A stretch of 64,000 nt of DNA, taken from the NCBI GenBank assembly GCA_001281695.1, contig LJIE01000001.1:2618586-2682585 (forward strand), given 5' to 3'. Positions 1 through 64,000 of the stretch are shown here, piece by piece (positions within the stretch are counted from its first letter, which is position 1; each line of letters starts with the position of its first letter). A program made the translations under genes and the position numbers. The notes under the pieces were generated by a model. It ran no database searches and was not told the DNA's origin. It saw nothing but the letters and a program-made list of their open reading frames with translations. The DNA is from a bacterium 336/3 (GTDB lineage Bacteria > Bacteroidota > Bacteroidia > Cytophagales > Thermonemataceae).

Positions 1-120
1 CTAAATATACAATAAAAAACACATTTGGCAAATTTAGAGACAAAGGTTTCCAAAAAAAATGCATTCTTTTATTTGATTATCAAAGTTTTGTTTCACCTAA
101 AATATCTATATTTTTGTAAA

Positions 121-873
121 ATGATAAATAACTCCTTTCAAATACATTCCATTCTCCAGATAGGCTCTTTTCATACAAATTTTTGTGAAGATTTTTTAAT
201 ATATGAACCCATCAGTCCCAACATACAAGTTTTAGCTGTGATGGATGGGTGTACTATGGGAAAAGAATCGATGTTTGCTTCTTTGATTGCAGGTAAAATC
301 TTGAGAAAAATCTGTAAAACAATGTTTTATCAAGATTTAATTCAACCTATTTCTAACAATTTGGAAAACATACTTCAACAAATCTTAAAAGAGTTATTTC
401 AAGAATTAAAACATCAAAAAAACAGGTTGCTTTTAGAAACCGAAGAACTACTTTCTACCTTGATAATCAGCATCATTGATATTAAAAATCAAGAAACTTT
501 GTGTTTGGTTGTTGGTGATGGTTGTATTTATTGTAATGAAAAGATCTATGAATATGAGCAAAATAACACGCCTGATTATTTGGGTTATCATCTACATAAA
601 AATTTTGAAGAGTGGTATATATCTCAAAATCAGAAAATTCGCATTAAAGATATTCAAAATATTGCTATTTGTACAGATGGAATATTTTCTTTTCAAAAAC
701 AAAAAGAGTCCATTATAGAGAAAACAGAAGCTGATTTTATAAAATTTTTACTTTCAGACAATAAAGATTTTAGTTTGCCTAATTTTTTTGAGAAAAAACT
801 TAGATTCATTGAACAAAAGTGGCTTTACAATTTAACAGATGATTTAGCTATTGTGAGGTTTTCTTATTTCTAA
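121..873 (+). CDS. PP2C-like protein phosphatase
   Basis: Predicted cytosolic metal-dependent Ser/Thr phosphatase of the PP2C fold, 250 aa. The short motifs of the fold are visible in order: VMDGC near residue 40 (in place of the usual DGHGG), VVGDGCIYC near 105, ICTDGIFSF near 185 and LTDDLAIVRF at the C-terminus. These supply the metal-binding aspartates. The ATG at 121 is chosen because the 32 codons upstream open only with TTG and encode nothing like the family. The gene ends 3 bp before the convergent adenosine deaminase gene. Its target is unknown, and no partner kinase is adjacent. The family call is fairly secure; activity is inferred from the retained aspartates. Confidence 0.72.
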   Translation: MINNSFQIHSILQIGSFHTNFCEDFLIYEPISPNIQVLAVMDGCTMGKESMFASLIAGKILRKICKTMFYQDLIQPISNNLENILQQILKELFQELKHQKNRLLLETEELLSTLIISIIDIKNQETLCLVVGDGCIYCNEKIYEYEQNNTPDYLGYHLHKNFEEWYISQNQKIRIKDIQNIAICTDGIFSFQKQKESIIEKTEADFIKFLLSDNKDFSLPNFFEKKLRFIEQKWLYNLTDDLAIVRFSYF

Positions 874-876
874 TAC

Positions 877-2328
877 TTATTTTAATGATATTTGTCTCTC
901 AAATTCAGAAAATTGCATATCTAAACGTTTCAGACACTCTTTTTTCCTACTTTCATCCATAAAGGAATACTGAATGCTGTTGTAAACAAACTGTTTAATT
1001 TCTTTATAACTCAATGAATATCTAGTAATTAATTTAAAATATTCGTTTGTCAGGCTTGATCTGGAAACTCCAGGGTCATCTGACGAAATAATGATAGGAA
1101 CTCCTGCTTTGTGGTACAACATAACAGGGTGGCTGTTTCCGTTCATACCCACTCCCAAAATAAATTCGTTGCTGGTAATGTTAATTTCGACAGGGATATT
1201 TTTGTTTTTCATTGTTTTAAGGGTATTTGCCATGTCTTTCTCGTAGGCAATATCCATACCATGCCCTATTCTTTCTGCACCTGCTATTTCAATAGCATTT
1301 TTGATATTGGATTGTAAATACTCGCCATTTGCTAGTGCTGGAACCAATTCGCCTGCATGCAAAGCAAGCCTTACACGAGGATATTTTTGCTTGAGTAACT
1401 TAAACATTTGCATGTGTAACCAGTAGTTTTTGAGGGCGTTTTCGTTATTTTCAGGTCCTACAATGTTTACACCCACAAATAAGCCTGCCTTATCAAGTTC
1501 TGTTGTTTTAAAACAAGAATACAAGTCTTTAAAAACTTTTACATTTTGTTGTAAACGAAACACATACGTCTGAAACCTCAATGTAAATTGTGAATCATCA
1601 ATGCCTTCATGATATTTTTTAGTTTGCAAAATATACTGCTGAATGTGTTTGATATAAGATTTTTCCGATTCCATTTTTTTGAGCATAGCAGTCAGTAAAC
1701 GAATTGCTCCGACAGAATCTTTTTTACTTTGGTACAAAAGTAAAGAATCTTCATAAAAATCTGGGAATTTGACTTTTAACTCTTGGGTTGAGGGAGCTTC
1801 ATAAATGGTTTCAATGTATTGAACTTTCTCTTTCAAAGCCTGCTCTTTAAGATACAGAAAACCATCTTTTTCGTTGCGTAACTCTAAACCCGCTCCAAAA
1901 TTGGGAGCTGTAAAGAAATAATGACTTGATTGTTTCACATCTAACGGTTTATTGTAGGGTATTGGAAAGCCCTCAATAGACCATCTTTGTAGTATTGTCG
2001 TATTTTTACGTAATTCATCAATTGAAATACAGTTTTTACAAGGTGTATTGACAAACAAGCTTTTCACTTGTGGATCTGTATTGTAGAATTTACCCATCTT
2101 TTTAGCCCAGTCTAAATATACTTCTACTGGAATGGCTCCTGTATAATGATGATGAATATCTCCTCCTTTGGGCATGAATGCCACAAATTCAGCTATTTTG
2201 GCACTATCATTTTGGTATTTTATTCTAGAATAGTATGTATTTGTAATTTCTTCGTTGTTTTGAGCTAAAACAATATTTTTTAATAAAAACACTAAACATA
2301 CAAGAATCAAATGTCTAAATTTATCCAT
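877..2328 (-). CDS. Secreted adenosine deaminase (ADGF-like)
   Basis: Deaminates adenosine to inosine, probably in the periplasm or outside the cell. Residues 1-22 form a signal peptide ending LLKNIVLA. The metal and catalytic motifs of the amidohydrolase-fold deaminases are present: DIHHH at 57-61, HAGE at 324-327, RIGHG at 353-357 and SSDDPG at 415-420. The long insertion between the first motif and HAGE and the 483-aa length fit the secreted ADGF/CECR1-type branch rather than the roughly 330-aa cytosolic enzyme. The gene stands alone, transcribed away from the RNA cluster at 2.5 kb. A role in nucleoside scavenging is inferred. Confidence 0.88.
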   Translation of the reverse strand: MDKFRHLILVCLVFLLKNIVLAQNNEEITNTYYSRIKYQNDSAKIAEFVAFMPKGGDIHHHYTGAIPVEVYLDWAKKMGKFYNTDPQVKSLFVNTPCKNCISIDELRKNTTILQRWSIEGFPIPYNKPLDVKQSSHYFFTAPNFGAGLELRNEKDGFLYLKEQALKEKVQYIETIYEAPSTQELKVKFPDFYEDSLLLYQSKKDSVGAIRLLTAMLKKMESEKSYIKHIQQYILQTKKYHEGIDDSQFTLRFQTYVFRLQQNVKVFKDLYSCFKTTELDKAGLFVGVNIVGPENNENALKNYWLHMQMFKLLKQKYPRVRLALHAGELVPALANGEYLQSNIKNAIEIAGAERIGHGMDIAYEKDMANTLKTMKNKNIPVEINITSNEFILGVGMNGNSHPVMLYHKAGVPIIISSDDPGVSRSSLTNEYFKLITRYSLSYKEIKQFVYNSIQYSFMDESRKKECLKRLDMQFSEFERQISLK

Positions 2329-2495
2329 GAGAAGCTGTTTTTCTAAATTAATTTAAAAGTTGCAAATAAGTGAATTTCCTTTAAAAGCAAAATTTATCTA
2401 TTCTAGAATACTTTTTAATTTTTTTTAAAATATTTTTAACTACGCAAATACATTACGCATTACTGTATTTGCTTTGTATCATCAAAGAAAATTTG

Positions 2496-2622
2496 AGTGT
2501 CGTTAAAAAGAGTTACTTCGCAGCCATAAACAGGGGAGGAATGGCATGGCAACCTACATATTGCGAAGCCATCAGGTTCGAATCCTGCATGCAAGCCCCG
2601 ATTTCTCTTTTGCTTTTTACCT
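2496..2622 (+). ncRNA. Structured RNA unit 1 with T-arm-like hairpin
   Basis: First of three tandem related units. The head (2496-2520) starts AGTGTCGT and ends TTACTTCG. The tail (2605-2622) ends TTACCT. The ends pair in two helices: 2496-2500 with 2619-2622 (A-T, G-C, bulged T2498, G-C, T-A) and 2506-2512 with 2605-2611 (7 bp). Inside, CTTCGCA (2516-2522) pairs with TGCGAAG (2562-2568). A T-arm-like hairpin follows: stem 2573-2576 with 2584-2587 and the canonical loop TTCGAAT at 2577-2583. No anticodon arm can be drawn, so it is not a tRNA gene. Strand is assigned from the T-loop orientation. Transcription is not proven. Confidence 0.55.
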
Positions 2623-2634
2623 CATAGTTTTCTT

Positions 2635-2680
2635 GAAGGAGTTTGGAAGAAAGTAGGTTCGAGCCCTGCCTCCTACACCA
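2635..2680 (+). ncRNA. Acceptor/T-arm minihelix ending in CCA
   Basis: The segment folds as the top half of a tRNA. GAAGGAG (2635-2641) pairs with CTCCTAC (2670-2676) at six of seven positions. GTAGG (2653-2657) pairs with CCTGC (2665-2669) around the loop TTCGAGC (2658-2664). An unpaired A and then CCA follow at 2677-2680. An 11-nt linker (2642-2652) stands where the D and anticodon arms would be. It lies between structured RNA units 1 and 2. It could be a tRNA mimic, a decayed tRNA, or a tRNA 3' end left behind by an integrating element. The sequence alone does not decide between these. Confidence 0.5.
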
Positions 2681-2683
2681 AAG

Positions 2684-2743
2684 AGTGCCGTAGAATAGAG
2701 TTACTTCGTCTTAAAAATAACAGTCTCTTTTCGTTTATTGCCT
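2684..2743 (+). ncRNA. Structured RNA unit 2 (short form)
   Basis: Shortest member of the family, 60 nt, with head 2684-2708 and tail 2725-2743 but no T-arm hairpin inside. The outer helix keeps its bulged T2686 and shows a compensatory change: C2688-G2740 replaces the T-A pair of units 1 and 3. The inner helix 2693-2700 with 2725-2732 pairs at seven of eight positions, with one T-T mismatch. It follows the CCA-ended minihelix by 3 nt, so that minihelix may belong to it functionally. It could also be a deletion derivative of a longer unit. Confidence 0.45.
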
Positions 2744-2770
2744 CTTTTATTAAAAAATTAAGACATAAAC

Positions 2771-2910
2771 AGTGTCGTAGAAAAGTCTTACTTCGTTCCA
2801 AACCTTGAGAAGCAGGTGCAAATCCTGCCCCTCCGCCTATGGAGTGGTCGTCTATAAAAGTAAGATACAAGGAGCAGCAATGCCCATAGTTGACTTTTCG
2901 TTTGTTACCT
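2771..2910 (+). ncRNA. Structured RNA unit 3 with T-arm-like hairpin
   Basis: Third unit, 140 nt. Its head (2771-2795) matches the other two heads at 19 of 25 positions common to all three, and its tail is 2892-2910. The outer helix has the same bulged T (2773). The inner helix GAAAAGTC (2780-2787) with GACTTTTC (2892-2899) is a perfect 8 bp. Two of its pairs are swapped relative to units 1 and 2 (T-A for A-T, C-G for G-C), so pairing rather than sequence is conserved. Inside are a T-arm-like hairpin (GCAGG 2812-2816, loop TGCAAAT, CCTGC 2824-2828), a CTCC/GGAG hairpin at 2831-2844, and TTACTT (2788-2793) complementary to AAGTAA (2858-2863). Confidence 0.55.
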
Positions 2911-2964
2911 GTTTTTTAAAATATTAAAAAGAGTATAGTATTTTTAAATTTCTATAACGTTTGG

Positions 2965-2972
2965 TAGCTTTG
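2965..2972 (+). promoter_or_regulatory. Putative -7 element TAGCTTTG
   Basis: The octamer fits the Bacteroidota -7 consensus TAnnTTTG. It lies 93 bp upstream of the gene at 3066, which would give a long leader. No good TTTG -33 partner is visible at the expected distance. A separate start for the gene, rather than read-through from the RNA units, is therefore likely but not certain. Confidence 0.4.
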
Positions 2973-3065
2973 TGTCTATTTACTTCTTGCATAAGACTTC
3001 AATTTACAGATAAACTTAAAGGCAATCGCTTTTAGGTCTAGTACAAATAATTAAAATTTAACATT

Positions 3066-3488
3066 ATGATACAAGAATTAGTAAAACAATGGGAAGAAAA
3101 TAAGTTAAAACTTGAAGAGTATTTCAGAACTACAAAGCAAGGAGAGTACTCAACAAGCTATCAGCAAATAGTTACAAAAGTGTTTGAATTATGTTTGCCA
3201 AAAGCAGATGAACATAGTGGCTTTGATTTAAGTAAAATGACTGTTATTGATGATGGACATTACCAAGGTACACAGATATTCATCATACCAAGAGTCACTT
3301 ATCAGCCAAGCATAGGAGATTATGTGATGACAAACACTTATTATGGTAGCTGTTCAGGTTGCGATACTCTTCAAGCCATTTGGAATTATGAAGATGGCTT
3401 ACCAACAGAGGAACAAGTTAAGCAGTATATGACCCTTGCTTTACACTTGGTGCAGAAACTTAAATGGCTTGGTGAGGGTGAGTATTAA
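3066..3488 (+). CDS. Hypothetical protein beside the RNA cluster
   Basis: A 140-aa cytosolic protein of no family I can name with confidence. The N-terminal 30 residues are charged and helical (IQELVKQWEENKLKLEEYF). The centre (about 65-110) is beta-rich and holds a notable Tyr-Gly-Ser-Cys-Ser-Gly-Cys-Asp run near 95-102; such a closely spaced cysteine pair is often conserved for structure or metal binding. The C-terminal 30 residues are again helical. It has no signal peptide or membrane segment. It lies 155 bp downstream of the third structured RNA on the same strand and is followed by a strong terminator, so it is monocistronic. A functional link to the RNAs is a guess from position. Confidence 0.7.
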   Translation: MIQELVKQWEENKLKLEEYFRTTKQGEYSTSYQQIVTKVFELCLPKADEHSGFDLSKMTVIDDGHYQGTQIFIIPRVTYQPSIGDYVMTNTYYGSCSGCDTLQAIWNYEDGLPTEEQVKQYMTLALHLVQKLKWLGEGEY

Positions 3489-3525
3489 CTATCAAGTTTA
3501 ATCAAAAAAACATTGAAATTTAGCA

Positions 3526-3547
3526 AAAAGGGGCAAATGCCCCTTTT
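3526..3547. terminator. Bidirectional terminator
   Basis: A 9-bp stem AAAAGGGGC / GCCCCTTTT with loop AAAT, flanked by an A-run on one side and a T-run on the other. It sits between the convergent genes ending at 3488 and 3546 and can serve both. Confidence 0.8.
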
Positions 3548-4289
3548 AATTTTTAGGCATCTCTCCCACCTTCATAAAAATAGGAAAAGTAACTTCGAAG
3601 CTTTCCTTTTGGGCAATTGCCTGTTTGAGTTCATTTTCAATGGCTTGTACAGGGTTCTTGCCATTTTGTTTTTCGTAATGTTTTACAGCAGACCATGTAT
3701 TTAGATAGCCTATCAAATACTCTAAATTCCAAAGTATTTTTTTTTCAAAATTAAATACTTGAGCTTTCTTGAATGGAAAAGGTATATTTTGATAAGCATC
3801 ATCTATGTGTTTGCGTTCGGCATCCCAGTATTTTCCGATTTGGTTATAGTAAAAATCATCTATTATTTTATCTAACTCTGGAAATGTTCTGATAAGTCCG
3901 TAGCCCCACATCGCAAAAACACCATTTTTTTTGAGTATTCTATCAATTTCTGTATAAAAAGACTCAAAATCGAACCAATGAACAGCTTGAGCCACCACAA
4001 TCAAATCGAAGGTGTTGTTTTCAAAATTTGTTTTCTCGGCAGACTGAACTGAATATTCTATTTTTTCGTTGGGTTGGGCTTGTTTTATTTGCTCATTGCT
4101 GATATCTGTGGCATACACTTTTTCAAAATATTTGGCTAATTGTTCTGCTACCTGCCCGTTGCCTGTACCTACATCCAAAGCAAGTTTTTTATTTGAAATA
4201 TGAGCCAAAAGTGCATCAAAAAGCTCTTGAGGATATGTAGGTCTGTATTTGGCGTACAAATCGGAACCTGTAGAAAAATTATCTTTCAT
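3546..4289 (-). CDS. Class I SAM-dependent methyltransferase
   Basis: A 247-aa cytosolic methyltransferase. It shows the Rossmann motif I LALDVGTGNGQVAEQL around residues 37-52, an acidic motif II near YATDIS, and the motif IV region FDLIVVAQAVHWFD near 95-108. The opening TGSDLYAKYRPTYP resembles the trans-aconitate/TMT1-like branch of the Methyltransf_11 group, but the substrate cannot be read from sequence. The gene lies 6 bp downstream of the histidine kinase gene on the same strand, so the two are probably co-transcribed. Confidence 0.82.
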   Translation of the reverse strand: MKDNFSTGSDLYAKYRPTYPQELFDALLAHISNKKLALDVGTGNGQVAEQLAKYFEKVYATDISNEQIKQAQPNEKIEYSVQSAEKTNFENNTFDLIVVAQAVHWFDFESFYTEIDRILKKNGVFAMWGYGLIRTFPELDKIIDDFYYNQIGKYWDAERKHIDDAYQNIPFPFKKAQVFNFEKKILWNLEYLIGYLNTWSAVKHYEKQNGKNPVQAIENELKQAIAQKESFEVTFPIFMKVGEMPKN

Positions 4290-4295
4290 AAAACA

Positions 4296-6707
4296 TTAAT
4301 CCAATTTCATTTCTAATATTATTTCAACCCCTTTTTTCATTTCTGCTTCAATGTTTAGGCTTGCCTCTATTTCTTTAGCTCTTGTTTCAAGGCTTACAAG
4401 TCCATAATTCTGAAAAATTTCGGGTTGTGTTTTATCAAAACCCACACCATTATCTTTGATACTCATCTTAAAGTACCCATGTATTGTTTGTATTTTGACT
4501 ACAATTTCTTGTGCTTTGCTATGTTTGAACGCATTATTTAAGGATTCTTGTACAATTCTGTACAAATTAAGAGCTTGCACAGAGTTTAGCGTAATATTTT
4601 GGTCTAAATGAATTTGAACTGTAATTTTAGGCTCTTTGAAACGCTTGGTATAGTTCCAAATCAAGTCTCTTACCTTCGATTCAAAACTTTCAAATGTAAT
4701 AGCAGTTTGGTTGATAGCCCAAATAGTTTCTCTTAACTGATTGATAGTCTGTCTTGTAAAATCTGAAAGTTCTTCTAATTGGTTTTTCGGTTTTTCAGCT
4801 AAATTTTCGGCTGTGTGTTCCAAATTGGCAATAATGTATGTAAGTTGCGAACCCACATTGTCGTGTAAATCTCTGGCTATTCTCTCTCTTTCTTGTTGTA
4901 TTTTTTGTTGTAACTCCAAAACTTTCAATTTATTACGAAGTCTCCGATAAGAAATATATCGAACCAACAATGTAAATAAACCCAAACTGATTAATGTAAT
5001 AAGCATTAAAAACCATGTTTCTCTCCAAAATGGAACAATAACTTCTACTGAAATAGAAAAAATTTCAGATTCTGTCCCATTAGCATTCAGTGCCTTTATT
5101 TCAAGTGTATGTTTCTGATAACTCAAATTACTCAATGTTATCTCCTTTATATTTTTAGGTTCAGACCATTCTGTATTCTCTCCTTTTAATCTATAGCTGA
5201 TTTTATTCTCATTTTCATTCAAGAAACTCAAAACAGCCACTCTCATACGCAAAAAATTATCATCATGCTTTAAAACAATCTGATGAGCATTTAAAAATTG
5301 GCTTTTAGATTTTATTTCTAAAATTTGTATTTGAGGTTTCGATGTATGAATTATTAGTTTGTTTAAATCAATCGTGCTTAATCCCTGAGTGTGAGCTATG
5401 TATATGATACTATTTTCAATAAATACTCTATTGATACCTGCTTGGATATTGGGTGGAAGCAAATAAACAGCTCCCAATTTTCTTAATGTATAATTTTGAA
5501 TTTCATACAGATTTTTCTCTGAAACAGCATAAAATATATCTTTGTATTGTGTTATAGCTAATATTTTTTCAGGAGTAGTAATATTTTGAATCAGTTTTTG
5601 GTCTTCAAAAATGCTGATTCCTCCTTCAGAAGCTATCCAAAAAGTTTTTGCATTTTGTTCGTGTACATAATAAGTAATATTAGAAAGCAAGCCCATTTTT
5701 TGATTAAAATTCTGTATTATTCCATTTTTATCAATTCGGCTTACTCCATTGCCATATGTGGTAGCCCAAAAATAAGAAGGCGTTTGTATCAATCGTTCAA
5801 TAGTATTGCTAACCAAGCCATTTTTGATATTCAGAGAATCTGTTTTATTGTTATTTTTGATAATAACTCCCGACCCAAAAGTAGAAATCCATGCTTTTTC
5901 TTTATCTATGATGATATCAGAAATGCCTGAGCAATGATTTTTATTGGAAACATCTGTTAGATGCTGTGTAATTGTCCAATCATAGAGCCCTCCTATCCAA
6001 AATTGCTTATTTTTATCTTCAGCTATGGCTCTCATATCTGGAATATTGATTTTTTGAATTAATAAATTGTCTTGATAGATATAAACAGCTTTTCTTCCTA
6101 TCAAATACACCTGATTTTGAGAATCTTTATACCAATTTACAATTTCATCATTTGTTTGCCAGTTTTTTAAATAGGGTATTGAACGATAAACACCTTTTCC
6201 AAACACAGAAGCCCAACGATTGCCTTCATAATCAGTAAGTGTATCTATTTCAATTCTTTTGGTGGTATCAAGCTCTCTAATAAGATGAGCAATCGGATGC
6301 TTTTTTATTTGTTTGATATTCAGAGATCTGTGAGATGACTTAAAGACTTTATAATCCATTTTTGGGATATTGCTGATATGGATTTGTTTCCCATCCCAAT
6401 AACAAAGATTTTTTTCATATACTTCAAACCAAATCAAACCTTGTGTATCTTCCCAAATATTATATACCATATTGGCTGCTAGTCCGTTATCTGTATTAAA
6501 GTGTAGAAAATCTTTACCATCATAACGAGTGACACCTTTATCTGAAGAAACCCAAACAAAACCTTTATTATCTTGAAAAATAGCATTTACATAATCACTT
6601 GTAAGCCCACTACTTCTATCATAATGTTTAAAAACTGGTTCCTGTGCAAAACAAGAGCCAATATGAATGAATAAAAAAAATAGAAGTTTTGTAATAATTT
6701 TATACAT
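4296..6707 (-). CDS. Propeller-type sensor histidine kinase
   Basis: Inner-membrane two-component sensor, 803 aa. Order of parts: signal peptide 1-21; a periplasmic beta-propeller of Reg_prop repeats (repeated GLxSNxI/WxxT blocks) to about 450; a Y_Y_Y-type domain near 480-555; one transmembrane segment about 565-585; a HisKA_3 dimerisation domain with RDLHDN, phospho-acceptor His615; then the ATPase domain with ESLNNAFKH near 721-729 and DNGVGFD near 752-758. HisKA_3 kinases normally signal to NarL/LuxR-type regulators. None is adjacent and the protein lacks the receiver and AraC domains of true hybrid sensors, so its partner must be elsewhere. The methyltransferase gene follows in the same transcript. 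Confidence 0.9.
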   Translation of the reverse strand: MYKIITKLLFFLFIHIGSCFAQEPVFKHYDRSSGLTSDYVNAIFQDNKGFVWVSSDKGVTRYDGKDFLHFNTDNGLAANMVYNIWEDTQGLIWFEVYEKNLCYWDGKQIHISNIPKMDYKVFKSSHRSLNIKQIKKHPIAHLIRELDTTKRIEIDTLTDYEGNRWASVFGKGVYRSIPYLKNWQTNDEIVNWYKDSQNQVYLIGRKAVYIYQDNLLIQKINIPDMRAIAEDKNKQFWIGGLYDWTITQHLTDVSNKNHCSGISDIIIDKEKAWISTFGSGVIIKNNNKTDSLNIKNGLVSNTIERLIQTPSYFWATTYGNGVSRIDKNGIIQNFNQKMGLLSNITYYVHEQNAKTFWIASEGGISIFEDQKLIQNITTPEKILAITQYKDIFYAVSEKNLYEIQNYTLRKLGAVYLLPPNIQAGINRVFIENSIIYIAHTQGLSTIDLNKLIIHTSKPQIQILEIKSKSQFLNAHQIVLKHDDNFLRMRVAVLSFLNENENKISYRLKGENTEWSEPKNIKEITLSNLSYQKHTLEIKALNANGTESEIFSISVEVIVPFWRETWFLMLITLISLGLFTLLVRYISYRRLRNKLKVLELQQKIQQERERIARDLHDNVGSQLTYIIANLEHTAENLAEKPKNQLEELSDFTRQTINQLRETIWAINQTAITFESFESKVRDLIWNYTKRFKEPKITVQIHLDQNITLNSVQALNLYRIVQESLNNAFKHSKAQEIVVKIQTIHGYFKMSIKDNGVGFDKTQPEIFQNYGLVSLETRAKEIEASLNIEAEMKKGVEIILEMKLD

Positions 6708-6817
6708 AAATGTACTTTCCGTAAAACGAAGCTATAAATTTCCTGTTAATATTCAACAACCAAAAATATAATCCAATCAAAAAAAATATTATATTTGGAT
6801 TTATAACATGAAAGACC

Positions 6818-8752
6818 ATGAAAAAAATTATTTTTATACTCTTATGTATTTTATCCTATGATTTGATGGCAACTCATATTGTAGGTGGAGAAATCCAGAT
6901 GCAATACCTCAATAATGGCAATCGCTATCGTTTCACGCTTAATTTGTATTTTGACCAAATCAATGGAAATGCAGGTGCAGAAGATGCTTCAGTTATTCTG
7001 GGGATTTATCGAAGAAGAAACAACACGTTGGTTGGAACGCTTGGAATTTCTAAAACTTCTGAGCAATTAGTTCAATATCAGAATAGTGAGTGTCAATCAC
7101 AGTTTTTGAGTACACGCCTTATTCGTTATTCAACAGAAGTAGTATTAGACCCATCGATTTATAACGAAGCAGAAGGTTATTATGCTATTTGGGAAAGATG
7201 TTGTAGAAATGGAACCATTAGCAATATTGTTAACCCTGGGGGGGCAGGTAATGCTTTTTATTTGTGGTTTCCTGCTATTTCTCAAAATGGAAATCCTTTT
7301 CGCAATTCTACTCCTAACTTCAGCATTCCTGCTGGTGATTATTTGTGTTTAGGAAAAGATTTTACAACGAGCAATTTTGCTGCTACTGACAGCGATGGTG
7401 ACCAATTGGTTTATTCTTTGGTTCCTCCCTTCAATGGTACTTCAAGTGCTGGTAACCCTTCTCCTTTCAGTGTAGCCTCTACGATTCCCAACAGTTATAC
7501 ATTTCCTCCTCCTAATATTAGTTGGCTTCCAGGCTTTTCAGCAAATAATGCCATTCCAAGTAGTACAGGAAGCCCATTGGCTATCAATACAAATAATGGT
7601 TTACTTACTGTAAATCCCAGTAGAACAGGGCTTTTTGTTTTTTCCATTCGTTGCGAAGAATTTAGAAATGGTAATAAAATTGGTGAAGTGAGAAGAGATT
7701 TTCAGTTTTTGGTGAGAGAATGTAAAGAAAATTTTAATCCTGTGGTAAGCATTCCAAATCCTGAAAACCCAACCACCAACTACCAAGAAGGTGATATTTT
7801 AACCATTGATGCCAATAAAAACAATTTATGTTTTGATGTAAAAATTAAAGATGCACCCAGAGAAAATATTACAAGTATTGTAGCAAGAAAAGTAAGTGGA
7901 AATTATACATTTAGAAATACGCCTTTCAATGTAAGTTCTATTCGTTTGAATGAAAATGGAGATGCAACTGTACAATTCTGCTGGATACCATGTACTTATA
8001 GCCAAAATAGCAATGATTTATTTGTTTTTGATATTGTAGTCAGAGATGATGCCTGCCCCTTTCAAGGAGCAGATACCATGCGGGTTAGGCTACGTGTTTT
8101 GCCTAAATTTAATGCTCCACCCAATTTACAAATTCTGAAAACCACAAGTAACGTCAATGTGAACAGCAAAACCATCAGTGCAAAAATTAATGAACCCGTT
8201 GAGATTATTTTTCAGGGTACAGATGTAAACAATGACGAATTGGCTTTGGAAGCTCTTATTGATGGAAAACCTGTAGATTTATTAGGTTTTACATTCCAAG
8301 ATTCTGTAAAACAGGCAGGATTGGTCATTTCGAAATTTTATTGGCTTCCAGACTGTAGAACTATTAAAGAAAATGGTGAAATTCAGGAATATACCATTGA
8401 TTTTGTTTTAAAAGAAATTACCAATGAGTGTCAAAATGATTCTACTAAAACTACTTTTAAGCTTTCATTAGAAGATACCAAAGTAGATGTGAGTGGTTTT
8501 ATTCCAGCCAATGCCTTCACACCCAATGGAGATGGCGTGAATGAGTTTTTTACCCTCCCTAATTTGCCTCAAGAAAACTGTTATTACCGTTTTACTAACA
8601 TCAAAATTTATAATCGTTGGGGTAAAAAAGTATACGAGTCTCAAAATAAAGACTTTAATTGGAGTGGGGATAATCTACCTAGTGGAGTCTATTATTATAT
8701 TTTAGATTACAAAAATATAACTTACAAAGGCACAGTTTCAATTATATTCTGA
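6818..8752 (+). CDS. T9SS type B cargo protein (CHU_C C-terminus)
   Basis: Secreted 644-aa protein. It starts with a signal peptide (MKKIIFILLCILSYDLMA, then THIVGGEI) and ends with a roughly 85-residue type B sorting domain: NAFTPNGDGVNEFF, then IYNRWGKKVYES, LPSGVYYYIL and KGTVSIIF. That domain directs export through the type IX secretion system and surface retention. The body contains Ig/cadherin-like stretches such as TDSDGDQLVYSLVPP near residues 195-210 and a similar TDVNNDELALEALIDG near 468. THIVGGEI and WERCCRNG near the N-terminus are typical of large adhesin-like gliding-associated proteins. It overlaps the next gene by one base (TGATG), so the two are translationally coupled. Confidence 0.88.
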   Translation: MKKIIFILLCILSYDLMATHIVGGEIQMQYLNNGNRYRFTLNLYFDQINGNAGAEDASVILGIYRRRNNTLVGTLGISKTSEQLVQYQNSECQSQFLSTRLIRYSTEVVLDPSIYNEAEGYYAIWERCCRNGTISNIVNPGGAGNAFYLWFPAISQNGNPFRNSTPNFSIPAGDYLCLGKDFTTSNFAATDSDGDQLVYSLVPPFNGTSSAGNPSPFSVASTIPNSYTFPPPNISWLPGFSANNAIPSSTGSPLAINTNNGLLTVNPSRTGLFVFSIRCEEFRNGNKIGEVRRDFQFLVRECKENFNPVVSIPNPENPTTNYQEGDILTIDANKNNLCFDVKIKDAPRENITSIVARKVSGNYTFRNTPFNVSSIRLNENGDATVQFCWIPCTYSQNSNDLFVFDIVVRDDACPFQGADTMRVRLRVLPKFNAPPNLQILKTTSNVNVNSKTISAKINEPVEIIFQGTDVNNDELALEALIDGKPVDLLGFTFQDSVKQAGLVISKFYWLPDCRTIKENGEIQEYTIDFVLKEITNECQNDSTKTTFKLSLEDTKVDVSGFIPANAFTPNGDGVNEFFTLPNLPQENCYYRFTNIKIYNRWGKKVYESQNKDFNWSGDNLPSGVYYYILDYKNITYKGTVSIIF

Positions 8753-9639
8753 TGGCAAGCAAATTCAATTTTAAAGCCCTTTCTCTGAGGGCTTTATTTT
8801 TAATCTATTTTGTGGTGGCTATTCCTTTGATGTACCTAATTATCAGTCAAAGCCTTATAGCCCAGAAAAACAAGAATGAATATGCTCGCATCTTGAGCTT
8901 TGAGGAGCGTTTTCTGAAACTCCCAAGCCTAATTCAGCTTGTAACCTCCAAACAGAGTTCACTTCGTTCACAAGCAGATGAGTACTCCAGCACTGCTCAA
9001 AGTGCTTCCGATATTGTTTTGTATGGAGGAATAGCATTGGGGCTTATTTCTTTAGGGTTTTTAATTTCTATTATTCGTTTATTTTTTCAGACACCCAATT
9101 ATTATCAAACGCTTTGGTATGGAATTTTTGGTGTTTCATTGATTTGTCTGCTGATAGGCATTAGCACACCTATTTTAGAGATTTTAGCCTTCGAAGATGA
9201 TTTGAAAATAGAAGCTTTGAGTTTTGTTGATTTACCCATAAAAGGTGAGATTATTTTTTATCACCAAAATAAATCTATTTTGGATGTAATTGGAGTTTTG
9301 TTTGAAAAAGGAAATTATTTGGTAGGCATTTGTATTTTTCTGTTTAGTCTTGTCATTCCTTTTGGTAAACTTATTTTGGGAGGATTGTCTGTTTCAGGTT
9401 ATTATCAAAAGGAAAAAATAGATAACTGGATTCAGAAAATAGGCAAATGGTCTATGGCAGATGTATTTGTAGTGGCTATTTTCTTATCTTTCATGTCTTT
9501 TAATAATTTCAATACAGGTATCAGTACCAAAAGTGATACACTCATAGGATTTTATTTCTTTTTAGTGTATTGTATGCTTTCTATATATGCTGGTATTGTT
9601 GCCCAAAAACACAAAAAGAAAATGGAAGAAAAATTATAA
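8752..9639 (+). CDS. PqiA-like inner-membrane protein
   Basis: A 295-aa integral membrane protein of the paraquat-inducible protein A family. It has an N-terminal hydrophobic segment (about 12-30), a soluble stretch, and membrane segments near 80-105, 118-140, 190-210, 240-255 and 262-285. The family signature is the conserved turn GKWSMADVFVVA around 230-241, together with the preceding IPFGKLILGG. PqiA proteins are linked to lipid transport and envelope integrity with MCE partners; no mce or pqiB gene is adjacent. Its start codon overlaps the stop of the T9SS cargo gene, an unusual pairing whose meaning is unclear. Confidence 0.8.
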   Translation: MASKFNFKALSLRALFLIYFVVAIPLMYLIISQSLIAQKNKNEYARILSFEERFLKLPSLIQLVTSKQSSLRSQADEYSSTAQSASDIVLYGGIALGLISLGFLISIIRLFFQTPNYYQTLWYGIFGVSLICLLIGISTPILEILAFEDDLKIEALSFVDLPIKGEIIFYHQNKSILDVIGVLFEKGNYLVGICIFLFSLVIPFGKLILGGLSVSGYYQKEKIDNWIQKIGKWSMADVFVVAIFLSFMSFNNFNTGISTKSDTLIGFYFFLVYCMLSIYAGIVAQKHKKKMEEKL

Positions 9640-9676
9640 TTTTTGGTATATGTAATTTTTGGAAAAAAGAGTACAG

Positions 9677-9712
9677 AAAAAGGATTTAGAAGTTTCTTCT
9701 TTTATCCTTTTT
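9677..9712. terminator. Terminator between convergent genes
   Basis: AAAAAGGAT (9677-9685) pairs with ATCCTTTTT (9704-9712), with an inner AGAAG/CTTCT stem. It lies between the genes ending at 9639 and 9730 and can end both transcripts. Confidence 0.65.
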
Positions 9713-9729
9713 CCTTTGTCAAAAAAACA

Positions 9730-11556
9730 TCAATCTTTTATCAAAACTTCGTTTTTCTCCATTTGCAAACGTATCAAATTACTATATATACCATCTGCAT
9801 TCAATAAAAGCTCTTCGTGAGTCCCTTTTTCTGCAATTTTACCTTCGTGAAGTACATAAATCTTATCTGCATTACGAATGGTTGCTAATCGGTGAGCAAT
9901 GATAATGGTTGTTCTACCCTCCATGAGTTCATTTAAAGCATCTTGTACCAATTTTTCAGATTCTGCATCCAAAGAGCTTGTTGCCTCATCCAATATCAAA
10001 ATACTGGGGTCTTTTAAAATAGCTCTTGCAATGGCTACACGTTGGCGTTGCCCACCTGAAAGTTTTACACCTCTTTCACCCACTACTGTATCCAATTTTT
10101 CAGGGAATTTATCTATAAATTCAAAAGCATGGGCTTTTTTAGCTGCTGCTATAATTTCACCATCTGTGGCAGTAGGTTTGCCATAAGCAATATTCTCTCT
10201 GATAGTTCCACCAAATAAGATAAGTTCTTGTGGTACAAATGCCATATTTGCTCTTACTGCAAGTGTATCCCAATCATTAATATCTTTTCCATCAACCCAA
10301 ATACTGTTCTGAGTAGTTGGATATAGTTTCATAATTAGTTGGGCAATGGTAGATTTACCAGCCCCACTATGCCCTACCAAAGCTATTTTTTCACCTTGCT
10401 TTATTTCCAAATCAACACCCTTGAGAACTCCCACATCTGAGCGAGTTGGATATGAAAAGTGTAAATTTTCAATTTGTATGTTTCCTTCTAATTTGGGTAC
10501 ATTTTCCAAATTTCTGCTATTCACTTCCGATTCTTCACCTAAGATTTCCAAAATACGTTCAGAAGCTCCCAATGTTTTTTGTAGCTGAGCGTACAAATCG
10601 CCCATACCAGCCACAGAAGCCCCAATAAAAATGGTATAGAGAATAAACTCTATCAATTCGCCTGTTTTAAGCGTTCCAGCCGAAATCATGTTTGCTCCAT
10701 ACCAAAGAACTAATACAATTCCCCCAAACAAGGCAAAAATCAAGAATGATACAAAGAAACCTCTAAAAACAGATGTTTTGAGGGCTATTTTTACTAAATT
10801 ATCAATTTTACCTCTATAACGTTTTTGTTCTAAAAACTCGTTGGTAAATACTTTTACCACCTGAATGGCTTGAAAAGTTTCTTCTACAATTGTATTGGCT
10901 TGAGCAAGCTCTTCTTGTGCTTTTTTAGATAGTTTTCTGATAAATCTTCCAAATAAAATGGCTGCAATAATCATCAGTGGGAATGTAGCAAGCATCACAA
11001 GGGCAAGTTCTGTATAACGAACCAGCAAAATGCTTACACCTATCAAAAGAACTGCTATTTGTCTGAAAAGCTCCGCAAGTCCAAACGAAAGCATTGTTTC
11101 CAATTGCGAAATATCTGTATTGATACGGCTAATTAAATCTCCTACTCTGTTTTTCTCAAAAAAGCTGATAGGAAGTGTTATAATTTTATTGTAAAGCCCT
11201 GAACGCAAATCTGCCATAGTGCGTTCTGTAACATTGGCAAACAGATATACTCTAAAAAATGAGGCTACTGCCTGTAAAAGTAATATCCCGAAAAATACCA
11301 AAGCCACATCGTTTACACTTTTGAGTATCCAGTCTTTTTCACCAGAAGCTACATCAGCAATTTTCCCTGAAAGTGTTGGAAAGCTTAGCGTTGTAAGTGT
11401 AGAAACTACCAAAAATAGTGTCCCTATCCAAAAATATGTCTGATAAGGGCGTGTATAAGAAAAAATTTGAAGGAATTTTTGAAATCCGTCTTTGTTAAGT
11501 TTTCTTTTTTTATCAATATTGTCTTCAGTGTCTTGCAGTTTGCCTCTACGTGCCAT
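9730..11556 (-). CDS. ABC exporter, fused permease-ATPase (MsbA/LmrA-like)
   Basis: Homodimeric inner-membrane exporter, 608 aa, with six transmembrane helices over about 35-310 and an ATPase domain after about 355. Visible motifs are Walker A GHSGAGKST near 395, signature LSGGQRQRVAIARAI near 500, Walker B SILILDEATSSLD near 520 and the switch AHRLAT near 555. The ATG at 11556 is preferred over an in-frame TTG at 11598 because a -7 element (TATCTTTG, 11581 to 11574) lies between them. Substrate could be lipid, drug or peptide; the order of domains fits MsbA-like half transporters. It is not part of an operon. Confidence 0.9.
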   Translation of the reverse strand: MARRGKLQDTEDNIDKKRKLNKDGFQKFLQIFSYTRPYQTYFWIGTLFLVVSTLTTLSFPTLSGKIADVASGEKDWILKSVNDVALVFFGILLLQAVASFFRVYLFANVTERTMADLRSGLYNKIITLPISFFEKNRVGDLISRINTDISQLETMLSFGLAELFRQIAVLLIGVSILLVRYTELALVMLATFPLMIIAAILFGRFIRKLSKKAQEELAQANTIVEETFQAIQVVKVFTNEFLEQKRYRGKIDNLVKIALKTSVFRGFFVSFLIFALFGGIVLVLWYGANMISAGTLKTGELIEFILYTIFIGASVAGMGDLYAQLQKTLGASERILEILGEESEVNSRNLENVPKLEGNIQIENLHFSYPTRSDVGVLKGVDLEIKQGEKIALVGHSGAGKSTIAQLIMKLYPTTQNSIWVDGKDINDWDTLAVRANMAFVPQELILFGGTIRENIAYGKPTATDGEIIAAAKKAHAFEFIDKFPEKLDTVVGERGVKLSGGQRQRVAIARAILKDPSILILDEATSSLDAESEKLVQDALNELMEGRTTIIIAHRLATIRNADKIYVLHEGKIAEKGTHEELLLNADGIYSNLIRLQMEKNEVLIKD

Positions 11557-11573
11557 AGAATTTAATTTTTTCG

Positions 11574-11581
11574 CAAAGATA
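11574..11581 (-). promoter_or_regulatory. -7 promoter element TATCTTTG for the ABC exporter
   Basis: A perfect match to TAnnTTTG on the minus strand, 17 bp upstream of the ATG at 11556. Transcription would begin near 11567, leaving a leader of about ten bases. This rules out the upstream TTG as the start. Confidence 0.6.
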
Positions 11582-11626
11582 TGTTTTTTTCTTAACAAAA
11601 CGCTATATTTTGTGGCTTATTGGATT

Positions 11627-11634
11627 TAGTTTTG
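11627..11634 (+). promoter_or_regulatory. -7 promoter element TAGTTTTG
   Basis: A TAnnTTTG match 29 bp upstream of the ATG at 11664. It is divergent from the ABC exporter promoter. A TTTG at 11609-11612 is closer than the usual -33 position. Confidence 0.5.
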
Positions 11635-11663
11635 TAAAAATTTAGATAAAATGATTGATAAAC

Positions 11664-12104
11664 ATGACAGAACATTTTGATATTGAAATCCCTAAAGAGA
11701 AAATTTATAGTGATAGAGCTCTCTGGACAGGCTCATTTATAGGAGGTCCTTTGGTGGCAGGTTATTTCATTGCAGAAAATTTCAAAGTTTTTAATGATAC
11801 TCCAAAAGCTAATAAAACTTGGATAATTGCCATTATTGGTACTATCATTATTTTTGGAGGTGTTTTTCTTATTCCAGAAAATGTAAAAATTCCTCCTGTG
11901 GTTATTCCACTTAGTTATACATCTATTGCTTATTCTGCTGGATTGTATTTTCAAAAGCCTTTGATGAACAAACATGTTGAGAATGGTGGTGTTTTTTATA
12001 GCTGGTGGAGAGTGATTGGAATTGCTCTTTTAGGACTTATTTTCACTGTTTTACCTGTTTTTGCTTATTCTGTTATCATAGATTTGTTGGGTCATAAGCA
12101 TTAG
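11664..12104 (+). CDS. Small integral membrane protein, unknown function
   Basis: A 146-aa protein with four hydrophobic segments: near residues 20-36 (containing FIGGPLVAGYFIAENF), 50-68 (IIAIIGTIIIFGGVFLI), 75-92 and 112-138 (IGIALLGLIFTVLPVFAYS). The N-terminal 15 residues are charged and cytosolic-looking. I recognise no family. The ATG at 11664 is chosen over the TTG three codons upstream. It is divergent from the ABC exporter gene and followed by a 120-bp gap, so it is probably monocistronic. Confidence 0.7.
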   Translation: MTEHFDIEIPKEKIYSDRALWTGSFIGGPLVAGYFIAENFKVFNDTPKANKTWIIAIIGTIIIFGGVFLIPENVKIPPVVIPLSYTSIAYSAGLYFQKPLMNKHVENGGVFYSWWRVIGIALLGLIFTVLPVFAYSVIIDLLGHKH

Positions 12105-12227
12105 ATTTTAATTCATTGTTTTTCTAGTATTTATAGCTTTTATTGATAAAAGTAGAACTTTTGAAGTTTAATTTTGACTTTATGAGGTAGAAAATGTAAT
12201 TTTGTTATTTAAAAGTATTAAATATTT

Positions 12228-12749
12228 ATGATAGACATATCTACGTATGACCTACAAGGTCTTCAATCATTACATATTAGTTTTATAAATGTAAAGTCTG
12301 ACTATGAACATCATTTAGATGAGTTGCAAAAACAACCAAATGTATCAGATATTCGTATTTCTAAGTTAAGGCAAGATATTGCTTACTTCAGTGATATGAT
12401 TTCTAAAATTGAGGAGAGAATTAATTTTTTAAATTCTCAAAAACTTTTATTTTCTATTGAATACATTTTCTTTCATTATGGTTTGAGAGCAAGGTCTATT
12501 CAAATACACTTTATTACCACTTCCAACGCATATAAAAACTATGGTTCTTATGTAACAGGCATAGTATTATTTGATAAATCAGAAGAAGAATCTCTCTTGG
12601 AGAGAGCTCTCACTGAGCAACATAATGATGGCATTATTAAGTTTAAACCTCACGAAAACAATCTGAGTGCTCAAATTTTCAATCAAATACAAATAAGTAA
12701 ACTAGCAACAGAAGGCTTCAAAGCATCTGAAATCAGCTTTATTAGATAA
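12228..12749 (+). CDS. Hypothetical protein
   Basis: A soluble 173-aa protein with no family I recognise. Residues 1-70 are largely helical and charged, likely a coiled coil (DYEHHLDELQKQ, then DIAYFSDMISKIEERINFL). The second half is mixed and ends ASEISFIR. It has no signal peptide. It lies 23 bp upstream of the methyltransferase gene on the same strand and may be co-transcribed with it. Confidence 0.65.
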   Translation: MIDISTYDLQGLQSLHISFINVKSDYEHHLDELQKQPNVSDIRISKLRQDIAYFSDMISKIEERINFLNSQKLLFSIEYIFFHYGLRARSIQIHFITTSNAYKNYGSYVTGIVLFDKSEEESLLERALTEQHNDGIIKFKPHENNLSAQIFNQIQISKLATEGFKASEISFIR

Positions 12750-12772
12750 TTTTTTGTGGAAGTATAATATCT

Positions 12773-13480
12773 ATGAAAACCCTTCTCAAAAAACTTCTTC
12801 CTGTGTCTTTTTTAAATTGGTATAGACAACAAAAAGTCCAGAAGCAAGCTGCTGCATTTGCCAAAATGACACCCAAAGAAGTTTTTACAAAAATCTATCA
12901 GGAGCATTACTGGGGCAACAAAGATACAGTTTCGGGTACTGGTTCTACCCTTTTGCAAACGCAAACACTGATTCAAGAGCTGCCTTCATTACTCAAAAAA
13001 TTTGAAATCAAATCCATTCTTGATATTCCATGTGGCGATTTCCATTGGATGCAAAAAATTGATTTAGAAGGTATTATCTACACAGGTGCAGATATTGTAG
13101 AAAAACTCATTGAAAACAACACTCAAAAACACCAAAAATCACCTTTTATTGAATTTCAAACCCTCGACCTCATTACCAGCCCATTACCCAAAGCAGACCT
13201 TGTGATTGTAAGAGATTGTTTTGTACACTTTTCTTATGAAAATATCTTCAAAGCGATCAACAATATCAAAGCCTCTGGTTCAAAATATTTACTAACTACC
13301 TCTTTTACAGCACATACTACCAATACAAATATTGTTACAGGTCAGTGGCGTACACTCAATTTTGAACTCCCTCCTTTCAATTTCCCTTCTCCTGTATTTA
13401 TTATCAACGAAAACTGCACAGAAAGCAATGGAGCTTTTAGAGATAAATCTATGGTCTTATGGGAAATTAATAAAATTTAA
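12773..13480 (+). CDS. Class I SAM-dependent methyltransferase
   Basis: A 235-aa methyltransferase. Motif I reads SILDIPCGDFHWMQKI around residues 82-97, with the proline-cysteine variant of the glycine-rich loop. The acceptor side shows YTGADIVEKLI (motif II) and LVIVRDCFVHFSYENI (motif IV, about 142-157). A C-terminal strand region carries WRTLNFELPPFNFP. The N-terminal 45 residues are basic and helical. Similar proteins act on small molecules or glycans, but the substrate here is unknown. It sits behind an orphan 173-aa gene and before a long AT-rich gap with an inverted repeat. Confidence 0.78.
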   Translation: MKTLLKKLLPVSFLNWYRQQKVQKQAAAFAKMTPKEVFTKIYQEHYWGNKDTVSGTGSTLLQTQTLIQELPSLLKKFEIKSILDIPCGDFHWMQKIDLEGIIYTGADIVEKLIENNTQKHQKSPFIEFQTLDLITSPLPKADLVIVRDCFVHFSYENIFKAINNIKASGSKYLLTTSFTAHTTNTNIVTGQWRTLNFELPPFNFPSPVFIINENCTESNGAFRDKSMVLWEINKI

Positions 13481-13530
13481 TATTCTGTCATAAAACTTAC
13501 ATTACAAATGTTGCATTATCAAAATACAAA

Positions 13531-13560
13531 ATTTGTACTATTTTTATAAATAGTACAAAT
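13531..13560. repeat. 13-bp perfect inverted repeat
   Basis: ATTTGTACTATTT (13531-13543) is mirrored by AAATAGTACAAAT (13548-13560) around TTAT. It lies 50 bp after the methyltransferase stop and about 190 bp before the metallopeptidase gene. There is no T-run after it, so it is either a weak terminator or a protein-binding site. The rest of 13481-13748 is very AT-rich and shows nothing else I can assign. Confidence 0.6.
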
Positions 13561-13748
13561 CAATAATAACTTATACTATCGACAATAATAGTAATAATAT
13601 CTTTTGTTTAAGTTTGGATTTCAATGTTTTAAACAAAATATACGATTCAGTATATTTTTTAAAAAAAATATAAAAAATTTTGTTTTTTTTATTTTTTTTA
13701 AAATAAAATTTTATAGTTTTACGCATCAACTTAATAAAACATTACAAC

Positions 13749-14621
13749 ATGAACAAATTAACAAAACAAACTTGCTTATTGGCAGGATTAGCATTGAGTG
13801 TGCTATTTTCTTGCGACAAAAAAAATGAAGTAGTATTAGAATATGCTCAATCGGAGCAAGCATCTACTCAAGAAATTGATTGTAAATATGTAGATGGCAA
13901 TTGGAGTTCTACAGCTGTTTTGAGTACTACTATTGGCACTACAGCAGAAACAAATTTCATGAATACCCAAAACTCTAAAATTGCAGCTGTTTGGGGAAGA
14001 CCTGCTGTAACTTTAAGATTTGTAAAAGACCCTTCTAACCCTAGCTCTACTTTTAATGCTATTTCTTATAGCTCTAAAAAGATTTATTATGGAGAAGCCA
14101 TTTACAACGCTGGTAAAGCAAAAGGTTCTAACAACATTGTAAATGCCATGGTTTTGGCTCACGAATTTGGTCATCAATTGCAGTACACTTATAATTTACC
14201 TTCTGTAAGAGAAAGTACAGCAAGACCCAACGAGCTTGAAGCAGATGGATATGCTGGATATTATTTAAGAAAACCTACAGGTTGGGGTGCAACAAGTTTC
14301 TCTGAAATTGCGGCTGCTTACGATTTTGCTGCTTCTATTGGAGATTATGCTACTACAAACCCTGGACACCATGGAACACCTCCACAAAGACGTTCTGCTG
14401 TTCGTTTGGGATTCTTACTTGGTCAATATAATTTAACAGCTACAAGTTTTGACTCTAACTTTTTCTATTACTATCAGGGCGTTTTGGATGGTACTTATCG
14501 CCAAGCAAAACCAGAAGGCTTTAGTGAAGAAATGGATGCTTATATCAGACAACACGCAGAAGAACTTAGAAGAATTGCTAATGGCGAAATGTCTGATGAA
14601 GAATATTATAACCTAGATTAA
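13749..14621 (+). CDS. Lipoprotein zinc metallopeptidase-like protein
   Basis: A 290-aa envelope lipoprotein. Signal peptide with lipobox VLFSC, lipidated Cys22. The zincin motif HEFGH is at 138-142, followed by the acidic segment RPNELEADGYAG (159-170), where a glutamate would be the third zinc ligand. This spacing (HExxH plus ELxAD) resembles the neutral zinc metallopeptidase/YpfJ-like group. A GHHGTPPQRR segment near 205-214 may line the active site. It is monocistronic, with a strong terminator just downstream. Substrate is unknown; the peptidase call rests on the complete metal motif. Confidence 0.75.
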   Translation: MNKLTKQTCLLAGLALSVLFSCDKKNEVVLEYAQSEQASTQEIDCKYVDGNWSSTAVLSTTIGTTAETNFMNTQNSKIAAVWGRPAVTLRFVKDPSNPSSTFNAISYSSKKIYYGEAIYNAGKAKGSNNIVNAMVLAHEFGHQLQYTYNLPSVRESTARPNELEADGYAGYYLRKPTGWGATSFSEIAAAYDFAASIGDYATTNPGHHGTPPQRRSAVRLGFLLGQYNLTATSFDSNFFYYYQGVLDGTYRQAKPEGFSEEMDAYIRQHAEELRRIANGEMSDEEYYNLD

Positions 14622-14656
14622 TCAAAAAAATACCTTAACCAAAATTATGATTATCG

Positions 14657-14682
14657 AAGCCATTCTAAATTTAGAATGGCTT
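14657..14682 (+). terminator. Strong terminator
   Basis: A 13-bp palindromic stem (AAGCCATTCTAAA and its complement) followed by TTTTTT, 36 bp after the metallopeptidase stop. Confidence 0.8.
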
Positions 14683-14707
14683 TTTTATATTTGTAAAAAA
14701 TATATCT

Positions 14708-15067
14708 ATGGAAATCAGGGAACACCAGCACAATGAAACAAAAATTGCAGAGATTGTTTCAGAGTCCATGATTATTGCCACTACAGAAGATGGTTTAGAT
14801 GTATTGGCTAGTTTGTATTTTCAAGGCTTTGATAAAATCATCATACACCAGAACAATATTACACCTGATTTTTTCGATTTAAAAACAGGCATAGCAGGCG
14901 AAATATTACAGAAGTTTTCAAATTATCGTGTTCAATTGGCAATTATTGGCGATTTCAGTCAATACATCAGCAAAAGTCTAAAAGATTTTATCTTTGAAAG
15001 TAATAAACAAGGACATATTATTTTTGTAGAGTCATTGGATGATGTTATGCGAAATTTTAAAAAATAA
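14708..15067 (+). CDS. DUF4180 domain protein
   Basis: A soluble 119-aa protein made up entirely of the DUF4180 domain. Its hallmark is the stretch FFDLKTGIAGEILQKFSNYR near residues 57-76, followed by VQLAIIGDFSQY. The fold is predicted alpha/beta, and a biochemical role is not established for the family. It stands between two terminator or promoter regions and is probably monocistronic. The following PadR operon has its own promoter 54 bp downstream. Confidence 0.82.
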   Translation: MEIREHQHNETKIAEIVSESMIIATTEDGLDVLASLYFQGFDKIIIHQNNITPDFFDLKTGIAGEILQKFSNYRVQLAIIGDFSQYISKSLKDFIFESNKQGHIIFVESLDDVMRNFKK

Positions 15068-15120
15068 AATCTTATTAATCAATACATTAAAGTAGACTTT
15101 TTCAAAAATATATTTTTTTA

Positions 15121-15152
15121 TTTGTAATACATAAGACTTCTATGTATATTTG
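15121..15152 (+). promoter_or_regulatory. PadR promoter TTTG-N20-TATATTTG
   Basis: TTTG at 15121-15124 and TATATTTG at 15145-15152 are separated by 20 bp, an excellent Bacteroidota promoter. The expected start of transcription falls at or just after the ATG at 15157, which implies a leaderless or nearly leaderless message. Confidence 0.75.
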
Positions 15153-15163
15153 TCTTATGTATT
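15126..15163. promoter_or_regulatory. Candidate PadR operator over its own promoter
   Basis: AATACATAAGAC (15126-15137) is repeated in inverted orientation as GTCTTATGTATT (15152-15163), with the -7 element between the arms. A third ATGTAT half-site lies at 15142-15147. ATACAT/ATGTAT half-sites are typical of PadR-family operators, so negative autoregulation is inferred. Confidence 0.65.
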
Positions 15164-15501
15164 CATCAGAACTTATAAAAGGCACACTAAAGACCATTGT
15201 TTTGAATTTGCTCAAGGAGCAAGGGAAAATGTATGGCTATGAGATTACACAACGTGTAAAAGAACTTAGTAAAGGTAAAATTCAGATAACTGAAGGAGCC
15301 TTGTACCCTACTCTTCATGCATTGGAAGATGCTGGAGAGGTTATTACAGAAACAGAACACATTGGCAAACGTGTTCGCAAATATTATACACTTACTGAAC
15401 AGGGTTTAGCTTCTGTTAATCAACGTGTTAGCGAATTTGCTGATTTTGTCAATACCATGAAAGTTCTTCTAGATTTAGACCCCAAATTAGGCAATGTATA
15501 A
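15157..15501 (+). CDS. PadR family transcriptional regulator
   Basis: A 114-aa winged-helix repressor. It opens MYSSELIKGTLKTIVLNLL and continues KMYGYEITQRV, GALYPTLHALEDAGEV and GKRVRKYYTLTEQG, the standard PadR N-terminal wing sequence. The ATG at 15157 is preferred over 15142 because family members begin at this point and the -7 element ends at 15152. It overlaps the next membrane-protein gene by 8 bp. In Bacteroidota, such PadR genes usually control the downstream membrane gene. Autorepression through the inverted repeat that surrounds its promoter is inferred. Confidence 0.9.
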   Translation: MYSSELIKGTLKTIVLNLLKEQGKMYGYEITQRVKELSKGKIQITEGALYPTLHALEDAGEVITETEHIGKRVRKYYTLTEQGLASVNQRVSEFADFVNTMKVLLDLDPKLGNV

Positions 15502-16588
15502 AATCAGTAATGAAGAAGTAGATTTTATCCTCAATGATATCAAAGCACAAGGGATACAAATAGAAGATTTGCAATACAATCTTTTAGATCATATTTGCTG
15601 TATCATTGAAAATGAAATGCCTGAAAATGAGAGTTTTTATGGTTTTTATCAAAAGATTATTCCTACATTTTTCAATACGAACCTGAAAGAAATCCAAACA
15701 GAAACCCGTCAGTTGCTTCAGTTTAAATATTATACCATTATTCAAAAATTGCTCAAAATATCAGGTTTGATGGCTGTTTTGATGATTATTGCTGGTCTTT
15801 TCAGTCGATTTTTGGAGTGGGAACAGGCAAATTTGATAATATCTTTAGGAGCTTGGTTATTTGGATTGGTGTTTATTCCTTTAATGATTGTTTTGAAGTT
15901 TAAAGATGAAGATAGAACTCAGGATAAGTGGATTTTATCTTTTGGTTTCTTTTTGGCTCTCCTTGCTTCTGTGGGTATAGGCTTCAAGCTGATGCATTTC
16001 CCGTATGCAAATGTATTGATACAAGGTAGTAGTATTTTGTTTTTATGTATTTATTTGCCTCTATACTACATTTTAAGAGCAAAAAAAGCAGAGTTAAAAT
16101 TTAATACAACTATTCATGCCGTTCTGATGATGGTTTTTGGAGGAATGCTCTTTAGTTTATCTAATTCCAAAGAAAAAGACATTTTAATACAAGATATACA
16201 AGCCTCTCATATTCAATTAGAGCAAACCTGTCAGAGTATTCAGCAAACAAATCAACATCTTTACAAAACACTCAAAAAAAATCCAGAAATACAGACTTTT
16301 CATGAGAAATCAATGTTTTTGAGTGCTAAAATTATAAAAATTAAAAAACAGATTACAGATTCTTCCAAGCATCCAACAGTCATTATGGAGGAATATTCTT
16401 TAAGCAATGAAATATCAGAATACAATCATCTTATTTCTATATTTTTTCCTCAAGGATCTGATCAATACAGACTTACAAATCTGCATGCTCAAGAAATTAA
16501 TCAAATATCTTTTTTACTAAAACTTACACAAATACAATTACAAATTTTATCCAATGAAAACCATTTATTAAGCCTACAAAAAAATTAA
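15494..16588 (+). CDS. Membrane protein coupled to PadR
   Basis: A 364-aa protein. Residues 1-80 are soluble and helical (EEVDFILNDIKAQG onward), like the prefix domain often found on membrane proteins co-transcribed with PadR. About four to six membrane segments span 90-230. One carries GFKLMHFPYANVLI, a motif shared with GldL-like and related Bacteroidota membrane proteins. The C-terminal 130 residues look like a cytosolic coiled coil (IQASHIQLEQTCQSIQQTNQ). The family is not recognised with certainty. The 8-bp overlap with the PadR gene indicates one operon, so it is the likely target of that regulator. Confidence 0.75.
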   Translation: MYKISNEEVDFILNDIKAQGIQIEDLQYNLLDHICCIIENEMPENESFYGFYQKIIPTFFNTNLKEIQTETRQLLQFKYYTIIQKLLKISGLMAVLMIIAGLFSRFLEWEQANLIISLGAWLFGLVFIPLMIVLKFKDEDRTQDKWILSFGFFLALLASVGIGFKLMHFPYANVLIQGSSILFLCIYLPLYYILRAKKAELKFNTTIHAVLMMVFGGMLFSLSNSKEKDILIQDIQASHIQLEQTCQSIQQTNQHLYKTLKKNPEIQTFHEKSMFLSAKIIKIKKQITDSSKHPTVIMEEYSLSNEISEYNHLISIFFPQGSDQYRLTNLHAQEINQISFLLKLTQIQLQILSNENHLLSLQKN

Positions 16589-16610
16589 AGCCTAACTAAT
16601 CTTTACAATT

Positions 16611-17495
16611 ATGAAATCATCTTTCTTAATGCTGGCAATAGTTATATTGCTCTTGGGCAACGCTTGCTCCGAAAAACCCTCTTTGGCTGTTCTACAGAAG
16701 TTTGCAGCTACAGAGACCTACCCTTACGATACTTTTTTAGACACAATTTCCAATAAAAAAGCCCTTGTGATTGTTGCTCACGATGACGATGATTGTGCTA
16801 TGTCAGGTACTATTGCCAAACTAACAGCAAAAGGCTGGGTTATCAAACAGTTGAGTCTCCAAAGCCATATTTTAACTAAAACAGGTAAAAACCCTGCTGA
16901 TATTATTTGCCAAGGGAATGAAATGATTCTTTCAGATGGTTTTTACAGAAAAGGACTGGATACCATGAAAACACCTTATTTGCCCATTCCTTATCAGAAA
17001 ATACAAGAACAATTTTTGACAGAGAAAGTCTCCAATGCTCTTATTATAAAAATTAAAGCATTTTCTCCTTCTGTTATTTTTACATTAGATGACCAAAAAG
17101 GTGGTTATGGACATCCAGAGCATATTTTTATCAGTCAGTTGGTTAAAAATTTATTTAAAGAAAAGAAAATACATATTCAAAAGATTTATCAGTCTGTTTA
17201 TACAAATCACATGGAAATAGAAATTGTAGATAAATGGCTGGGAAATAATCTGAAAGAGTGGGGACACCCTGACGCAAGCCAAATAGCAAACCGTTTGTAT
17301 GGAATAGATGGTATGCCTGAACCAAATGTTCAGGTTGATATTACAGAAGTAGCAGAAACAAAAATGAAATATTTGATGGCTTATGAGGAAAATGTAAGGA
17401 AAAACCTGCGAAAATTTGTCCCCTATTACGATGAATTTGATGCTAAAACCTATTTTGGTATTTTTGATAGAGAGTTTTTCAGAGTTATTGAATAG
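16611..17495 (+). CDS. PIG-L/LmbE-type deacetylase, lipoprotein
   Basis: A 294-aa envelope lipoprotein with lipobox LGNAC (Cys19). The zinc site of the PIG-L family is visible: AHDDDD at 56-61 (usual AHPDDE) and GHPEH near 165-169. These enzymes remove N-acetyl groups from amino sugars or glycoconjugates. The variation at the proline position of the first motif is unusual but keeps the histidine and aspartates. The gene follows the PadR operon by 22 bp and may share its transcript. It converges with the MarR gene, overlapping it by 11 bp at the 3' ends. Confidence 0.78.
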   Translation: MKSSFLMLAIVILLLGNACSEKPSLAVLQKFAATETYPYDTFLDTISNKKALVIVAHDDDDCAMSGTIAKLTAKGWVIKQLSLQSHILTKTGKNPADIICQGNEMILSDGFYRKGLDTMKTPYLPIPYQKIQEQFLTEKVSNALIIKIKAFSPSVIFTLDDQKGGYGHPEHIFISQLVKNLFKEKKIHIQKIYQSVYTNHMEIEIVDKWLGNNLKEWGHPDASQIANRLYGIDGMPEPNVQVDITEVAETKMKYLMAYEENVRKNLRKFVPYYDEFDAKTYFGIFDREFFRVIE

Positions 17496-18090
17496 CCTGA
17501 TGTTCAGGGCAATCTATTCTGAGGGCTTCATGGGTTAGCTCCTGCCCTAAAAGTTTACAAAAATGTGTTCCATTTTCTTTTTGGTAATTTTGGCAACTAA
17601 AACACATTCTTTGCAAACTGATAATATTTGCCTGTTGTAAAGACTGTATCATCACCACTAAACTATTCCAAAAATCTTTTTTTTGAGCCTCTGAAAGTGT
17701 ATTCAGAGGTTTTTTAAGTGTATTGGCAAATAATGATAGTTTTTTACTTACCTCCCTGCCCTCTTGTGTCAGTCTGATAGAATAGCTTCTTGTATCTTGC
17801 TCATCTATAATCTTTTCTATCAGATTTTTCTGTAAAAGCACCTTGATAGAATCGCTGATAGTGGCTTTGGTAAGTTTAAATTCCTCAGCCAAATAGCTTC
17901 CTTTACAAAGTTTTTCTTCGTGAAAATCAATAAAAATAAGGATTTGAATTTGAATAGGACTCAATCCAAACTCCTTACTTTCATTCCAAAGCAAAACCCT
18001 GAAAGCCTCAGAAATGCGTTCTAAAGCTACTATAATCTTGCTTTCTAATTCTTTTTCTTGTATTTCGGGTAAAAAAACTGATTTTTCCAT
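17485..18090 (-). CDS. MarR regulator with cysteine-rich C-terminus
   Basis: A 201-aa MarR-type winged-helix regulator. The helix-turn-helix spans roughly residues 55-100 (LAEEFKLTKATISDSIKVLL) and the wing contains DEQDTRSYSIRLTQEG. After the normal MarR fold it has a tail of about 40 residues with four cysteines: MCFSCQNY, HFCKLL, then LRIDCPEH. This could bind a metal cluster or act as a thiol switch. The start ATG overlaps the stop of the DUF2024-fusion gene by one base. It is the likely ligand of the two TTAGGATTCCTAA sites upstream of this operon and of the glutaredoxin-like gene. Confidence 0.85.
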   Translation of the reverse strand: MEKSVFLPEIQEKELESKIIVALERISEAFRVLLWNESKEFGLSPIQIQILIFIDFHEEKLCKGSYLAEEFKLTKATISDSIKVLLQKNLIEKIIDEQDTRSYSIRLTQEGREVSKKLSLFANTLKKPLNTLSEAQKKDFWNSLVVMIQSLQQANIISLQRMCFSCQNYQKENGTHFCKLLGQELTHEALRIDCPEHQAIQ

Positions 18091-18749
18091 TAACAATCAC
18101 AACTAAAATCTCCTATTTCTTTGCCTGCTGGCAACTTTTCACCATTTACTGAAACAATTCTATCCAAACGAATGATTTCGCCTGTGGCAAGTTGCATAAA
18201 TTCTTCTTTATTTTTTGTAAATACATCTTTAATTATTGCATTGGTTGTGATAAATTCTCGTATTTCTGTAAAATACTGAATTTTACAATACTCTTTTTGG
18301 GTTGCCTTTGCAAGCAACATATCATGATAATTACAGCTAATAGGTGTATATGCTTTCTTTGCATCTGCCAGAACGTTCCACAAATCTTCTAATGACTTTT
18401 CTTTAAAATTTGCAAAACGATAGGCTTCATAATGCCCTCTCAGATGTAAAATTAAATCTCTACGACTGGGATTCTCAGGGAAATCTTGAGGAATTTCTTC
18501 CATTTCAATAATATGAAAACCCTGTTTTGTAATATCAGCAAGTATATTTTCTGTAGGTTCTTCGATATGGCAAAACTGACACTCTTGTAGATTAATCTGT
18601 ACATCAGTTTCATTTTTCATATTTACATATTGTTTTCCAAAAGCATAAATAGCTTCTGTATTTTTTAGTTCTTCAGATACTACAATATCAAAATGCAGCA
18701 CATTTCCGTCTTTTTTCTTTACATAGGTATCCCAAACTGCAACTTTCAT
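18090..18749 (-). CDS. DUF2024 domain fused to a second domain
   Basis: A 219-aa soluble protein. Residues 1-85 are a complete DUF2024 domain (MKVAVWDTYVKKKDGNVLHFD, then LQECQFCHIEEP and ILADITKQGFHIIEME). DUF2024 proteins are normally about 90 aa, so the remaining 130 residues are an added domain. That part contains LILHLRGHYEAYRF, a DLWNVLADAKKAYTPISCNYHD stretch and a C-terminal FSCDC. The second domain is not recognised. The ATG at 18749 is chosen because it matches DUF2024 starts; the longer reading has no family support. It is translationally coupled to the MarR gene, which suggests a thiol- or metal-related function. Confidence 0.78.
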   Translation of the reverse strand: MKVAVWDTYVKKKDGNVLHFDIVVSEELKNTEAIYAFGKQYVNMKNETDVQINLQECQFCHIEEPTENILADITKQGFHIIEMEEIPQDFPENPSRRDLILHLRGHYEAYRFANFKEKSLEDLWNVLADAKKAYTPISCNYHDMLLAKATQKEYCKIQYFTEIREFITTNAIIKDVFTKNKEEFMQLATGEIIRLDRIVSVNGEKLPAGKEIGDFSCDC

Positions 18750-18778
18750 AAATTTAGATTTTATCTTTTGAAATAAAC

Positions 18779-18813
18779 AGTCAGATTGCTTGATATAGTT
18801 CAGCAATCTGACT
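18779..18813. terminator. Intercistronic 12-bp hairpin
   Basis: AGTCAGATTGCT (18779-18790) pairs with AGCAATCTGACT (18802-18813) around an 11-nt loop. It lies between the secreted-protein gene (stop at 18823) and the DUF2024 gene. No T-run follows on the minus strand, so it may be a partial terminator, attenuator or stability element rather than a full stop. No separate promoter for the DUF2024 gene is visible. Confidence 0.5.
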
Positions 18814-18822
18814 ATTTTAACT

Positions 18823-19566
18823 TTATTTTACGGAATAAGGTAATGAAAGATTACCACTTGCTACTGAATATACTTTATAAACTCCCAGCATAGGTTTTGC
18901 TCCACTTTCCGTGTGTGTACCACCTTCACCAGTGTTCACTTCCATAAAACAAGTAACAGCATCAAATTTGAAGTCTATTTTGTTATTAATACGATAATCC
19001 GGAACTACAACCTTAATGGTGTTACCCTTTGTTGTTACGTTAAAACCTGGACTGTCCATATACATGGGCATATTGGGAGCAGTTTTGGGAAGGACTACTG
19101 TTTTATCATCTTTTTTAAATTCTTTTACAGAAAGTCCACCTGCTACTCTTTTGTCTTCAGTAAGAATTACCCAATGTGGATGCCAAATGATACCATCATT
19201 ATCAAATTTTCCATCTGTATTTTCATCCCAAAGTGGGCTATCATCAAAATCGGGATGGGATGTTAAAGCCAAAGCTACGATTCCATCTGTTTGATTAAAA
19301 CCAACATCAGTGGGTTTTAGAGTTGTAGGAAAAACATAGCCCAAAACAGGTGCTCCATTCAGTTGTCCAGCAGGTTTAGGAGTAGTATTCCCAGCCAGTC
19401 CATCTACCTTTATTTCCCAAATGGTTACCCCTAAATCTTTGTTATGTTTTACTGACGCTGACTTAATTTTAAAATTACTATTGTTGTAATTTCCACATTT
19501 ATCACAAGCATTAGCATTTATAAAACCTAAAAATGCTATTACAATAATTACTGTTATTTTTTTCAT
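18823..19566 (-). CDS. Secreted protein of unknown function in the redox operon
   Basis: A 247-aa exported protein. The signal peptide ends near residue 20 (FLGFINANA), followed at once by CDKCGNY, a CxxC pair at the mature N-terminus. The rest is beta-rich, with aspartate-rich segments (DFDDSPLWDENTDGKFDNDG near 120) that could bind calcium, HPHWVIL near 132, and a late CFMEV cysteine near 203. I cannot name the family. It is the first gene after the operator at 19609 and leads the operon with the DUF2024 and MarR genes. A role in periplasmic redox or metal handling is an inference from context. Confidence 0.75.
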   Translation of the reverse strand: MKKITVIIVIAFLGFINANACDKCGNYNNSNFKIKSASVKHNKDLGVTIWEIKVDGLAGNTTPKPAGQLNGAPVLGYVFPTTLKPTDVGFNQTDGIVALALTSHPDFDDSPLWDENTDGKFDNDGIIWHPHWVILTEDKRVAGGLSVKEFKKDDKTVVLPKTAPNMPMYMDSPGFNVTTKGNTIKVVVPDYRINNKIDFKFDAVTCFMEVNTGEGGTHTESGAKPMLGVYKVYSVASGNLSLPYSVK

Positions 19567-19596
19567 TTCGAATAAATTGGTTTTATGTTGTGAAAA

Positions 19597-19621
19597 TAAA
19601 TATAAAAATTAGGATTCCTAA
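19597..19621 (-). promoter_or_regulatory. Operator TTAGGATTCCTAA with -7-like element
   Basis: The 13-nt near-palindrome at 19609-19621 is identical to the one at 19925-19937. On the minus strand it lies 4 bp upstream of TATATTTA (19604 to 19597), one mismatch from TAnnTTTG. A repressor bound here would cover the spacer of the promoter for the 18823-19566 gene. Confidence 0.7.
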
Positions 19622-19641
19622 CTTTTGTGTGTAAAAAAATT

Positions 19642-19875
19642 TTAACCTTTTACATCAGCCAAAGAAGCCCCATAATTGATGTGTAAAACATTTCCAGTTG
19701 GTGTAAGCAAGGCAGGAACAGATTTTACACCTTTGTTTTCTGCTTCTGAGATACGATTTTTACTTTCGCCCAAATGCACAATTTCCACATTTTCTTTTCC
19801 AATAAGTGTGATGATTTCCTGCTCTGCACTCACACATACAGGACAACCTGCATGATAAAACACTGATTTTGACAT
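19642..19875 (-). CDS. Glutaredoxin-like protein with CPVC motif
   Basis: A 77-aa thioredoxin-fold protein. The active site AGCPVC is at residues 9-14, a cis-proline segment (KSVPALLT) lies near 53-60, and the strand VEIVHLGES is near 30-38. The length and single CxxC suit a glutaredoxin/thioredoxin-like oxidoreductase of the cytosol. The ATG at 19875 is selected because the upstream extension runs through the promoter and operator. It is monocistronic under its own promoter, with the same 13-nt operator as the secreted-protein operon. Its product is therefore the clearest functional clue that this regulon deals with thiol redox. Confidence 0.82.
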   Translation of the reverse strand: MSKSVFYHAGCPVCVSAEQEIITLIGKENVEIVHLGESKNRISEAENKGVKSVPALLTPTGNVLHINYGASLADVKG

Positions 19876-19915
19876 AATTTTAAAAATTTTGAAGTGATAG
19901 GCTATATTGCCGATA

Positions 19916-19937
19916 CAAATATAGTTAGGATTCCTAA
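19916..19937 (-). promoter_or_regulatory. Promoter TATATTTG with operator TTAGGATTCCTAA
   Basis: On the minus strand a perfect -7 element, TATATTTG (19923 to 19916), is preceded by the 13-nt operator at 19925-19937. Only one base separates them, a position where binding would block RNA polymerase. It drives the glutaredoxin-like gene starting at 19875. Confidence 0.75.
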
Positions 19938-19971
19938 ATAAAAAAAACAATTGAGTAAATTTTTAATAAAA

Positions 19972-19999
19972 AAGCTCTTATTATATCTAATAAGAGCTT
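19972..19999 (-). terminator. Terminator of the alkane hydroxylase gene
   Basis: A 12-bp stem (AAGCTCTTATTA and its complement) with loop TATC, followed on the minus strand by a T-rich run, 4 bp after the stop at 20004. Confidence 0.85.
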
Positions 20000-20003
20000 C
20001 ATT

Positions 20004-21095
20004 TTAAGCATTTTCAGCCAAATACACTTCATTTTCCCATGCTTCTAAGCGTTTGTTCATAATGGCAAACCACAACGGAGGTACAAGAGCTGTAAGTATC
20101 ATCGTTGGATAACCTGCGGGTAGTTGGGGGCTTTCCTCAAAGTGCCTCAAAACCTGATACCTGCGATTTGCAAATGCATGATGGTCAGAGTGGCGTTGAA
20201 GCTGAAACAAAAAGAAATTACTGATTAAATGACTTGCATTCCAAGAGTGTAGATGTTCAACTCTTTGGTATTTGCCCGAAGGCAAGAGTTTTCTTTTAAT
20301 TCCGTAGTGTTCTATATAATTTACAGCCTCTAACAGCGAAAAACCCAAAATACTCTGTACCAAGAAAAAAACTGGTACTTGCCACACGAAATATCCTTGT
20401 AAATAACTGATTAAAAGCGTAATAACTCCAATAAACAAGATGGGTTGAAAAATACAAGCCCACATTTCGTTAGAAAAATGCCACACACTTAGATTCTGTT
20501 TTTGAAGACGGCGTTTCTCCAAGTCCCAAGCACTACGGATACTCCCTACCACAGTTTGCCACCAAAAAGCATAAAAAGTCTGGTTTTTTCTGCTGGTGGC
20601 AGGATCTAAAGGTGTAGCCACATTTACATGATGCCCTCTGTTGTGTTCTATATAAAAGTGTCTGTAACAAACTGTTGCAAGAATTACTTTGGCTAAAAAC
20701 TGCTCAATTCTAGTATTCTTATGCCCCAATTCATGAGCAACCGTAATTCCTACCCCTCCAGTAACTGTCATAGTGCTGAGTACAAAACCCACAAGTTCAT
20801 AGGTTTGCAAAGTTTGCAGTGAAACTACATAACAAGCCCAAATAACAAGCCCTACTTGTAAAAATGCCCACGAAAATGTAACTATTTTGTAAAATTTCTC
20901 ATCAGAAAGGCTTTTTTCTTCTTCTTTTTCGGGATTTTGAGTGTCCACACCTACCCCAGCATCCAAAATGGGTATCAGCACAAAGGCAAAAATCAGTGTA
21001 GCATAATTCCAAATGCCTCCTCCATAATATCCAGTTAACCACAATGTAGGCAAAATAAAAGGCATCAGATAACCGAGTTTCTTGAGAGATTTCAT
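20004..21095 (-). CDS. alkB: Alkane 1-monooxygenase (AlkB family)
   Basis: Inner-membrane non-heme di-iron hydroxylase, 363 aa, which hydroxylates medium-chain alkanes or fatty acids at the terminal carbon. All histidine boxes are intact: HELGHK (121-126), EHNRGHH (150-156), the AlkB signature NYIEHYG (259-265) and LQRHSDHH (299-306). About six hydrophobic segments precede and separate the boxes. No rubredoxin domain is fused and no rubredoxin gene is adjacent, so electrons must come from a protein encoded elsewhere. It stands alone between its own promoter and terminator. Confidence 0.92.
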   Translation of the reverse strand: MKSLKKLGYLMPFILPTLWLTGYYGGGIWNYATLIFAFVLIPILDAGVGVDTQNPEKEEEKSLSDEKFYKIVTFSWAFLQVGLVIWACYVVSLQTLQTYELVGFVLSTMTVTGGVGITVAHELGHKNTRIEQFLAKVILATVCYRHFYIEHNRGHHVNVATPLDPATSRKNQTFYAFWWQTVVGSIRSAWDLEKRRLQKQNLSVWHFSNEMWACIFQPILFIGVITLLISYLQGYFVWQVPVFFLVQSILGFSLLEAVNYIEHYGIKRKLLPSGKYQRVEHLHSWNASHLISNFFLFQLQRHSDHHAFANRRYQVLRHFEESPQLPAGYPTMILTALVPPLWFAIMNKRLEAWENEVYLAENA

Positions 21096-21114
21096 AAGCT
21101 AATGGTTTGATATA

Positions 21115-21144
21115 CAAAGGTAGATATAAAAAACTAAACTGCAA
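21115..21144 (-). promoter_or_regulatory. alkB promoter TTG-N19-TACCTTTG
   Basis: On the minus strand TTG (21144 to 21142) and TACCTTTG (21122 to 21115) are separated by 19 bp, a good Bacteroidota promoter. Transcription would begin near 21108, about 13 bp before the ATG. Confidence 0.7.
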
Positions 21145-21243
21145 GTTTAATTTTTTATTTTTTTAGAAGTTTCATAAAAAAACCGAAAATATGCTTGTTT
21201 GTGCCATTTTTTTTGGAAATTCGCAGGTAAAAATTACCCAGTT

Positions 21244-22260
21244 ATGTTAAAAAATGATTTATTGATAAGAGCAGCCAAAGGCGAACAAGTAGAAAGAGTT
21301 CCTGTTTGGTTGATGCGACAAGCAGGCAGGATTTTGCCTGAATACAGAGCTATACGCGAGAAATTCCCTAATTTTGTTGAGTTTGTGAAAAACCCTTCAG
21401 CAGCAGCCGAAGTAACTATACAACCCGTTGATATTTTGGGTGTGGACGCAGCCATTATTTTTTCTGATATTTTGGTCATACCCGAAGCAATGGGGTTACC
21501 TTATGAAATGGTAGAAAAACGTGGTCCCTATTTTCCAAGAACCATTGAAAGCATTGAAGATGTAGAACTTCTGCGTATTGCAAGCCCTGAAGAAGATTTG
21601 AGTTATGTTACTGATGCTATCAAACTTACCAAACAAGGTTTAGCAGGCAGAGTACCACTGATTGGCTTTGCTGGAGCTCCTTTTACTATTTTCTGCTATA
21701 TGACAGAAGGAAGTGGTTCAAAAACGTTCTCTAAGGCAAAAAAAATGCTTTATACCCACCCTATTTTATCACATCAACTACTTGATAAGATTACAGAAAG
21801 TACCATTGCTTACTTAAAAGCTCAAATAAAAGCAGGTGCTGATTTAGTACAAGTTTTTGACTCTTGGGCTGGTATTTTATCACCTGAGCAATACAATGAG
21901 TTTTCTTTAAAGTACATTCAAAAAATTTGTACAGCCATCACAGAAGTACCTGTAACTGTTTTTGCGAAAGGTGCATTTTTTGCAAGAGCCGAAATGAACA
22001 ATCTGAATTGTAATGTAGTAGGCTTAGATTGGAATATGCCCATTGCGGAAAGCAGAAGCCTAATTCCCAGCAAAACCCTGCAAGGAAATTTAGATCCTTG
22101 TGCTTTGTACGGAAGTATTTTGGAAGTAGAAAAAGAAACCAAAACTATGTTGCAAGCCTTTGGAAAACAGCGTTATATCGCTAATTTAGGGCATGGTTTG
22201 TATCCAGATATTAACCCTGAGAAAGTGAAGTGTTTTGTGGAAACTGTCAAAGCATTTTAG
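21244..22260 (+). CDS. hemE: Uroporphyrinogen decarboxylase
   Basis: Cytosolic heme-pathway enzyme that decarboxylates the four acetate side chains of uroporphyrinogen III to give coproporphyrinogen III. At 338 aa it has the normal length. The N-terminal signature [16 protein letters not shown] (near residues 19-34) is complete, with the substrate-binding arginines. [16 protein letters not shown] (near 142-157) and the C-terminal [13 protein letters not shown] also match. The ATG at 21244 gives the usual family start. No other heme genes are adjacent. Confidence 0.96.
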
Positions 22261-22329
22261 TAATTTTAGATATTAGTACAGAGTAATAAGTATTTTATTG
22301 CTTGTACTCTCAATACGAACTACTACTCT

Positions 22330-23049
22330 ATGAATGACGAACTATACACACGCATTTTTGAAGATTTGGGAGGAGAATTTGTAACCTCCGCTTTTGAATT
22401 ACATAAAAAATTAAACATCACGAGAGCTTTCTTGTTTGACTGGGATGGAGTGTTCAATACTGGTACAAAAGGGCATGGACAAACCAGTTTATATTCAGAG
22501 GTGGACTCAATGGGTATCAATATGCTCAGATTTGCTTATTGGCTCAAAAATAAGCAGATGCCTTTAATTGCCATCATCACAGGTGAAAATAATCTTTCAG
22601 CTTTTCAGCTTGCTCAAAGAGAACATTTTGATGCTGTTTATTTTCATGTGAATCATAAAATTGAAGCATTGAGCCATCTTAAACAAAGACATATTATTGA
22701 AAATGAACAAGTTTTGTTTTGTTTTGATGATATATTAGATGTTTCTTTGGCAGAAGTCGTTGGTGCAAGATTTTTAGTGAAAAGAAAATCTAACCCTTTA
22801 TTTTTAAATTATGCAAAAAAACACCAAATTTGCGACTATATTACAGGCTCAGAGAGCGGACAGCATGCTGTTAGGGAAATTTGTGAATTGGTGTTGGGTA
22901 TTGAGGATGTATATGATGACACCATTTCAAAACGAATAGCTTATAGTAATGAGTACCAGACATATTTAAAAGAGCGAAATCAAATAGAAACATTATTTTT
23001 TACCAAAAAGGACAACGAAATCACACAAGTTAATATATCAGGTAGTTAA
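22330..23049 (+). CDS. HAD-family phosphatase, KdsC-like
   Basis: A 239-aa protein with a HAD fold. The nucleophile motif FLFDWDGVFNTG lies near residues 35-46 (DxDG with a V, as in KdsC-type C0 phosphatases), motif II IAIITGEN near 80-87 and motif III FCFDDILDVSLAE near 136-148. KdsC removes phosphate from KDO-8-phosphate, but this protein is longer than the roughly 175 aa of KdsC and has an extra N-terminal helix and C-terminal tail. The substrate is therefore uncertain. It lies 24 bp upstream of murD on the same strand, which fits a cell-envelope role. Confidence 0.75.
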   Translation: MNDELYTRIFEDLGGEFVTSAFELHKKLNITRAFLFDWDGVFNTGTKGHGQTSLYSEVDSMGINMLRFAYWLKNKQMPLIAIITGENNLSAFQLAQREHFDAVYFHVNHKIEALSHLKQRHIIENEQVLFCFDDILDVSLAEVVGARFLVKRKSNPLFLNYAKKHQICDYITGSESGQHAVREICELVLGIEDVYDDTISKRIAYSNEYQTYLKERNQIETLFFTKKDNEITQVNISGS

Positions 23050-23073
23050 ACAGACTTTTATTTAATTCTTTCT

Positions 23074-24441
23074 ATGAAAAAGGTAGTTATTTTGGGAGCA
23101 GGTGAAAGTGGCGTCGGTGCTGCTCTGCTTGCAAAATCCAAAAGCTATGAAGTTTTTGTATCAGACAAATCTAAAATTTCAGACCATTACAAACAAATTT
23201 TATTAGACAATCAGATTGATTTTGAAGAAGAGTGTCATACTCCCGAAAAAATCTTGTCCGCCAATGAAATTGTAAAAAGCCCAGGGATTCCCGATACAGC
23301 AGAAATTGTGGTTCAAGCCATTGAAAAACAAATTTCTATCGTTTCAGAAATTGAATTTGGGTTTAGAAATACCAAAGCCAAAATTATAGCCATCACAGGT
23401 AGTAATGGAAAAACCACTACTACCCTACTCACCTATCATTTACTCAAAAATGCTGGTTTGAATGTAGGTTTAGCTGGAAATATAGGTGAAAGCTTCGCCA
23501 AACAGGTTATTGAAAATAAATATGATTATTTTGTCTTGGAAACGAGTAGTTTTCAGTTAGATGGTTGTTTTTTATTCAAACCTTATATTTCTGTTGTTTT
23601 AAACATTACTCCTGACCATTTGGACAGATACAACTATAATTTTGATAACTATGCAGATTCTAAAATGCGTATTGTCAGAAATCAGAATGACGAAGATTTT
23701 TTTATTTACAATGCTGATAGCGAGCCTATTACCAATAGAATTTTAAAACTGAAGCCTTCTGTTCAGCAGTTGCCTATTACACTTTCGTCTGATGATGATT
23801 TGAAGAATGTTTCCAAGGTATCGTATTATCAGGATGGCAGAATAACACTTCGTATGCCTTATAATCGCCCTTATCAGATTGTTATGCAAGAAAGTGAACT
23901 TGCCCTTAAAGGTATGCACAATGTATTCAATTCGATAGCTGCAGCTTTGGTGGCTCAAACTTTGGGTGTTTCGGAAGAGAAAATCAGAGAAGGCTTAGCA
24001 ACATTTGAGGGTGTACCTCACAGACTTGAAGAAGTAGCTGAAATCAGAGGTGTGAAATTTGTCAACGATTCCAAAGCCACCAACGTGGACTCCGTATTTT
24101 ATGCATTGGGTAGTTTTACATCTGAAAAGCCTAATCTGATCTGGATTGCAGGAGGCATCGATAAAGGCAATGATTACACCCAAATTCACGATTTGGTAAA
24201 AGAAAAAGTACGCTACATGATAGCCTTAGGAAAAGACAATACCAAATTGCTCAATTTCTTTAAGAATGATGTAGAACATTACGAAACAGATGATATTGAA
24301 AAAGCAATCAAAAAGGCTTTCAGAACTGCAAAAAAAGGCGATATTGTGTTACTTTCACCTGCTTGTGCCAGCTTCGATTTGTTTAAAAACTATGAAGACC
24401 GTGGCAATCAATTTAGAGAAATTGTGAAAAGTTTAAAATAA
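23074..24441 (+). CDS. murD: UDP-N-acetylmuramoylalanine-D-glutamate ligase
   Basis: Cytosolic peptidoglycan enzyme adding D-glutamate to UDP-MurNAc-L-Ala using ATP. At 455 aa it has the expected length. It begins with a nucleotide-binding Rossmann segment (VVILGAGESGVGAALLA), has the Mur-ligase P-loop ITGSNGKTTTT (residues 107-117), NITPDHLDRY near 188-197, and the C-terminal domain with LLSPACASFDLFKNYEDRG near 430-448. It is not in a mur/fts cluster here, although the HAD gene just upstream may be co-transcribed. Confidence 0.95.
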   Translation: MKKVVILGAGESGVGAALLAKSKSYEVFVSDKSKISDHYKQILLDNQIDFEEECHTPEKILSANEIVKSPGIPDTAEIVVQAIEKQISIVSEIEFGFRNTKAKIIAITGSNGKTTTTLLTYHLLKNAGLNVGLAGNIGESFAKQVIENKYDYFVLETSSFQLDGCFLFKPYISVVLNITPDHLDRYNYNFDNYADSKMRIVRNQNDEDFFIYNADSEPITNRILKLKPSVQQLPITLSSDDDLKNVSKVSYYQDGRITLRMPYNRPYQIVMQESELALKGMHNVFNSIAAALVAQTLGVSEEKIREGLATFEGVPHRLEEVAEIRGVKFVNDSKATNVDSVFYALGSFTSEKPNLIWIAGGIDKGNDYTQIHDLVKEKVRYMIALGKDNTKLLNFFKNDVEHYETDDIEKAIKKAFRTAKKGDIVLLSPACASFDLFKNYEDRGNQFREIVKSLK

Positions 24442-24453
24442 ATAATCTATAAA

Positions 24454-24481
24454 GTAGATACGCACTGCAGTGCGTATCTAC
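24454..24481. repeat. 28-nt perfect palindrome (REP-like)
   Basis: The left half is GTAGATACGCACTG and the right half is its exact complement. Palindromes of the GTAGAnACGC...GCGTnTCTAC type are known in Bacteroidota and Cyanobacteria genomes as repetitive extragenic elements linked to REP-associated transposases. Only one copy is in this window. It could also end murD transcription, but no T-run follows. Confidence 0.6.
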
Positions 24482-24509
24482 AAAAATTTCCTCTCGCATA
24501 AAAAATTTA

Positions 24510-24547
24510 AAAATATTGGTACAAGCTAAAAGCTCACACCAGCATGA
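24510..24547. repeat. Dispersed hairpin repeat, copy 1
   Basis: AAAATATTGGTACAAGC with its partial inverted partner resembles the repeats at 26041 and 27284. Only the hairpin half is present. It lies between murD and the MarR/aspartyl-protease operon, in the same orientation as the other copies. Confidence 0.5.
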
Positions 24548-24672
24548 GTGATCTAGATTTTTGATTTTTTTCAGAAACGATAGCCCCTCCTATCTGTATA
24601 AATAATACTTCATTAAGCTTATTTCAGTGTATTTTACTAAATTATAAAAATTTATTTGTTAAAATATTTTAA

Positions 24673-24698
24673 TATAATTGATATATCAATTATATTTG
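24673..24698 (+). promoter_or_regulatory. MarR operator palindrome overlapping -7 TATATTTG
   Basis: A perfect 22-nt palindrome (half TATAATTGATA) at 24673-24694 overlaps the -7 element TATATTTG at 24691-24698. It stands 21 bp before the MarR ATG. Autorepression by the encoded MarR protein is inferred. Confidence 0.7.
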
Positions 24699-24715
24699 TG
24701 TCAAATAAAAACAAG

Positions 24716-25144
24716 ATGGAAAAACTAGACGAAATACTGTTTTATACCTTAGAGAAATCTATGAAGGTATATAGGAAATTTGCTCAAAATCAAATTGATA
24801 AAGATGGCTATGATATTACCATAGACCAATGGCTTGTGTTAAAAACCTTACAAGAGAACAAAAGTCTTTCACAAAATCAAATTGCAGAATTGGTATTTAA
24901 AGATATTGCTTCTGTTACGAGAATTATTGAGTTATTGGTACAAAAACAGTATATAAACAGGGAAATTAACACTACTGATAGGCGAAAATTTGAACTAAAA
25001 ATCACAGAAAAAGGCAATAAAATTATTGAAGATATTTATCCTATAGTAATAGAAAATAGAAAGCAGGCTCTTACAGGTTTAACAACTGAAGAGATAAATA
25101 CTTTGAAAACACAATTAGAAAAATTAATCCTTAACTGTAAATAA
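24716..25144 (+). CDS. MarR family transcriptional regulator
   Basis: A 142-aa winged-helix regulator. The DNA-binding region reads LSQNQIAELVFKDIASVTRI (about residues 55-75), and the wing contains NTTDRRKFELKITEKG, both standard for MarR. The ATG at 24716 is taken because an upstream TTG extension would run through the promoter and operator. The next gene, an aspartyl-protease-like protein, starts 4 bp after the stop, so the two form one operon. The ligand is unknown. Confidence 0.9.
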   Translation: MEKLDEILFYTLEKSMKVYRKFAQNQIDKDGYDITIDQWLVLKTLQENKSLSQNQIAELVFKDIASVTRIIELLVQKQYINREINTTDRRKFELKITEKGNKIIEDIYPIVIENRKQALTGLTTEEINTLKTQLEKLILNCK

Positions 25145-25148
25145 TAAC

Positions 25149-25979
25149 ATGAAAAAGAATTTATTACTTATTACCAGCTTTTTAGTTTCAATGGTAGTTT
25201 TTGCTCAAAAAGACAAGCAAATTGAAATTCCGTTTACGATGGATAGAAACTTGATTATTATCAAGGCTGAAATCGGCAAAGTATCACATCATTTCATTTT
25301 TGATACAGGCACTAAGAACATTATGCTTTCGGAAAACATTGCCAAGCAATATAAAATTTCGGGTACAGATAGTATGATAACTCCACAAGGCGAATTTGCA
25401 GGCACATTAGAAAAAGTGCTCCTACCCAAAATAAGCTTTGCAGGACTAACCTTAAAAAATAAAGAAGCTACTAAAATGCCACAACAGATGATATTTTCTA
25501 AACAAGCCGTTGGAATTATTGGTATGCAGACTTTTATGGGTTATATGATTACGATAGACTATAAAAATAGTAAGATAATATTGAAAAAAGGTAGTTTATC
25601 ACAACAACCCAATGTTATTCCCATCAATCTTGACCATATTTTGGAAGCTAAAGTGAAACTAAATGGCAAAGAGGTTTTGGCTCATTTTGATTGTGGCGGA
25701 GCAGGTTATATCTCTATTCCAAAAGGTTGGGATACTATCTACAAGCTAAAATCAGAGCCTGTTGCTTTTGCAAAAGGACGAACGCCGATGGGAGATTTTG
25801 ACATCTTTAACGCTGAGCTAGATGGTGATATAGAAATTGGTAGCTATAAAATTTCAAATCCGAAAATTAGTTTGGTTACAGGTGATTTTTTCTTTGCTAT
25901 CAATTTTGGCTACGAATTTTTCAAAAGTCATTTGATTACGATTGATACCCAAAATAAGCTTATGCAGATAATAAAATAA
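25149..25979 (+). CDS. Exported retropepsin-like aspartyl protease
   Basis: A 276-aa protein with a signal peptide (residues 1-19, ending MVVFA). It contains two aspartyl-protease-like halves: HFIFDTGTKNIML with Asp52-Thr-Gly, and AHFDCGGAGYISI with Asp181-Cys-Gly. Bacteroidota proteins of this type are annotated as clan AA periplasmic proteases; the DCG in the second half is a variation of DTG/DSG that may still work. It is co-transcribed with the MarR regulator, 4 bp apart. A stress-related role is possible but only inferred. Confidence 0.78.
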   Translation: MKKNLLLITSFLVSMVVFAQKDKQIEIPFTMDRNLIIIKAEIGKVSHHFIFDTGTKNIMLSENIAKQYKISGTDSMITPQGEFAGTLEKVLLPKISFAGLTLKNKEATKMPQQMIFSKQAVGIIGMQTFMGYMITIDYKNSKIILKKGSLSQQPNVIPINLDHILEAKVKLNGKEVLAHFDCGGAGYISIPKGWDTIYKLKSEPVAFAKGRTPMGDFDIFNAELDGDIEIGSYKISNPKISLVTGDFFFAINFGYEFFKSHLITIDTQNKLMQIIK

Positions 25980-25989
25980 CTCAACTCTT

Positions 25990-26039
25990 ATAGGTTTTAT
26001 TCAGAATATGATGACTACAATGATATAAAACCTATTTTT
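25990..26039 (+). terminator. Terminator of the MarR operon
   Basis: ATAGGTTTTAT (25990-26000) pairs with ATAAAACCTAT (26025-26035) across a 24-nt loop and is followed by a T-run. Confidence 0.65.
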
Positions 26040-26040
26040 T

Positions 26041-26110
26041 ATTGGGCTTATTTATAGGCCTATAAGGTTTAAAATATTGGTGCGAGCTTTTAGCTCGCAC
26101 CAATATTAGG
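26041..26110. repeat. Dispersed 70-nt repeat, copy 2
   Basis: Begins ATTGGGCTTATTTATAG, holds a 12-nt palindrome TATAGGCCTATA (26053-26064) and a 16-bp perfect hairpin (AATATTGGTGCGAGCT, loop TTT). It matches copy 3 at 27284-27353 at 56 of 70 positions in the same orientation, with compensatory changes in the hairpin arms. The TolB-like gene lies between the two copies. Confidence 0.7.
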
Positions 26111-26192
26111 AAATATATCACTATTGTTAATATTCGATATTTATTTTTAATGTATTGGCTAATAAATTAAAAGCGAATAGCCTGTTATTGTT

Positions 26193-27053
26193 TTATTTTG
26201 CTTTCAAAATATACACCCGTGAGTCAACGTTAGGACCTTCGTCATCGAAAAGAACAGTTTTGAAATCTGCCGAAAATTGGAAATTGCTCACACCATTTTT
26301 GCATTTGAGTTCTAAAAACTTGGCTATCTGCTTAGTTTTGGTATTATAACTGTTTATGTAGTTGTCGTTTTTTAAGAAATAAATAGTTGTGCCATCTTCG
26401 CTAAACTTTGCGGCGTTCATATCACTGATGTCATTTATTTTTGTTTGCTGTTGTGTATCAACGTCAATTGTCCATAGTTGAAGTTTATCTTCAACCATAT
26501 AACCATCACGACGGGCATACAAAATTGTTTTTCCATCCTTCGACCAATCCAAGATGTTTTCATATTCTATAGCAGGTGAAATAGTGAGAGGTTTTGCGTT
26601 TTTCCCGTCAGCATTGGCTATCCAGAGTTGCTTCCCTTGTGTCCAAGCTATTTTTTTGCTATCGGGCGACCAATACGGATGTTGCCCTGCAACTTCGGTG
26701 TTGAGTGGAGAAACCTGACGCAAGTTTGTACCATCAGGATTGACCATCCATATAGCAAAAGTTGAACTGCTACTCAATTTTCCATAACTTTGAAAAACAA
26801 TAGTTTTACCATCGGGACTCCATTTTGGGGTGGCATCCCAAGTGAGTGTAGATATTTTTTTCTTTTCTTTTGTTTTTGGATTGACAATAAAAATACGATG
26901 TTCACTTTCGCAAACAATAGCACTCGACTCAGGGTTAAAACCACCTATACTTCCTGTGATTAAGGGAACGGGAATACCATTTGATTGCGAAAACAAAGCA
27001 AATGGCATAGCAACTGTATAAATGATAAAAGAAATAATGATACGCTTATTCAT
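26193..27053 (-). CDS. TolB-like beta-propeller protein, exported
   Basis: A 286-aa periplasmic protein: signal peptide to about residue 22 (ALFSQ) and then PD40-type propeller blades. The repeated signature is visible four or five times: TPKWSPDGKTIVFQS, HPYWSPDSKKIAWTQ, LDWSKDGKTILYAR, AAKFSEDGTTIYFL and FQFSADFKTVLFDD. With about 270 mature residues it has one propeller and no N-terminal TolB domain, so it is not the Tol-Pal TolB itself. It is bracketed by the two direct repeats at 26041 and 27284, which suggests a mobile or duplicated cassette. Function unknown. Confidence 0.82.
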   Translation of the reverse strand: MNKRIIISFIIYTVAMPFALFSQSNGIPVPLITGSIGGFNPESSAIVCESEHRIFIVNPKTKEKKKISTLTWDATPKWSPDGKTIVFQSYGKLSSSSTFAIWMVNPDGTNLRQVSPLNTEVAGQHPYWSPDSKKIAWTQGKQLWIANADGKNAKPLTISPAIEYENILDWSKDGKTILYARRDGYMVEDKLQLWTIDVDTQQQTKINDISDMNAAKFSEDGTTIYFLKNDNYINSYNTKTKQIAKFLELKCKNGVSNFQFSADFKTVLFDDEGPNVDSRVYILKAK

Positions 27054-27187
27054 AGGTAAAATAGGTGTTTTTACAATTATTTAAGTCTTTGTTAACGTTT
27101 ATGTAAATTTAGATTATAATAATTAAAACTACAACTTTTTTAGTTTTTCTCTTGTGGTTGGTATTCCACAAACCATCAACCTAAATT

Positions 27188-27259
27188 TTACTTATCATCC
27201 TTCGTCATTTTTGGTTTATCATCTATGAGTGAAGCCCAATTTCCTTTAGAATGTTTTGC
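27188..27259 (-). pseudogene. C-terminal remnant of an SRPBCC gene
   Basis: Reads AKHSKGNWASLIDDKPKM and six more residues to a TAA stop. It matches the C-terminus AKHSEGNWASLIDGMKK of the intact SRPBCC gene at 28486-28908. At the DNA level 27220-27260 equals 28509-28549 except for one base. The upstream part of the gene is missing, so this is a truncated duplicate. Confidence 0.75.
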
Positions 27260-27283
27260 TTGAAAACATGAAAGTACTTTTTT

Positions 27284-27353
27284 ATTGGGCTTATTTATAG
27301 ACCTATAAGTTTTAAAATATTGATACAAGTTAAAAGTTTGTACCAGCATTAGG
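27284..27353. repeat. Dispersed 70-nt repeat, copy 3
   Basis: Same orientation and layout as copy 2 (80 percent identical). Its hairpin ATACAAGTT/AGTTTGTAC keeps eight of nine pairs despite several substitutions, so pairing has been maintained. It stands next to the SRPBCC remnant. Confidence 0.65.
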
Positions 27354-27372
27354 GGAAATCAAAAAAGTAAAG

Positions 27373-27888
27373 TTATGGCAGTTTTGGGGAATAGAAATTG
27401 CTATTTGCACACTCTTTTTCTGAACCACATTGAGATAAAAGTTTGTTTATGTTGTTCATATCTGCATCAAAAGAATATAATATTATTTTAAAACCTTTAA
27501 AATATAAATCATTTGATTTCAAAATAATTTTATATGATAACAACCCATCTTGTTCATATTTATCAAAATATATACTATGTATTCCATTAAAAATAGGATT
27601 GGCTGCTTTAATATGTATTTTACACCAACATACAGCATCATCTTCAATAATTTCCCATGTACCACGTTTACTTGTGTATTCCAATGCAGGCAGTTCACAT
27701 GTGTTATCATTATTAAATATTACTGTATTATCATTTTTTTTGAGTTTAAATTGTACATTTTCTCCTTTATAAATTATTTTTCCATTATCTGGATGCCATC
27801 CCCCTACAACTCCTTGTTCTGTAAAAGTTGAATTATTACAGCCCATTATAGTTATTATAATTCCTATGTATATGTATATTTTTTTCAT
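27373..27888 (-). CDS. Small lipoprotein, unknown function
   Basis: A 171-aa lipoprotein. The signal peptide ends at the lipobox IMGC (Cys16). The mature part is beta-rich, with tryptophans near its start (VVGGWHPDNGKIIYKG) and a paired-cysteine segment AVCWCKIHI near residue 90, plus two late cysteines (SQCGSEKEC). The pattern resembles lipocalin-like or META-like envelope lipoproteins, but I cannot assign a family. It lies 9 bp downstream of a small membrane-protein gene and is probably in its operon. Confidence 0.65.
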   Translation of the reverse strand: MKKIYIYIGIIITIMGCNNSTFTEQGVVGGWHPDNGKIIYKGENVQFKLKKNDNTVIFNNDNTCELPALEYTSKRGTWEIIEDDAVCWCKIHIKAANPIFNGIHSIYFDKYEQDGLLSYKIILKSNDLYFKGFKIILYSFDADMNNINKLLSQCGSEKECANSNFYSPKLP

Positions 27889-27897
27889 TTATATTAT

Positions 27898-28428
27898 TTA
27901 TTCGTGTGTTTTTGTTAGTCCACTGAACTTATATAAAACTGCTGTCGCAACACCATAAAAGAGTATCCAATGTCCAGAAAACCCTCTTATTACGTTTGCT
28001 TTATAATGGTTATACTCTTGTTCTGTTAATGTTTTAATTAGTTGTCCGTGGTTCTGTAGAATGAATTGTCCATCTTTAATGCTTGGTGTACCACCTTGTG
28101 AGGCAAGGAATAGCATAAAGTTTATAATTGCATAAAAAAATCCTGCTACCACAATAATTACCAGCCAAGTTGGTGTTTCTTTAAATATTATTTTGAAAAA
28201 TTTAATTGGGTTCATTCTGTTCAGCATCCCTGATTGTTGATATTCTTGAAGTTCCTCATTCTTTCTCAAATCAAGAATAACAGGAAGCCAAACTACAAAG
28301 ATTCCAACATGTAAAAGCCAAACAAAAGGTACTGTTTTTGTAACATCAATGTCAGCTAGTGAAAGAATATGAACTAATAACCCCAATATCCAACCTATTA
28401 ATGCAAAATAAAATAAGAATTTTTTCAT
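27898..28428 (-). CDS. Four-helix membrane protein, unknown function
   Basis: A 176-aa inner-membrane protein with hydrophobic segments near residues 4-22 (FLFYFALIGWILGLLVHIL), 36-52 (VWLLHVGIFVVWLPVIL), 92-113 (WLVIIVVAGFFYAIINFML) and 152-168 (HWILFYGVATAVLYKF). The loop between the second and third segments is charged. No known family is recognised. It is followed by the lipoprotein gene and preceded by the SRPBCC gene on the same strand, in a block that looks accessory. Confidence 0.65.
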   Translation of the reverse strand: MKKFLFYFALIGWILGLLVHILSLADIDVTKTVPFVWLLHVGIFVVWLPVILDLRKNEELQEYQQSGMLNRMNPIKFFKIIFKETPTWLVIIVVAGFFYAIINFMLFLASQGGTPSIKDGQFILQNHGQLIKTLTEQEYNHYKANVIRGFSGHWILFYGVATAVLYKFSGLTKTHE

Positions 28429-28485
28429 TTTAAATATGTTCTTTTTTTAAATATACATGTCAGTTTTTTAATTACTATAAATACT

Positions 28486-28908
28486 TTATTCTATTATTTT
28501 TTTCATTCCATCTATGAGTGAAGCCCAATTTCCTTCAGAATGTTTTGCTCGTTCTTCGTCATAGTTTGTTTGAGAAATTATTAATTCTGTTACATTATCT
28601 GTTGGTTTAACTTCATAACAAACCCACAAATAATTTTCTGGTTTATCTTCCATACCACTCCAACTACTCAGATATGAATAAGCCACTTTTTCATTATGGA
28701 TATATTCAAGAATTTCTCCTTTGTCTTTGTATTTCTGCCCTTCCCATTCTCCTTCAAAAACTATGTCTTCTCCAACTTTCCAAGTAGAAAATAATACAGT
28801 ACCAAAAAAGTATTGCTTTACAATTTCAGGATTTGTTAATGCGTCCCAAACTTTTTCTATGGGTGCATTAACAATTGCCTTGTATTCGATTTTAAAATGT
28901 GTTTGCAT
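28486..28908 (-). CDS. SRPBCC (AHSA1/START-like) protein
   Basis: A soluble 140-aa helix-grip protein. The N-terminal signature is complete: IEYKAIVNAPIEKVWDALTN (residues 7-26), followed by TWKVGEDIVFEGEW and the C-terminal helix EGNWASLIDGMKKIIE. The family binds hydrophobic ligands in its cavity; the AHSA1 subgroup resembles the C-terminal domain of an Hsp90 activator. Its start lies 3 bp after the stop of the DUF6157 gene, so they share a transcript. A truncated copy of its 3' end is at 27188-27259. Confidence 0.85.
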   Translation of the reverse strand: MQTHFKIEYKAIVNAPIEKVWDALTNPEIVKQYFFGTVLFSTWKVGEDIVFEGEWEGQKYKDKGEILEYIHNEKVAYSYLSSWSGMEDKPENYLWVCYEVKPTDNVTELIISQTNYDEERAKHSEGNWASLIDGMKKIIE

Positions 28909-28911
28909 ATT

Positions 28912-29328
28912 CTATTTTTTTGAACTTTTCATTGCTTTAACTTTCTTTATTTTTGGGTCATTTACAAATTGTTCATATTCCTTTGTTTCTTGTCCAAATA
29001 TTGCAATTTTCCCATCACTATTTGAATGAACACCAAAACCATAACGTTTTGTCAATGGTGAAGCTCTAAAACAAGGTTGTCCTTTTGAGAAAAATTGTTC
29101 TCTTGCTTTTTTATATTCAGTTTTTGTTAAGTCGTTTTTGTCAGCATACACTTGGAAAAAAATATCATCAGAAGTAAATTTATAAGGATTCTTTATCAAA
29201 AGTTCATACTGTATTTCTGCAACAGTTTTATTATCACCTTTTGATTTAGGGATTTCACCAATTTCAGTTGGACAGTCGTCTGCAACTTCAATAAATGTGT
29301 CAAAATAATTTGTTGTATGTAATTTCAT
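28912..29328 (-). CDS. DUF6157 family protein
   Basis: A soluble 138-aa protein. The opening LHTTNYFDTFIEVADDCPTE and the later KGQPCFRASPLTKRYGFGVH (about 84-103) are characteristic of DUF6157. The family has no established function and is often found next to small stress-type genes such as SRPBCC proteins, as here. The two genes are 3 bp apart and clearly co-transcribed. Confidence 0.82.
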   Translation of the reverse strand: MKLHTTNYFDTFIEVADDCPTEIGEIPKSKGDNKTVAEIQYELLIKNPYKFTSDDIFFQVYADKNDLTKTEYKKAREQFFSKGQPCFRASPLTKRYGFGVHSNSDGKIAIFGQETKEYEQFVNDPKIKKVKAMKSSKK

Positions 29329-29505
29329 TATCTGTAAAGTTATGATTTGAACGCTATATGATAAACTGTTATATTCAAATAGAGATTATAAAATAATATA
29401 AAACCTATTTTAAATGAAGATAATATTTAGAATTTTTCTTTTTTAGCATATATTTTCAGAAAATGGAAAAATTATTTCTTTGTTTAGTTTTAAATTACTT
29501 GAACT

Positions 29506-30804
29506 ATGGAAAAAATAGAATTAAAAGGCTTTTTTACCTTAATAGATTTTTCTGTAACTCATAAACTACTACTCCTCAGAAAATCGGATTTTAATTTTGA
29601 TAAGGTAGAACCTCTCAATACTGATATTATTTTTGCTGGTGTAGCTTATTTGGAACTTGATACAATTTTTGAAGATATAACTATTAGTAAACTAGGCGAT
29701 AAGCATGATATTGAGTATTTTAGACAAAGAAGTTGTATCGAAACTTATGATGATGATTTTGTTATACATGAAAACATATTTGTATTAGAAAGTCAAGGCA
29801 AAAAGTTTTACATTGTGGCAAGAGATGTCATCATTGAAAATAACAATTATGACTCTGCCAAGACCAGTTTAAAACCAAAATGGAGAAATATTGATTATGA
29901 GAATCATATACCTAAAGATCTATTCCAAATCAACCCTAAATCTACCAAAGAGAATTCCTTGAAAGCATCTTTTGATGACGAATACATTGTAAAAATAACT
30001 ATAAAATTCGATTTTAGTGAGTTTAGAGAGAATAATACTGAATTATTACATAGAAGTCTATTATTTCAATATCTTAAAGAGAATGATGGTAAAACTCTTA
30101 CCTTCAAAACTCATCAACAAGAATTATTTTACTATTGTATGATTACATGTAATAACAAAGACTTTTATGATATCTTTGACACAAGTTTGAATGTTTTACT
30201 TCAAGATAATTCTTATAATTTAGTTGAATATGACTCTTATACTACAAATTTAATCAACCAATTATCTTACAGTTTATCCATAACTTATGATAACAGGAGT
30301 TTTTTAAAAATCACGAAGACTCAATTAAAAAAATATAAGATGTTAAAAGCATCTGATATTTCTTTCAATTCTATTAGTAATCCAGAATTTAAGGCTATTC
30401 ATTTTGGAGGCTATTTACAAATGTATTTTACAGCTCAAAATGCAGAAACAGCATTAAGAAAAATAGAAGAATCTTGGAGTTTGTTCTTCTCAAAAAAGTA
30501 TTTTAAATATCAAGAAACAGCTTTTCATATTTTTCCAGACACTCATGATGCTTTCTTTGCTGTAAGTATCGAAGAAGATTTTCTGATATCTGATAATATC
30601 TATCTAGATGTTTGTAGTTTTTTAAATGTTTATAATTTATTCCTATCAGAAAATAATATAGAAACATATTTGGTAGTATTACATAACTTTTATCATTCAA
30701 GTATCATCAATCCTCATTTATTTTCTGACGTAAATCTAGTTTTAATACGCAATTCAACTCCTTCTTATCCATCTTTTTTAGATATTTATCAATCTTTTAT
30801 TTAA
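29506..30804 (+). CDS. Large hypothetical protein
   Basis: A 432-aa soluble protein with no family I can recognise. It is acidic and aromatic-rich, without a signal peptide, membrane segment or obvious catalytic motif. There are regularly spaced phenylalanine/tyrosine-rich strands in the last third (FSKKYFKYQETAFHIFPDT, then NVYNLFLSENNIETYLVVLH). It is monocistronic: a 177-bp gap lies upstream and a strong terminator downstream. The neighbourhood (repeats, a decayed gene, orphans) suggests an accessory gene. Confidence 0.7.
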   Translation: MEKIELKGFFTLIDFSVTHKLLLLRKSDFNFDKVEPLNTDIIFAGVAYLELDTIFEDITISKLGDKHDIEYFRQRSCIETYDDDFVIHENIFVLESQGKKFYIVARDVIIENNNYDSAKTSLKPKWRNIDYENHIPKDLFQINPKSTKENSLKASFDDEYIVKITIKFDFSEFRENNTELLHRSLLFQYLKENDGKTLTFKTHQQELFYYCMITCNNKDFYDIFDTSLNVLLQDNSYNLVEYDSYTTNLINQLSYSLSITYDNRSFLKITKTQLKKYKMLKASDISFNSISNPEFKAIHFGGYLQMYFTAQNAETALRKIEESWSLFFSKKYFKYQETAFHIFPDTHDAFFAVSIEEDFLISDNIYLDVCSFLNVYNLFLSENNIETYLVVLHNFYHSSIINPHLFSDVNLVLIRNSTPSYPSFLDIYQSFI

Positions 30805-30806
30805 AG

Positions 30807-30846
30807 AAAGCTACCATAGTATTTTGTAAATATTATGGTAGCTTTT
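30807..30846. terminator. Bidirectional terminator
   Basis: AAAGCTACCATA pairs with TATGGTAGCTTT, with a further TATT/AATA stem inside, flanked by A- and T-runs. It lies between the convergent genes ending at 30804 and 30852. Confidence 0.8.
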
Positions 30847-30851
30847 TTGCC

Positions 30852-31244
30852 TTACTTCTTTTTCTCCACAATTTCTATGGTGATGGTTCGTTTTTCACCT
30901 TTTTCATTTTCTATTTCCATTTTGGCAGTTCCTGCTTTTTTAGCCACCCATTGCCAAGTGGTGGTTCGTTTTTCAGTTTTAGGATTTTTATAAATGTGTG
31001 TTTCTTCTTTATCAAACAAATTAGCTCCTTCATCTACACTGACCATAAAGGCATCAGCATCACTGGTACGTATCCAAGCATAATAGGCATTCTGCCCTAC
31101 TTTCATTTGTACTTTCTCGCCTGCTTTTGTGAGGTTTAAAGCCCCCTTTTTTGGTTTAAATGGTTCATCAGAGAAATTGAACTGAGCAAAAGTACCCAAA
31201 GAAACCAAATAGAAAAACACAATTAAAAAATGTACTTTCTTCAT
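30852..31244 (-). CDS. Small exported beta-sandwich protein
   Basis: A 130-aa protein with a signal peptide of about 20 residues (FYLVSLGTFAQ). The mature part is basic and beta-rich: GEKVQMKVGQNAYYAWIRTS, then TTTWQWVAKKAGTAKMEIEN. The layout resembles Ig-like or chagasin-type (I42) inhibitor folds, but the diagnostic NPTTG-type loop is absent, so I do not call it an inhibitor. The ATG at 31244 is preferred because it gives a clean signal peptide. Monocistronic. Confidence 0.65.
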   Translation of the reverse strand: MKKVHFLIVFFYLVSLGTFAQFNFSDEPFKPKKGALNLTKAGEKVQMKVGQNAYYAWIRTSDADAFMVSVDEGANLFDKEETHIYKNPKTEKRTTTWQWVAKKAGTAKMEIENEKGEKRTITIEIVEKKK

Positions 31245-31369
31245 AACATTAATTTTAAGTAAAATAGAACAACTCAAAATTAAATATTTTATAAGCTTAT
31301 TTTCAAAGCTATTTATCCAATAACTCTATTGGCTTTATGAAGGAGCATATATTTTATACCAAGTATTTT

Positions 31370-31957
31370 TTATTCTGTGTTTAGGGTTTTGAGTAGAATT
31401 GTGATGGCGATACCAAAACCAGCTCCTGATACAAACAAGTTCCATTTCAGATGCTCGCCCTTGATAAATTTGGTATATGCCCAAAGAGCAAGCATAAAAA
31501 GTATCACAATGAAGATTTGTCCTACTTCTATACCCAGATTAAATGCAAATAAAGGCAAAAGGATACTTCCTCCAAACATCATGAATTTAAAATTGCTTGC
31601 AAACGCCAATCCATGAATCAAGCCAAAAATGAGTGCAATAGCATATTTGATGTTTGTTTTGGAGAATTTTGTTTCTTTATTATAATTGAGAATATTTGAG
31701 ATGGCTGTTAGCATAATGGTCGCAGGAATCAGCGTGTCTATGAGTTTGGCATTAGAAGGAATGTAATCTAATGCACTCAAAACCAGCGTTATGCTATGCC
31801 CAATCGTAAAAGCTGTAATAATGACAAGTATTTGTTTCCATTGCACAAGCTGAAAAGTAGCACACAAAGTCATAACAAATAAAAGGTGGTCGTAGGCATT
31901 GATATCTGCGATATGATGCCAACCACTCATAAAAAAAGTTGAGAATTTAGAAAACAT
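31370..31957 (-). CDS. HupE/UreJ family membrane protein
   Basis: A 195-aa inner-membrane protein with six hydrophobic segments. The family pattern is clear: GWHHIADINAYDHLLFVMTL (residues 12-31), ITAFTIGHSITLVLSAL (47-63), and FGLIHGLAFASNF (110-122), with histidines that could bind a metal. HupE/UreJ proteins are linked to nickel or cobalt uptake, although the short Bacteroidota form is not proven to do this. It lies 3 bp after the DUF6702 gene, and the two occur together in Bacteroidota. Confidence 0.85.
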   Translation of the reverse strand: MFSKFSTFFMSGWHHIADINAYDHLLFVMTLCATFQLVQWKQILVIITAFTIGHSITLVLSALDYIPSNAKLIDTLIPATIMLTAISNILNYNKETKFSKTNIKYAIALIFGLIHGLAFASNFKFMMFGGSILLPLFAFNLGIEVGQIFIVILFMLALWAYTKFIKGEHLKWNLFVSGAGFGIAITILLKTLNTE

Positions 31958-31960
31958 AGT

Positions 31961-32470
31961 TTATAGACTAAAATTAACTGTACGATTATCAAGACTTAAA
32001 TCATAATTTTCTTCTTTGACAAAAGGAGGTATTCTGACAAGTATAAAATTAGTTTGGGCATATTCAAACTCTTCAAAAAACAGACTATTTGATATTTGTA
32101 TTTTATCTCCTTTTTTGAGTTTAATGGGAATATCTTTGAACCGAATGATATACACATTTGCAGACTTTATGACCTCAGAAGATTTATACACCATTGGTAA
32201 AACCTTTCCATTGATAAAAATTTTAACATGGTTTCCAAAATGTCTGTTGATACCCGCAATATCTTCTTGAGTGGGTTTTTGAATAGCTATTTTTTTGGAG
32301 AGCGTTTTATTGATTGCGTTTTCAAAATCATCAATAAATACCTTGCATTCATAAGAAAGTTCTCCTGTAGCTTGTTTGTATTCGAACAAAGAAGATGTAA
32401 GCTTAATGGGATGACTTGTACTTGAAAAAACAAGAAAAATCAAGCTAATATAGATGAATCTTAAAAACAT
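31961..32470 (-). CDS. DUF6702 family exported protein
   Basis: A 169-aa exported protein. The signal peptide ends near residue 19 (FLVFSSTS), followed by HPIKLTSSLFEYKQATGELSYE, the opening typical of DUF6702. A beta-rich body follows with a second conserved segment, YIIRFKDIPIKLKKGDKIQISN. It is located in the periplasm or outer membrane, and function is not established. Pairing with the HupE/UreJ-like gene downstream suggests joint handling of a metal ion. Confidence 0.78.
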   Translation of the reverse strand: MFLRFIYISLIFLVFSSTSHPIKLTSSLFEYKQATGELSYECKVFIDDFENAINKTLSKKIAIQKPTQEDIAGINRHFGNHVKIFINGKVLPMVYKSSEVIKSANVYIIRFKDIPIKLKKGDKIQISNSLFFEEFEYAQTNFILVRIPPFVKEENYDLSLDNRTVNFSL

Positions 32471-32577
32471 TGAAATAACACAATTAAAGAATGCAACAAT
32501 GATGCAAAAATAATAAACATTATTAAAATTGCAACACTATTGCATTTATATATCTCGTAGTTTTTAAAAGCTGATGT

Positions 32578-34812
32578 TTAAATCATTTTTTCTATAAACG
32601 TATATTGAGTGTATTTTTCTTCACACTCTTTCTGAAAAGCTTCATACCCTTTAGAATTCTTATGATAAGACCTTGTATAAATGTAGATGGTTTTAAGATT
32701 AGACATTTTCTTCAATTTACTGATATGTGCTTTTAAATCTCCCCAATCTATGTGTAATATTGTGATATTGCTCAAATCTGCTTTGGTTTTCAGGATTTTA
32801 CCAATGCTTACATATCTCTGTGTCTGCCATTCGAGCTCACTATTGCTTGTAAAGTATTGGATAATCCAGTCGGGTTCTTCTGTAATTAGTATATTATTGG
32901 CTAATAGAAAATTTTTATCCTCAAATTTGATAACAGCCTTGGCAAGCTCCACACGATTGATAAGTGGATTTTTGAGCAGGTTATTCATCATTCTCTCCCA
33001 GTTAAATTTGACACGTATTCTTGCAAGAATAGTATATAACTCCGCATCTACATATTTTTGTAAGAGTTTATGAACCTCCAAAGAAATAAGCGTTTTTTTG
33101 AGAGAAATTAAAATAACAGCATACAACAAATTATCAGGAATGCCTCCTGTTTTCATCATTTCGAGAGCCATTTTTTGATTTTCGATGTCCGAACTTCTTA
33201 AAAAGCCCTCCAAATTCTCTAAAGCACTCTCATCTAATTGTTTCAAGAAAGGAGTTTCCAGTTGTTCCATCCATTGCTTGATATGCGAAGGCAATACCCA
33301 AGGCAATGAAGCTACTTTTTGAAGCGTTTTGATGTCTGCTTTTTTGAAGTTCTCACCAATACAAATATGTGTAACATCCTTACTTTCAATATCTACCACT
33401 TTCGCATTATATTTTTTACAGAACTCTTTCAATTCTTTGAGTGTGATACTCTCCCATCCTCCCCAAAATGCAATTTTGATGTTTTCTGGAGTTGTTTTTT
33501 GCAGTGGATTTTTAATTTTCTTTTCCAGATAAGCAATCAGATTGCGTTCGATGCTCTTATGAGCAGGTTTTAAACAGCCTTCTACCAGTTCGATATGTGT
33601 TTTATTACTTATAAATTCTTGATTATTAACAAAAACACCCGTCTGAATCTGTTTTTCGGTATCTGTTAAATTTAGTTTTTTAAAATTTTTAAAGAGTGTT
33701 AGTAAAGGATTTCCTTTTTTTACTTCCGTATTTTTAGTAATAGGATTTGAGCCTCCTATATTAAAAATCTGAAGATTTTCGAGTTTATAAAAATCTACAG
33801 GCAATGTTTCTATTTTATTATAACTTATATACAACTCTTTTAAATTACTTAATCTCGTAAATTGTATTGGAATTTGTTTGATTTTACAATTACTCAAATC
33901 CAAAACTTCTAATTTTTCTAAATCAAATTCATTCAAAACTTCCTCCAAATCAAGATTTTTATTACCCTTAATATATAAAACTTTTAAATTTGAAAACCTC
34001 CCTCCTAATGAAGATAAGTTATTATTAATTAGAAAAATTTTTTCAATATATTCCTTGTTCACATGTTTAGGTAGCTTCGTTATATTGAGTTCTGAGATAG
34101 ACAAGGATTTTGTGTGTTCAGATTTATGGAGTTCATGGTCTTGAAGCGTTTCTTTCATATATCCTTGTGGTCCTATGGATATATGCTCTATATGAGTATT
34201 CTGGGTTATGATATCTATCAAGTAATTTTGTAAAACTTCATTTTTATCATTTTGTGTATTGACATAAATTTTTTTGAGGTAAGGTGATAATTGCCCAAAT
34301 ATTTTATGCATACCTTCTATTTCAGTAACGGAATTGATATTTTGAAAATCAAGATTTAAGTTTAAATATTCTAAAAAAGGTAATTCAAATAGAGAAGTTG
34401 GTAAATCTTCAAAAAGAACAGTTGTAGCAATATCAACAATTTGTAATTTTAAAAGCGTTTTAAATATATCTTCTTCAAATCTAAACGCTTTTTTATGTGT
34501 TCCATGAGAGTTTGTCAGAATGAGGTGTCGCAGGTCTTTTGCTTTTTTCAGACTCTTCAAAAATGGTGTATTTGATTCAAAACCCGCTACTTTTATTTTT
34601 TTAAGAGATGGTAATTGACAAATAGTATCAAAAACATCCCAAAAAGGATTTGTTTTTTTTTCCAGATAATCATTTGAAAACACAAATTCAAAACTTGTGA
34701 GATTCACAAGCTTTTGAGCCTGTTCAGCAGAAATAAGTTCTTTTTCACTTCCTACATAATAAAATGTAAGCTCTTCAGGTTTAGTGGTAGCAGTTTGGTA
34801 ATAAGTAGCCAT
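32578..34812 (-). CDS. Leucine-rich repeat protein with a BRCT domain
   Basis: A 744-aa cytosolic protein. Leucine-rich repeats run from about 235 to 370: ISELNITKLPKHV, LKVLYIKGNKNL, LEVLDLSNCKIKQIP, LKELYISYNKIETLP, LQIFNIGGSN. A BRCT-like domain follows at about 445-515: IKIAFWGGWESITLKEL, YNAKVVDIESKDVTHICIGE and the closing VLPSHIKQWME. The last 220 residues are helical and repeat-like (QKMALEMMKTGGIPDNLL). BRCT domains bind phosphopeptides or DNA ends and are rare in bacteria outside DNA ligase. No signal peptide. Function unknown; probably a protein-protein scaffold. Confidence 0.82.
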   Translation of the reverse strand: MATYYQTATTKPEELTFYYVGSEKELISAEQAQKLVNLTSFEFVFSNDYLEKKTNPFWDVFDTICQLPSLKKIKVAGFESNTPFLKSLKKAKDLRHLILTNSHGTHKKAFRFEEDIFKTLLKLQIVDIATTVLFEDLPTSLFELPFLEYLNLNLDFQNINSVTEIEGMHKIFGQLSPYLKKIYVNTQNDKNEVLQNYLIDIITQNTHIEHISIGPQGYMKETLQDHELHKSEHTKSLSISELNITKLPKHVNKEYIEKIFLINNNLSSLGGRFSNLKVLYIKGNKNLDLEEVLNEFDLEKLEVLDLSNCKIKQIPIQFTRLSNLKELYISYNKIETLPVDFYKLENLQIFNIGGSNPITKNTEVKKGNPLLTLFKNFKKLNLTDTEKQIQTGVFVNNQEFISNKTHIELVEGCLKPAHKSIERNLIAYLEKKIKNPLQKTTPENIKIAFWGGWESITLKELKEFCKKYNAKVVDIESKDVTHICIGENFKKADIKTLQKVASLPWVLPSHIKQWMEQLETPFLKQLDESALENLEGFLRSSDIENQKMALEMMKTGGIPDNLLYAVILISLKKTLISLEVHKLLQKYVDAELYTILARIRVKFNWERMMNNLLKNPLINRVELAKAVIKFEDKNFLLANNILITEEPDWIIQYFTSNSELEWQTQRYVSIGKILKTKADLSNITILHIDWGDLKAHISKLKKMSNLKTIYIYTRSYHKNSKGYEAFQKECEEKYTQYTFIEKMI

Positions 34813-34843
34813 TTTTCAATATGCGATATAAATACTTGATAGT

Positions 34844-36646
34844 CTATATTTTAAACAAATAATCGTTGAGTTTATTTTCTGAATCCATATTCATTTTTTT
34901 ACGAATACGATAGCGAGCCTTATAAACACTTTCAGGGGCTATCCTCAGAATAGACGCAATTTCTTTGGATGAGATATTGAGTTTTATCAAGGCACAGAGT
35001 TTGAGTTCTTGAGCTGATAAATCAGGATATTCAGCTATTAGTAATTTAAAAAACTCAGGATTGACAGCATCAAACATTTGTTTGAAAGTTTGCCAGTCTT
35101 TATCTTTAGTTTGAGTTACATCTATTTTCTGTAACAACTGCCTTGTTTCTTGTGGTTTTAGGGAAGTATCAGCTATATTTTTCTTCAAATCGTCTAAAAA
35201 ATCGTTGTTTTCAGCAATAATTAAGGCATAATTCAGCAATTCCTGATTTTTACTTTCAATGAGTTGTTGTTTAAATTGTATCTCCGACTCAAGTATGGCA
35301 TTCAGATTTGCCAAATCAGTTTGTTGTTTTTGTAACTGGTTATTTTTTTCTAAAATTTCTGAATGATTATTTTTTAAGGTTTCATTGAGCTTTTTGATAT
35401 TCTGGTTGTATTTGTACAAAAAGTATAAAAATACAGACATAGCTACCACCGAAACCAAAGCCATAACAATTAGCCATTGTAGCCTTGATAAACTTTGAGA
35501 CTGGAGTTTATTTTTTTCTTCTAAATGAAGTATTTTGATTTCCTGTTTCTCAAATTCGTTCTGAATATCCATTTTTTCAAATTTGGCAATATGCTTGATA
35601 CGAGCTATTGAGTCGTCAATGGCATTGAGCTTTTCCGAAATTTCATAAGCATTTTTATAATCTTTTGTTGTTTGATAATAGTTTTTGAGGGCATCATATT
35701 TATTTTTCAGCAAAAAGACATTCTTATTTCCTTTTGAAATGGTCAAGCCACTATCTAAGCATATTTTAGCTTTTTGTAAGTTATTGAGTTGAGTATAGAT
35801 TTTTGCAATGGAAAAATAAGTAACTGCCACATTTTCTTTATCTTTTACCAAATTGAGTTCTTTATAGAGATAAGTCAGTGCTTTTTCATAAGCTCGTTTT
35901 TTAGAAAAAATTGCACTAATATTGCCACTGATTATCCCCTCCCATTCCTGATTTTCATAGATAATGGCTGTCTCGAGTGCTTTATTAAAATATTGAAGAG
36001 CATTGGTTGTATCTGCTTCATACTGATAAGTCAGGGCTATGGTATTGAGGCTACTAATATAATTAGTAGGATTAGGATTATAATTTTTATACTTTATAGC
36101 TTGAATCATATAATCCCTTGATTTTTTGGTATTTGCCCTCAAATAACTATTACCTATCCCATAATAGGTTGCATAAATATTTTTCTTGTCATCGTATTTT
36201 TTAAAAATGTCCAAAGCTTTCAAATAATACCCTAATGCCTTGTCATCGAGGTGATTGTATAGACATGTTTCCCCTAGCTTCAAAAAAACTTCTCCTTTTG
36301 TTTTTCCTAATTCGTGAGATTTCATGTAATCAGTCATATCCCCTGATACCAATAATCCGTCTTGATATTGTTTAATAGAAAAAAAGTAATGATAAATTTC
36401 TAAATACACCTGAATAGTAAGATACACATTTCCAGATTGTTTTGATTTATCTAAAAGCTTTTTCCAAGCAGCTTTGGCATCATCAATGGTATATTTCTTT
36501 ACTTCTGCATGAATCTCATATAAAATAATGGAAACCGAATCGTGTCTGCACAGAAATAATTTCGTTTCTAATTGATTATAAGCATTTTGAGCTGTTGCGT
36601 ATTGGATAAGAATAAAGTTAAAAATAAAAAATAGGTATTTCTTCAT
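34844..36646 (-). CDS. TPR sensor with C-terminal LuxR-type HTH
   Basis: A 600-aa protein common in Bacteroidota. It has a signal peptide (1-19) and a periplasmic run of tetratricopeptide repeats to about 370, for example ALGYYLKALDIFKKYDDKKN, ALQYFNKALETAIIYENQEW and ALTYLYKELNLV. A transmembrane helix lies at about 390-412, then a long coiled coil, and a C-terminal HTH near 545-595 (LSAQELKLCALIKLNISSKE, then IASILRIAPESVYKARYRIR). The HTH matches the LuxR/GerE fold, so it may regulate transcription from the membrane. Its targets are not evident. Confidence 0.88.
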   Translation of the reverse strand: MKKYLFFIFNFILIQYATAQNAYNQLETKLFLCRHDSVSIILYEIHAEVKKYTIDDAKAAWKKLLDKSKQSGNVYLTIQVYLEIYHYFFSIKQYQDGLLVSGDMTDYMKSHELGKTKGEVFLKLGETCLYNHLDDKALGYYLKALDIFKKYDDKKNIYATYYGIGNSYLRANTKKSRDYMIQAIKYKNYNPNPTNYISSLNTIALTYQYEADTTNALQYFNKALETAIIYENQEWEGIISGNISAIFSKKRAYEKALTYLYKELNLVKDKENVAVTYFSIAKIYTQLNNLQKAKICLDSGLTISKGNKNVFLLKNKYDALKNYYQTTKDYKNAYEISEKLNAIDDSIARIKHIAKFEKMDIQNEFEKQEIKILHLEEKNKLQSQSLSRLQWLIVMALVSVVAMSVFLYFLYKYNQNIKKLNETLKNNHSEILEKNNQLQKQQTDLANLNAILESEIQFKQQLIESKNQELLNYALIIAENNDFLDDLKKNIADTSLKPQETRQLLQKIDVTQTKDKDWQTFKQMFDAVNPEFFKLLIAEYPDLSAQELKLCALIKLNISSKEIASILRIAPESVYKARYRIRKKMNMDSENKLNDYLFKI

Positions 36647-36992
36647 TACTTGAAATGTACAATTTTTGACTACCTAACAAAGTTAAAAAATCGTATTAAT
36701 TAAAAAAATTATATTTTCTTTGGCAGATATAATTTCTTTTTTTCTGATGGTTAAAGACTTTCTAAATCCTATATAACGAATTTTATTTTTTTATGATTAT
36801 ACCTATACAACTCCATATAATATTTTATATATCAACATTTTATATAAAAATCTATTTTGTTTGTCCATATAAAATCTATATTTTAATAATAGCCTTGTCC
36901 ATATTTTATCCATATCACTTTTTTGTTTTTCTCTTTATGTTATGATTTCTTTGTTATCAGAAAAAAACAATTTTTTTCTAAACTCTACAACT
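36647..36992. other. AT-rich gap without a gene
   Basis: A very AT-rich 346-bp interval between divergent genes. It has several TCCATAT and TTTTATAT direct repeats but no convincing coding frame, hairpin or RNA. It must hold the promoters of the TPR-LuxR gene and of the short ORF at 36993. I see no clear TAnnTTTG element. Confidence 0.5.
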
Positions 36993-37148
36993 ATGAAAAG
37001 AAAAGATTTTTTAAGAAAAGGATTTATGGGTTTAAGCTCTTTTGTTGTTGTTCCTACACTACTAGATTCGTGTAAGAAGAAAGATAACGAAGATGTTATG
37101 ACCACCAATGGTTTTACATTCATAAAGACTATTGTTGTTAGTGCATAA
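36993..37148 (+). CDS. 51-aa Tat/lipoprotein-type short protein
   Basis: The reading opens MKRKDFLRKGFMGLSSFVVV and continues to LLDSCKKKD, a twin-arginine-like signal (basic pair, hydrophobic core) and a lipobox-like Cys. Proteins starting this way in Bacteroidota are normally several hundred residues long. Here the reading stops after 51 residues, 23 residues beyond the cysteine, and a terminator follows at once. It may be a genuine small lipoprotein or a gene truncated after its signal peptide. The 68-codon reading from 36942 has no support. Confidence 0.55.
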   Translation: MKRKDFLRKGFMGLSSFVVVPTLLDSCKKKDNEDVMTTNGFTFIKTIVVSA

Positions 37149-37183
37149 AGTTACAATGTGTTCCTTATATTTATTTAACCATC

Positions 37184-37214
37184 AAGCTCTTAGTAGCTTA
37201 CATACTAAGAGCTT
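37184..37214 (+). terminator. Terminator after the short lipoprotein gene
   Basis: AAGCTCTTAGTA pairs with TACTAAGAGCTT around a 7-nt loop, followed by TT and a T-rich run. Confidence 0.75.
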
Positions 37215-37245
37215 TTGTTAGTAAAATACTACAAAACTATTTTTT

Positions 37246-37722
37246 ATGACGTTAGAAGAAGTTTTAGAAAAAATAAAAATTAAGATACAGGAATTAGTCG
37301 TTAACAGATTTTCAGGACGTAGCCATCAGGAAAATTTATGGGTTTCCGCTCAAACAGCCAAAGAGTTACATGAGCATCATAATTTGGTAACGGATATACG
37401 CATCAAAGAACTGTATGAGGTTTTAGGCATTTTGGAAGCTAAGAATATCAAATGTTTTCTGTCTCATGAATCCTTTTCAAGCGAATTATCAAGAGAGCAA
37501 ACCCAACAAATCGAGAGTTTTATTTATAATGCTAAATACTTAAATAAAAGCGTGTTTTTTGAATTTTTAAAATATAAAAGAGATGTTCTCAAGAAACCCG
37601 AATTAGAGAATACCACTGATATGTTTCTAAAATTTATCACTCATAAGCCTCTGATTACAATACTTTATATAGAGTACTGTGATTCATTATCTCAGAGTAA
37701 AAATCTTTCTCATAATAAATAA
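37246..37722 (+). CDS. Hypothetical protein
   Basis: A soluble 158-aa protein, mostly helical and charged (LEEVLEKIKIKIQELVVNRF at the start, then TAKELHEHHNLVTDIRIKEL). I do not recognise a family. It has no signal peptide or membrane segment. It follows the short lipoprotein gene by 97 bp with a terminator between them, and a second terminator closes it, so it is a single-gene unit. Confidence 0.65.
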   Translation: MTLEEVLEKIKIKIQELVVNRFSGRSHQENLWVSAQTAKELHEHHNLVTDIRIKELYEVLGILEAKNIKCFLSHESFSSELSREQTQQIESFIYNAKYLNKSVFFEFLKYKRDVLKKPELENTTDMFLKFITHKPLITILYIEYCDSLSQSKNLSHNK

Positions 37723-37767
37723 ATATTAAGTGTAAATATCTTGTAAGAGATGTTGTTTGTGTTTTAG

Positions 37768-37800
37768 ACACAGTATAAACGATGTTTATACTGTGTTTTT
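37768..37800. terminator. Terminator
   Basis: A 13-bp stem (ACACAGTATAAAC and its complement) with loop GAT, followed by TTTT. It lies between the convergent genes ending at 37722 and 37804. Confidence 0.85.
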
Positions 37801-37803
37801 ATT

Positions 37804-38868
37804 TTAAAAAGGCAAAAGCTCTACGAAACTTTCTATCGTCCTTCCTGCCCAAGTATTTTGTAAGATAGCCACTATTTTATTTTTAAAATCAATATTTCCC
37901 TGAGGAAAAGAGCCCTCTTTCTTCCAAATAATTTGTTTATTTTCAATATCATATAAAACCCACTCCAAATCTTTATCTCCTACACTCCACTCATTAATAT
38001 TTTGGTTTTTAGGGTTTTCTGATTTGAAAAATAAATACTTCCCATCTGATGATATTTTACTTGAAAATAAATTAAAAATGGTTCGGCAACCTATTTGTGT
38101 AAATAGAATAGATTGTTCTTCTTTTCCTGTCAGAAAATTATAAACGCTAAAACCCTCACTTTTCTGAAATACAGCCAGTTTCTCTGTATTTTCTATGAAA
38201 TTAAAGACATTTTCGTCCATGCTTCTCCCTGCAAAATATTGATATGGTATTTCTAAAGTATTGATTAACTGGCTTTTTTCAATATTTTTAGCTATTTCAT
38301 AAATATAAATTTTATTCTCCATTGCCTGATAAGCCAAGTATTTTCCATCAGCACTCATAGTCAGATATTTGGTGTAATCTTTCTTTTCGGGTGTTGGCAA
38401 AACAGACTCTTTATCTTTTTCTAAATCATGGAAATGTAATTCTTTACCATTTGGCACAATCAATATTGGTAATGTAGAATGAAACAGCATATTGACTGTA
38501 TAACGCCTTTCTAAATTGCTGACTTCAATAATTTTATGCAGTTTCAAAAAATTAACACTTTTTTCCTTTACCTCTAAGCCCTGTTCTTTTAATTCTTCTT
38601 GTGTATATTTTCCAGTTTCTTCAAATGTAAAAACATACACCTTTCTATTACAAGAAAATGCAAAATACTGATTATCAAAGCTAAAATCCTGATGCAGAAT
38701 CGTAGCTGTACCAGTTCCTATTCCCTTTACAGTCATAATGTAAAGGGTTTTACCTGTTTTAATATCTAATATTCTTACTTTCCCCAAATAACCACAAATA
38801 CTCAACATTTTTCCATTTTTAGAAAACTGAGCAATATGGTAACCTGTGGGAATTTTGACTTTCATCAT
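37804..38868 (-). CDS. WD40-like propeller protein in an ADP-ribosylation operon
   Basis: A 354-aa soluble protein built of blade-like repeats. Examples are IAQFSKNGKMLSICGYLGKV, KYLTMSADGKYLAYQAMENK and SSKISSDGKYLFFKSENPKN, with the xxS.DGKYLxxxS pattern of WD40/PD40 blades. It has no signal peptide, so it should act in the cytosol. Its start overlaps the stop of the ADP-ribosylglycohydrolase gene by 4 bp (ATGA), so it is translated in tandem with it. It could bring substrates to that hydrolase, but this is an inference. Function unknown. Confidence 0.72.
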   Translation of the reverse strand: MMKVKIPTGYHIAQFSKNGKMLSICGYLGKVRILDIKTGKTLYIMTVKGIGTGTATILHQDFSFDNQYFAFSCNRKVYVFTFEETGKYTQEELKEQGLEVKEKSVNFLKLHKIIEVSNLERRYTVNMLFHSTLPILIVPNGKELHFHDLEKDKESVLPTPEKKDYTKYLTMSADGKYLAYQAMENKIYIYEIAKNIEKSQLINTLEIPYQYFAGRSMDENVFNFIENTEKLAVFQKSEGFSVYNFLTGKEEQSILFTQIGCRTIFNLFSSKISSDGKYLFFKSENPKNQNINEWSVGDKDLEWVLYDIENKQIIWKKEGSFPQGNIDFKNKIVAILQNTWAGRTIESFVELLPF

Positions 38869-39833
38869 TTTTGAGTTGCTTTAGACAATTTCTCAGCTAA
38901 TGAAAATATATCATTCTTTCTTGCTAATGCTTCCACCCAATGAGCAGGGATACTTTCTATACCATAATAAATTCCTGCCAACCCACCTGTCACACAGCCA
39001 GTTGTATCGGTATCTTCGCCCAAATTTACAGCCTTTTGTACTGCTTCTGCATAATTCATAGATTTCAGAAAACACCAAAAACTCGCTTCTAAAGTATGCA
39101 ATACATAGCCCGAAGACCTAATTTCATTTTCTGGATATTCGTAAATTGGGTAAATATTGTAATCTCCAATAGGATTTTCAAGTATTCTATGAAATTTACT
39201 AATTTCATGTTCTGAGCATATCGAATACTCTTTATAAAACGCATTCACCGTTTTTTGCATATTTTTAAAGGCATCCATTTTATTTATGCCCTTCAAAAGC
39301 TCTAAAACGTATTCTATGTAAATAAAACAACTGTTGATAGAACGAATATGCCCATGTGTGATAGATGATGTTTTTGCAATCAGTTCAAAACGCTCATCAA
39401 TAGGCATATTTTGGATATAAAAAGCCAAAGGTAAAATACGCATGAGTGAGCCGTTTCCGTTGTCGTACTCTGTTACACCACCAGCCACAAGAGGATTGAC
39501 GCCATCTCGTACCCGCCTCAAAGCCTGCGAAGTAGCCACACCTATATCAAACACCTTTCCATGTGGTGTCCAATGATTTTCCTGATACCATTTCAAGAAG
39601 TTTTTAGCAATTTTATCTACGTCATAACCTTCACAAAGCGATTCGGCAAGACAAAAAGCCAATGAACTATCATCAGACCATGTACCAGCAGGCTGGTTGT
39701 GTGTACCATAACCTGTCATTTCAACAACAGGACTATTTCTAAGAAGCTCTCTGCTTAGAAACTCCACAGGAACGCCCAAAGCATCTCCTACTGCCATGCC
39801 TATCAAGGCGTCTAAAACCTTGTTTGTATTCAT
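38865..39833 (-). CDS. ADP-ribosylglycohydrolase (DraG-like)
   Basis: Removes ADP-ribose from modified proteins, nucleic acids or small molecules with two Mg ions. At 322 aa it is close to the standard length. Metal ligands are visible: GTWSDDSS at 50-57 (the TxDD motif) and GEDTDTTGCVTGGLAG at about 275-290. The opening ALIGMAVGDALGVPVEF and the NGNGSLMRILPL segment also match the family. It overlaps the Gcr-like gene upstream and the propeller gene downstream by 4 bp each, so the three are a tightly coupled operon. No ADP-ribosyltransferase is nearby. Confidence 0.9.
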   Translation of the reverse strand: MNTNKVLDALIGMAVGDALGVPVEFLSRELLRNSPVVEMTGYGTHNQPAGTWSDDSSLAFCLAESLCEGYDVDKIAKNFLKWYQENHWTPHGKVFDIGVATSQALRRVRDGVNPLVAGGVTEYDNGNGSLMRILPLAFYIQNMPIDERFELIAKTSSITHGHIRSINSCFIYIEYVLELLKGINKMDAFKNMQKTVNAFYKEYSICSEHEISKFHRILENPIGDYNIYPIYEYPENEIRSSGYVLHTLEASFWCFLKSMNYAEAVQKAVNLGEDTDTTGCVTGGLAGIYYGIESIPAHWVEALARKNDIFSLAEKLSKATQK

Positions 39834-41848
39834 AATTTATTATCTATGTTTTTATGTTCAAGTGGCAAAAAGAATTGCCAAGGATTTTTCCAAAAGGTTT
39901 TCAGGATAAATAAAGTTAGCTTTCTTGTTTCCGTAAATGTAATATTTCTTGATTTGAGAGCCACTACAACCGAAAGCCCGAAGCTAACAGAAACGTTTAC
40001 CAATCCAATCAGCAAAATACCTAAAACTGTAATGGTAATAACTTCTGCCGATACATCATTTTTTAACGTAAACAATGCCAAAGCAAAATTCCCTGCTGCA
40101 AAAGTCACATGTCGAATATCCAGATTGAGTCCCAATATTTTGCCAATATTCCCCATAAAGCCTAAAAAAAGTCCCAAATAGAAGTTTCCTGCTAAAGCTC
40201 CCAGATTTTTCTCAATATAATCTACAAACTTCAAAAATACACGTTTAGGAAGTATCTTTCTGAGCCAAGAGTAACGCCTTAAACGTTCAGGGATATCATC
40301 ATAAACTACTTTGTTATCGTAATAACCTGCTATTAGCCCCGATGTCATCAGAAAAATAGCTGCAATAGTTGCATGAGGCAATGCTGCACTCGTAAAAGGA
40401 GCTAGTTCTGCAATCATTTTTTGAGATTTTTCAATAGGAACAACTGTATCATTAAAAATATATTCGTACAGCCATGTAAGTCCGTAAGCCACTGGAAAAA
40501 CCATAAGCACATTTCCTACTAACGAAATAAACTGGCTTCTCACCAGTCTTGCAATAATAGGTGCTACTTCTTGGAGTTTTTTATCTCTCCTTTTGGAATT
40601 TGGGGTTTCTTCTTCCCATGTTCCTAATGTTTCAGCAATTGTAGAGGCTGTCATGGCTGGTTGTTTAGTAGCCAGTGTAAAATGCAAAATATGAATCATG
40701 ATAAAACCCAAAGAATAGTTGAGTCCAAAGAAAAAGGCTTCCCAAAAAGGTGCAAAATGCTGAATGCTGATTCGAGCTTTAAAAATACACAAAAAAGCTA
40801 CTATAAAGCCTCCTCCCAAAGCATACCCAAAGAGCTTCCAGTATTCTTTTTTGTTGGAGGTAATGTAATGCTCCCCTGTTTTTGAAGTATGTTCTACTAC
40901 TTTATAAGCCAGATAACCCAGATTATCAGATAAGTGCTTACGAACACTATATTTTTTATTTTCTGCAAAAACCATTTCTTTCAGTAAATCTACAACTCTG
41001 TCATACTTTTCTAATTTTTGTGGATTTTGTAATATGAATAAAAGAGCCCTCAAACGTTCAATATTTTGTGTAAGCCTAAGGATAAAATAGGTAATTCTCA
41101 AACTTACCCCATATTGTTTTTTACCTTTTTGCAAACGACTGATACTCTCCTCGCATTGTTGTATCATAACCAAAATATGTTTGTAATCCTCTTCATTATC
41201 AGATTTATACAAAGGATTATTTTTATAATTTTCTACAAAATGCGAAATTTCTCGACTTAGTGTAAGAAATGGTGAAGTCAAATCATCCATATCTGGCAAT
41301 TTGGCTATAATTTCAGGCTCTAACCCCAAGGCAGTAGCCCTTTGTGAAAGTACTACAATGGCATTGAGCATTTCATTTTCCCAGTATTCCTTCACTTTTT
41401 CATTTTCAAACAAGTGTATTGTCTGAAAAAACTCTATCCATAATTCATCAGGAATAGCCCAAACCCATTCAAAATCATCATCTTTATAAAAAATTTCATT
41501 CAGGGTATTTCGTAGCTCATTTTTAGGCATCAGAGGAGGTAGCATCTTATACGATAATCGTTCAAAAAGCCCTAATACAAAACCTTTACTACCCATAACA
41601 CCAATGTCTGTAAGTAAAACCAAAAGATTATTGGCTAAACATATTTCTTCAATATGCTTTTGGAGTGCCTGAGAAAGTTCTTCATCAGATTTAAGATGAT
41701 TCAACATTTCTTCAAATCGGTCTTTTGCATAATTAACACTTTTCCAACTTGCTGGTCTTAAGTTTTTCACAAAATGTAAAACCGTTTTTAAAGTGTATTT
41801 TTTTTCTTGGTGATTGGCTTTCAATTCATCAAAAACAAGTTTCCACAT
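39830..41848 (-). CDS. Gcr-type membrane protein (PF10136)
   Basis: A 672-aa protein of the family once named site-specific recombinase Gcr. It has a large N-terminal helical part (about 1-330), then a membrane domain of seven to eight segments beginning near FGYALGGGFIVAFLCIF, with the conserved block FIMIHILHFTLATKQPAMTA (about 392-411) and further segments up to about 640. Despite the old name, it has no recombinase catalytic motif, and its real function is not established. It is the first gene of the three-gene overlapping operon with the ADP-ribosylglycohydrolase. Confidence 0.82.
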   Translation of the reverse strand: MWKLVFDELKANHQEKKYTLKTVLHFVKNLRPASWKSVNYAKDRFEEMLNHLKSDEELSQALQKHIEEICLANNLLVLLTDIGVMGSKGFVLGLFERLSYKMLPPLMPKNELRNTLNEIFYKDDDFEWVWAIPDELWIEFFQTIHLFENEKVKEYWENEMLNAIVVLSQRATALGLEPEIIAKLPDMDDLTSPFLTLSREISHFVENYKNNPLYKSDNEEDYKHILVMIQQCEESISRLQKGKKQYGVSLRITYFILRLTQNIERLRALLFILQNPQKLEKYDRVVDLLKEMVFAENKKYSVRKHLSDNLGYLAYKVVEHTSKTGEHYITSNKKEYWKLFGYALGGGFIVAFLCIFKARISIQHFAPFWEAFFFGLNYSLGFIMIHILHFTLATKQPAMTASTIAETLGTWEEETPNSKRRDKKLQEVAPIIARLVRSQFISLVGNVLMVFPVAYGLTWLYEYIFNDTVVPIEKSQKMIAELAPFTSAALPHATIAAIFLMTSGLIAGYYDNKVVYDDIPERLRRYSWLRKILPKRVFLKFVDYIEKNLGALAGNFYLGLFLGFMGNIGKILGLNLDIRHVTFAAGNFALALFTLKNDVSAEVITITVLGILLIGLVNVSVSFGLSVVVALKSRNITFTETRKLTLFILKTFWKNPWQFFLPLEHKNIDNKL

Positions 41849-41907
41849 AGCTCATAAAAGTTGGTTGATTGTTCAATTTAACCAATTTATGAGCTTTTAC
41901 CAAATTA

Positions 41908-42447
41908 TCAAGCCTTTTTCCTGTTTATGGTAAGATTTCTGATTATATCAATAGCATACTCTACTCTCTCATTTCCTATTCCAGAAATTTCAGCAAATGG
42001 GAAGCCCAAATCTATCAGGTTTTGCTTGTACAAATTGTGTAATTCTATTCTTTTTTCTGGTTCAGGATGTTCTCTCAAAGGGTCTTCTTCCCAAGGCAAA
42101 TCAATGTTTGTAAGCAAATAAAAATCATAGTTTTGAGTAGGTAAAGTATCTAAAATCCATGAATGACACTTGCCAAATACATACTCTGCCCATATTTTCG
42201 TAACAAGAAGTTCTGTATCAAAAAAAATGTACTCTTTATCTTGATAGTTTTGAATAGCTTCTTGGGCTTGGTAATATTGCTCCTGAGCTATTGACAAAAT
42301 GTCATCATAAGTATATTTTTCTATTTTATGTTCCAAATATTTACGAGCATATTCCTCTATCCAAACCGTTTTGAAGTGTTTGGCTAAGTTTTGAGCTAAA
42401 TCAGATTTCCCTGTGGACTCTGCTCCTACAATGGCTATTTTCAACAC
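41908..42447 (-). CDS. NadR-type nucleoside kinase (AAA_28)
   Basis: A 179-aa cytosolic P-loop kinase. The Walker A motif IVGAESTGKS is at 6-15, the segment WIEEYARKYLE near 30-40 and the lid/Walker B region IFFDTELLVTKIW near 74-86 match the nicotinamide riboside kinase domain of NadR. The motif DLPWEEDPLREHP near 117-129 is also typical of that family. It lacks the N-terminal adenylyltransferase part of NadR. It is likely to phosphorylate nicotinamide riboside for NAD salvage. Single gene, 59 bp upstream of the Gcr operon. Confidence 0.82.
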   Translation of the reverse strand: MLKIAIVGAESTGKSDLAQNLAKHFKTVWIEEYARKYLEHKIEKYTYDDILSIAQEQYYQAQEAIQNYQDKEYIFFDTELLVTKIWAEYVFGKCHSWILDTLPTQNYDFYLLTNIDLPWEEDPLREHPEPEKRIELHNLYKQNLIDLGFPFAEISGIGNERVEYAIDIIRNLTINRKKA

Positions 42448-42545
42448 GTTGGTTTTGTACGATTTTTGCTGATTAAATTTTTACATACAATTTTAACAGA
42501 TTTTTTATAAAATTCCGTTATTTGTTTACATAATCAAAAAACATT

Positions 42546-42920
42546 ATGAAAAGTCGTATCACTACCGCATTATTAGCTTTATTTCTTGGAGGTATAGGTA
42601 TTCATCATTTTTATTTAGGAAAAAATAGTAATGGTATACTTTCCATTTTATTCTCTTGGACATTTATTCCTCGTATAACATCTTTTATTGAATCTATTAA
42701 ACTATTTATGATGAGTGATGAAGAGTTTAATCTTAAATACAACACATCTCATTATCATAAACAGATGCTTGAACAATTTGGCAAAGGTGTTTTCAATGGA
42801 GGAACTCAAACGCAGAAGTTAGATGTTGCTGATGAACTTAGTAAACTGGCTTCTTTAATGGATAAAGGGCTGATTACCTTTGAAGAATTTGAAAAAAGAA
42901 AATCTGTTTTATTAAAATAA
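42546..42920 (+). CDS. TM2 domain protein with SHOCT-like tail
   Basis: A 124-aa membrane protein. Residues 5-55 are a TM2 domain with two hydrophobic segments and the turn FLGGIGIHHFYLGKNSNGIL. The last 35 residues (ADELSKLASLMDKGLITFEE, ending FEKRKSVLL) match the SHOCT module, a short helix pair often attached to membrane proteins. Such proteins are small and of unknown function. The following 84-bp gap is AT-rich. Monocistronic. Confidence 0.82.
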   Translation: MKSRITTALLALFLGGIGIHHFYLGKNSNGILSILFSWTFIPRITSFIESIKLFMMSDEEFNLKYNTSHYHKQMLEQFGKGVFNGGTQTQKLDVADELSKLASLMDKGLITFEEFEKRKSVLLK

Positions 42921-43003
42921 TCATATAATTTTTTTTCATTAAAAATTATCTTAATGTTAATTTTTTGTTAATTTTGAAAAATAAGAATTAACACTTTAAG
43001 ATT

Positions 43004-43810
43004 ATGAAATGGAAAATCATGAAAACCACGATTCCTATCTCTATGGCAATCGTGATTATCAAATTAGTGCTTATTGAATCTTTTCAATTCCAAGGTTTGG
43101 TAGAACTCAGCGATATAGCCCTGATAGTCAGTGCAGGCGTATTTTTAATAGGTTTTATGTTGGCTGGTACCATGTCAGACTATAAAGAAAGTGAGAGGAT
43201 ACCTGGTGAAATAGCTTCTGCTTTAGAATCTATAGAAGAAACTTGTGTATTATTAGCTGATAGACCTAATTTCCCTATCAAAACTGTTTACCAAGAATGT
43301 CATACTGTTAGTCATCAAATTCATGACTGGTTTTATAAAAAAATTTCCACAGAACAGATGTTCCAAGCTCTTACTAATTTTAAAGAACTTTTTTCAAATC
43401 TTGAAAGAGCTGGAGCAAATCCTTCTATCTTGTCACGTGTATTCAATGAATTAAGTTCTTTACGCAGAGTACTTACACGCACCAATGTAATTTCAAGAAC
43501 TGGTTTTTTGGCAACTGGTTATGCTTTATTAGAGGTTCTACTTTTTGTAATCACAGGTGTTATGCTCATTGTGAAGTTTAAACACCTTATTGCTGCTATT
43601 GTGGTAGTATTCTTTATTACTTTAGTTTATATTTATATGTACAAACTAATTCGTGATATAGATGATCCATTTGAGCACAGTGAACATGAATCCGTAGGAG
43701 CTTCTGAAGTTGCCTTATTTCCTTTACAAGAATATATGGAGCGTGTAGAATATAGACTCAAAGAACAAGAAAAATTAGATAATCAGCAGAGTATAACCTC
43801 TGTAGCCTGA
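43004..43810 (+). CDS. Membrane protein, unknown family
   Basis: A 268-aa protein with hydrophobic segments near residues 10-27, 38-56 (IALIVSAGVFLIGFMLAGTM), 165-185 and 190-212 (LIAAIVVVFFITLVYIYMYK). Between them is a cytosolic helical block (GEIASALESIEETCVLLADR, then ISTEQMFQALTNFKELFSNL). The layout is faintly like bestrophin or DUF4239 channels, but I cannot confirm it. It ends with a charged tail (YMERVEYRLKEQEKL). Monocistronic, with a strong terminator. Confidence 0.6.
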   Translation: MKWKIMKTTIPISMAIVIIKLVLIESFQFQGLVELSDIALIVSAGVFLIGFMLAGTMSDYKESERIPGEIASALESIEETCVLLADRPNFPIKTVYQECHTVSHQIHDWFYKKISTEQMFQALTNFKELFSNLERAGANPSILSRVFNELSSLRRVLTRTNVISRTGFLATGYALLEVLLFVITGVMLIVKFKHLIAAIVVVFFITLVYIYMYKLIRDIDDPFEHSEHESVGASEVALFPLQEYMERVEYRLKEQEKLDNQQSITSVA

Positions 43811-43818
43811 AAATAAGA

Positions 43819-43846
43819 ATAGCGTGGTAGATACCACGCTATTTTT
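43819..43846. terminator. Bidirectional terminator
   Basis: ATAGCGTGGTA pairs with TACCACGCTAT, followed by TTTTT. It lies between the convergent genes ending at 43810 and 43845. Confidence 0.8.
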
Positions 43847-44105
43847 ATTTCTTTACTACTTGTTTTTTTGCCATACGTTGGTTAAACTTGTCCACACGAC
43901 CTGCAGTATCCAACATCATTTTCTTACCTGTGAAGAAAGGGTGAGATTGAGAGCTAACCTCTATCTTGATGACAGGGTATTCTTTACCGTCTTCCCACTT
44001 GATAGTTTCTTTGGAAGACATAGTAGAACGAGTAAGGAATTTGAAGTCGCAGCTCAAATCCCAAAATACTACCTCGTTGTAGTTAGGATGAATTTCTTTT
44101 TTCAT
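43845..44105 (-). CDS. rpmE2: Ribosomal protein L31 type B
   Basis: An 86-aa large-subunit protein at the subunit interface. It begins [20 protein letters not shown] and includes [20 protein letters not shown], with the longer C-terminal region of type B L31. The zinc-binding CxxC pair of the L31 A form is absent (only one Cys), which makes it the zinc-independent version used when zinc is scarce. The ATG at 44105 is the correct start; a preceding TTG lies in the promoter region. Its own promoter is a clean TTTG-N20-TAAATTTG. Confidence 0.95.
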
Positions 44106-44144
44106 TTTTTTATGCAATTATGCGTGATTACTCATAAAGGAGTG

Positions 44145-44176
44145 CAAATTTATAGAAAAAAACATATATATTCAAA
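44145..44176 (-). promoter_or_regulatory. rpmE2 promoter TTTG-N20-TAAATTTG
   Basis: On the minus strand TTTG (44176 to 44173) and TAAATTTG (44152 to 44145) are spaced by 20 bp. The start of transcription would be near 44138, about 33 bp upstream of the L31 ATG. Confidence 0.75.
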
Positions 44177-44198
44177 CTTTTTTCAATAAAATCTTTTT

Positions 44199-45368
44199 AT
44201 GATTAACTTAACTCTATTTTTCAATCAGCTAGAAGAAGACCTTTGGACACAAGCAGAGCAAGATATTTCTGCTCTATTCCACCAATTAAGCATACATTAT
44301 AATTCATTACCCAATTGGCAAGATGCCGATATCGCCATCATTGGTTTATTGGAAGAACGAGGTACTCAAAAAAATTTGGGTGTAGCTGGAGCAGCCGATG
44401 CCATCAGGCAACAGCTTTATAAACTCAAAAAAAGTAAAGTACCCTATAAAGTAGTAGATTTGGGGAATCTACGCCCTGCTCCCAGTCTACAAGAGACTTA
44501 TCAAAGATTGAAAGTTGTTTGTGAACTTTTGATTTCTGAAAATGTTATTCCTCTCCTTCTAGGGGGTTCACACGATTTGATGATTGGGCAATTTTGGGCA
44601 TACCAAAACCTTGACCAAATCATCTCAATTGCTAATATTGATTCCATGGTAGATGTGGACGAAAACCAATCAGAAGCTAATAAAAATCATTTATTGCAAA
44701 TCCTTACTCATCAACCCAATTATCTTTTCAATTTCAGTCAAGTAGGACATCAAGGTTATTTGAGTTCTTCAGGATTTCTTGAGATATTTGAAAAAATGTA
44801 TTTTGATATTTATAGTGTTGGGAAAATTAGAGAAAATATTGTTAATTTAGAACCTATTATCAGAGACGCTGATATGGTTACTTTTGACATTTCAGCTATC
44901 AGGAAAGCAGATGCAGGAGCTACCATTTATGCACAACCTTTTGGACTTACTTCTGATGAAGCAGCCCAAATTTGCTGGTATGCAGGCATTAGTCCTAAAA
45001 CTTCTTCTATCGGTTTTTATGAATACAATCCACAATTGGATACTCATGGACACAATGCACAAGTGCTAGCTGTAATGATTTGGTATTTTATTGAAGGGTT
45101 TTATCATAGAAAACGTGAAGATGATTTTGATAGCAGAGCTTTTGCAAAATATATTGTCCCTTTTGGAAATGAGAAAGACTTTACACAAAATGTAGACGAA
45201 TTGGTATTTTACAAACAATTATCAACTAACCAATGGTGGATGGAAGTTCCTTATAATCAGATAAATTCAAAGCCTATCAAAATTGCTTGTTCTTATCAAG
45301 ATTATTTGGCTGCTACAGAAGGCATGATTCCTGATAGATGGGTAAGTACACATGCAAAATTGCCTTGA
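44199..45368 (+). CDS. Arginase/formimidoylglutamase-fold protein with degraded metal site
   Basis: A 389-aa cytosolic protein of the ureohydrolase fold. The motif GGSHD is retained (about residues 121-125). The second ligand motif, normally DAHxD, reads NIDSMVDVDE, so its histidine is gone. The third motif, normally SxDxDxxDP, reads TFDISAIRKAD, with at least one aspartate replaced. These changes remove at least two of the usual six manganese ligands. Bacteroidota contain many such relatives annotated as formimidoylglutamase. It may be catalytically inactive or use a different chemistry. It is a lone gene divergent from rpmE2. Confidence 0.75.
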   Translation: MINLTLFFNQLEEDLWTQAEQDISALFHQLSIHYNSLPNWQDADIAIIGLLEERGTQKNLGVAGAADAIRQQLYKLKKSKVPYKVVDLGNLRPAPSLQETYQRLKVVCELLISENVIPLLLGGSHDLMIGQFWAYQNLDQIISIANIDSMVDVDENQSEANKNHLLQILTHQPNYLFNFSQVGHQGYLSSSGFLEIFEKMYFDIYSVGKIRENIVNLEPIIRDADMVTFDISAIRKADAGATIYAQPFGLTSDEAAQICWYAGISPKTSSIGFYEYNPQLDTHGHNAQVLAVMIWYFIEGFYHRKREDDFDSRAFAKYIVPFGNEKDFTQNVDELVFYKQLSTNQWWMEVPYNQINSKPIKIACSYQDYLAATEGMIPDRWVSTHAKLP

Positions 45369-45471
45369 TTTTTTTAGAAACAAGAGAAAAGAATCAGAAA
45401 AAAGACCTTTAGAATTGATTTCTTGATAGTAAATATTGTTTATTGTTCAATGCTCATTGTAAATTGATGTT

Positions 45472-47028
45472 ATGAAATTCAACGAAGAAATTATCAATAC
45501 AGCCCTTTTGGGAACTCAAAAAAAAGAATTGAGTACACAATCTTTGCCCAAAAGCATACAAGATATAACAGCTAAACTCAATAAAACTGAAAAAGAAGCC
45601 TTCTTTTTTCAATCTATAGCTTTGCTCAATCAATATTATAAAGGTGGTAATTTGGAGATTATGACCGATTTGCCACAAAATGCTCTTGCCACTGAAGAAA
45701 CGCAAGTTTATATATCTGATACAAGATTACAAGCATTTAGAAAGTTATTAGAAGCAAAAGCTACCCATTTTTATTTTTGGTATAAACTTCTTGATTTGTG
45801 TATTGCTGATAATCAGATTGTTCCTCCAAAATATTTGGTACGTTTACTAAATATGGGTATAAAAAATAAAAGTACAGCCATGATGAAACGTATTTTGTCT
45901 GTGGTGGGTAATCGAGGTAAGTGGCTTATTCAGTTCAATACACAATGGCAAAATGCTTATGAGAAGGATTTAGAAATATCTTTGTATAATCAGCTTGTTG
46001 CTACTCGTAAAGAAAACCCTACAAAAGCAAGAGAAATGCTTGTGGAAGCTTGGGATAATTTCAACACTCAAGATAAAAATCTTCACCTTACTATTTTAGA
46101 AGAAAATTTAAGCAAAGATGATGAGTCTTTTTTGGTGAATGTCATAGAACAAATCAATCAGAAAAAACTTACAACCAACGCTCAATTGCAAGAATTACGT
46201 AAAAAAGCTATTGCCTTTTTACTCTGCATACCCAATTCTGCTTTGAGTATTGAAATTTGGGATAAATTCAAAAAATACATCATTTTAGATAAAGAAAAAA
46301 TAGCTTTTAAACTCCCTAAAAAAGAAGATGATTTCTTTTGTAAGGAAGTCATGTGGGAACGTTTAGGACTTATTGAGCAAAGTTATAACACTACTTGGTA
46401 TAACGATATAGAAGCTTGGGCTTTTGAGCTTTTACGCCTTACATCACTTGATAATATTGAGAAGCATTTAGGTTTAGATAAAAGAGAGATTTTACATCAG
46501 TTCAATAACAACGAAACACTTATTCGTAAAGTCAAAAAAGAGACTTTAGCCCTCTATACAAGAGCCATTGCTGACTCTTCTTGGAATTTTAGGAATGAAG
46601 CTTGGGCTAAGGCTTGGATTGATTATTTCAAAGATGTTTATAAAATTCAAGAAAATTCTATCAGCAAATTATTTTTCTTACACAGTCCCAAAGAAATTGA
46701 GGAAATTTATATCAAATACATCAAGCTCAATAGTGCAGATGGATACGCTCTTAGAGACGTTTTAAAGGAACATTCAAGTGCTTGGAAATGGTCGGAGAAA
46801 TTTTCTATATATATTCTAGAGGGTTTATTAGAAATTCTGACGCAAGATAGTCATGCAAAAGAAATTTTTAACTTTTTGGAAAGCGTAATACATCGAATAG
46901 ACATCAATGCCTTCAGTAAAATACCATTAGAACTGACCACTCAGACTGATAACTGGAGAAAAAACAATTATACACAGAGTTATCATGACTTTATGCAAAT
47001 CAAAGATTTGTATGAAATTATAAAGTAA
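45472..47028 (+). CDS. DUF5691 family protein
   Basis: A 518-aa soluble helical-repeat protein. The start NEEIINTALLGTQKKELSTQ and the later LRLLNMGIK-type and RGKWLIQFNTQWQ segments (near 145) are typical of DUF5691. The family usually sits beside SWIM zinc-finger proteins and MoxR/VWA genes, suggesting a chaperone-like system, but none of those partners is in this window. The gene is separated from the arginase-like gene by 103 bp and from pyrF by 71 bp. Function unknown. Confidence 0.72.
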   Translation: MKFNEEIINTALLGTQKKELSTQSLPKSIQDITAKLNKTEKEAFFFQSIALLNQYYKGGNLEIMTDLPQNALATEETQVYISDTRLQAFRKLLEAKATHFYFWYKLLDLCIADNQIVPPKYLVRLLNMGIKNKSTAMMKRILSVVGNRGKWLIQFNTQWQNAYEKDLEISLYNQLVATRKENPTKAREMLVEAWDNFNTQDKNLHLTILEENLSKDDESFLVNVIEQINQKKLTTNAQLQELRKKAIAFLLCIPNSALSIEIWDKFKKYIILDKEKIAFKLPKKEDDFFCKEVMWERLGLIEQSYNTTWYNDIEAWAFELLRLTSLDNIEKHLGLDKREILHQFNNNETLIRKVKKETLALYTRAIADSSWNFRNEAWAKAWIDYFKDVYKIQENSISKLFFLHSPKEIEEIYIKYIKLNSADGYALRDVLKEHSSAWKWSEKFSIYILEGLLEILTQDSHAKEIFNFLESVIHRIDINAFSKIPLELTTQTDNWRKNNYTQSYHDFMQIKDLYEIIK

Positions 47029-47099
47029 GTATAAAATTATTGTTTAATTTTTTAGCAACAAGAGTATAGGAAACCTATACTTTAACCCATTATATAAAA

Positions 47100-47912
47100 A
47101 TGAATTATCAATCTCTTTATCAAAATATTAAAAATAAGAAATCTTATTTATGTGTTGGTTTAGATACAGATTTATCAAAAATCCCTCCTCACCTTCTTTC
47201 TGAAGAAGATCCTATTTTTGAGTTCAACAAGCAAATTATTGATGCCACTTATCCTTTTGCTGTTGCCTACAAACCCAATACAGCTTTTTATGAAGCTTTA
47301 GGGGCAAGAGGCTGGGAAAGCCTTCAAAAGACCATAGAATATTTACCAAAAGATACATTCAATATTGCTGATGCCAAAAGAGGTGATATTGGTAATACTT
47401 CAACGATGTATGCCAAAGCTTTTTTTGAACGAATGAATTTTGATGCTGTTACGATTGCTCCTTATATGGGTGAAGACTCTGTAAAACCTTTTTTAGATTT
47501 TAATGGGAAATGGGTAATTCTTTTAGCCCTTACTTCTAATATAGGCAGTCAGGATTTTGAACAACTTCCTTTACAAAAGGAGGGTTTGTTATTTGAGGAA
47601 GTCATTAAAAAATCGCAAATGTGGGCGGACGAAACCCAAATGATGTATGTGGTGGGTGCAACCAAAGCTGAAAAACTACAAGAAATCAGAGCATTAGCCC
47701 CTGATCACTTTCTTTTAGTTCCTGGTGTAGGAGCTCAAGGTGGTAGTCTTGAGGAAGTATCCAAATATGGCTTGAATAGTCATGTAGGTTTGCTTGTAAA
47801 TTCTTCTCGAGAGATTATTTATGCCTCCAACGAAAAAGATTTTGCTAAAAAATCAGCTCAAAAAGCTGAAGATTTACAACGTCAAATGGAAAGGTTTTTA
47901 GATAAGTTGTAA
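47100..47912 (+). CDS. pyrF: Orotidine 5'-phosphate decarboxylase, type 2
   Basis: Catalyses the last step of UMP synthesis. At 270 aa it is the longer type 2 enzyme. [18 protein letters not shown] at the start and the catalytic segment [12 protein letters not shown] (residues 90-101, with the Asp-Lys-Asp network) are complete. The C-terminal [14 protein letters not shown] binds phosphate. The next gene starts one base after its stop, so both are co-translated from the same message. Confidence 0.95.
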
Positions 47913-48920
47913 ATGTCTGTTTTTAAAAAGATAAAAGAGTTTTTGGGTATTTCTCTAAAAGAAGCACCCAACTGGGAAGAAATTTTTATCAATTCCCTTT
48001 CCAAAGAACAATTACTGATTCTTGTTAAAAATATTAGGTATCCAGAAAATTTAGAAATTTTAGCTAGTCAAAAACTCTTTAAAATGGATTTGACTTCACA
48101 AGAATTAATAATTCTTGTGAGAAGTGCATCTAAAGATTTACGTATTGAAGTTGCTAGAAAGCTTTTAAAAATGAATCCTTCTACTGATGAATTAGAAGAC
48201 ATTCTTCTATCTAGTACAAGAACAGTTGTTGGAGATGAAGCTATTGAAAAAATGCTTGAAAAAAGCGACAACAAGATTTCTATACTGATTACAGCTTCTT
48301 TGTTTTCTCATCACACACATATTGCTGAAAAAGTCGTTCAAAAGCTATTAAAATCAGATTTGAGTATAAATGACTACTCCCATATTTTTAAAAGCTATAC
48401 TTATGATGAAAAAGTTTATTTGCCTTTTTTAGATACTTTCTGGGAAATGTTCAAAAAAATGCCTTTTTCAGAAGGTGATTTAGCTCATATATTAGTTTTT
48501 TGTAAATATCAAAAAATAAGAGATGAAATAGGAAGTCTGTTATTACCTCTCAACCCTCATGTAGCCAATTTGGGTTACATTGTTGCTAACAGCCATGTAG
48601 AAAGTAATATTTTAGAGGCTTCTAAAAGAATTCTTGAACAGAATACAAAAGACACATTGCCCTTAATAGCCATTGTTAGTAAAGCCTCCAACCATGATTA
48701 TAAGATAGAAGCTACCAAAAGACTTCTCAAACGTAAACAAGATAGCTCTGTATATCGAGATATTTCATGCCATTGCCCTGATAAAGAGCTTCGTTTGAAA
48801 GCATGGAATAAGCTTATTCAGATAACAAGAATCTATGAGCCAGATTTAGAGTATATTCATCAACATGGTTTGGATGAAGAATTAAAAAAACAGGCTTTAG
48901 AGTTAAAAAACTTAAATTAA
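47913..48920 (+). CDS. Helical-repeat protein coupled to pyrF
   Basis: A 335-aa soluble protein built of about nine repeats of roughly 33 residues: SKEQLLILVKNIRYPENL, TSQELIILVRSASKDLRI, STDELEDILLSSTRTVVG and so on, each ending with a pattern like AxxKLLKMxP. This is a HEAT-like or leucine-rich-variant solenoid without a catalytic motif. Start and stop contexts are clean. Its close link to pyrF is probably just transcriptional. Function unknown, likely a binding scaffold. Confidence 0.72.
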   Translation: MSVFKKIKEFLGISLKEAPNWEEIFINSLSKEQLLILVKNIRYPENLEILASQKLFKMDLTSQELIILVRSASKDLRIEVARKLLKMNPSTDELEDILLSSTRTVVGDEAIEKMLEKSDNKISILITASLFSHHTHIAEKVVQKLLKSDLSINDYSHIFKSYTYDEKVYLPFLDTFWEMFKKMPFSEGDLAHILVFCKYQKIRDEIGSLLLPLNPHVANLGYIVANSHVESNILEASKRILEQNTKDTLPLIAIVSKASNHDYKIEATKRLLKRKQDSSVYRDISCHCPDKELRLKAWNKLIQITRIYEPDLEYIHQHGLDEELKKQALELKNLN

Positions 48921-49023
48921 ACCTCTGTTTATTTTGTTAGAGATAGCTGTTTTTCTATAAGTATATTCTTTTTATGGATTCTCTCTTGTGGAGTTGTTAT
49001 GAGTCATATATCAAGCAATTATA

Positions 49024-49425
49024 TCATTCAAGTAAATCTTTTAAGGTTTGATTGATTTTATCTATGACAATAGGTTTTTCAATATAGGCTTTTACCAATG
49101 GATGTTCAGAAGCTTTGCGTATATCTCTTTCGTTAATGGATGAGGAAATTATAACTATATAAGCTTTTCTTGAAATCTCTAACTTTTTGAAATTTTCTAA
49201 AAATTTCCACCCATCTACATAAGGCATGTGAATATCTAAAAAAATCACATCAGGTTGTTTATTTACAGTATTCTGAAGATATTCTAGAGCTTCATTGGGG
49301 TCTATAAATGAAAGATAAGTAGATTGAGGATAGTTTTTTGCTATGATAGTTTGACAAATGATATTATTCAATTTATCATCGTCTATAATCATAAAAAACA
49401 GCTTTTTATTTTGTATAAAATTCAT
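49024..49425 (-). CDS. Single-domain response regulator
   Basis: A 133-aa CheY-like receiver without an output domain. The acidic pocket is IIDDDK (13-18), the phospho-acceptor is Asp64 in VIFLDIHMP, the switch serine lies in VIISSS near 101-106 and the lysine in YIEKP near 114-118. It may act in a phosphorelay with a separate histidine kinase. The second receiver gene follows 136 bp upstream and is a close relative. No kinase is adjacent, though a propeller histidine kinase lies about 3.4 kb away. Confidence 0.9.
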   Translation of the reverse strand: MNFIQNKKLFFMIIDDDKLNNIICQTIIAKNYPQSTYLSFIDPNEALEYLQNTVNKQPDVIFLDIHMPYVDGWKFLENFKKLEISRKAYIVIISSSINERDIRKASEHPLVKAYIEKPIVIDKINQTLKDLLE

Positions 49426-49561
49426 AAAGGCATAGTTAATTGCATTGTTTATATAAATAATATTTTATACGTATTTCTTAATAAAAAGATACAAAAAATC
49501 ATATAGAAAACAAAAAAATACCTTTATTTTTAATTATAATTGACAATAGAGTTTAAAAAAT

Positions 49562-49942
49562 TCAGACAAATGCTTTTAATTTCTCTATATTCAAAGGCTT
49601 TTCAATATAACCTTTTACAATAGAGTATGTCCGTGATTTTTTGATGTCTGACTCATCTTTAGAAGATGATAACATTACAACAGAAGCAGGCTTTTCTAAT
49701 TTCTGATAGCGATTCAAAAACTCCCATCCATCTATTTCAGGCATATTGATGTCTAAAATAATTAAATCGGGGGTTCTATAATTTGTATTAACTAAATAAT
49801 CTAATGCTTTTGCAGGACTTGTAAAGCACAATACTTCAGCATTAGGATTCATTCTTTGTATTACTTTTTGACAAACTAAATTATTAATAGCATCGTCATC
49901 TATGGCTACATAGAATTGTTCTGGATGCGATTCATCTTGCAT
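49562..49942 (-). CDS. Single-domain response regulator
   Basis: A 126-aa CheY-like receiver and paralogue of the neighbouring protein at 49024. It shows AIDDDA (13-18), phospho-acceptor Asp64 in LIILDINMP, LSSSKDESD near 91-99 and YIEKP near 112-116. The two share the same layout, including the DGW after the acceptor loop, so they arose by tandem duplication. The output partner is unknown. Confidence 0.9.
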   Translation of the reverse strand: MQDESHPEQFYVAIDDDAINNLVCQKVIQRMNPNAEVLCFTSPAKALDYLVNTNYRTPDLIILDINMPEIDGWEFLNRYQKLEKPASVVMLSSSKDESDIKKSRTYSIVKGYIEKPLNIEKLKAFV

Positions 49943-50027
49943 AATTTTGATTTAAGTATAAAACTGTCTTAGGATGTAAATATAATAGTATTTTATAAAA
50001 ACAGATATTTTGAGGCTCAAAAATAAT

Positions 50028-50279
50028 TTATTTATCTTTTTTTTCTTTTTTAGGTACAGGATCATAACCACTTCCACCCCAAGGATGGCATTTTCCTATG
50101 CGTTTTAATCCCAACCAAGCCCCCCTCAATACTCCATGCTCTTTGATAGCTTCTATCATATATTGCGAACAAGTAGGTGTATAACGACAAGTAGCAGGAT
50201 ATAGCGGTGATATTGCCATTTGATAAAAACGAACAAGCCCTATAAGGATAGAAGCAATAATTTTCTTAAGAATATTCAA
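50028..50279 (-). CDS. yidD: Membrane protein insertion efficiency factor YidD
   Basis: An 83-aa protein with the family motifs [20 protein letters not shown] (residues 20-39) and [12 protein letters not shown] near the C-terminus. YidD helps YidC insert proteins into the inner membrane. It is usually in the rpmH-rnpA-yidC cluster. Here it stands apart, 2 bp downstream of the DUF5686 gene on the same strand. Confidence 0.93.
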
Positions 50280-50281
50280 AA

Positions 50282-52786
50282 CTATAATTTAATTTGAGCT
50301 GAAATTTTAATCCCAAAAGGCTTGGCATTAGGTCTATCCAAGTAAGTAAGACGATGAAAAAAGTCCACTCTAAAAAATTTAAGAATATTATCTACCCCAT
50401 AACCTACTTCTACATAAGGCTTCTTATAATCTAAACTTTGTATAGGTTCAATTGTGTTACCTTGTATATCTACATTAGAAAGCATTGCTTTATTTTCATC
50501 CCTCATTCCTCCATAAACAGCGTTTAAGCTTAAAACAAGTCTCCAATCCAAGAATTTATTAGCTTTTTTGAGTAATGGTAATCTATTGAAAAACAAACCT
50601 TCAAAAAAGTGAGCATAATGTAAGGCAACATAATGGTCACTTACAAACTCGAAGCCATTCATTTGGTTGAAAGCCCTCTCTATCATGATAGGCGTATTAT
50701 TGCCTAAGTGTACACGTAAGAGCGGAAAGGGTAGTTTACCAAAAATATAGCCTGCATTGATAGCATAATTTGCATGTCCTATTCCAAATACACGAGCATT
50801 ATATTGTGAAATATCCAAAGAAACTCTTTGATAATTAAATTGCCCTCCTGCAATACCTTTAAAACCAAACATTCCTGTAAAAGTAATACGAGGAGTGCCA
50901 CTTCCACCCAAATTGATTTCGCTGTTATCTAATAGTCTTACTCTGTTTCCTCCTTTACGAAAAGAACTTTGTAATATCATTTCTGAGACTGTGATATTAG
51001 TTTGTAAATCTGAATTTGCATCTACTCGATATGCAAAAGGGTGTACAGGAATCAAAGTTCTGTTTTGAAAATATAAACGCTCTGTCAATGAAGGACTTAC
51101 TTTGCTTTCAACCCATAAAATAGTTTCTTTTTTCATGAAAGGTTTTCTCGTTGACAAAGTAAAAAACCTATTAGAAGCTACAAAAAGTTCTGGAAGTGGG
51201 TCTGTAGTATTGAGTTGAATGGTAGGTTCTATTTCTTCAGTTCGTTTGATACCAACTTGTGTAAAGTTTTTTCGAGAAACTACTTGACTCACTTCTACAT
51301 GGTATTTTAGTTTTTTATCCGTAAAACCGTATCCCAAACGTCCTTTGAGTGTAAAATTTTTGCTTAAAAGATAATTTGTTCTAAAGCCCATGCCTGGTCT
51401 ATGCCCTTCTATATCATTCCATGCATAATAACGAGCATAATGTCCTAAATCCAATCCATTCATTTCGTAATAGCCTGTGCTGAGTACCATTAGAGCCGTT
51501 GTATATCTTTTTACAGACGGAATAGTTTTGAGTGAATCTATAATCTTATAAACATTGATTTGTGAAGTAAGTGTGCTATCATTTTTTCTATATTCTAACC
51601 AGTATTTTTCATCTTTCACCTCATTTTCTGGAGGAAGTGGCAAAGTATTATAAAACTCTTTTTCTTTGAGTTGATTAATAATATAGTTTTGATGCATTGT
51701 TTTGGCACGCACATAGATATTGGGTATTAACTCTGAAAAATCTGATATTTCCACCTGAAAATCTATATTTTTAGGCACCCAAGCTCCTTGTTGGGTACGT
51801 TCCATTTCTTGCTTGATTTTCAAATTTTTAATAAAATTGATATTGGCTTTAGGGTTCATCTCAACCTCTATTTTCTTGATGGCATAATCTTCTTTGGTAA
51901 TCCACATTTTACCTACAAAAGCCAAATCTTGTTCACTACGAGGCACTAAATTAATCACATAACAGAAGTCTTTATCTACCCAAACACTATCCATTAAATC
52001 GTAATCATATTTTAAACGCCAGCCATCTGCAATAGGTGAAGTAAAATATTTATCCAAAATATTCATTTGATTACGATAAAAATTGTATTCGTTAAGTTTA
52101 CCTCCTGTGAGTATTTGTCCAAATCCTTGAGCATCCTCAAGCCCCAAACCTGTTAGATTGGTGGCTTTTACATCTTCTCTTTCTTTTTCGGGTTTACCTT
52201 GGTAATAATATTTTGAGAAACTTTCACTAACAAGGATAGGAACTATTACTTTTCCTTTACTATCTCTGAGAGCTGGCGTTTTTTCAGCTACTTTTGTCAT
52301 ATCTTTCATGACACGCAAATTGCTCAAACCTTTTTCATTGTTATTTACATACCCCTCAATTCTGTTATAAGTATCACATTCGTAGGCTTGTAGGCTTCTT
52401 TTATCATTTTTATCTTTATTTTTTATAACTTTTCGGATAATAGCCCATGCAGGATTTTCTCCAGGGGTAACCGAAATACCTTCTATCTCTCCTTTATCCT
52501 CTTCTAAAGTGATTGTAAAATTTTGTTTTTCGGCTCTTGTAAAAGTTATTTTTTTAGTAACATAACCCACATATTCAATGACTAGTGAGTCTTTTATATA
52601 GTCAAAAGTAAGTCTAAAAACACCTTCTTCATTGGTTACAGTTCCTATTTTTTTATTGGATGCAAGATATACACTTACTCCTATAAGCGACTCTTGTGCA
52701 TTGTCAGCAACTTTGCCTGTTAGCGTAATTTTTTGAGCTAAAAGATTGGATGATATAAATAAAAAAAAGAATAGAATTGCCTTCAT
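50282..52786 (-). CDS. DUF5686 outer-membrane protein with carboxypeptidase-regulatory domain
   Basis: An 834-aa outer-membrane protein. It has a signal peptide (1-17), then a CarboxypepD_reg-like beta-sandwich ([20 protein letters not shown] up to about 105), then a long DUF5686 region that resembles a beta-barrel with many aromatic strands and ends in a C-terminal strand IKISAQIKL. Proteins of this pair of domains are abundant in Bacteroidota, look like TonB-plug-less barrels, and have unknown function. The gene lies 56 bp downstream of the propeller kinase on the same strand. Confidence 0.85.
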
Positions 52787-52841
52787 AAAAGTATTATTGC
52801 ATCAGATTATGATGCCTTTAAAATTAAAATGCTCTTTAAAT

Positions 52842-55800
52842 TTACCGAATTGGTAAATTTAAAACAAATGTTGCTCCTTTATTGGTTCCTTCACTTGTTA
52901 CTTCGATGCTACCATCTAATTTATCCATAGCTATTTGTGTTATATAAAGTCCCAAACCAGTTCCTTTAGAGCGTTCTGTTCCTCTATAAAACATATCAAA
53001 TATTTTGGGAATAATTTCTCCATTAATTCCTAAACCTTGATCTGTAATTTTTATTTTTACTTTCTTTTCACTTTCCAATGTTGCCTCCACCACAATTTTG
53101 TTATGCATATCTTTGCTATATATCATTGCATTTTCTACTATATTCACTATACAGTGTAAAAGTAAATACTGATCTGTTTTAATATGAGAAAGTTTTGAAT
53201 CAACCTTTGCCTCAATGTCTGCGTGAATAGCAGGATACATCGCTTTTACTTGTTGGATTGCCTGATGTATCAGGTCTAAAAGACTAAACGATACTATTCT
53301 AACATTTGCAGCTTTTACTTCATAAACTCTAACCAATTTAACAAGTACATTTTGTGTATTTATGGCCTCTTCTTTAAATATATTTATATAACTAAGAGCT
53401 TTTTCATTATCTTTTAAATCCATCTCAGCTAATACACAAAGCCCTATTAATCTGCTTACTGGACCTCTAATATCATGGGCTGCTCTATAGGTAAAGTTAT
53501 CCAGTTCTCTATTGATTCTAAGTAATTCTTCGTAGGCTCTTTCAAGTGATGTGGTTCGTTCTCGAACTCTATTTTCTAATAAATAATTTGTATTTTTGAG
53601 TTCTTCATTTTGTTTGGAAATAATAATATTTTTAGCTTCAATATCTTCTTTTTGATGTCTAATTTCAGCAGAACGTTCTTCAATCAGTGCCTCTAGCCTT
53701 TTATTTTGCCATTTGAGTCTGCGAGCATATATTTGTGCTACAAGAAATATCAAAATCACCAATAAGCAGAAATACATTAGATAAGCCCAAATAGTTCTAT
53801 ACCAAGGGGGTTGTATTTCAACAACATAAGTTGATTCATTGCCTATATTTCCATAAATATTACGAGCTTTTATTCTAAAAGTATAACGCCCTTCAGGCAG
53901 ATTGGTGTAACTTTTGGAGCTACTCATATTCCAATCAGACCATTCTTTATCAAAGCCTTCTAAAATAAATTGATAGTGCATAGAAGCATTGTTGGAGTAG
54001 TCTGTACTAGCCCACACAAAATTGATATTGGTATTGGAGTAAGGCAACGTAAATATTTTGGGTGTACCCGAACCATTATATAGAATAGAGTCTTTCCATA
54101 TTACTTGTCTGATATATGTTCTCCAATTGGCAAAATTGTTTTGTGGTAAACTATGGTGGTGTTCATAAACTCCTTCTGAAGTTGCAAAAAAAGTGATAGA
54201 ATCTACACCTATAATGTCACGAATTGTAAGTTTATCTGTTTTTCCAAAAAAATAATACTCTGAGGGTTTTCCATTTTGGATACTAAAAACCCTTGTTTTT
54301 TTCTTGAATTCTTTATTTTCTTCATTAATAACTACCCATTCCTCATTTTTGATTGCATTTTTTCGTGTCAAAGTGACTTCTGTATTTATTTTTGATGAAA
54401 AATATTGTTGGCTTAATTGAGGATTATATTCAAAAATATTGTTGGTATAATTAAATGTAAAAATTCCCTTACTACTAGATATAAACCAAGTATGATCATT
54501 CTTAAAAATCCTATTTTTCACATCTTCAGGCAATCCATCTTTCTTACCATAAAGTTTTAGTGTCGCAGAATCTGGTTTATGAAAATATAAAGAAAAAACA
54601 CCTCTGCTATAATTATCAATCCATATATTGTTTTTATCATCTTTTACCATGTAAAAAAGATTTTCCCTTGCTATCCCCTTTATTTTTTTTGTAATTTGCC
54701 ATTTTCCATCTTTTTTCTCTGCTAATAGAAGCCCTAATGCTGTGTTGATAAATAAGTTTTCAGGATAGTTTGGAATAGGCATTACAAACCAACTTCTAGG
54801 TGTGGAGATTTCATCTTTAATATTTACAGGTATCAATGTTGCAACAGTATCTTTGAGGAAAAATATTCCATTATTAGCTGTAATTAGAACTCCATCATCT
54901 ACTGGTTGAAATTTCCAAGTTTGTGTATTAATATTAGTAATAGGTTTAAATTTATTATCTTCAGCGTTTTTAGGTAATAATGGCTTATAGAAAGTTCCAA
55001 CAGAAGTGGCTGCTAGTAAATAATTTTTGTAGGGTAAAATCTGATATACATGCCCATATAAACCTGCATTTTCGTTGTAATAAGTAAAGTGTGTGTTAAT
55101 TTCAATAAGAGATATACCATTATTGAAAGCAACCCATAGATTCCCAGTATTATCTAAATAGAGAGCCCACATAAAATTATCTTGTAGACCCTTGCTCATA
55201 TTTAAAGTATATTGTATATTACCCTGATAATCACAAAGAATAAGCCCGTTTCGACGAGTACCAATGGCAATCAATTCTGAATTAATTACTTTTATTTGAA
55301 GTGTTTGTTTTTTAACAAAAGCATTGACAGGTGCATTCTGCATAGCCTTTGGCTCATTGATACCATCCCAAGTCATCATGCCTGTATTTTCCGCAAACAA
55401 AATCATTTCTCCTTTTTTAGAAGAAGGAATTATTCCATATATTACTTCTGTTTTAAATTTTTCACCAATTTTTATAGGTTTAATTTCATCATTTTGTAGT
55501 TCAAACAATCCTTTATTCTCGAAGTAAATAAAGAAACGATTATTGACCCAATAGCCCCAATTTGTCCCTCCTTCCAACTCCCAAATTTTCATTTTTTGTT
55601 TTTCTTTCTCCCAACGATACAAGGCTCTTGCTGTTCTAAAATAAATTCCATTTTTTGTAGGTGTAATGCTCCAAACATCTCCAAAACTACGATATTTCTC
55701 ATCTACATATTTTAAAAGAGAAGTATATTCTAAACTACCTGATGTATTTGTTGTCAAGAAACCAAATTCTTTTTGACCACCCACATAAATAACACCTGTT

Positions 55801-56111
55801 TCATCATCTGTTGCCAACGAATGTACTTCTGAGCGATTAGGCAAAGGTAGTACTCTCCATGTTGCTCCATCATATTCTAAAATACCTTCACTATTGCCAA
55901 AATACATGATGCCTCTCTTATCTTGTAAAACACAAAAGTTTTGTCCACCAGCATGATAATTTTTAGGAGAAAAATTTTGAATAAATGGCAAGCCGACTTT
56001 AGGCGAACTAAGCAAAAACACATCTTTCTTGACTTTATCTTGGGCATAAGAAAAGACAAAGCAGAGCCAATAAGCAATTAAAAGATAATATACTTTATTC
56101 AATTTTTGCAT
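52842..56111 (-). CDS. Propeller/Y_Y_Y sensor histidine kinase
   Basis: A 1089-aa inner-membrane sensor. Order: signal peptide (1-23), periplasmic two-component-regulator propeller repeats (for example NRSEVHSLATDDETGVIYVG, LYLDNTGNLWVAFNNGISLI), Y_Y_Y domain near 700-770 (YTNLPEGRYTFRIKARNIYG), a transmembrane segment near 782-803, a coiled coil, then a HisKA domain with FTYRAAHDIRGP (phospho-acceptor His879), and the ATPase domain with NIVENAMIYS (990-999), ITDQGLGI and GTGLGL (1050-1055). No receiver domain is fused, so it needs a separate partner. It overlaps the EVE gene by 17 bp at its 5' end. Confidence 0.9.
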   Translation of the reverse strand: MQKLNKVYYLLIAYWLCFVFSYAQDKVKKDVFLLSSPKVGLPFIQNFSPKNYHAGGQNFCVLQDKRGIMYFGNSEGILEYDGATWRVLPLPNRSEVHSLATDDETGVIYVGGQKEFGFLTTNTSGSLEYTSLLKYVDEKYRSFGDVWSITPTKNGIYFRTARALYRWEKEKQKMKIWELEGGTNWGYWVNNRFFIYFENKGLFELQNDEIKPIKIGEKFKTEVIYGIIPSSKKGEMILFAENTGMMTWDGINEPKAMQNAPVNAFVKKQTLQIKVINSELIAIGTRRNGLILCDYQGNIQYTLNMSKGLQDNFMWALYLDNTGNLWVAFNNGISLIEINTHFTYYNENAGLYGHVYQILPYKNYLLAATSVGTFYKPLLPKNAEDNKFKPITNINTQTWKFQPVDDGVLITANNGIFFLKDTVATLIPVNIKDEISTPRSWFVMPIPNYPENLFINTALGLLLAEKKDGKWQITKKIKGIARENLFYMVKDDKNNIWIDNYSRGVFSLYFHKPDSATLKLYGKKDGLPEDVKNRIFKNDHTWFISSSKGIFTFNYTNNIFEYNPQLSQQYFSSKINTEVTLTRKNAIKNEEWVVINEENKEFKKKTRVFSIQNGKPSEYYFFGKTDKLTIRDIIGVDSITFFATSEGVYEHHHSLPQNNFANWRTYIRQVIWKDSILYNGSGTPKIFTLPYSNTNINFVWASTDYSNNASMHYQFILEGFDKEWSDWNMSSSKSYTNLPEGRYTFRIKARNIYGNIGNESTYVVEIQPPWYRTIWAYLMYFCLLVILIFLVAQIYARRLKWQNKRLEALIEERSAEIRHQKEDIEAKNIIISKQNEELKNTNYLLENRVRERTTSLERAYEELLRINRELDNFTYRAAHDIRGPVSRLIGLCVLAEMDLKDNEKALSYINIFKEEAINTQNVLVKLVRVYEVKAANVRIVSFSLLDLIHQAIQQVKAMYPAIHADIEAKVDSKLSHIKTDQYLLLHCIVNIVENAMIYSKDMHNKIVVEATLESEKKVKIKITDQGLGINGEIIPKIFDMFYRGTERSKGTGLGLYITQIAMDKLDGSIEVTSEGTNKGATFVLNLPIR

Positions 56112-56505
56112 TTACAAGCGTACAAATAATTTCAAATTCCTCTTGAGTTACTGGGCATACAGATAGCCTACTTTGGCGTACAAGTGCCATATTCTTAAGA
56201 ATAGGGTGTTGTTTAAGTGTCTCAAGACTGATTGTTTTTTCCAATTTTTGGTAAGGAACAACATCCACAAGTACCCATGTTTCATCTGTAGGGTCTGGAT
56301 AAGCCTCTTTACTAATTTGAGCAATTCCTACAATTTCTTTCCCTTCATTGCTATGATAAAACAAAGCATAATCCCCTTTTTTCATAGCTCTCAGGTTATT
56401 ACGAGCCTGAAAATTCCGAACACCATCCCAAAAAGTTGTTGTATCTTTTTCCAAATCTTCCCAACTGTATTTGAATGGTTCGGATTTGATTAACCAGCAA
56501 TTCAT
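56095..56505 (-). CDS. EVE domain protein
   Basis: A 136-aa soluble protein consisting of one EVE domain. It begins NCWLIKSEPFKYSWEDLEKD and contains FWDGVRNFQARNNLRAMKKG and FYHSNEGKEIVGIA, all standard for the family. EVE domains share the PUA/YTH-like fold and are thought to bind modified nucleotides; some accompany restriction systems, though none is visible here. The gene overlaps the start of the following kinase gene by 17 bp. Confidence 0.92.
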   Translation of the reverse strand: MNCWLIKSEPFKYSWEDLEKDTTTFWDGVRNFQARNNLRAMKKGDYALFYHSNEGKEIVGIAQISKEAYPDPTDETWVLVDVVPYQKLEKTISLETLKQHPILKNMALVRQSRLSVCPVTQEEFEIICTLVNAKIE

Positions 56506-56582
56506 AGTTTACCAACGCAATTTTATATTATTAAGTCAAAATTTCTTATATGGCAATTTAATAAAATCTTATGAATATAAAC

Positions 56583-56620
56583 AAAAATTCCCACAAACTT
56601 CATAGCAAGTGGGAATTTTT
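56583..56620 (-). terminator. Terminator of the 56638 gene
   Basis: AAAAATTCCCAC (56583-56594) pairs with GTGGGAATTTTT (56609-56620). On the minus strand a T-run follows. It is 18 bp after the stop. Confidence 0.8.
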
Positions 56621-56637
56621 GGAAATAATATATGAAA

Positions 56638-56949
56638 TTAAGCTCTACGCCAAATACTTTGATGAGTAACCTTTCCGTATTCTTTTAGAATTTCTTCTAT
56701 TTGTTCTTCTGTTACTCCCAAATTGCCAAATATACTTTTCAATTTGGTAGTATTGGTCTCAAAAAGATCATGCCATTTTACAGAAAAAGGATCTTTTGGT
56801 GCTTCCATTTGAGTAGAAGGAAGATTCATTTCTTGCATAAGAGCTATTTTAAGCAATTGTACTTTAGTTTTATGCCCTAATTTATCTTCTGGAACGTGCT
56901 TCTGAAAACTCCAAAGCAGGTTGTCGATATCGTTGATACTGAGATTCAT
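56638..56949 (-). CDS. Small helical protein
   Basis: A soluble 103-aa protein, largely helical: INDIDNLLWSFQKHVPEDKL at the start and GNLGVTEEQIEEILKEYGKV near the end, closing HQSIWRRA. I recognise no family. It stands alone between the EVE gene and the cold-shock gene, with its own terminator. Confidence 0.6.
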   Translation of the reverse strand: MNLSINDIDNLLWSFQKHVPEDKLGHKTKVQLLKIALMQEMNLPSTQMEAPKDPFSVKWHDLFETNTTKLKSIFGNLGVTEEQIEEILKEYGKVTHQSIWRRA

Positions 56950-57165
56950 AGATAATTAAAAGTTTTAGTGTTATACTTTTATGAGACTCAGTGTTCTTTT
57001 TGTTTTACTATTTGTGTATATGTACGTACTATACTGAAAAGAGTTTTACATGTGTAAGTTTTTCAAGTAAATAAACTTACTAACTATCATTGATTGAGTT
57101 AAAACAATATTTTTAATTTAACAAGTATATTTTTTGCATGTAATAAAAATGTAAAAACATAAAAA

Positions 57166-57193
57166 AAATAGAGCTATTTATGTAGCTCTATTT
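57166..57193 (-). terminator. Terminator of the cold-shock gene
   Basis: AAATAGAGCTA (57166-57176) pairs with TAGCTCTATTT (57183-57193). On the minus strand it is followed by a run of eight T. It lies 48 bp after the stop. Confidence 0.85.
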
Positions 57194-57240
57194 TCGGAAA
57201 GTTGATGTATATTATAAAAATGAAGTTCTAGACTATATTC

Positions 57241-57435
57241 TTATTTAACCAACTTAACATTGACAGCGATTAAGCCCTTTTTACCTTGTTCGATTTCAAA
57301 GCTTACTTCGTCATCTTGTTGGATTTCATCAACTAGACCTGATACGTGAACGAACACATCTTGCTGAGAACCCTCAGTTTTAATGAAACCGAAACCTTTA
57401 GTTTCATTAAAGAATTTTACTTTTCCTTTTTGCAT
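57241..57435 (-). CDS. Cold-shock domain protein
   Basis: A 64-aa single-stranded nucleic-acid-binding protein. The RNP motifs are complete: GKVKFFNETKGFGFIKTEG (RNP1 KGFGFI) and DVFVHVSGL (RNP2). The C-terminus GKKGLIAVNVKLV completes the beta-barrel. The ATG at 57435 is used because the longer reading lies in the promoter leader. It is expected to act as an RNA chaperone in growth or cold adaptation. Its promoter is clear. Confidence 0.95.
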   Translation of the reverse strand: MQKGKVKFFNETKGFGFIKTEGSQQDVFVHVSGLVDEIQQDDEVSFEIEQGKKGLIAVNVKLVK

Positions 57436-57465
57436 TGTAATTTTAAAATAAATAAATAACTCCCA

Positions 57466-57495
57466 CAAAGGTAGAGTATATTTTCATAAATCAAA
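57466..57495 (-). promoter_or_regulatory. Cold-shock gene promoter TTTG-N18-TACCTTTG
   Basis: On the minus strand TTTG (57495 to 57492) and TACCTTTG (57473 to 57466) are spaced by 18 bp. Transcription would start near 57459, giving a leader of about 24 bases. Confidence 0.75.
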
Positions 57496-57499
57496 AGAA

Positions 57500-58792
57500 T
57501 TATAGATTTTTAATTTCTGCTACCACAAATGTGCTTCCTCCTATCAATATTAAATCATTTTCATCTGACTGTCCTAAAGCATGCTCCAATGCTTTATTTA
57601 CGTCTTCTATGATGGTATATTTGATTTTTAATTTTTCGGCTTTTGCCTCCAATACTGACAAATCCATAGCTCTTGGCAAATTGGGTTTACAGAAATAAAA
57701 ATATGCCTCTGGAGGGTATAATGATAAAATTTTATCTACATCTTTATCTTTCATAAAGCCAAGAACAAAGTGTAATTGTTGATGAGGTGTTTGTAATATT
57801 TGCTCTACTACTTCCTCTATTCCATTCGTGTTATGAGCCGTATCAGCAATGACCAAAGGGTGCTGTTGTAATATTTGCCAACGCCCTTTCAGATTGGTGT
57901 TTTTTATGACATTTTTAAGTCCGTTCTGTAAATTTTCTTCTGAAATCAAGATTCGTTTCTCATTCAATACATCTACTGTTTTCAATATGCCCAATACGTT
58001 TTTGAGTTGATAATTGCCCAGTAAACCAGATTTAATCATTTTATTTTCTTGATTTTCTATGTTTTGTATCGTAATATTTAAAATATTTTGTTCTATACTA
58101 TGATTTAAAGTTCTATAGAAGTCCTCTGCAAAGTAAATAGGAGCGTTTTCTTGGCTTGCTTTATCTAAAAATACTTGTTTAGTTTCTGAATGATGTTCAC
58201 TAATTACAACAGGCGTTTCATTTTTGATAATTCCTGCTTTTTCTTGGGCTATTTTGGGCAAAGTATCTCCCAAAAAAGACTGATGATCGAAACCTATGTT
58301 TGTAATTAAAGAAACAATAGGCTTAATAATATTCGTTGCATCAAGCCTTCCACCCAAACCTGTTTCAATAACTCCTATATCTACTTGTTTTTCAGAAAAA
58401 TACCAAAAAGCCATAGCAATACCCACTTCAAAAAATGAGGCTTCAGAATCTTCAATTAGCTTTTGGTTATGTGTTACAAAATGAGCAAATGCTTTTTCTT
58501 CTATTTCTATGCCATTCACTCTTATTCTTTCTGTAAACGATTTGAGATGTGGAGAAGTGGTTAGTCCTGTTTTGTAGCCACTTTCTTGCAAGATAGATGC
58601 TAAAAAATGAGAACTGCTCCCCTTTCCGTTTGTTCCTGCAATATGAATGCTTTTAAATTGATTTTGTGGGTTGCCCAATGCTTCACAAAGCCATGTAATC
58701 CGTTCTAAACCAGCTTTAAAAGCTGCTCCTCCCACATTCTGAAACATGGGTAGGCGTTGCATAAGGTAGTTTGTTGCCTCTTGATAATTCAT
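57500..58792 (-). CDS. folC: Folylpolyglutamate synthase / dihydrofolate synthase
   Basis: Adds glutamate to dihydropteroate or folates using ATP. At 430 aa it has the right length. The P-loop IAGTNGKGSSSHFLAS (51-66), the TTSPHLKSFTERIRVNG segment (78-94), and ETGLGGRLDATNI with the Mg-binding site (about 142-154) are all present. It is monocistronic and divergent from the amidase gene. As usual in bacteria, one enzyme is expected to serve both steps. Confidence 0.95.
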   Translation of the reverse strand: MNYQEATNYLMQRLPMFQNVGGAAFKAGLERITWLCEALGNPQNQFKSIHIAGTNGKGSSSHFLASILQESGYKTGLTTSPHLKSFTERIRVNGIEIEEKAFAHFVTHNQKLIEDSEASFFEVGIAMAFWYFSEKQVDIGVIETGLGGRLDATNIIKPIVSLITNIGFDHQSFLGDTLPKIAQEKAGIIKNETPVVISEHHSETKQVFLDKASQENAPIYFAEDFYRTLNHSIEQNILNITIQNIENQENKMIKSGLLGNYQLKNVLGILKTVDVLNEKRILISEENLQNGLKNVIKNTNLKGRWQILQQHPLVIADTAHNTNGIEEVVEQILQTPHQQLHFVLGFMKDKDVDKILSLYPPEAYFYFCKPNLPRAMDLSVLEAKAEKLKIKYTIIEDVNKALEHALGQSDENDLILIGGSTFVVAEIKNL

Positions 58793-58860
58793 AGATTTTT
58801 AGAAATAATCCACTGCAAAACTATAAAAAAATGCTATTTTTGCTAAAATAACTATACTTT

Positions 58861-60063
58861 ATGCGTTTTCTTTTCATTTTTTGTTTTTCTTTATTTTTTA
58901 ACTCTATTGGCTTGGCTCAAGATATTCAATCCAAAATAGCTCTCTACAATCAGAAAATAAAAAAGTATTTACTTTTGAGTTCTAAAGATTCTAACTTAGT
59001 CAAGGTGAATGAAACTGGCTTAGTTTTTAAAAAGAAAATATTAGTAAACTGGGATAGCTTACAAAAAATTGAAAATCTATATTCAATAAAAATAAAACAA
59101 CAAAAAGCTCGTCTTTTGTTACAACAATTTTCAATTGTTCCCAATAAACCTCTTTTGGGTTGGAAAATTGCCTTAGACCCTGGACATTTTGCAGGAGATT
59201 TGCAAACAGCCAGAATAGAAGGTAAATATCTACAAATGACGCTTTCTGATAGTACTCAAATTGAGTTTTGGGAATCACATTTGGCTTGGGCAACAGCCAA
59301 ACTTCTGCAAGAAAAGCTTGCAAATGCAGGTGCAACCGTAATGCTTACCCGTTCAAAGCCAGAATATACAGCCTTTGAGTCCACTTTTAAATCTGAATAT
59401 CAAGAATATACTCATAGACATATGTACGCTGAGCAAAAAATGCGAAAATCTATGAAGAGTCAAAAAACAAGAATGCCACTTCCTCAAAACACTTTTTTTC
59501 AGGTTTCGTTCAAAAGAAATGAATTGAGAAAACGAGTAGAAAAAATCAATGCTTTTCAGCCTGATTTAACCCTCATTATGCATTACAATGTAGATGAGAA
59601 AAATACAAATTGGAATAAACCTATTTCAAAAAACTTTTCAATGGCTTTTGTGGGTGGAGCTTTTGAATTGGAAGACCTTAAAGAAGAAAGCTTAGATGAT
59701 TTTGTCCGTTTGATGTGTACACAAGATACAGAAAAATCCATTTCAGTGGCTCAAAAAGTGCTTCAATTTCATCAGCAAGATGCCAAAGTGCCTATTGTGT
59801 CTCTTGCTAATGACCAAGATTATCTACAAGATAAATGCCTTTATACAGGCGTACAAGGCGTATATACCCGTAATTTATTACTTGCAAGAGCCATTGAAGG
59901 AATTGTGTGTTATGGGGAAAGTCTTTTACAAGATAGTGAACAGGAAATCAGACGTTTGAATGAAAAAACATTAAAAGTTGGTGATATTTATACTTCTCCA
60001 AGAGTATTAGAAATTGCAGAAGCTTACTTTAAAGGAATTTTAGCTTATGCTCAAAACCCATAA
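58861..60063 (+). CDS. N-acetylmuramoyl-L-alanine amidase-like protein
   Basis: A 400-aa exported protein: signal peptide 1-19 (FNSIGLA), a helical N-terminal part, then an Amidase_3-type zinc domain. The first zinc ligand lies in ALDPGHFAGD (His109), the glutamate in EFWESHLAWATAKLL (near 137) and a later histidine in LTLIMHYNVDE (near 241). The long insertion between the ligands is unusual for AmiC-type enzymes. Expected to cleave peptide stems from glycan in the periplasm. It is followed 6 bp downstream by the PhoD-like gene, so the two form an operon. Confidence 0.82.
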   Translation: MRFLFIFCFSLFFNSIGLAQDIQSKIALYNQKIKKYLLLSSKDSNLVKVNETGLVFKKKILVNWDSLQKIENLYSIKIKQQKARLLLQQFSIVPNKPLLGWKIALDPGHFAGDLQTARIEGKYLQMTLSDSTQIEFWESHLAWATAKLLQEKLANAGATVMLTRSKPEYTAFESTFKSEYQEYTHRHMYAEQKMRKSMKSQKTRMPLPQNTFFQVSFKRNELRKRVEKINAFQPDLTLIMHYNVDEKNTNWNKPISKNFSMAFVGGAFELEDLKEESLDDFVRLMCTQDTEKSISVAQKVLQFHQQDAKVPIVSLANDQDYLQDKCLYTGVQGVYTRNLLLARAIEGIVCYGESLLQDSEQEIRRLNEKTLKVGDIYTSPRVLEIAEAYFKGILAYAQNP

Positions 60064-60069
60064 AAAAAT

Positions 60070-61113
60070 ATGAAAAGTAAAATTATTTTCTTGTTTTTGC
60101 TAATTTCTAGCCAATTAGGATTTTCTCAGAACAACACTTTTAAAATAGCTTTTGGCTCTTGTGGACATCAAGACCATTCACTCCCTATTTTTGATGTAGT
60201 AGTAAAACATCGTCCCAATTTGTTTGTGTTTTTAGGCGACAATATCTATGGTGATACCTACAACATGGATACACTCAAAGCTAAATATCAGAAATTGGGT
60301 AGAAAATCCTCATTTTTGAATCTCAAGAAAAATACACCCATCATTGCTACTTGGGACGACCACGACTATGGAGCAAATGATATAGGCAGGCATTATCCTT
60401 TTAAAGCACAATCCAAAGAGATTTTTTTAGATTTTTTTGAAGAACCAAAAAACTCCGAACGCAGAAAACACAAAGGCATTTATACATCCTATTTCTATCA
60501 TTTTCAAGATAAAAAAATACAGGTTATTTTATTGGATAACAGGACATTTCGAGATGATTTAATACCTTATCACAGTTCTTTCAAGAAGGAAAAAAGGCAT
60601 CAGTTTTATGATTTCGATTACTTACCTTATCAAACATCTGATTCTACTTTTTTGGGAAATGAACAATGGCAATGGCTTGAAAAAGAGCTTTTAAAGCCTG
60701 CTGACATTCGTATTATTGGTTCTGGTTCTCAATTTGGAATAGAATTGAATGGTTATGAGGCTTGGGCTAATTTCCCACATGAACAAAAAAGAATGCTCAA
60801 TCTCATCAAAAAAACCAAAGCCAATGGCATTATTTTTATGTCTGGAGATGTACATTATGCAGAAATTTCTAAGCTACAAGATCCTGATTTATACCCAATT
60901 TATGATATAACTTCCAGTGGACTTTCTTCTACTTGGCATTTTGCTACACCCAATAAAAACCGAATCGAAGGACCTATCATGGAAAACCATTTTGGGCTAC
61001 TTACCATTTCTGATGAAAAAAATCCTACTATCAAAATGGAAATTTGGGATATATCAGATAATCAGCGTATTGAGTATTCTACCAAACTCAGTGAAATCAG
61101 TTTCAAAAAATAA
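60070..61113 (+). CDS. PhoD-like alkaline phosphatase family protein
   Basis: A 347-aa exported hydrolase: signal peptide 1-19 (SSQLGFSQ), then a calcineurin-type fold with FGSCGHQDHSLPIFD, VFLGDNIYGDTYN and ATWDDHDYGANDIG, the metal-binding segments of the PhoD family. A later IIFMSGDVHYAEIS supplies histidine ligands. PhoD enzymes hydrolyse phosphodiesters or teichoic-acid-like polymers; the substrate here is unknown. It follows the amidase gene at 6 bp, which suggests envelope polymer remodelling. Confidence 0.88.
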   Translation: MKSKIIFLFLLISSQLGFSQNNTFKIAFGSCGHQDHSLPIFDVVVKHRPNLFVFLGDNIYGDTYNMDTLKAKYQKLGRKSSFLNLKKNTPIIATWDDHDYGANDIGRHYPFKAQSKEIFLDFFEEPKNSERRKHKGIYTSYFYHFQDKKIQVILLDNRTFRDDLIPYHSSFKKEKRHQFYDFDYLPYQTSDSTFLGNEQWQWLEKELLKPADIRIIGSGSQFGIELNGYEAWANFPHEQKRMLNLIKKTKANGIIFMSGDVHYAEISKLQDPDLYPIYDITSSGLSSTWHFATPNKNRIEGPIMENHFGLLTISDEKNPTIKMEIWDISDNQRIEYSTKLSEISFKK

Positions 61114-61139
61114 AAAAGCCACTTGAATGTGGCTTTTTT
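61112..61139. terminator. Bidirectional terminator
   Basis: AAAAAAGCCAC pairs with GTGGCTTTTTT around TTGAAT, lying between the convergent genes ending at 61113 and 61141. Confidence 0.85.
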
Positions 61140-61140
61140 A

Positions 61141-62151
61141 TTATAAACTCAGAGGCACTTTGCCTAGTTCATTTTTAAGATGTGAGATGATATTGACTTC
61201 AAAAGAGTCCACTCCATTCTTTTCTGCCAAATACCACGAAGCCCAGTCAAAAATATTAATCAAGAAAATTACTTGCTCTATAAAACTCTCTCCTTCAGCA
61301 TATAACGAAAATACACTGGGCGTTTTTTGCAAAAAGATTTCCTCACATATATCCATACGTAAGCGTGTACGAGGATTATCGTAAGCTGTTTTTACAAGCA
61401 ATACAGCCGTATTTTTATACACCTCTTTGTCTAACTGCCAGCCTACCAGTTCATTATGGTTCATTTCGGGCATATGGTTAATATGACAAAGTTGTTTAGC
61501 ATTTTCATTAATTTGTTGTTGGAAGCGTGTAATGGTCGCAAGCAAACGAGTATCAGAATAAATAATGGGCAATTCTCCGCGAAAAATATCAGCTAAACGC
61601 TTGGCTTCCAAGTGTATCAATTCTTTCTTTTCATGTAATGCTTTTACTGCTTTTTCAAGTTCAGCCTCAAAACTATCGTTAATCAAGCCGTAATTTTTAA
61701 GTAAAAATAAAACCTGAATAAACGAATAGCCCAAAAATGCTCTTGGACATGGTGCTTCATTCGGGATTTGAACGTAATCGTAGTTATTTTCTACGCAAAT
61801 ATTTAAAAGTTCTCCACCTGATGTTACACAAGCAATTTTAGCATCTTTTACTTGGCTCAAAGCTATCAAAGTTTCTTCTGTACCTCCCGAAAAAGAAGAT
61901 GCGATAAATAATGTATGTTTACCCACAAAAGCAGGAATATCGTATGTTTTACAGATAATAACTGGTACTTTTATTTCATTGATAATGATGCTTTCAACAA
62001 TGCTTCCTCCTATTCCAGAGCCTCCTAAACCAGCAATGACTACATTTTTAATTTCGTTTGTTGGATTTGTAACTTTTTGATTGCGACCAATTTCTATAGA
62101 TTTGCTCAATTGAGCAGGAAATGAGGCAATTAAATCTTGCATGCTTACCAT
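61141..62151 (-). CDS. Bifunctional phosphoglucose/phosphomannose isomerase
   Basis: A 336-aa cytosolic sugar isomerase with two SIS-like halves. VVIAGLGGSGIGGSIVESII (residues 38-57) and the phosphate-binding loop FIASSFSGGTEETLIAL (near 87-103) mark the first half; EMNHNELVGW (near 229-238) marks the catalytic glutamate/histidine region of the PGI/PMI family. It interconverts glucose-6-P or mannose-6-P with fructose-6-P. It lies 21 bp after the MBL hydrolase gene and is likely co-transcribed with it. Confidence 0.88.
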   Translation of the reverse strand: MVSMQDLIASFPAQLSKSIEIGRNQKVTNPTNEIKNVVIAGLGGSGIGGSIVESIIINEIKVPVIICKTYDIPAFVGKHTLFIASSFSGGTEETLIALSQVKDAKIACVTSGGELLNICVENNYDYVQIPNEAPCPRAFLGYSFIQVLFLLKNYGLINDSFEAELEKAVKALHEKKELIHLEAKRLADIFRGELPIIYSDTRLLATITRFQQQINENAKQLCHINHMPEMNHNELVGWQLDKEVYKNTAVLLVKTAYDNPRTRLRMDICEEIFLQKTPSVFSLYAEGESFIEQVIFLINIFDWASWYLAEKNGVDSFEVNIISHLKNELGKVPLSL

Positions 62152-62172
62152 AATCAGATTTTTATAAAATTT

Positions 62173-62949
62173 TTATTGTGAATCTATTTCTAAAACTAAG
62201 CCATCATGGGCTATTTCAATATTCTTAGGTAATTCTTTCGTTACTTCTTCATGTAAACCCATTCTATGGCTCAGATGTGTTAAGTATGTTTTTTCTGCAC
62301 CAATATGTTCCGCCATTTCAATGGCTTGAGTTAAATTAAAATGTGATAAATGATCTGCTCTTTGCAAGGCATTTATAACCAATACTTTAGAACCATATAT
62401 TTTCGCTATTTCTTCAGTTGCTATATAATTTGCGTCTGTAATATAAGTAAAATCTCCTATTCTAAAACCCAAAACAGGTAAATGATGATGAAAAACCTCT
62501 ATAGGCAATACTTTTACATTTTCTACCTGAAAATAATGACTCTTTGTAATTTCACAAAGTTCTACTTGTGGTATTCCTGGGTATCGTTTTTCGGCAAAAA
62601 TATAAGCAAACTCACTTTTGATCTGATTCAAAACTTTATGTGTTCCATACAAAGGCATATCTTTTTGTTGTTTAAAGTTGAATGCCCTAATGTCATCCAA
62701 ACCTGCTGTATGGTCTTTGTGTTCGTGAGTAAAAAGTACAGCATCAAGTTTTTGCACTTTTTCACGAAGCATTTGTTGTCTAAAATCAGGTCCTGTATCA
62801 ATCACAAAGTTTGTTTCCTCAGTTTCAATGAGTACTGAAGAACGCAATCTTTTATCTTTAGGATTTTGGGAACTACACACTTCACAATCGCAGGTGATAA
62901 CGGGTATGCCTTGTGAAGTACCTGTTCCTAAAAATGTTACTTTAATCAT
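62173..62949 (-). CDS. MBL-fold hydrolase, PhnP-like
   Basis: A 258-aa zinc hydrolase. The opening FLGTGTSQGIPVITCDCEVC includes the cysteine cluster of PhnP-type proteins. The metal motif THEHKDH is at 74-80, then VIDTGPDF (49-56) and later YITDANYI and LTHLSHRMG with further ligands. PhnP-like enzymes act on cyclic phosphodiesters, such as cyclic ribose phosphate, but relatives cover other substrates. Its ATG overlaps the stop of the 93-aa gene by 4 bp, so they are translated in tandem. Confidence 0.87.
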   Translation of the reverse strand: MIKVTFLGTGTSQGIPVITCDCEVCSSQNPKDKRLRSSVLIETEETNFVIDTGPDFRQQMLREKVQKLDAVLFTHEHKDHTAGLDDIRAFNFKQQKDMPLYGTHKVLNQIKSEFAYIFAEKRYPGIPQVELCEITKSHYFQVENVKVLPIEVFHHHLPVLGFRIGDFTYITDANYIATEEIAKIYGSKVLVINALQRADHLSHFNLTQAIEMAEHIGAEKTYLTHLSHRMGLHEEVTKELPKNIEIAHDGLVLEIDSQ

Positions 62950-63227
62950 TCCTGTGTAATAATTTCTTTAGCAATCAAACCTTCATACAGTTGTGCTGTT
63001 TTTTCAGAGAGTTTTTGAGTGTCCACAACAATCTGTTTTACTATTTCTATTAAACAATTTACTTTTCCTTCTAAAGAAAAATATTTATTAACAATGATAA
63101 CTTTTTTTTCTTTAAGAATGCAGTATCCAGATTTAAAATTCCCTTTTTCATAACGTAAGAAATGATCTGATTCTGCAAAAATATCCTCTATTTTACTCAA
63201 AAAAGCTGGTGTATATTTGATTTCCAT
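62946..63227 (-). CDS. Hypothetical protein coupled to the MBL hydrolase
   Basis: A 93-aa soluble protein beginning MEIKYTPAFLSKIEDIFAES and ending GLIAKEIITQE. It looks like a short alpha/beta domain (a strand pair around residues 32-52 flanked by helices). I recognise no family. The ATGA-type overlap with the MBL gene shows one operon, so it may modulate that enzyme. Confident as a gene, unknown in function. Confidence 0.68.
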   Translation of the reverse strand: MEIKYTPAFLSKIEDIFAESDHFLRYEKGNFKSGYCILKEKKVIIVNKYFSLEGKVNCLIEIVKQIVVDTQKLSEKTAQLYEGLIAKEIITQE

Positions 63228-63271
63228 TAGTTTGAAAACTTACTTTTTTGCAAATATACGTTTTTTAAATA

Positions 63272-63312
63272 AAAAAGCTTCCCAAAGTATTAAACTTTTG
63301 GGAAGCTTTTTA
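63272..63312 (-). terminator. Terminator of the surface protein gene
   Basis: AAAAAGCTTCCCAAA pairs with TTTTGGGAAGCTTTTT around a short loop, 20 bp after the stop at 63333; on the minus strand T-runs follow. Confidence 0.8.
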
Positions 63313-63332
63313 TATTAAAATATTTTCAAATC

Positions 63333-64000
63333 TTAGTATTGTGTAGTTTGTGGATTAAAGTTAGTCCAAGTAGCTGTCCAGTTGTTTGTACCAAATGCAC
63401 CTCTGAAGTTTACTTTATCAAAGTAAGCATCTGTACCTTTACCCGTCCAAACAGCACCAGTAAGTAAAGGAGAACCTGCTGTTGGTAATGTTTGAGGAGT
63501 ATTTAAGCTACTAATTGTACCTAATCTCAAATCAGCAGTATTGGCAACAGCATTGCCATAAGCAACTGTATTGAACCAGTTTGTAACATCTGTAGTAGTA
63601 AATGCAGGTGTAGTAGAACCCGCAGCAATTGTTCTATTTGCTGTTACTGTACCAGCTATTACAACACCTCTTACTTGTAAAGCATCACTTTGAGCATTAG
63701 CCCAAGTAGGTGAGCCATCTAGACGCAAACCATTAGGATAACCTACAAATACAGAGTTAAATACACTTTTTGAAGTATTTCTACGTAAGTGCATAGCATT
63801 TTGGTATGTTCCAGAACCTAAACCAGTAGCAGGTATTGTAGAAGATGTGTCTGAAGCAAAAACTGTAATATTAGCAAATACAGGAGATGTTTTAGGTCCA
63901 CTTTCAGGAGTACCAGGGTTGAAGTTATCAGACTCAAAACCATTAGAAGCAGATGCATCTGCAAAGTTTTTATCTCTTAAAGCAAAACCGTATTGTACTT
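63333..64000 (-). CDS. C-terminal part of a beta-helix-type surface protein (5' end off window)
   Basis: An open frame runs from the stop at 63333 to the window end, at least 222 codons. The sequence has the features of a large Bacteroidota surface/lipoprotein family: FALRDKNFADASASNGFESDN, then ALHLRRNT-like and SVFVGYPNGLRLDGS, and the closing PTAGSPLLTGAVWTGKGTDA with FRGAFGTNNWTATWTNF. These are asparagine/threonine-rich beta-helix-like coils, usually found in proteins that start with a lipobox. The N-terminus lies beyond the window, so size and signal are unknown. Confidence 0.78.
   Translation of the reverse strand, partial: VQYGFALRDKNFADASASNGFESDNFNPGTPESGPKTSPVFANITVFASDTSSTIPATGLGSGTYQNAMHLRRNTSKSVFNSVFVGYPNGLRLDGSPTWANAQSDALQVRGVVIAGTVTANRTIAAGSTTPAFTTTDVTNWFNTVAYGNAVANTADLRLGTISSLNTPQTLPTAGSPLLTGAVWTGKGTDAYFDKVNFRGAFGTNNWTATWTNFNPQTTQY

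Follow-up and report, generated by a model that had tools for sequence, protein, structure and literature searches.

Three tandem units in the window

The window, by which is meant the whole stretch of 64,000 nucleotides that was analysed (C1:2618586-2682585 of the 4.71-Mb genome of bacterium 336/3), harbours a cluster of three tandem repeat units, W1, W2 and W3 (Table 1). Their 25-nt heads are identical at exactly 19 positions when counted on the sequence (repeat family D1), in agreement with an earlier note on this DNA, and the head pattern, allowing at most two mismatches, occurs three times in the window against 0.07 occurrences by chance. Head and tail pair in each unit, as had been claimed, into an outer helix with one bulged T followed by an inner helix of 7-8 bp. 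The three compensatory pair changes that had been described are all real: T-A is replaced by C-G in W2, and A-T by T-A and G-C by C-G in W3. The outer helix is three pairs longer than had been drawn in W2 and W3, with a partial extension in W1, and the unit limits were therefore refined to those of Table 1; the number of units stands as first given, the boundaries do not. The single-sequence folding energy of the three units showed nothing unusual (z -0.35, -1.24 and -1.68).

Table 1 Features of the window cluster and of related loci in the same genome. Positions refer to the window unless a locus is named; Y RNA assignments are predictions
Feature	Position	Strand	Basis or remark
Y RNA unit W1, class B (GGGGAGGAATRGC module, T-arm-like hairpin 2573-2587)	2492..2626	+	R1 87.6 bits (training sequence)
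Y RNA unit W2, short class, loop with CTTAAAA	2680..2747	+	R1 71.9 bits (training sequence); heptamer match
Y RNA unit W3, permuted tRNA-like module, anticodon-type loop	2767..2914	+	R1 96.6 bits (training sequence); permuted anatomy
W3 anticodon-type loop TTCCAAA: CCA in anticodon position, U33, A37	2796..2802	+	
W3 anticodon-stem 3' strand CCTTG, variable AGAA, T arm GCAGG-TGCAAAT-CCTGC	2803..2828	+	
W3 closed acceptor hairpin: 6/7 pairs, 4-nt loop	2829..2846	+	
W3 D-arm-like hairpin (loop without GG), then CAAGG pairing with CCTTG	2850..2872	+	
Partial tRNA between W1 and W2: T arm, acceptor 3' strand, discriminator, CCA	2653..2680	+	Sequence; direct repeat D2
Upstream element AAATACATTACGCA	2446..2459	+	Inside imperfect inverted repeat 2439-2477
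Ro60 gene (TROVE + vWA) of this genome	L005:806-2323		Six units upstream among tRNA genes
Nine tRNA genes interleaved with Y RNAs	L005:2384-5284 (own genome C1)		
AlkB-like oxygenase (PF13532) and R2K ATP-grasp (PF18299)	L005:2601-3188 and 3173-3919		Between Y/tRNA array and Ro60
Lone tenth Y RNA unit with D-arm-like stretch	L077:5308-5494 (own contig C2)		Preceded by element common to window cluster

The T-arm-like hairpins that the earlier note had seen in W1 and W3 are both present (Table 1). It had also stated that an anticodon arm is absent. This does not hold for W3, which has a 7-nt anticodon-type loop on the equivalent of a 5-bp stem (CAAGG/CCTTG), while W1 contains a different conserved module. 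The W3 loop is identical to none of 99 library anticodon loops. An assignment of W3 as a permuted tRNA-Trp was rejected, as only the triplet in the anticodon position fits and the best library match with the anticodon masked is not Trp. The heptamer of W2 is of the Leu(UAA) anticodon-loop type. The class B module of W1 has members in Flavobacterium, Bacteroides sp. 51, Prevotella, Pedobacter, Emticicia and others, and an alignment of 21 class B sequences across loci showed changes on both sides in 23 of the 35 predicted pairs. A 3-bp pseudoknot is a candidate feature of this class, and an Rfam match of W1 to U6atac was dropped (14.5 bits versus a cut-off of 33, E 0.89). With a permuted, a class B and a short unit, the window cluster therefore represents three recurring classes, each of them once.

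The partial tRNA that precedes W2 has its last base in common with this unit; likewise, a whole tRNA-Asp gene precedes unit Ya in the main array described below. ARAGORN predicted no tRNA genes in the window, and no complete cloverleaf with a free acceptor end was found in the units. Elsewhere in the genome the upstream-element pattern has a single exact match, ahead of the tenth unit on contig C2; the pattern was derived from these same two sites. A sigma-70 promoter scan gave nothing telling.

The Ro60 locus of the same genome

Neither a TROVE nor an RtcB gene lies in the window, as had been noted, and a search of the whole genome, proposed at that time, revealed that both are present: the only matches are located at C1:3343459-3344190 and C1:3164249-3165340. 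The first lead to the Ro60 locus came from a genome search with the window cluster, which gave three weak matches near C1:3346-3347 kb. Six further units with this head and tail are found in the region, interspersed with nine tRNA genes (Asp, Lys, Ser, Tyr, Arg, Gln, Phe, Met and His). Beyond the last unit and tRNA-His lies a gene encoding a 505-aa protein with a TROVE domain (PF05731, E 8.6e-33) and a Ro60 vWA domain (PF25045). The distance from the Ro60 locus to the window cluster is 0.72 Mb, and RtcB is found about 0.18 Mb from Ro60.

Five of the six array units begin at most 3 nt from a tRNA 3' end, one of them overlapping it by a base; the sixth is separated from tRNA-Met by 1.3 kb, on the far side of the AlkB-like and R2K genes, and closely precedes tRNA-His. 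Relatives of the latter two genes were found beside Ro60 in none of 80 fetched flanks (tblastn, E 1e-8; best 80 of 478 loci), which rules them out as general Ro60 neighbours. Every one of the nine array tRNAs has a counterpart elsewhere in the genome, encoded by a different gene with an identical anticodon, and the divergent extra copies in the array are a possible reserve tRNA set. By the rules used, units Yc and Ye and the C2 unit have no T arm, and Ya and Yd no matching anticodon stem. The genome also contains two further divergent tRNA arrays, L190 (C2:110726-111241) and L195 (C1:1003282-1003749), one with six Leu tRNAs and the other with six mixed tRNAs by Rfam and five by ARAGORN, as well as a tRNA with a CTA anticodon (L207, C4:25872-25944).

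Covariation and distribution of the family

Alignment of nine units of this genome showed changes on both sides in 12 of 19 pairs; 94.7% of the cells in the alignment pair, compared to 77.7% after shuffling and 42-53% with slid partners. These nine units were used to build a covariance model, R1, which they consequently match by construction; the model also detected the tenth unit on contig C2 with 38.4 bits. A covariance-model search, one of the checks that the earlier note had suggested, identified homologous units with matching covariation in other genomes. Positions 3-6 of the outer helix pair in 97.7-99.7% of 392 distinct end pairs versus 46-80% after shuffling, with many base-pair types, and the two outermost positions pair less frequently (86% and 94% of the 392 distinct units). 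T7, C10, G11 and T12 are nearly invariant over the 392 distinct units and the helices covary. As in bacterial Y RNAs, the ends of the family form a bulged helix in which certain positions are conserved. The 392-unit set also includes units from loci of this genome and of relatives, identical units being counted once where units are called distinct. Unit L081:1-124, cut by a contig end, is included among the 361 units below and left out of the structure counts; L063, L072 and L075 are the same contigs as L082, L083 and L080.

Presence of the units coincides with that of Ro60. Among 39 relatives, R1 matched in 11 (E<1e-4) and TROVE was found in the same 11; in the other 28 no R1 match was better than E 0.036, with weak matches in eight. 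In a sample of 198 genomes of the class, 13 gave an R1 match (E<=1e-3, stricter filters), and these same 13 contain TROVE. The genomes without TROVE (28 of 39 and 185 of 198) thus yielded no strong R1 match, in two sets that share at least G000, G019 and G036. In G114 some 26 kb separate the units from TROVE, and in G004 two units are found on a contig other than those with the TROVE genes, beside tRNAs and RtcB.

A scan with the Ro60 protein gave 478 relatives, of which the best 80 form the named Ro60 set; by their titles 78 of these best 80 contigs are from Bacteroidota and two are MAGs titled Limnohabitans (L125) and Williamsia (L133). R1 (E<=0.01) matched 361 units in these best 80 of 478 loci, with matches in all 80, one to nine units per locus and at least two units in 76. 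Within this set 350 of the 361 units are located at most 2 kb from the Ro60 gene and 360 are on its strand (distances were taken from a common gene end for loci with match start 6001, with an error of up to ~30 nt). RtcB was encountered inside the fetched flanks of 37 of the best 80 of 478 loci, some of the flanks being short. Encoding together with a Ro60/TROVE gene, as in bacterial Y RNAs, is therefore a property of the family and not of the three window units, because these lie 0.72 Mb from Ro60.

R1 (E<=0.1) also matched 12 of 80 IMG/VR stretches that hold the head pattern (L228, with up to eight units, L269, L273, L252, L284, L278 and others), which are either phage-borne or host DNA. In the second Ro60 locus of genome G031 a Y unit lies beside a tRNA with a CTA anticodon, called tRNA-Pyl by ARAGORN (L073:7209-7588).

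tRNA-like modules

A T arm was found in 243 of 303 distinct units of at least 90 nt (3.6 per shuffle set) and was absent from the other 60. In 168 of the 303 an acceptor hairpin follows directly 3' of the T arm (0.4 per shuffle set), and 118 contain the full permuted module of T arm, acceptor hairpin and D arm (0.0 per shuffle set). The controls for these counts keep dinucleotides. These counts supersede a first, loose test of the permuted module (151 of 302 versus 200 of 1510 shuffles), the strict form of which gave 80 of 302 versus 0 of 1510. Of the best 80 of 478 loci, 72 have a T-arm unit by the rule used and 63 also the acceptor hairpin; the remaining eight, some of them short contigs, have no T-arm unit by this rule. 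At least one unit with a tRNA-like module per species is a feature of bacterial Y RNAs, and these 72 loci agree with it.

Tandem tRNA genes were considered as the source of the permuted modules. Of 147 loops, however, only 4 have a discriminator and CCA after the 3' strand of the acceptor, and such an origin is therefore not general. Separate classes in which a D arm (10 units) or a variable region (3 units) is grafted are not claimed, because these counts mix in units with a split anticodon stem or hairpins of the Y tail. In two units, L082:3375-3488 and L080:4700-4812, the tRNA body is in native order (D, anticodon and T arms), and in the former ACTTCG of the head can pair with CGAAGT as an acceptor stem. 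ARAGORN tRNA calls overlap Y units in L064, L082, L083, L091, L094, L124, L133 and L155; seven of these calls are in the named loci (best 80 of 478), and L064 has two more. Y units are a likely source of wrong tRNA annotation.

The anticodon loop and the split anticodon stem

The distance between head and T arm peaks at 16-19 nt, a value shown by 111 of 241 T-arm units of at least 95 nt. Counted back from the T arm with tRNA spacing, nucleotide 33 is U (T in the DNA) in 88 of these 111 (background 0.29, p 1e-27) and nucleotide 37 is a purine in 97 (background 0.49, p 3e-17). A full 5-bp anticodon stem is formed in 71 of 122 units with T arm, acceptor hairpin and D arm, which is less telling without the U33 and purine-37 condition (30.8 in linker shuffles); with this condition the split stem is retained in 57 of the 122, from 47 loci, compared to 4.75 in linker shuffles. 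The 5' strand of this stem is provided in part by the strand after the D arm and in part by the Y head (TTCG and the next base or two). The point of the split differs between units, with 1 to 5 pairs contributed by the D-arm side, and the 3' strand is altered accordingly. Among 38 hairpins to which the head contributes, the strand after the D arm forms pair 27-43 in 30 and pair 28-42 in 35 (shuffles 16 and 19). The retained anticodon loop and the sharing of the anticodon stem between Y head and tRNA body are new details.

Short units, which have no tRNA body, display an anticodon-type hairpin beside the head in 39 of 100 (shuffles 5.3), and W2 is not among these 39 because its stem beside the head is shorter than 3 bp. 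A heptamer identical to one of the 99 library anticodon loops occurs in 35 of the 100 short units (shuffles 7.9, reversed loops 12). The exact-heptamer test is weaker for long units, with a high background (50 of 303 versus 31 for reversed and 17.8 for shuffled loops), and the tests for a hairpin only are weak when U33 and purine 37 are not required (76 long units versus 35.9 in shuffles; 64 of 100 short units versus 33.5). The controls of the split-stem, hairpin and heptamer tests shuffle single linker bases and do not keep dinucleotides.

The triplets in the anticodon position correspond to Lys (15), Asn (7), Pro (7), Leu (6), Gln (4) and others. When the de-permuted bodies were compared with 218 tRNAs, anticodon masked, the best match was of the same isotype in 9 of 57 (4.9 expected by shuffling, p ~0.03). 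In view of this weak agreement the anticodons of the units may be remnants or may have been swapped.

ARAGORN tRNA genes are found within 400 nt of units in 16 of the best 80 of 478 loci, 68 genes in total. Lys(UUU) is present in 13 of 18 arrays (these 16 loci together with L005 and L065). Lys-UUU is a frequent nuclease target. Anticodons with U35 account for 41 of 85 array tRNAs versus 12 of 53 elsewhere in the genome of 336/3 (p 0.004), or 31 of 68 for the named loci only (p 0.013), a bias that is a lead only because one genome serves as background.

Interpretation

The three window units are almost certainly bacterial Y RNAs. The earlier note had proposed a Y-RNA-like or a new tRNA-mimic family, and it is the former that is supported by the covariation, by the array beside Ro60 and by the coincidence with TROVE genome by genome. 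A repeat that had been without annotation is thereby placed in a large RNA family, one that Rfam 15 leaves unannotated in the window and 11 related loci, and hundreds of Y RNAs are recognised next to Ro60 in Bacteroidota. It is very probable that these Y RNAs, predicted to be bound by the Ro60 of this genome, each carry an exchangeable module with tRNA-like elements. Ro60, with its TROVE and vWA domains, would bind the bulged terminal helix formed by the ends GTGYCGTA...TTACTTCG and the tail, and the exchangeable module lies between these constant ends. W3 is a circularly permuted tRNA mimic, which the Y helix enters at the anticodon arm and in which T arm, loop-closed acceptor stem, D arm and anticodon stem and loop follow in this order. 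W1 represents the second conserved class, with a T-arm hairpin, and W2 a minimal form with an anticodon-type loop. We infer that the units are transcribed and bound by Ro60.

A Ro60 ring holding tRNA-like elements would recruit, gate or bait tRNA-binding enzymes. Candidate partners are nucleases such as PNPase, modification enzymes and tRNA-damaging nucleases. That tRNA enzymes dock on Ro60 through the Y RNA modules appears somewhat more plausible than that they do not. A specific role of the Y RNAs as bait or decoy is suggested only tentatively. Marginally more speculative is the idea that Ro60 in Bacteroidota holds a panel of Y RNAs, each showing the anticodon stem-loop of a different tRNA type, in the permuted class on a body that could not be charged. 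Such a panel would serve as standing bait for anticodon nucleases or as a sensor of them, and in some genomes it is encoded alongside spare tRNA genes. Through the retained anticodon loop, a connection of Ro60 and its Y RNAs to tRNA-cleaving enzymes becomes testable, and Y RNAs that carry pieces of tRNA may bear on the way in which bacteria sense or survive tRNA damage.

Among the alternatives, the one that survives best, though improbable, is that the window units are a relic second array, of true Y RNA descent, which lost expression or function by separation from Ro60. The distance of 0.72 Mb, the adjoining partial tRNA and the lack of an orthologous cluster found for comparison are in line with such decay. 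In all three units, nevertheless, the near-invariant terminal-helix positions are retained, and each unit represents a different one of three recurring classes; the upstream element is common to the cluster and the lone C2 unit, and G004, too, has two units off its TROVE contigs, beside tRNAs and RtcB. It is very unlikely that the units form a new tRNA-mimic family that acts without Ro60 and is linked to it by operon convenience. Some units are indeed located far from Ro60 and the modules vary widely between constant ends; however, genomes without TROVE gave no strong model match in either of the overlapping sets, and constant, paired and bulged ends are the feature bound by Ro60 in known Y RNAs (PMC4726728, PMC8394870). 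Slightly less credible again is a main role as spacers in tRNA arrays, helping to process the tRNA transcript: the close junctions of five of the six array units with tRNA 3' ends would fit this, but 64 of the best 80 of 478 loci have no ARAGORN tRNA gene within 400 nt of the units. Finally, debris of decayed tRNA genes with ends that pair by chance, which the partial tRNA with CCA between W1 and W2, the T-arm sequences in W1 and W3 and the absence of an ARAGORN tRNA from the window might suggest, can practically be dismissed for the units themselves, contradicted as it is by bulge and loop positions that are nearly invariant over 392 units with covarying helices, by the both-side changes in 23 of 35 class B pairs (21 sequences) and by the coincidence of the units with Ro60, even if the partial tRNA does exist.

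Comparison with known systems

The Y RNA reading places the window cluster in a known type of RNA. Bacterial Y RNAs and their tRNA mimicry are already known; Chen reportedly found them in 2014 near Ro60 in more than 250 species, with at least one unit per species said to contain a tRNA-like module. The ends of Y RNAs pair into a stem that binds Ro60, the constant, paired and bulged ends being what Ro60 proteins bind, and bacterial Y RNAs add a tRNA-like domain (PMC4726728, PMC8394870). Putative Y RNAs together with Rsr have also been described in a Listeria phage (PMC12282133), and further background is given in PMC9569102, PMC9176250 and PMC7824862. A treatment of anticodon retention or of Y RNA/tRNA arrays in Bacteroidota was not recognised in the full-text literature searched, a weak indication as this includes few subscription journals.

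Comparison with Rfam, also proposed in the earlier note, showed that the YrlA model (RF02553) does match units, all below its gathering score. Three L080 units scored 40.0, 36.7 and 35.7 bits (E 6e-7 to 1.1e-5), two of them with the model covered over its full length (E ~1e-5), and scores in the genome of 336/3 were 23.6 and 23.5 bits. The gathering cut-off of 69 bits was not reached in the window or in 11 loci, and no vertebrate Y RNA family of Rfam was found at gathering in these sequences either. In the 11 loci only tRNA was called at gathering, with three of the calls (29 to 31 bits) inside Y units.

Transfer RNA and tmRNA share the T-loop, D-arm and anticodon-loop signatures with the units. 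The permuted modules differ from both in their closed acceptor end, without a free CCA end, and a permuted-class body would not be chargeable because this end is closed. D. radiodurans has a Y RNA tied to Ro60 that serves as scaffold and gate for PNPase (RYPER; PMC4726728); a PNPase role in Bacteroidota is hypothetical.

Salmonella YrlA (RF02553; PDB 6CU1) likewise combines paired ends for Rsr with a tRNA-like domain of D, T and acceptor arms (PMC8394870), in the form of a circularly permuted tRNA module (PMC11472068). In the consensus structure of its family YrlA has only D, T and acceptor arms and no anticodon arm, unlike the Bacteroidota units, of which 57 of 122 permuted ones keep anticodon stem and loop. 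Permuted units that fail the split-stem test may fit the YrlA layout. The loci differ from that of YrlA as well, with two or more units in 76 and tRNA genes between or beside the units in 16 of the best 80 of 478. The Salmonella rsr-yrlBA-rtcBA operon resembles the 37 of the best 80 of 478 loci with Ro60, Y RNAs and RtcB in one neighbourhood, and differs from the genome of 336/3, where RtcB lies ~0.18 Mb off and the neighbours are the AlkB-like oxygenase and the R2K ATP-grasp protein. The Y RNAs of Salmonella are encoded in an RNA-repair operon that is induced by cut tRNAs, and no YrlA fragments were detected there; the authors suggest that YrlA could be a competitive inhibitor of the anticodon nuclease (PMC7790460). 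By analogy, units that keep the anticodon loop would be better suited than YrlA to a role as nuclease inhibitor.
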